Assembly (NCBI GenBank): GCA_902801805.1
Contig: CADCJP010000044.1
Coordinates: 1-10,048, forward strand
Length of the DNA stretch: 10,048 bases
Reading direction: 5' to 3'
Source: an uncultured Erysipelotrichaceae bacterium
GTDB lineage: Bacteria; Bacillota_I; Bacilli_A; RFN20; CAG-826
Positions 1-10,048 of the stretch are shown here, one piece after another. Numbering within the stretch: the stretch's first letter is position 1; every line of letters starts with the position of its first letter. Both the position numbers and the translations under genes were made by a program. Below the pieces are notes generated by a model, which was not told the origin of the DNA, ran no database searches, and saw only the letters and a list, made by a program, of their open reading frames with translations.

Positions 1-444
1 AAGGTCTAGCCCTTCAAGTCTAAGAAAACTATATGCTAGTCCGTTTCTTTTTAAGAATTCTTGAATAGCGATATCTTGTTCCATTTCAAATAAGAAGATA
101 TGACTATCCTTTAATTCATATAGACCATACTCATCTTTAGTGAGATAACCATTATCATTAAGTTTATTGAATAAATCTGTTAGTTCCTTATTCTTAAAAA
201 CATCCGCGGTTAAAAGGATATCTAAATACTTCTTGGCTTTCTTATAGCCAATACCTTCCTTGATGAGAAATGGAATTGGGTCTTTAGAAAAGGAATATGA
301 AACTTTATTGATTAAGTCATTACGACTAATGATCTTAATATCTAAATCTGGGTATTTATTCTTATATAAGAAAAGCGCGGCTTGATAGTCAAAATCCGCG
401 ACAATAATGATAATGTTTTTGGATGGATAGAATGTTTCATGCAT
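1..444 (-). CDS. Unrecognised protein, N-terminal 148 residues (cut by window edge)
   Basis: The reverse strand is open from an ATG at 444-442 to the first base of the window, so only the N-terminal 148 residues are visible and the C-terminus is missing. An in-frame stop (456-454) lies just upstream, which fixes this ATG as the most upstream possible start. The protein begins MHETFYPSKNIIIIVADFDY, a hydrophobic beta strand followed by an Asp/Tyr-rich turn, and continues with alternating Lys-rich helices and strands. There is no signal peptide, membrane segment or P-loop in this part. Codon use (GCG, AAG, TTA) is like that of thyA, so the gene looks native. The layout vaguely recalls N-termini of AddB-like PD-(D/E)XK nuclease/helicase-like proteins of related Bacilli, but the diagnostic nuclease motifs would lie beyond the window and I cannot support that name. 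It diverges from thyA. Confidence 0.75.
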   Translation of the reverse strand, partial: MHETFYPSKNIIIIVADFDYQAALFLYKNKYPDLDIKIISRNDLINKVSYSFSKDPIPFLIKEGIGYKKAKKYLDILLTADVFKNKELTDLFNKLNDNGYLTKDEYGLYELKDSHIFLFEMEQDIAIQEFLKRNGLAYSFLRLEGLDL

Positions 445-452
445 ACACGTAT

Positions 453-481
453 ATTATAAACTCTTTTTCTATTTTTTTAAA
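453..481 (-). promoter_or_regulatory. Candidate promoter of the leftward gene at 444
   Basis: Read on the reverse strand there is a perfect TATAAT (-10, bases 458-453) with a poor TTTAAA-like -35 about 17 bases upstream (481-476). Only 8 bases separate the -10 from the ATG at 444, so initiation 6-7 bases after the -10 would leave almost no 5' leader. No Shine-Dalgarno sequence lies at a useful distance; the purine run GAAAAAGAG sits upstream of the -10. The -10 match is seen directly; its use as a promoter is inferred. Confidence 0.5.
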
Positions 482-550
482 AAATATTAAAAGTGTTTAC
501 TCTGTTAAAAACATGATGACATCGTTCTTTTTTAAGCGGCTACTTATTTT

Positions 551-575
551 CTTATTCTTTTCCTTTAAGAATAAG
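551..575. repeat. 9-bp inverted repeat in the divergent intergenic region
   Basis: CTTATTCTT (551-559) and AAGAATAAG (567-575) are perfect inverted repeats around a 7-base loop. The right arm overlaps the candidate -35 of thyA, and a six-T run follows at 579-584. It could be an operator or an RNA hairpin. A terminator role is less likely because no rightward gene precedes it. Confidence 0.5.
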
Positions 576-592
576 GGATTTTTTCTTATAAT
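564..592 (+). promoter_or_regulatory. Candidate promoter of the thyA-folA-asnA operon
   Basis: A perfect TATAAT at 587-592 lies 23 bases before the thyA start codon. The best-spaced -35 (17-bp spacer) is the weak TTTAAG at 564-569. Transcription would start near 599, leaving a leader of about 15 bases that still contains the ribosome binding site GAGGT at 604-608. Confidence 0.55.
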
Positions 593-614
593 GTTTACAT
601 TGTGAGGTAATACT

Positions 615-1445
615 ATGTCAAAAGCAGATGAAATTTTTGTTAACAACATGAAAGACATTCTTGAAAATGGTTTTTGGGACACCGAATTAAAGGTCAGACC
701 ACACTGGGAGGATGGCACTCCTGCACATACAGTCAAAAAGTTCTGTATTGTGAACCGTTATAATCTTCAAGAAGAATTACCAATCTTAACAATTAGAAGA
801 ACTGCTTTTAAGAGTTGCTTAGATGAATTACTTTGGATTTGGCAAAAGAAGTCCAATAACATTCATGATTTAAACTCTCACATTTGGGATTCTTGGGCCG
901 ATGAAAATGGTTCCATTGGTAAAGCTTATGGTTACCAATTAGCGAAGAAAAGCATCTATCCAGAAGGTGAATTCGATCAAGTTGATAGAGTTTTATTTGA
1001 TTTAAAGCATAATCCTCAATCTAGAAGAATTATGACCAATATCTATAACTTCGAAGATTTACATGAAATGGGTTTATATCCATGCGCTTATTCCATGACA
1101 TTCAATGTCAGTGGCGATACATTGAACGGTATCTTAAATCAAAGAAGCAACGATATGTTAACCGCGAACAACTGGAACGTTTTACAATACGCGATTTTAT
1201 TAATGATGTTCGCTCAAGTCTCTGGCTTAAAAGCGGGTGAACTCGTCCACGTTATCGCTGACGCGCATATTTATGATAGACACGTTGATATCGTTAAAGA
1301 AGTGATCGCTAAACCACAACACAAAGCACCTAAATTAAAAATTAATCCAAACGTCAAAAACTTCTATGACTTCAAATTAGAAGACTTTGAATTAATTGAT
1401 TATGAATATGAACCTTTAGATAAGAAGATTCCGGTGGCTATCTGA
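615..1445 (+). CDS. thyA: Thymidylate synthase ThyA
   Basis: Converts dUMP and 5,10-methylene-tetrahydrofolate to dTMP and dihydrofolate in the cytoplasm. The 276 residues match the usual ThyA length. Visible signatures are the SRRIM phosphate-binding arginines (136-140), the catalytic Cys157 in LYPCAYSMTFNV, the dUMP-binding NQRSNDM block (175-181), HIYDRH (218-223) and the conserved PVAI carboxyl end. The NQRSNDMLTANNWNVLQYA stretch resembles the Bacillus/Lactococcus-type enzymes rather than the Escherichia type. The start is supported by GAGGT six bases before the ATG. It is first gene of an operon: the TGA stop is followed after one base by the folA ATG. Pairing with DHFR is functionally expected, because this enzyme oxidises tetrahydrofolate to dihydrofolate. 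The use of TGA as stop shows the organism does not read TGA as tryptophan. Confidence 0.97.
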   Translation: MSKADEIFVNNMKDILENGFWDTELKVRPHWEDGTPAHTVKKFCIVNRYNLQEELPILTIRRTAFKSCLDELLWIWQKKSNNIHDLNSHIWDSWADENGSIGKAYGYQLAKKSIYPEGEFDQVDRVLFDLKHNPQSRRIMTNIYNFEDLHEMGLYPCAYSMTFNVSGDTLNGILNQRSNDMLTANNWNVLQYAILLMMFAQVSGLKAGELVHVIADAHIYDRHVDIVKEVIAKPQHKAPKLKINPNVKNFYDFKLEDFELIDYEYEPLDKKIPVAI

Positions 1446-1446
1446 T

Positions 1447-1959
1447 ATGATTATTTCCATTCTTAACTGCGATAAAAAATTTGGTATTGGTAAAAGAAAC
1501 GGTTTGCTCTTCTCTTTACCTTTAGACATGAAGTTCTTTAGAGAGACCACTAAAGGGCATGTGGTTTGTATGGGTGAAAATACTTTATTATCTTTCCCAA
1601 ATAGCCAACCATTAAAAAACAGAACTCATATTGTCTTATCACAAGATCCAACCCATAACTATGAAGGAGTCATTAATGTTCATACATTTGAAGACTTCCT
1701 AAGAAAGATGAAAGAATACGAAACAAGCGACACGGTATTCGTTATTGGTGGCGCTTCTATCTATAGACAAACTCTTCCTTACGTTGATGAAGTCTATTTA
1801 ACTAAGGTCAACGCGGATGGAGGAGCGGAAGTCTTCTTTGTCAATTTAGATGAAAATCCAGACTTTGAGTGTATCGATGAAGGTACACCAGTGATGGATG
1901 GCGATTTAGAAATCAGATTTACAACATATAAAAACAAGAACAAGAAAGAAATTATCTAG
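1447..1959 (+). CDS. folA: Dihydrofolate reductase
   Basis: Reduces dihydrofolate to tetrahydrofolate with NADPH, recycling the product of ThyA. The 170-residue protein aligns without gaps to the first 46 positions of the Escherichia coli enzyme: GIGKRNGLLFSLPLD (13-27) with the catalytic acid at Asp27, Phe31 and Thr35 in the substrate pocket, MGENT at 42-46, and VFVIGGASIYRQTLP (97-111) as the cofactor-binding glycine block. Arg59 is the likely equivalent of the glutamate-binding Arg57. Two oddities: position 44, normally a basic residue near the NADPH phosphates, is Glu, and position 22 is Phe instead of Trp. The ATG lies one base after the thyA stop, with only a weak upstream GGTGG, so translational coupling is likely. 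Its TAG stop is one base before asnA. Confidence 0.95.
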   Translation: MIISILNCDKKFGIGKRNGLLFSLPLDMKFFRETTKGHVVCMGENTLLSFPNSQPLKNRTHIVLSQDPTHNYEGVINVHTFEDFLRKMKEYETSDTVFVIGGASIYRQTLPYVDEVYLTKVNADGGAEVFFVNLDENPDFECIDEGTPVMDGDLEIRFTTYKNKNKKEII

Positions 1960-1960
1960 T

Positions 1961-2962
1961 ATGAAAAACAACATCTATCCAAAAAACTATCAAAGCGTTC
2001 TTAACTTAGTGGATACACAGATTGCGATTAAGTTAATCAAAGACACTTTTGAAAGAGAACTCGCTAAAGATTTAAAGCTAATTCGTGTCAGCGCTCCACT
2101 ATTCGTGGAACCAAATACTGGTTTAAACGATAACTTAAATGGTTATGAACAACCTGTCGGTTTCGTGGTTAATGAAAATAGCCAAGATTTAGAAATCGTT
2201 CAATCCTTAGCGAAATGGAAAAGATATGCTTTAAAGAAATATGATATCGATGGTCTATATACCGATATGAATGCGATTAGAAGATTTGAAGATCTTGATA
2301 ATATGCACTCATTATATGTTGACCAATGGGACTGGGAAAAAAGATTAACTAGTGAGGAAAGAAACGTTAAGACTTTAAAACGCACAGTTAAAAAGATTTA
2401 TAAATCATTCTTAAAAACATATCGCTTATTAGTGAAACGTTATCCAGAACTCGTTAACGATAACTTACCAAAAGACATTGCCTTTGTGACCACAAAACAA
2501 TTAGAAGCTAAATATCCAGAGATGAGCAGAAAAGAAAGAGAAAACGCTCTCGCTAAAGAATATGGTGCGGTTTTCTTAATGCAAATCGGTGGTAACTTAA
2601 AAGACGGTAAACCACACGATGGTAGAGCCGCGGACTATGATGATTGGAAACTAAACGGAGATATTTTACTTTGGTATGAACCACTACAAATTGCTTTTGA
2701 AATAAGCAGCATGGGTATCAGAGTTAATAAAGAATCATTAATGAAACAACTTAAAGCTAAAGGTGAAATGAGCAAGGTTAATCTTCCATACCATCAATTA
2801 GTGCTCAATGAACAAATCCCACTTTCTATCGGGGGTGGTATTGGTCAATCTCGTCTTTGTATGTATTTATTAAAAAAGATCCACATCGGAGAAGTGCAAT
2901 CCTCCTATTGGCCTGAAGAAGATATTAAAGAATTTAAGAAATATAACGTTGATCTACTTTAA
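1961..2962 (+). CDS. asnA: Aspartate-ammonia ligase (asparagine synthetase A)
   Basis: Makes asparagine from aspartate, ammonia and ATP; the fold is related to class II aminoacyl-tRNA synthetases. The 333 residues match the roughly 330 of known AsnA. Recognisable blocks are RVSAPLFVEPNTGLNDNLNG (42-61), WKRYAL (86-91), DQWDWE (121-126), DYDDWKLNGDI (225-235) and the ATP-site motif GGGIGQSRLCMYLL (291-304). It is the third gene of the thyA operon, starting one base after the folA stop with no strong ribosome binding site, which suggests coupled translation. The link to folate genes is by transcription only; I see no biochemical reason for it. The 3' end overlaps the opposite-strand HAD gene by 9 bases. 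Confidence 0.97.
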   Translation: MKNNIYPKNYQSVLNLVDTQIAIKLIKDTFERELAKDLKLIRVSAPLFVEPNTGLNDNLNGYEQPVGFVVNENSQDLEIVQSLAKWKRYALKKYDIDGLYTDMNAIRRFEDLDNMHSLYVDQWDWEKRLTSEERNVKTLKRTVKKIYKSFLKTYRLLVKRYPELVNDNLPKDIAFVTTKQLEAKYPEMSRKERENALAKEYGAVFLMQIGGNLKDGKPHDGRAADYDDWKLNGDILLWYEPLQIAFEISSMGIRVNKESLMKQLKAKGEMSKVNLPYHQLVLNEQIPLSIGGGIGQSRLCMYLLKKIHIGEVQSSYWPEEDIKEFKKYNVDLL

Positions 2963-3883
2963 TAAATTAAGTAATTCGCCAAAGTTATTGATAAAGAGGT
3001 GAGAATTCATCCTCTTTTCTTTATTGTACTTTTCACTAGCCTTATCATTAACGGCAACAGTTAAGAAACCTGCTTTGTAAGCAGTCCTCACACAAGTTGG
3101 CATATCTTCAAGCACTAAGACTCTTTCTTTATCAACATGCATTTGTTCCGCAAGAAATTCATAGATTCTCGAACTTTGCTTGCCTTCTTTAACGTTGTTA
3201 ACATCAGCGATATATGTGAAGTATTTATCTAAGCCAAGTCTTTTAATGCATGGCATATATAATGTATCGTCGTTTGCTGTAGCGATTGCCATTGGGATAT
3301 TATTCTTTTTAAAAAATTCGAGTAACGCTAAAGAATAGTCTTTTAGTTTCACATCGTTTGCGTACATATCAATGGACATTTGATGCCATTCATCCATGAT
3401 TTCTTGTTCGCTTTCTTTGATACCATAGGTATTCTTAGTAAACTTAGCCGCTTCTTTTAAACCAAGATGCACAATATTTTGAGCGTAATCACTTGGTAAT
3501 TCCATTCCTCTTTTAGAGAAGAACTTTTTATCAATTTCATGCCATAGACTTGTGGAATCAATTAATGTTCCATCCATATCAAATATAACCGCGTCAAATC
3601 TACGACCATTTATTGCTAAATAGTTTTGTTCTGGTTTCACTTCGTGGGCTAAAGCAAGGATCAATGTTGGAATAGCCATAATGACTGTCGCACCAAGTTC
3701 GTGGGCTAAAGCAAGGATCAATGTTGGAATAGCCATAATGACTGTCGCACCAAGAAAGCCAACACCAAACCAAAATAAAGCGCCAGTACTAAAGAAAGCA
3801 ATAGAGGTGATTAAAAGCATTCCTGTAATCACATACAAGATAATTTGTAATGAACTAATCTTTCTTTTCTTTACTTCGCTCAT
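2954..3883 (-). CDS. Membrane-anchored HAD-family hydrolase with internal 19-residue duplication
   Basis: The C-terminal part (about 95-309) is a haloacid dehalogenase-superfamily phosphatase or mutase of the beta-phosphoglucomutase-like type. Motif I is FDMDGTLIDS (101-110; nucleophile Asp102, acid/base Asp104), motif II is Thr202 in IATAND, the motif III lysine is Lys232 or Lys235, and motif IV is LEDMP with Glu259-Asp260. The substrate cannot be told from sequence. The N-terminus is unusual for this family: a basic MSEVKKRK is followed by hydrophobic segments at about 12-34 and 36-60. Residues 44-62 are then repeated exactly as 63-81, adding a further hydrophobic stretch. The start codon is preceded by GGTGAAA ten bases upstream, and this lies inside the birA remnant whose TGA stop overlaps the ATG. 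It is last in the leftward block and has no clear promoter of its own. Confidence 0.9.
   Translation of the reverse strand: MSEVKKRKISSLQIILYVITGMLLITSIAFFSTGALFWFGVGFLGATVIMAIPTLILALAHELGATVIMAIPTLILALAHEVKPEQNYLAINGRRFDAVIFDMDGTLIDSTSLWHEIDKKFFSKRGMELPSDYAQNIVHLGLKEAAKFTKNTYGIKESEQEIMDEWHQMSIDMYANDVKLKDYSLALLEFFKKNNIPMAIATANDDTLYMPCIKRLGLDKYFTYIADVNNVKEGKQSSRIYEFLAEQMHVDKERVLVLEDMPTCVRTAYKAGFLTVAVNDKASEKYNKEKRMNSHLFINNFGELLNLLK
2993..3020 (+). terminator. Possible hairpin terminator downstream of asnA
   Basis: AAAGAGG (2993-2999) and CCTCTTT (3011-3017) are inverted repeats around an 11-base loop, followed by a T-rich tail. This is about 30 bases beyond the asnA stop, but inside the 3' coding end of the convergent HAD gene. 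The stem is short and the tail is interrupted, so the call is tentative. Confidence 0.3.
3641..3754. repeat. Perfect 57-bp direct tandem duplication
   Basis: Bases 3641-3697 and 3698-3754 are identical over all 57 positions and directly abut. The unit is 19 codons, so the HAD reading frame is kept, and the segment LGATVIMAIPTLILALAHE occurs twice. The absence of any difference between copies implies a very recent event, or an assembly or read artefact. Confidence 0.97.
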
Positions 3884-3963
3884 AATATTTCTATTTCACC
3901 ATTATCAATATGAAAAAGCATATCACCATCAACCATTTTCAGGAAGAGAAAATGATTATCAGT
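3880..3963 (-). pseudogene. Remnant of a birA 3' end
   Basis: On the reverse strand this 27-codon stretch ends MLFHIDNGEIEIL followed by TGA. Its last 13 residues match the end of the intact BirA (MLLHVDSGEIEIL) at 10 positions, and the upstream DN-x-F also aligns to DNSF with one extra codon. At DNA level the 14 bases ATTTCTATTTCACC are identical in both places and about 33 of the first 37 aligned bases agree. An in-frame TAA at 3966-3964 cuts it off, so no full ligase is present. Its TGA overlaps the HAD ATG as ATGA, and its GGTGAA supplies the likely ribosome binding site of the HAD gene, which may be why it persists. Homology is seen in the sequence; the history is inferred. Confidence 0.75.
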
Positions 3964-4010
3964 TTATTGTAATATGATTTTTAAGATGGTTTATATTTGG
4001 TTACAACGCG

Positions 4011-5720
4011 TTACCAATATTCTACCAACATTTTTCCAATGGATAGTCTTCCTTTGTTGCGGTCGTTCAATGGATTTCTGCATTGAGCGTAGAACACTAT
4101 ATCGTTTGTATCTGCAGGAAAGTCAATATTTACATGAGTTGGGTAAGCTCTGTCAGTTGATAAGTTTACATCAGTCCATAAATTTACTGCCGTCGTATAA
4201 TAATTGTCAGGAGTCAAATAATCAATTGTGTAAATGGAATCGCTCGGATCGACTCTTTCGTTTGGGCTCCACCACGAAAGAAGCACTTCAATATGTTTCA
4301 CTTCTCTCGTGAAAGCGAGTTGAAGATAAGCTAATCCGGTTTCATATCTCTTAGGTGAAAGATTTACGCATTCTTTCTCGATAAAACCACATCTCAGCCT
4401 TTCAGTATTAATCACTTCGTTTGTATTAGGCAAAACAAAACTATGCTCTGTTGGAATGTTTTGGCTGCCATAAGAAGATGGAAAACCATAATCTGAAGGC
4501 GATATGATGTTATATGTTCTATCATTGGTTGGTGAATAATAGGCATTTTTGTCAATAAAAATGTAATTATTACTTCTCTTTTTGAGTTTGTTTGTTAAGT
4601 TCAAAGCCCAATAATCAGACATTTGAATATTAAAGAAGCTGTCTAAACTCGTGCAAGTATGGGAACTCCCCCATCCTAAATTTCCGTACAAGACGTCGTC
4701 ATCTTCGTCGTAATAATACGCAACAGCAATATGTCCAAAAGTTTGTTCTGTTTCAGAATCCTGTGCACCATTGCCATTGTGGTCAGTATACCCATTGCCA
4801 CCCATCAAAACTGGGCGACCGGTTTTAACTATTTCCACTATTTCAGATCGAATTCTTTGTTTCTCAGATTCACTATCATCTTCCATTTTCGATTTGACAA
4901 TTAATACTTTGCCTCTTGTATGAAAATTCCCATCAATAACGCCAGAAAGAACTGTGCTCATAATGTAATTATTTACTCCAATTCCACTCAAATATTCGCC
5001 ATCAGAAACTGAACAATTTGGAATAAAACGAGATTTAAGTATGCCTTTGTCAACGGCGATTTGAAAAAGATTGCCCAAAAAAGTCCCAGAATCAATTTGT
5101 TCTAAAATAAAATCTGTTATTCTTCTATCGAGTAATTCTTTAAATTCATCAGAATTCTCGTTCGTTATACCTTTCTTTTCAATCTCTTTTTTTATTGAAT
5201 CAATTGACGGTCCTGAAGGGCTAATATTGTTCCAAACACCTGGAGATTGATAGGAAGAATAACTAGGAGAATATAACGATCCGCTTGGTATCGATGCTGC
5301 TATTGAATCGTACTTTTCATCAATAAAATTGTCGTTCCAGTATGAATCATAATACGAAAGCAGCATTGAAATACCTGTATACCCACACACACCCATGGTG
5401 TTTCTTGGAAAATTTTCACTCAAGTGAGCAAAATAAGTCCAGAGGAAATCCTTGTTTGGAACAAACGAATCGCCTTCAAAAGAATTCAATTGAGAATCTG
5501 ACGAATTCTCTATGTCGTCATACGATGAAAAAGACTCTAGATTAAGTCCGTTTGCTTCAGCTGGCATTGTCAAATTGAACAAACCAGTATCATAACTTGT
5601 ATTTAGATGAGTTAATAACGAATTATATGAATGATTGTTTTTCACAGAAGAACTGCGTGGAGTAGCATTAATTCCAGGCAGAGATAAAATAGTGGCAAAC
5701 AAAAAAGAGATTCTACGCAT
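4011..5720 (-). CDS. Secreted papain-like cysteine peptidase (putative)
   Basis: A 569-residue protein, probably an exported cysteine protease acting outside the cell or at its surface. The N-terminus (MRRISFLFATILSLPGINAT) looks like a short signal peptide, followed by a Ser/Asn-rich stretch to about 90 that could be a propeptide. The catalytic core shows Cys112 in GVCGYTGISMLLSYYDSYW, the pattern of C39- and papain-like nucleophiles at a helix start, then His330 in FGHIAVAYYY and Asn347 in YGNLGWG, in the expected Cys-His-Asn order. Between them is a long, mostly helical insert (about 170-300). The C-terminal part (about 455-569) is rich in predicted beta strands and ends DRNKGRLSIGKMLVEYW; it may be an accessory binding domain. 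The start is backed by TAGGTAA eight bases upstream, overlapping the stop of the lipoprotein gene. Leu and Arg codons are more varied (TTG, CTA, CTC, CTG, CGT, CGC) than in nearby housekeeping genes, which suggests transfer. The substrate is unknown. Confidence 0.75.
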   Translation of the reverse strand: MRRISFLFATILSLPGINATPRSSSVKNNHSYNSLLTHLNTSYDTGLFNLTMPAEANGLNLESFSSYDDIENSSDSQLNSFEGDSFVPNKDFLWTYFAHLSENFPRNTMGVCGYTGISMLLSYYDSYWNDNFIDEKYDSIAASIPSGSLYSPSYSSYQSPGVWNNISPSGPSIDSIKKEIEKKGITNENSDEFKELLDRRITDFILEQIDSGTFLGNLFQIAVDKGILKSRFIPNCSVSDGEYLSGIGVNNYIMSTVLSGVIDGNFHTRGKVLIVKSKMEDDSESEKQRIRSEIVEIVKTGRPVLMGGNGYTDHNGNGAQDSETEQTFGHIAVAYYYDEDDDVLYGNLGWGSSHTCTSLDSFFNIQMSDYWALNLTNKLKKRSNNYIFIDKNAYYSPTNDRTYNIISPSDYGFPSSYGSQNIPTEHSFVLPNTNEVINTERLRCGFIEKECVNLSPKRYETGLAYLQLAFTREVKHIEVLLSWWSPNERVDPSDSIYTIDYLTPDNYYTTAVNLWTDVNLSTDRAYPTHVNIDFPADTNDIVFYAQCRNPLNDRNKGRLSIGKMLVEYW

Positions 5721-5729
5721 AAAAGTTAC

Positions 5730-6158
5730 CTACCCGTAAATAGCAAAATGAATAGTGAGATTTTCTGAAAGAATAGATGATTTTAGAAAATTAGTTGCAA
5801 AGCCTGTTTCCTTGTTAAAATCAACAACGAATTGTGTAAAGGACCAATAACCGTCGCCATTTAATTTTGGAATTGTATAGTGAAGTGAAGCTGCTTTGAT
5901 ATTTTCAATTTCTTTTAAAGTTAAATAATAATCTCTTTCATATTCCTTTGTTGTTACAGCAAGTTCATCATCCATAAAGAAATATCCATTTCCATTTCCG
6001 CTTTCGTCAAAAGAAAAATTGATAAATGAGTGCTGTATAAAAGTAAGAACTATAGTGTCACTTTGTTTTGTCTCGCTTGTGCTTTTCTTGTCAACACATC
6101 CTGTAGCGAGACACAAAGTCGCAAAAAGAGTGCAAACAGCGGATTTAAAATGTTTCAT
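5730..6158 (-). CDS. Small lipoprotein encoded just upstream of the cysteine peptidase
   Basis: A 142-residue protein with a lysine-containing n-region, a hydrophobic core and a lipobox-like LATGC, placing the lipidated cysteine at 21. The mature part begins with a polar linker (VDKKSTSETKQSD) and then looks beta-rich, with a Gly/Asn turn at about 54-59 and an aromatic C-terminal half ending TIHFAIYG. I recognise no family. Its stop lies 9 bases before the peptidase start and contributes to that gene's ribosome binding site, so the two are co-transcribed and probably act together; a membrane-tethered partner, inhibitor or chaperone of the peptidase is possible but unproven. Its own ATG has no Shine-Dalgarno sequence although a good promoter sits 22 bases upstream. 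Confidence 0.75.
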   Translation of the reverse strand: MKHFKSAVCTLFATLCLATGCVDKKSTSETKQSDTIVLTFIQHSFINFSFDESGNGNGYFFMDDELAVTTKEYERDYYLTLKEIENIKAASLHYTIPKLNGDGYWSFTQFVVDFNKETGFATNFLKSSILSENLTIHFAIYG

Positions 6159-6179
6159 AATAATTGTTCAACTATAGGT

Positions 6180-6208
6180 AGTATAAATCGTGCAATTAAA
6201 ATTGTAAA
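6180..6208 (-). promoter_or_regulatory. Sigma-A-type promoter of the lipoprotein-peptidase operon
   Basis: Read leftwards, TTTACA (6208-6203, 5 of 6 to TTGACA) and TATACT (6185-6180, 5 of 6 to TATAAT) are separated by exactly 17 bases. Initiation would fall near 6173, giving a 15-base leader before the ATG at 6158. This is the best -35/-10 pair in the window. Confidence 0.7.
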
Positions 6209-6239
6209 TAAGTTATGAATTAGTCAGATTTTTTTGTAT

Positions 6240-6254
6240 TTATTATCATTATGA
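6240..6254. promoter_or_regulatory. Possible Fur/PerR-type 7-1-7 box
   Basis: Read leftwards this is TCATAATGATAATAA, which agrees with the Bacillus PerR consensus TTATAATNATTATAA at 12 of 14 defined positions. It lies about 30 bases upstream of the -35 of the lipoprotein-peptidase promoter. In DNA this rich in A and T a chance match is quite possible. Confidence 0.25.
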
Positions 6255-6274
6255 TCTGCTTATTTTAGAAGAAA

Positions 6275-6308
6275 TAATTAACATTTTGAATGTGTTGTCT
6301 GTTAATTA
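6275..6308. repeat. 9-bp inverted repeat beyond the birA stop
   Basis: TAATTAACA (6275-6283) and TGTTAATTA (6300-6308) form a perfect inverted repeat with a 16-base spacer, starting 12 bases past the birA stop. The stem is A+T-rich and lacks a T tract, so it is a poor terminator. It could be a protein-binding site or a scar at the edge of the inserted module. The rest of 6159-6319 holds the promoter and possible operator listed separately. Confidence 0.4.
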
Positions 6309-6319
6309 AAACAAAAATC

Positions 6320-7030
6320 TCATACTTTGAGAATTTCTATTTCACCGCTATCAACATGTAAAAGCATACCGTGAGTGGCGACTTGAAGACAAAAAGAATT
6401 ATCAATTCCCACTACTTCACCAATGAATGTTTGATTATTAACAACGGCCTTAACTCTTTTATTTGATAAATAGTTATGTTTTCTAAAATAGTCCAAAGAC
6501 TTTTCTAAGTCCAAATTAGTTAAAGAACCTACTAACTGTGGAAATAGTTTTTCTTTAAGTTCTTCGATATTAATATCTTTCTTATGTTCTAAGCATAATG
6601 ATGTCGCCGGTCTTCTTAATCCTTCAGGGAACTTCTTTTGATTAACGTTAAGACCAATGCCCACGACCATATAATCAGGTAATTGACCTTCTGCGAGAAT
6701 GCCACATACCTTCTTATCATTAATTAAGACGTCGTTAGGCCATTTTATGCTCACATGCTTGATTTTATATGTCTCTAATGCTTTTGCGACCTCTACTGCG
6801 CTTAAAAGGGAAATAATTGGTGATTGCTTCAATAAACTCTCATCCTTAATCAAAAACGAGAACATGAGGTTTTCACCCGGTTCACTAGACCAAGTTCTAT
6901 CATTTCTACCTTTACCATGACTTTGATAATCAGTGGACACAAAAGTAAAGTTACTTAATAACTTATAAGTATTTTTTATATATGTATTCGTAGAATCTAT
7001 TTCTTGAAAATGAATTTGATGATATTGCAT
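6320..7030 (-). CDS. birA: Biotin-[acetyl-CoA-carboxylase] ligase, monofunctional
   Basis: Activates biotin with ATP to biotinyl-AMP and attaches it to the lysine of biotin carrier domains; here the obvious acceptor is the carrier protein at 9279-9623. With the start at MQYHQIHFQEIDSTN the protein is 236 residues, the size of a class I ligase lacking the N-terminal DNA-binding domain, so it should not repress transcription. Motifs in order are DSTN (12-15), the biotinyl-AMP loop GKGRNDRTW (39-47), KWPND (96-100) with the catalytic Lys96, and GIGLNVN (124-130). The C-terminal domain ends HVDSGEIEILKV. The frame stays open upstream to 7162, but that extension crosses a terminator and the preceding gene, so ATG 7030 is preferred. 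No Shine-Dalgarno lies at a proper distance. Confidence 0.94.
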   Translation of the reverse strand: MQYHQIHFQEIDSTNTYIKNTYKLLSNFTFVSTDYQSHGKGRNDRTWSSEPGENLMFSFLIKDESLLKQSPIISLLSAVEVAKALETYKIKHVSIKWPNDVLINDKKVCGILAEGQLPDYMVVGIGLNVNQKKFPEGLRRPATSLCLEHKKDINIEELKEKLFPQLVGSLTNLDLEKSLDYFRKHNYLSNKRVKAVVNNQTFIGEVVGIDNSFCLQVATHGMLLHVDSGEIEILKV

Positions 7031-7036
7031 GTGTTT

Positions 7037-7065
7037 ATTGTAAAACAAAAAAGCCTCCGCTTTAA
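7037..7065 (-). promoter_or_regulatory. Candidate birA promoter embedded in a terminator
   Basis: Read leftwards, TACAAT (7042-7037, 5 of 6 to TATAAT) lies six bases before the birA ATG; the -35 position 17 bases further up holds only TTAAAG, inside the terminator loop. Initiation at the usual distance would fall on or next to the A of the ATG, giving a leaderless message. Confidence 0.4.
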
Positions 7066-7074
7066 GCGAAGACT
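7047..7074 (-). terminator. Rho-independent terminator of the lipoprotein gene at 7080
   Basis: Read leftwards, AGTCTTCGC and GCGGAGGCT form a 9-bp stem with two G-U pairs and a five-base loop, followed by a run of Ts. It starts six bases beyond the lipoprotein stop codon and ends about 17 bases before the birA start. Confidence 0.88.
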
Positions 7075-7079
7075 GTTTT

Positions 7080-7751
7080 TTATTGCTGCGCTTTGAACTT
7101 ATCCCAGCTAACAAGTTGATATGTTGTAAGATCGGTATATAAGTAGCCGTCACCAACTGCATATGGTGAATCGTCTGGATTTTCTCCTTTGTTGTATTTC
7201 AGTTCACGAGCTCCAAGCATCTTTTTTTCATCATAGCCAATTATACCCGGTTTTGATTTTTCAAATACCACACCAGCATAATCGTGGTTGCTTTGTAATT
7301 CGTTATAGCCTATATCCACCGCCATATCTTGTTTCTCTCTTAAGTTAAAAGCGCCAATTTGTAAGATGTGGCGTCCACTGCCAATATCACGGCTATAATA
7401 AAGTGCTTCTTTATATTCGCCTTTATAATAGGCCAACCTAGTAAATCCATGCGTATTATCCATACGGATAGAATATACTTCACCTTGATATACTAAGACA
7501 TCAATAATGGATAAATCATAAGCGTATAATTTACAAACTCCATTAAGCTCTTTTGGTGTAACGTCATATCTTTGGCTGCTGTAACTATAGAAAGGATTGA
7601 GCTCCTTTAGTTTTTCAGCGTATTCACTAGGCATCTCTTCACCGAATTCTGAACAGCCAAAAATCACAAGTGTTTCTTTTCTTGTGGTTTGCTCACAGCC
7701 AGCAAGAATAGGAATGATGCATAATAGTTTAAATAGTTTTGTCATACTCAT
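7080..7751 (-). CDS. Lipoprotein of unknown function
   Basis: A 223-residue exported protein. The N-terminus MSMTKLFKLLCIIPILAGCEQ has a basic n-region, a hydrophobic core and a clean lipobox LAGC with the lipidated cysteine at 19. The mature part is rich in Tyr and in short predicted beta strands (for example KLYAYDLSIIDVLVYQGEVY at 74-93), and I recognise no domain. An alternative start two codons in (ATG at 7745) is equally plausible; neither has a good Shine-Dalgarno sequence. The gene stands alone between two terminators, so it is monocistronic, and its promoter must lie in 7752-7822, where I see no convincing -35/-10 pair. Confidence 0.85.
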   Translation of the reverse strand: MSMTKLFKLLCIIPILAGCEQTTRKETLVIFGCSEFGEEMPSEYAEKLKELNPFYSYSSQRYDVTPKELNGVCKLYAYDLSIIDVLVYQGEVYSIRMDNTHGFTRLAYYKGEYKEALYYSRDIGSGRHILQIGAFNLREKQDMAVDIGYNELQSNHDYAGVVFEKSKPGIIGYDEKKMLGARELKYNKGENPDDSPYAVGDGYLYTDLTTYQLVSWDKFKAQQ

Positions 7752-7822
7752 GTTTCTTATTCTGTAACAACCTAAAGTTGTCTTCTGTTAATTAGACGAA
7801 TATAAGATAAGAAAACGCCAAG

Positions 7823-7851
7823 AAAAAAGCCCTTGTTTTCGCAAGAGCTTT
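7823..7851 (-). terminator. Rho-independent terminator of the oxaloacetate decarboxylase operon
   Basis: Read leftwards, AAAGCTCTTG and CAAGGGCTTT form a 10-bp stem (one G-U pair) with the loop CGAAAA, followed by six Ts including the stem end. It lies about 20 bases past the oadB stop. Confidence 0.9.
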
Positions 7852-7869
7852 GTTTTTCGGGTTTTCTAA

Positions 7870-9264
7870 TTATGCAAATAAGAGGAGCAAGACGCCAGCG
7901 GCAACGGCAGAGCCGATAACACCAGCAACGTTTGGACCCATTGCGTGCATGAGTAAGAAGTTGGTTGGATCTTCTCTTAAACCTTCTTTATGAACGACAC
8001 GAGCCGCCATTGGAACCGCACTAACACCAGCGGCACCGATCATTGGGTTAACTTTGCCTTTAGTTAAGACGCACATTAATTTGCCACCTAACACACCAGC
8101 CGCAGTAGCGACGGAGAAGGCAATGATACCTAAGACGAAGATTAAGATTGTATCAACAGTTAAGAATGTTTGAGCATCAGCGGTACAACCAACACAGACA
8201 CCTAATAAGATGGTGATGATATACATCAATGTATTGGCTAATGTATCTCTAATCTTTGGTACAACGTTACATTCTTTAATTAAGTTACCAAGCATTAAGC
8301 AACCAATTAATGGCGCGGCACTTGGAACAAGTAAACATGTAATCGCGGTAACAACGATTGGGAAGAGAATCTTTTCAGTCTTAGAAACTTCTCTTGGAGT
8401 TTCCATTCTGATGGCTCTTTCTTTTTTAGTTGTTAATAAGCGAATGATTGGTGGTTGAATCACAGGCACTAAAGCCATGTATGAGTACGCCACAATCGCG
8501 ATGGATGATAAGTATTCAGGCGCTAACTTTGTGGTAACTAAGATAGCGGTTGGGCCATCCGCACCACCGATAATACCAATGGCAGAAGCTGTTCTAGCGG
8601 TGAAGCCTGTCCAGCCTAAGCCATTCTTACCTAAAGCGATAGCACCGATGAAGGTGATGAAGATACCGACTTGAGCAGCGGCACCTAATAACATAGTTTT
8701 CTTGTTAGCAATTAATGGACCAAAGTCTGTGGTCGCACCAATGCAGAGGAAGATTAAGCATGGGTAGATGCCCCACTTAACTCCGTAATATAAGTATCCG
8801 AAGATACCGGTGTAGTCATAACTATATAAATGGTCAACATTACTAGCAATTGCAGTAGCAACATTTTCTGAGTAGCCTAAGCCTCCCATTTTGCCAATGA
8901 ATCCTGCATCCATAACCAAGTTATGTAATTCAAAAGTGGTTGCTTGATCTTTGCCAATAAGGCTAAAGATATCCTTAGCAATATCGTTATCTACCCCAGA
9001 GACAGCGCCTGCGAGCATACTAGCGTCGTAGACGGTTGTGCCTTTCGCAAATAATTCATTAGCGACACCTGGTAAGTTAACGAGTAACATACCAAATGCA
9101 ATTGGTAAGAGTAAGTATGGCTCAAAGTCTTTCTTAATGGCGAGGAACAAAAGGACACACGCCACTAAAATCATGATTAAATTGAGCCAGCCTCCATTTT
9201 GGAAAAAGCCTGCTATACCGGAACCTTGGAAAAACGCGACAATTGTATTCCAAAATTTTTCCAT
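7870..9264 (-). CDS. oadB: Sodium-pumping oxaloacetate decarboxylase, beta (membrane) subunit
   Basis: The integral membrane subunit that decarboxylates the carboxybiotin formed by the alpha subunit and couples this to sodium export. The 464 residues are very hydrophobic with about ten membrane segments. Family signatures are GATTDFGPLIAN (176-187; Asp180), AIGIIGGADGPTAI (228-241), whose Asp236 matches the sodium- and proton-handling Asp203 of the Klebsiella protein, MALVPVIQPPI (263-273), and GAAGVSAVPMAARV (410-423). A soluble-looking stretch at about 75-150 separates the first membrane hairpin from the rest, giving a length at the long end of the family. It is the last gene of its operon, 14 bases after the carrier gene, with the purine-rich GGAAAAGAG as ribosome binding site. 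Methylmalonyl-CoA and glutaconyl-CoA decarboxylases use homologous subunits; the upstream oadA end favours oxaloacetate. Confidence 0.95.
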   Translation of the reverse strand: MEKFWNTIVAFFQGSGIAGFFQNGGWLNLIMILVACVLLFLAIKKDFEPYLLLPIAFGMLLVNLPGVANELFAKGTTVYDASMLAGAVSGVDNDIAKDIFSLIGKDQATTFELHNLVMDAGFIGKMGGLGYSENVATAIASNVDHLYSYDYTGIFGYLYYGVKWGIYPCLIFLCIGATTDFGPLIANKKTMLLGAAAQVGIFITFIGAIALGKNGLGWTGFTARTASAIGIIGGADGPTAILVTTKLAPEYLSSIAIVAYSYMALVPVIQPPIIRLLTTKKERAIRMETPREVSKTEKILFPIVVTAITCLLVPSAAPLIGCLMLGNLIKECNVVPKIRDTLANTLMYIITILLGVCVGCTADAQTFLTVDTILIFVLGIIAFSVATAAGVLGGKLMCVLTKGKVNPMIGAAGVSAVPMAARVVHKEGLREDPTNFLLMHAMGPNVAGVIGSAVAAGVLLLLFA

Positions 9265-9278
9265 AATTCTCTTTTCCG

Positions 9279-9623
9279 TTATTCGATAGTAATAATGACT
9301 TCTTTGGCCTTAACGTTTTGACCTTTGGTCACTAAGATTTGTGCAATTTGACCTTCGAATGGAGAAACGACTTCGTTTTCGAGTTTCATTGCTTCGATGA
9401 TCACTAAAACGTCACCTTTCTTGACTTTATCGCCAACTTTAACTTTGACGTTTGTGACTTGACCTTGGATTGGAGAAGGAACTTCTTTGGCACCATTGGT
9501 GTTCACGATTTTATTTGTTTCTTGTTTCTTCTTTTCTTCTAATGGAACTGTATCCACTTGTTCAATGGCTTCGAGTTCAACACGGTACGCTTTACCGTTA
9601 ACTTTAATTTTATAAATCTTCAT
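9279..9623 (-). CDS. Biotin carboxyl carrier protein of the decarboxylase
   Basis: Carries the carboxyl group from the alpha to the beta subunit. The 114 residues comprise an N-terminal strand region (1-20), a charged flexible linker (about 25-47), and a biotinyl/lipoyl domain (about 48-114) with the attachment site EAMKLENE, where Lys80 would be biotinylated. In many bacteria this domain is fused to the alpha subunit, but here the alpha subunit ends before it and the carrier is free-standing. GAGGAC eight bases upstream overlaps the stop of oadG and supports the start. BirA at 6320-7030 is the likely modifying enzyme. Confidence 0.94.
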   Translation of the reverse strand: MKIYKIKVNGKAYRVELEAIEQVDTVPLEEKKKQETNKIVNTNGAKEVPSPIQGQVTNVKVKVGDKVKKGDVLVIIEAMKLENEVVSPFEGQIAQILVTKGQNVKAKEVIITIE

Positions 9624-9626
9624 AAA

Positions 9627-9923
9627 TTAGTCCTCAATTCTTTTAATTGAAACAATACGTACTTCTTTCCCTGTTTCACGATAGAAATCCATTGACGCGA
9701 CTAAGGCAGCGACAACAGCATTTGGATCTTCACTAAGAATCTTATTTTCTTCCTTAGGTAAGATGTTTGTGGAGGCATCGAATTTCTCCATACCTTTTTG
9801 CATCGACCAAGTAATGAAAATGATAATAGCGAGAACAAGGAAGACGATGAATATAGCAATGACAGCGACCAATAAAGCATCGACCACGGTCATTGAATTC
9901 CAATCACTCCACACTGCTAGCAT
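9627..9923 (-). CDS. oadG: Oxaloacetate decarboxylase gamma subunit
   Basis: A small membrane protein that holds the soluble alpha subunit and the membrane beta subunit together. The 98 residues have one N-terminal transmembrane helix (about 13-40) and a cytosolic tail with an Asn/Lys/Glu-rich linker and a C-terminal helix-strand (PNAVVAALVASMDF to VRIVSIKRIED) typical of sodium-pump decarboxylase gamma chains. Such chains are poorly conserved, so the operon position between alpha and carrier genes adds weight. GAGGC six bases before the ATG lies in the last codons of oadA, and only two bases separate the oadA stop from this start, implying coupled translation. Confidence 0.88.
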   Translation of the reverse strand: MLAVWSDWNSMTVVDALLVAVIAIFIVFLVLAIIIFITWSMQKGMEKFDASTNILPKEENKILSEDPNAVVAALVASMDFYRETGKEVRIVSIKRIED

Positions 9924-9925
9924 AA

Positions 9926-10048
9926 TTAAGCCTCAACGTGAATGACGGTTGGAATCGCGTCTTCATTTCTTTGTTCAATAAATTTGATAGCGACATCACC
10001 GAATAAAGCGATGGATAAGACGTCTTCATCACTCTTAGCGATATCTTT
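9926..10048 (-). CDS. oadA: Oxaloacetate decarboxylase alpha subunit, C-terminal end (cut by window edge)
   Basis: Only the last 40 codons and the TAA stop are present; the start lies outside the window. The segment KDIAKSDEDVLSIALFGDVA followed by IKFIEQR matches the end of the conserved carboxyltransferase region of OadA and pyruvate carboxylase subunit B, where EDVLSYALFPQVA-like sequences are usual (family knowledge). The chain then stops shortly after, at VIHVEA, with no biotinyl domain, consistent with the separate carrier gene two genes downstream. It transfers the carboxyl group of oxaloacetate to biotin, releasing pyruvate. Confidence 0.85.
   Translation of the reverse strand, partial: KDIAKSDEDVLSIALFGDVAIKFIEQRNEDAIPTVIHVEA

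Follow-up and report, generated by a model that had tools for sequence, protein, structure and literature searches.

A fossil birA 3' end before a HAD phosphatase gene, and a repeat-bracketed HipA-type kinase that may have opened the birA-HAD junction

The locus and its genes

The window, the whole 10,048-nucleotide stretch of DNA analysed here from an uncultured Erysipelotrichaceae bacterium, carries on its minus strand an intact birA gene (6320..7030), preceded by a terminator-like hairpin recognised by eye (7047..7074), and a HAD phosphatase gene (2954..3883; HAD_2, 7e-25). Between them lie two cargo genes, likewise on the minus strand. One (5730..6158) encodes a small lipoprotein without a Pfam or NCBIfam match at E 0.01, and the other (4011..5720) a secreted cysteine peptidase that scores 46.5 bits against NF045837 (cutoff 45) and has a match to Pfam Peptidase_C39_2 below cutoff. 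The two genes also adjoin each other in genomes G013 and G219. The HAD protein bears an N-terminal membrane segment that is also found in G001 and is unmatched in the HADs of 11 relatives with an uninterrupted junction and in those of G004 and G006.

Directly in front of the HAD gene lies a fossil birA 3' end (3880..3963, minus strand), an open frame of 27 codons (27 aa, TDNHFLFLKMVDGDMLFHIDNGEIEIL, then the stop). Its TGA occupies 3882-3880 and the HAD start is at 3883, so the two share ATGA. At the DNA level 36 nt align to the end of birA with 89% identity at a spacing of 2446, and none of 2000 dinucleotide shuffles attained the local score of 52 (maximum 33). An HMM of birA tails from 10 uninterrupted relatives ranks the fossil peptide second among 268 six-frame peptides of the window, behind birA itself and ahead of the next peptide at E=2.4. 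The diverged birA 3' end with its ATGA overlap, described in an earlier note on this DNA, is thus borne out, and the profile search aligns the 84-bp stretch to birA at E=9e-5. The note had also held that both copies keep an ATGAG junction; this does not extend to the other interrupted loci, where the intact birA ends differ (AATAAATGAATT in G001, CTATAAGG in G004 and CTTTAGAG in G006), and the GTATGAG of the window's intact birA therefore looks like a coincidence.

Comparison with relatives shows the ancestral arrangement, in which the end of birA slightly overlaps the start of HAD. Of the 13 loci in the nearest genome's genus, 11 have the two genes uninterrupted, ten of them sharing ATGA and the other overlapping further, and in more distant relatives birA is fused to a membrane-type HAD. 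A birA domain is also present in 14 of 120 listed HAD homologues (~520 aa), the best fusion among those listed having 77% identity over 70% of the query. The uninterrupted loci and the fused proteins support the proposal that birA and HAD were once overlapping neighbours and are now separated, and the abutting genes predicted for relatives without the module were seen at those 11 loci.

Interrupted loci and their birA tails

The junction is interrupted at four loci, in the window, G001, G004 and G006. Each keeps birA complete and has another birA tail leading into HAD (decayed in G006), and in all four genomes the leader frame continues open to the HAD start. The cargo is lipoprotein and peptidase in the window, the lipoprotein only in G001 and a HipA-fold kinase in G004 and G006, where the order is birA, repeat, kinase, repeat, birA tail and HAD. 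The idea that 2.3 kb arrived as a single element does not fit G001 with its lone lipoprotein or G004 and G006 with a kinase instead. G004 is a 3-kb contig whose bin has a second birA at 47%, and the birA of G006 is divided over two contigs.

The two tails of each locus agree at 35 of 48 positions in the window, 38 in G001, 43 in G004 and 31 in G006. It had been predicted that unbroken birA ends would lie nearer the fossil than the resident end. This held for G004 (46/48 for the fossil against G002, 43/48 for its own birA) and was mixed for the window, where the fossil scores 40 against 35 for the resident end in comparison with G014, and 37 against 39 in comparison with G002, G003 and G005. 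It failed for G006 because the fossil there is decayed: its scores against the tails of G014, G002 and its own birA are matched by 6, 39 and 61 of 2000 shuffles, respectively. The fossil of G004 is fresh; G004 and G006 may therefore represent separate events or mixing by recombination.

The end of the window's intact birA is somewhat unusual in its sequence, its identity to G002 being 79% over the last ~72 nt as against 93% for the 90 nt just before and 83-91% for the remaining sub-windows; no comparable 3'-end drop was present in two pairs of unbroken genomes. A mosaic birA was considered, as nucleotide identities looked discordant, and was rejected: at third codon positions birA (72%, window against G002) matches asnA, dfr and thyA (70-76%), with HAD (57%) and oadB (64%) the lower ones.

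The ~36-nt repeat

A related repeat of ~36 nt follows birA by 12-28 nt in all four interrupted loci. In the window this left repeat is diverged (6272..6308, minus strand, 12 nt after birA); its score against the G004 repeat was reached by 1 of 2000 shuffles, and that of the G001 left repeat by none of 2000. A sequence model also matches the window copy, which was itself included in building the model. A possible decayed right repeat (3956..3984, minus strand) adjoins the fossil; the matches are weak (p=0.016 in the window, p=0.074 in G001), and in shuffle comparison a right repeat is not demonstrable in either.

By its distribution the repeat belongs to the kinase, since it brackets the gene on both sides in 26 of 30 kinase loci and brackets none of 96 control ORFs. 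The loci are 30 of the best 33 places, with G052 (contig end), G049 and G136 left out. Repeats are lacking at four of them (G036, G188, G033 and G043) and at one (G230) of two loci outside the kinase family. For G004 the best flank alignment is the birA tail, and its repeat pair (36/36) was measured separately. One copy stands just before the kinase ATG and the other at the kinase stop.

Two other identities for the repeat were set aside. A genome-wide repeat is not indicated, as the sequence model gave strong matches in the genus solely at the birA/HAD locus; a weaker match lies in G011 beside that genome's own kinase gene, and weak matches in G010 and G003 have no kinase nearby. The G004 and G006 repeat has a dif-like look, but a Xer/dif site was judged unlikely from the arms of the repeats in other genomes, which are quite different (TAACCTAY...TAGGTTA).

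The kinase and its surroundings

The kinase has a HipA fold, and the catalytic-loop residues N322, D324, R325, H326, N329 and D349 are present in 30 of 30 members; in a separate set of 25, N322, R325, N329 and D349 are invariant and D324 and H326 nearly so. A structure model gives its N-terminus an extra region of three strands and a helix, and this extension resembles DUF6788 weakly at most (in 5 of 25 members, with a best E of 0.008). A stand-alone small protein related to the N-terminus occurs in G009, where flanking repeats were not found. No commonly shared neighbour that could be an adjacent antitoxin gene was found in the 30 kinase loci. Plasmids (10 records) and phages (4 records) gave HipA relatives below 30% identity only, and viral contigs none.

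The kinase stands in varied surroundings, the neighbours at the 30 loci being mostly unshared; shared ones occur mainly within G160/G168 and G200/G208/G210 and partly G011/G024/G027. One site is empty, with neither kinase nor repeat, in G163, G171, G174 and G164, and a second likewise (by eye) in G001, G006, G016, G017 and G013; the gene that lies upstream of the G160 kinase occurs in 18 genomes, of which 8 were examined. At a kinase site other than birA/HAD, G178 has a single repeat and no kinase, and this repeat is a hybrid in which 28 diagnostic columns resemble the left copy and are followed by right-like columns, with one switch, inside the repeat. Such an internal change from left to right argues that recombination brings the cassette in or takes it out at the G178 site; this may be recombination of the ordinary homologous kind. 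Single repeats without kinase are also present in G162 and G015 (0/2000 shuffles each); that of G162 is a similar, noisier hybrid, and G015 has kept the repeat with a decayed start region and is hence not clean.

Gene-tail duplication was rejected as a general trait of kinase insertion, as only G004 gave a gene tail among 26 repeat loci. The signal in G025 came from two tRNA-like genes, matches in G029 (p 0.025), G150 (p 0.035) and G208 (p 0.01) were short and low-scoring, and G006 was not significant.

Comparison with known systems

When islands or prophages insert at gene ends, the intact gene acquires a different 3' end, and its former one comes to lie beyond the insert. The birA locus resembles them in both respects and differs in the birA/HAD gap without an integrase, the cargo of one or two genes, the non-identical tails and the old birA tail that forms the start region of HAD, the following gene. 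Integron gene cassettes consist of a single gene with a recombination site overlapping the stop codon. The kinase is similar in being a single gene whose stop codon is overlapped by a recombination-like site, whereas promoter-like boxes in the upstream repeat and sites that are scattered, not in an array, set it apart.

From the HipA kinases of hipBA (structures 3dnv and 4pu5) the present kinase differs in having no HipB-type partner gene in view, in the modelled N-terminal addition and in the repeat on either side of the gene. YjjJ and HipL are described in PMC8262856 as single-gene HipA homologues, YjjJ with an N-terminal DNA-binding extension. The kinase studied here is likewise encoded without a neighbouring antitoxin, a difference being that its own extension bears at most a faint likeness to DUF6788; neither "direct repeat" nor "inverted repeat" appears as a term in the main text of PMC8262856.

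Proposed history of the junction

The preferred reading, given a probability of about 0.7, is that an old kinase-cassette insertion opened birA/HAD, that the cargo was later swapped and that the fossil was kept as the HAD leader. A cassette of repeat, gene and repeat would have opened the junction in an ancestor, and the sequences suggest that this was a self-contained, toxin-like kinase gene with short bracketing repeats. As HAD has its start region within birA, both genes would have kept working only if the insertion was accompanied by a duplicated birA tail. In the lineage of the window and G001 the kinase would later have been replaced by the lipoprotein, with or without the peptidase, the left repeat remaining as a scar. 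The fossil would have been retained as a short leader that stops at the HAD start codon and maintains translational coupling to HAD, and its persistence for the sake of HAD translation is plausible. The interrupted arrangement may have spread among strains by ordinary recombination in flanking genes.

A wider reading is more tentative, at somewhat short of even odds. Here the kinase would form a one-gene mobile cassette, in which an N-terminal DNA-binding part replaces the antitoxin and ~36-nt palindromic repeats stand on both sides, the left one being promoter/operator and the right one holding the stop codon; both would be the entry and exit ends, and the birA/HAD fossil would be the footprint of the cassette where frames overlap.

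Independent insertions at a hot spot, instead of one ancestral opening and later cargo exchange, are a serious if doubtful contender. The differing cargo and the contrast between the fresh fossil of G004 and the decayed one of G006 are in their favour, and the uninterrupted G002, G003 and G005 are about as near the window in birA (87.7-88.5%) as is G004 (89.6%); however, the same left repeat occurs in all four loci and the fossils start at about the same birA position.

It is rather unlikely that the repeats are no more than paired operators of a self-regulated kinase and that the exchange of left and right copies in G178 reflects plain homologous recombination, not cassette spread. The palindromic arms would suit operators, as would the -35-like TTGAAA of the left repeat with its -10-like box 16-17 nt on (by eye, G147 and G166) and the concentration of 17 of 36 left-right mismatches in the central third (19 ungapped pairs). 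Yet for the right copy, at the kinase stop, no promoter role is evident, 6 of the 19 ungapped pairs are identical throughout, in 21 of 26 loci no other repeat is closer to a copy than its own partner, and the G178 switch falls within the repeat.

A local tandem duplication of birA and its upstream neighbour, after which the downstream birA decayed to its tail and no mobile cassette took part, is improbable. In G006 a lipoprotein gene of the same family lies directly upstream of birA between two copies of the birA terminator (homologues, by eye, of the hairpin upstream of birA), and therefore boundary duplications do occur here; the close agreement of the two G004 tails would also fit. Against this, the fossil site showed nothing of birA apart from its last ~75-80 nt, and the kinase-cassette repeat directly follows birA in all four loci. 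Least probable by far is an integrase-type element, site-specific at the birA 3' end and restoring birA with its own end, an analogy drawn in the earlier note: classic gene-end sites, too, have an intact gene whose 3' end is new and whose former end lies across the insert, but the birA-HAD gap holds cargo ORFs and no integrase at all four loci, the one- or two-gene cargo differs among genomes, no identical core common to both ends was found (31 to 43 of 48), and the feature in common is the kinase-cassette repeat.

Significance

Repeat-bracketed HipA genes or a birA/HAD insertion site were not recognised in the literature searched, judged mostly by titles and the openings of abstracts, which is not proof of absence. 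With the same proviso, a repeat-bracketed, antitoxin-free HipA-type kinase arrangement appears to be undescribed there. The locus offers a clear natural case of an insertion being tolerated where two genes overlap: duplication of the first gene's tail preserved the start region of the second. In rumen Bacilli it further draws attention to an arrangement in which a HipA-type kinase lacks an antitoxin gene and lies between palindromic repeats that match each other, and whose gain, loss and toxicity are directly testable.

The birA-HAD junction

The reverse strand of the window carries, in order, birA (7030-6320), a 142-aa lipoprotein gene (6158-5730), a 569-aa secreted cysteine peptidase gene (5720-4011) and a HAD phosphatase gene (3883-2954), all from gene calls and, except for the lipoprotein, from family searches. 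Directly before the HAD gene lies a fossil birA 3' end, a 27-codon open frame at 3963-3880 (reverse strand) recognised by its match to the BirA C-terminus, whose TGA falls within the ATGA at the HAD start. The DNA of the birA end and the fossil is 89% identical across 36 nt, the local alignment score is reached by 0 of 2000 shuffles, and in a search with a birA profile built from ten relatives with an uninterrupted birA-HAD junction the fossil peptide ranks second among 268 window peptides (E=9e-5). The likeness is therefore not due to chance, and the diverged birA tail described in the earlier note stands. At its other end the HAD gene overlaps the end of the convergent asnA gene by 9 bp (2954-2962).

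One birA scan yielded five close relatives, two distant Rikenellaceae loci and one contig cut inside birA, to which further loci were added from the genus of the relative G001. birA and its HAD gene are present in 13 of the 16 genomes of this genus and are uninterrupted in 11 of the 13 (G002, G003, G005, G007-G012, G014 and G015), ten of which have the ATGA junction and one, G008, a longer overlap. The search of the genus genomes found no birA match in G013, G016 and G017, and the HAD search gave no match in G016 and G017 and a distant relative only in G013. These 11 loci are the uninterrupted neighbours expected by the earlier note and uphold its core idea that birA and the HAD gene overlapped and were later separated; its further expectation, that uninterrupted birA ends would lie closer to the fossil than to the resident end, was borne out only in part.

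The association also extends beyond neighbouring genes. Among the best 120 of 1919 HAD homologues, 14 of about 520 aa each also carry a birA domain and are thus biotin ligase-HAD fusions (P0139-P0143, P0148, P0151-P0153, P0157, P0161, P0171, P0192 and P0195); P0139 shows 77% identity across 70% of the query. Each of the five fusions whose sequences were read is a single chain of birA, a membrane segment and HAD. The link between birA and HAD therefore holds across the broader group of membrane-type HADs as well. A membrane segment has been added to HAD in the window and G001. Within this segment the window has a 57-bp exact tandem duplication (3641-3754) adding 19 aa, which is not present in G001 or P0121.

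Interrupted loci

The junction is interrupted in the window, in G001 and G006 of the same genus, and in G004 of the same family. The gap holds the lipoprotein and peptidase genes in the window, the lipoprotein gene alone in G001 and a gene for a 433-aa HipA-fold kinase in G004 and G006. The G004 locus is a short contig from a possibly mixed bin, as hinted by a second, 47% identical birA in that bin (G004:C1:15196-15903), and the G006 birA is split across contigs that differ in divergence. Lipoprotein and peptidase genes also adjoin in two other places (L175, 4427-6582, and L176), in the relatives G013, beside a tRNA-like sequence, and G219, and therefore appear to form a two-gene unit.

Each of the four loci has a birA tail in front of HAD. 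The G004 tail is fresh and the G006 tail decayed: 6 of 2000 shuffles reach the score of the G006 tail against that of G014, 39 its score against that of G002 and 61 its score against its own birA tail. Because the HAD start region sits within birA, duplication of the tail would be the only way for an insertion to keep both genes working. In all four genomes, including the drifted G006, the frame whose end lies on the HAD start stays open across 25 to 36 codons; this fits a coupled leader for HAD and is not proof of one, as the sequence was originally coding. The intact birA 3' end in the window and G001 diverges more than the preceding stretch, a pattern compatible with an imported end as well as with a constraint relaxed once the overlap was lost. 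The interruptions likewise fit either one ancestral opening or several.

In all four loci a repeat of about 36 nt begins 12-28 nt downstream of the birA stop codon. It is diverged in the window, where its score is reached by 1 of 2000 shuffles. A second direct copy lies at the kinase stop codon in G004 (36/36) and G006 (34/35), and shuffles only suggest a candidate right copy in the window (p=0.016) and G001 (p=0.074). The earlier likening to elements that integrate into a gene's 3' end does not stand; small accessory cassettes have left their footprint at this site.

Upstream of birA, the set of genes as far as oadB varies among genomes, and G006 has there a lipoprotein gene with a copy of the birA-preceding terminator on either side, so that this region appears to share the plasticity of the junction. 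In the window it holds a putative 223-aa lipoprotein gene (7080-7751), which by eye seems to share a promoter region with the different lipoprotein gene of G006 at that place. A lone Phd-type antitoxin gene lies there in G001, and G006 has a similar ORF in addition to its terminator-flanked lipoprotein gene (L001, 5695-5949; L006, 5143-5950).

The kinase cassette

Thirty of the 33 best places of the kinase family were sampled with their flanks, and in 26 the kinase gene lies between two matching repeats. The left copy ends at most 20 nt from the kinase start in 24 of the 26 (further off in that alignment in G191 and G046), and the right copy overlaps or abuts the stop codon in all 26. None of 96 control ORFs from the same loci reaches the lowest kinase-repeat score (maximum 32 versus 42). 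Copies from one locus are on average 92% identical versus 68% between loci, and in 21 of the 26 the partner copy is the best match or tied for best. Neighbouring genes are mostly unshared, and the repeat belongs to the kinase. Promoter-like boxes in the left copy, seen by eye in G147 and G166, are spaced for an mRNA start near the ATG. Outside the kinase family, G228 has repeats and G230 has none. Duplication of a gene tail is not a habit of the cassette in the kinase loci tested. In G160 the final codons of the kinase gene (L148, 5285-5301) resemble, within one long alignment, those that close the gene preceding the left repeat (L148, 3924-3940).

Two sites bear on how the cassette moves. At the first, downstream of one gene, it is present in G160 and G168, and neither kinase nor repeat is found in G163, G164, G171 and G174. 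The upstream gene of G178 shares 96% identity with its G160 counterpart, and the site that follows holds a single repeat and no kinase. At the columns that distinguish the G160 copies this repeat is left-like 28 times in succession and then right-like, a single switch within the repeat, except for three columns at the extreme, gapped alignment end that go the opposite way. A reciprocal exchange between the two repeats leaves just such a hybrid, whichever enzyme was responsible, and the hybrid may represent loss of the cassette or a pre-entry site. G162 has a noisier single repeat of the same kind. At the second site G015 keeps the repeat (0 of 2000 shuffles) and, by eye, an apparently decayed kinase start, so the gene looks to have been deleted rather than cleanly exchanged; nothing was seen by eye at this site in G001, G006, G013, G016 and G017. 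The evidence thus points to an antitoxin-less HipA kinase bracketed by repeats, which merits separate study.
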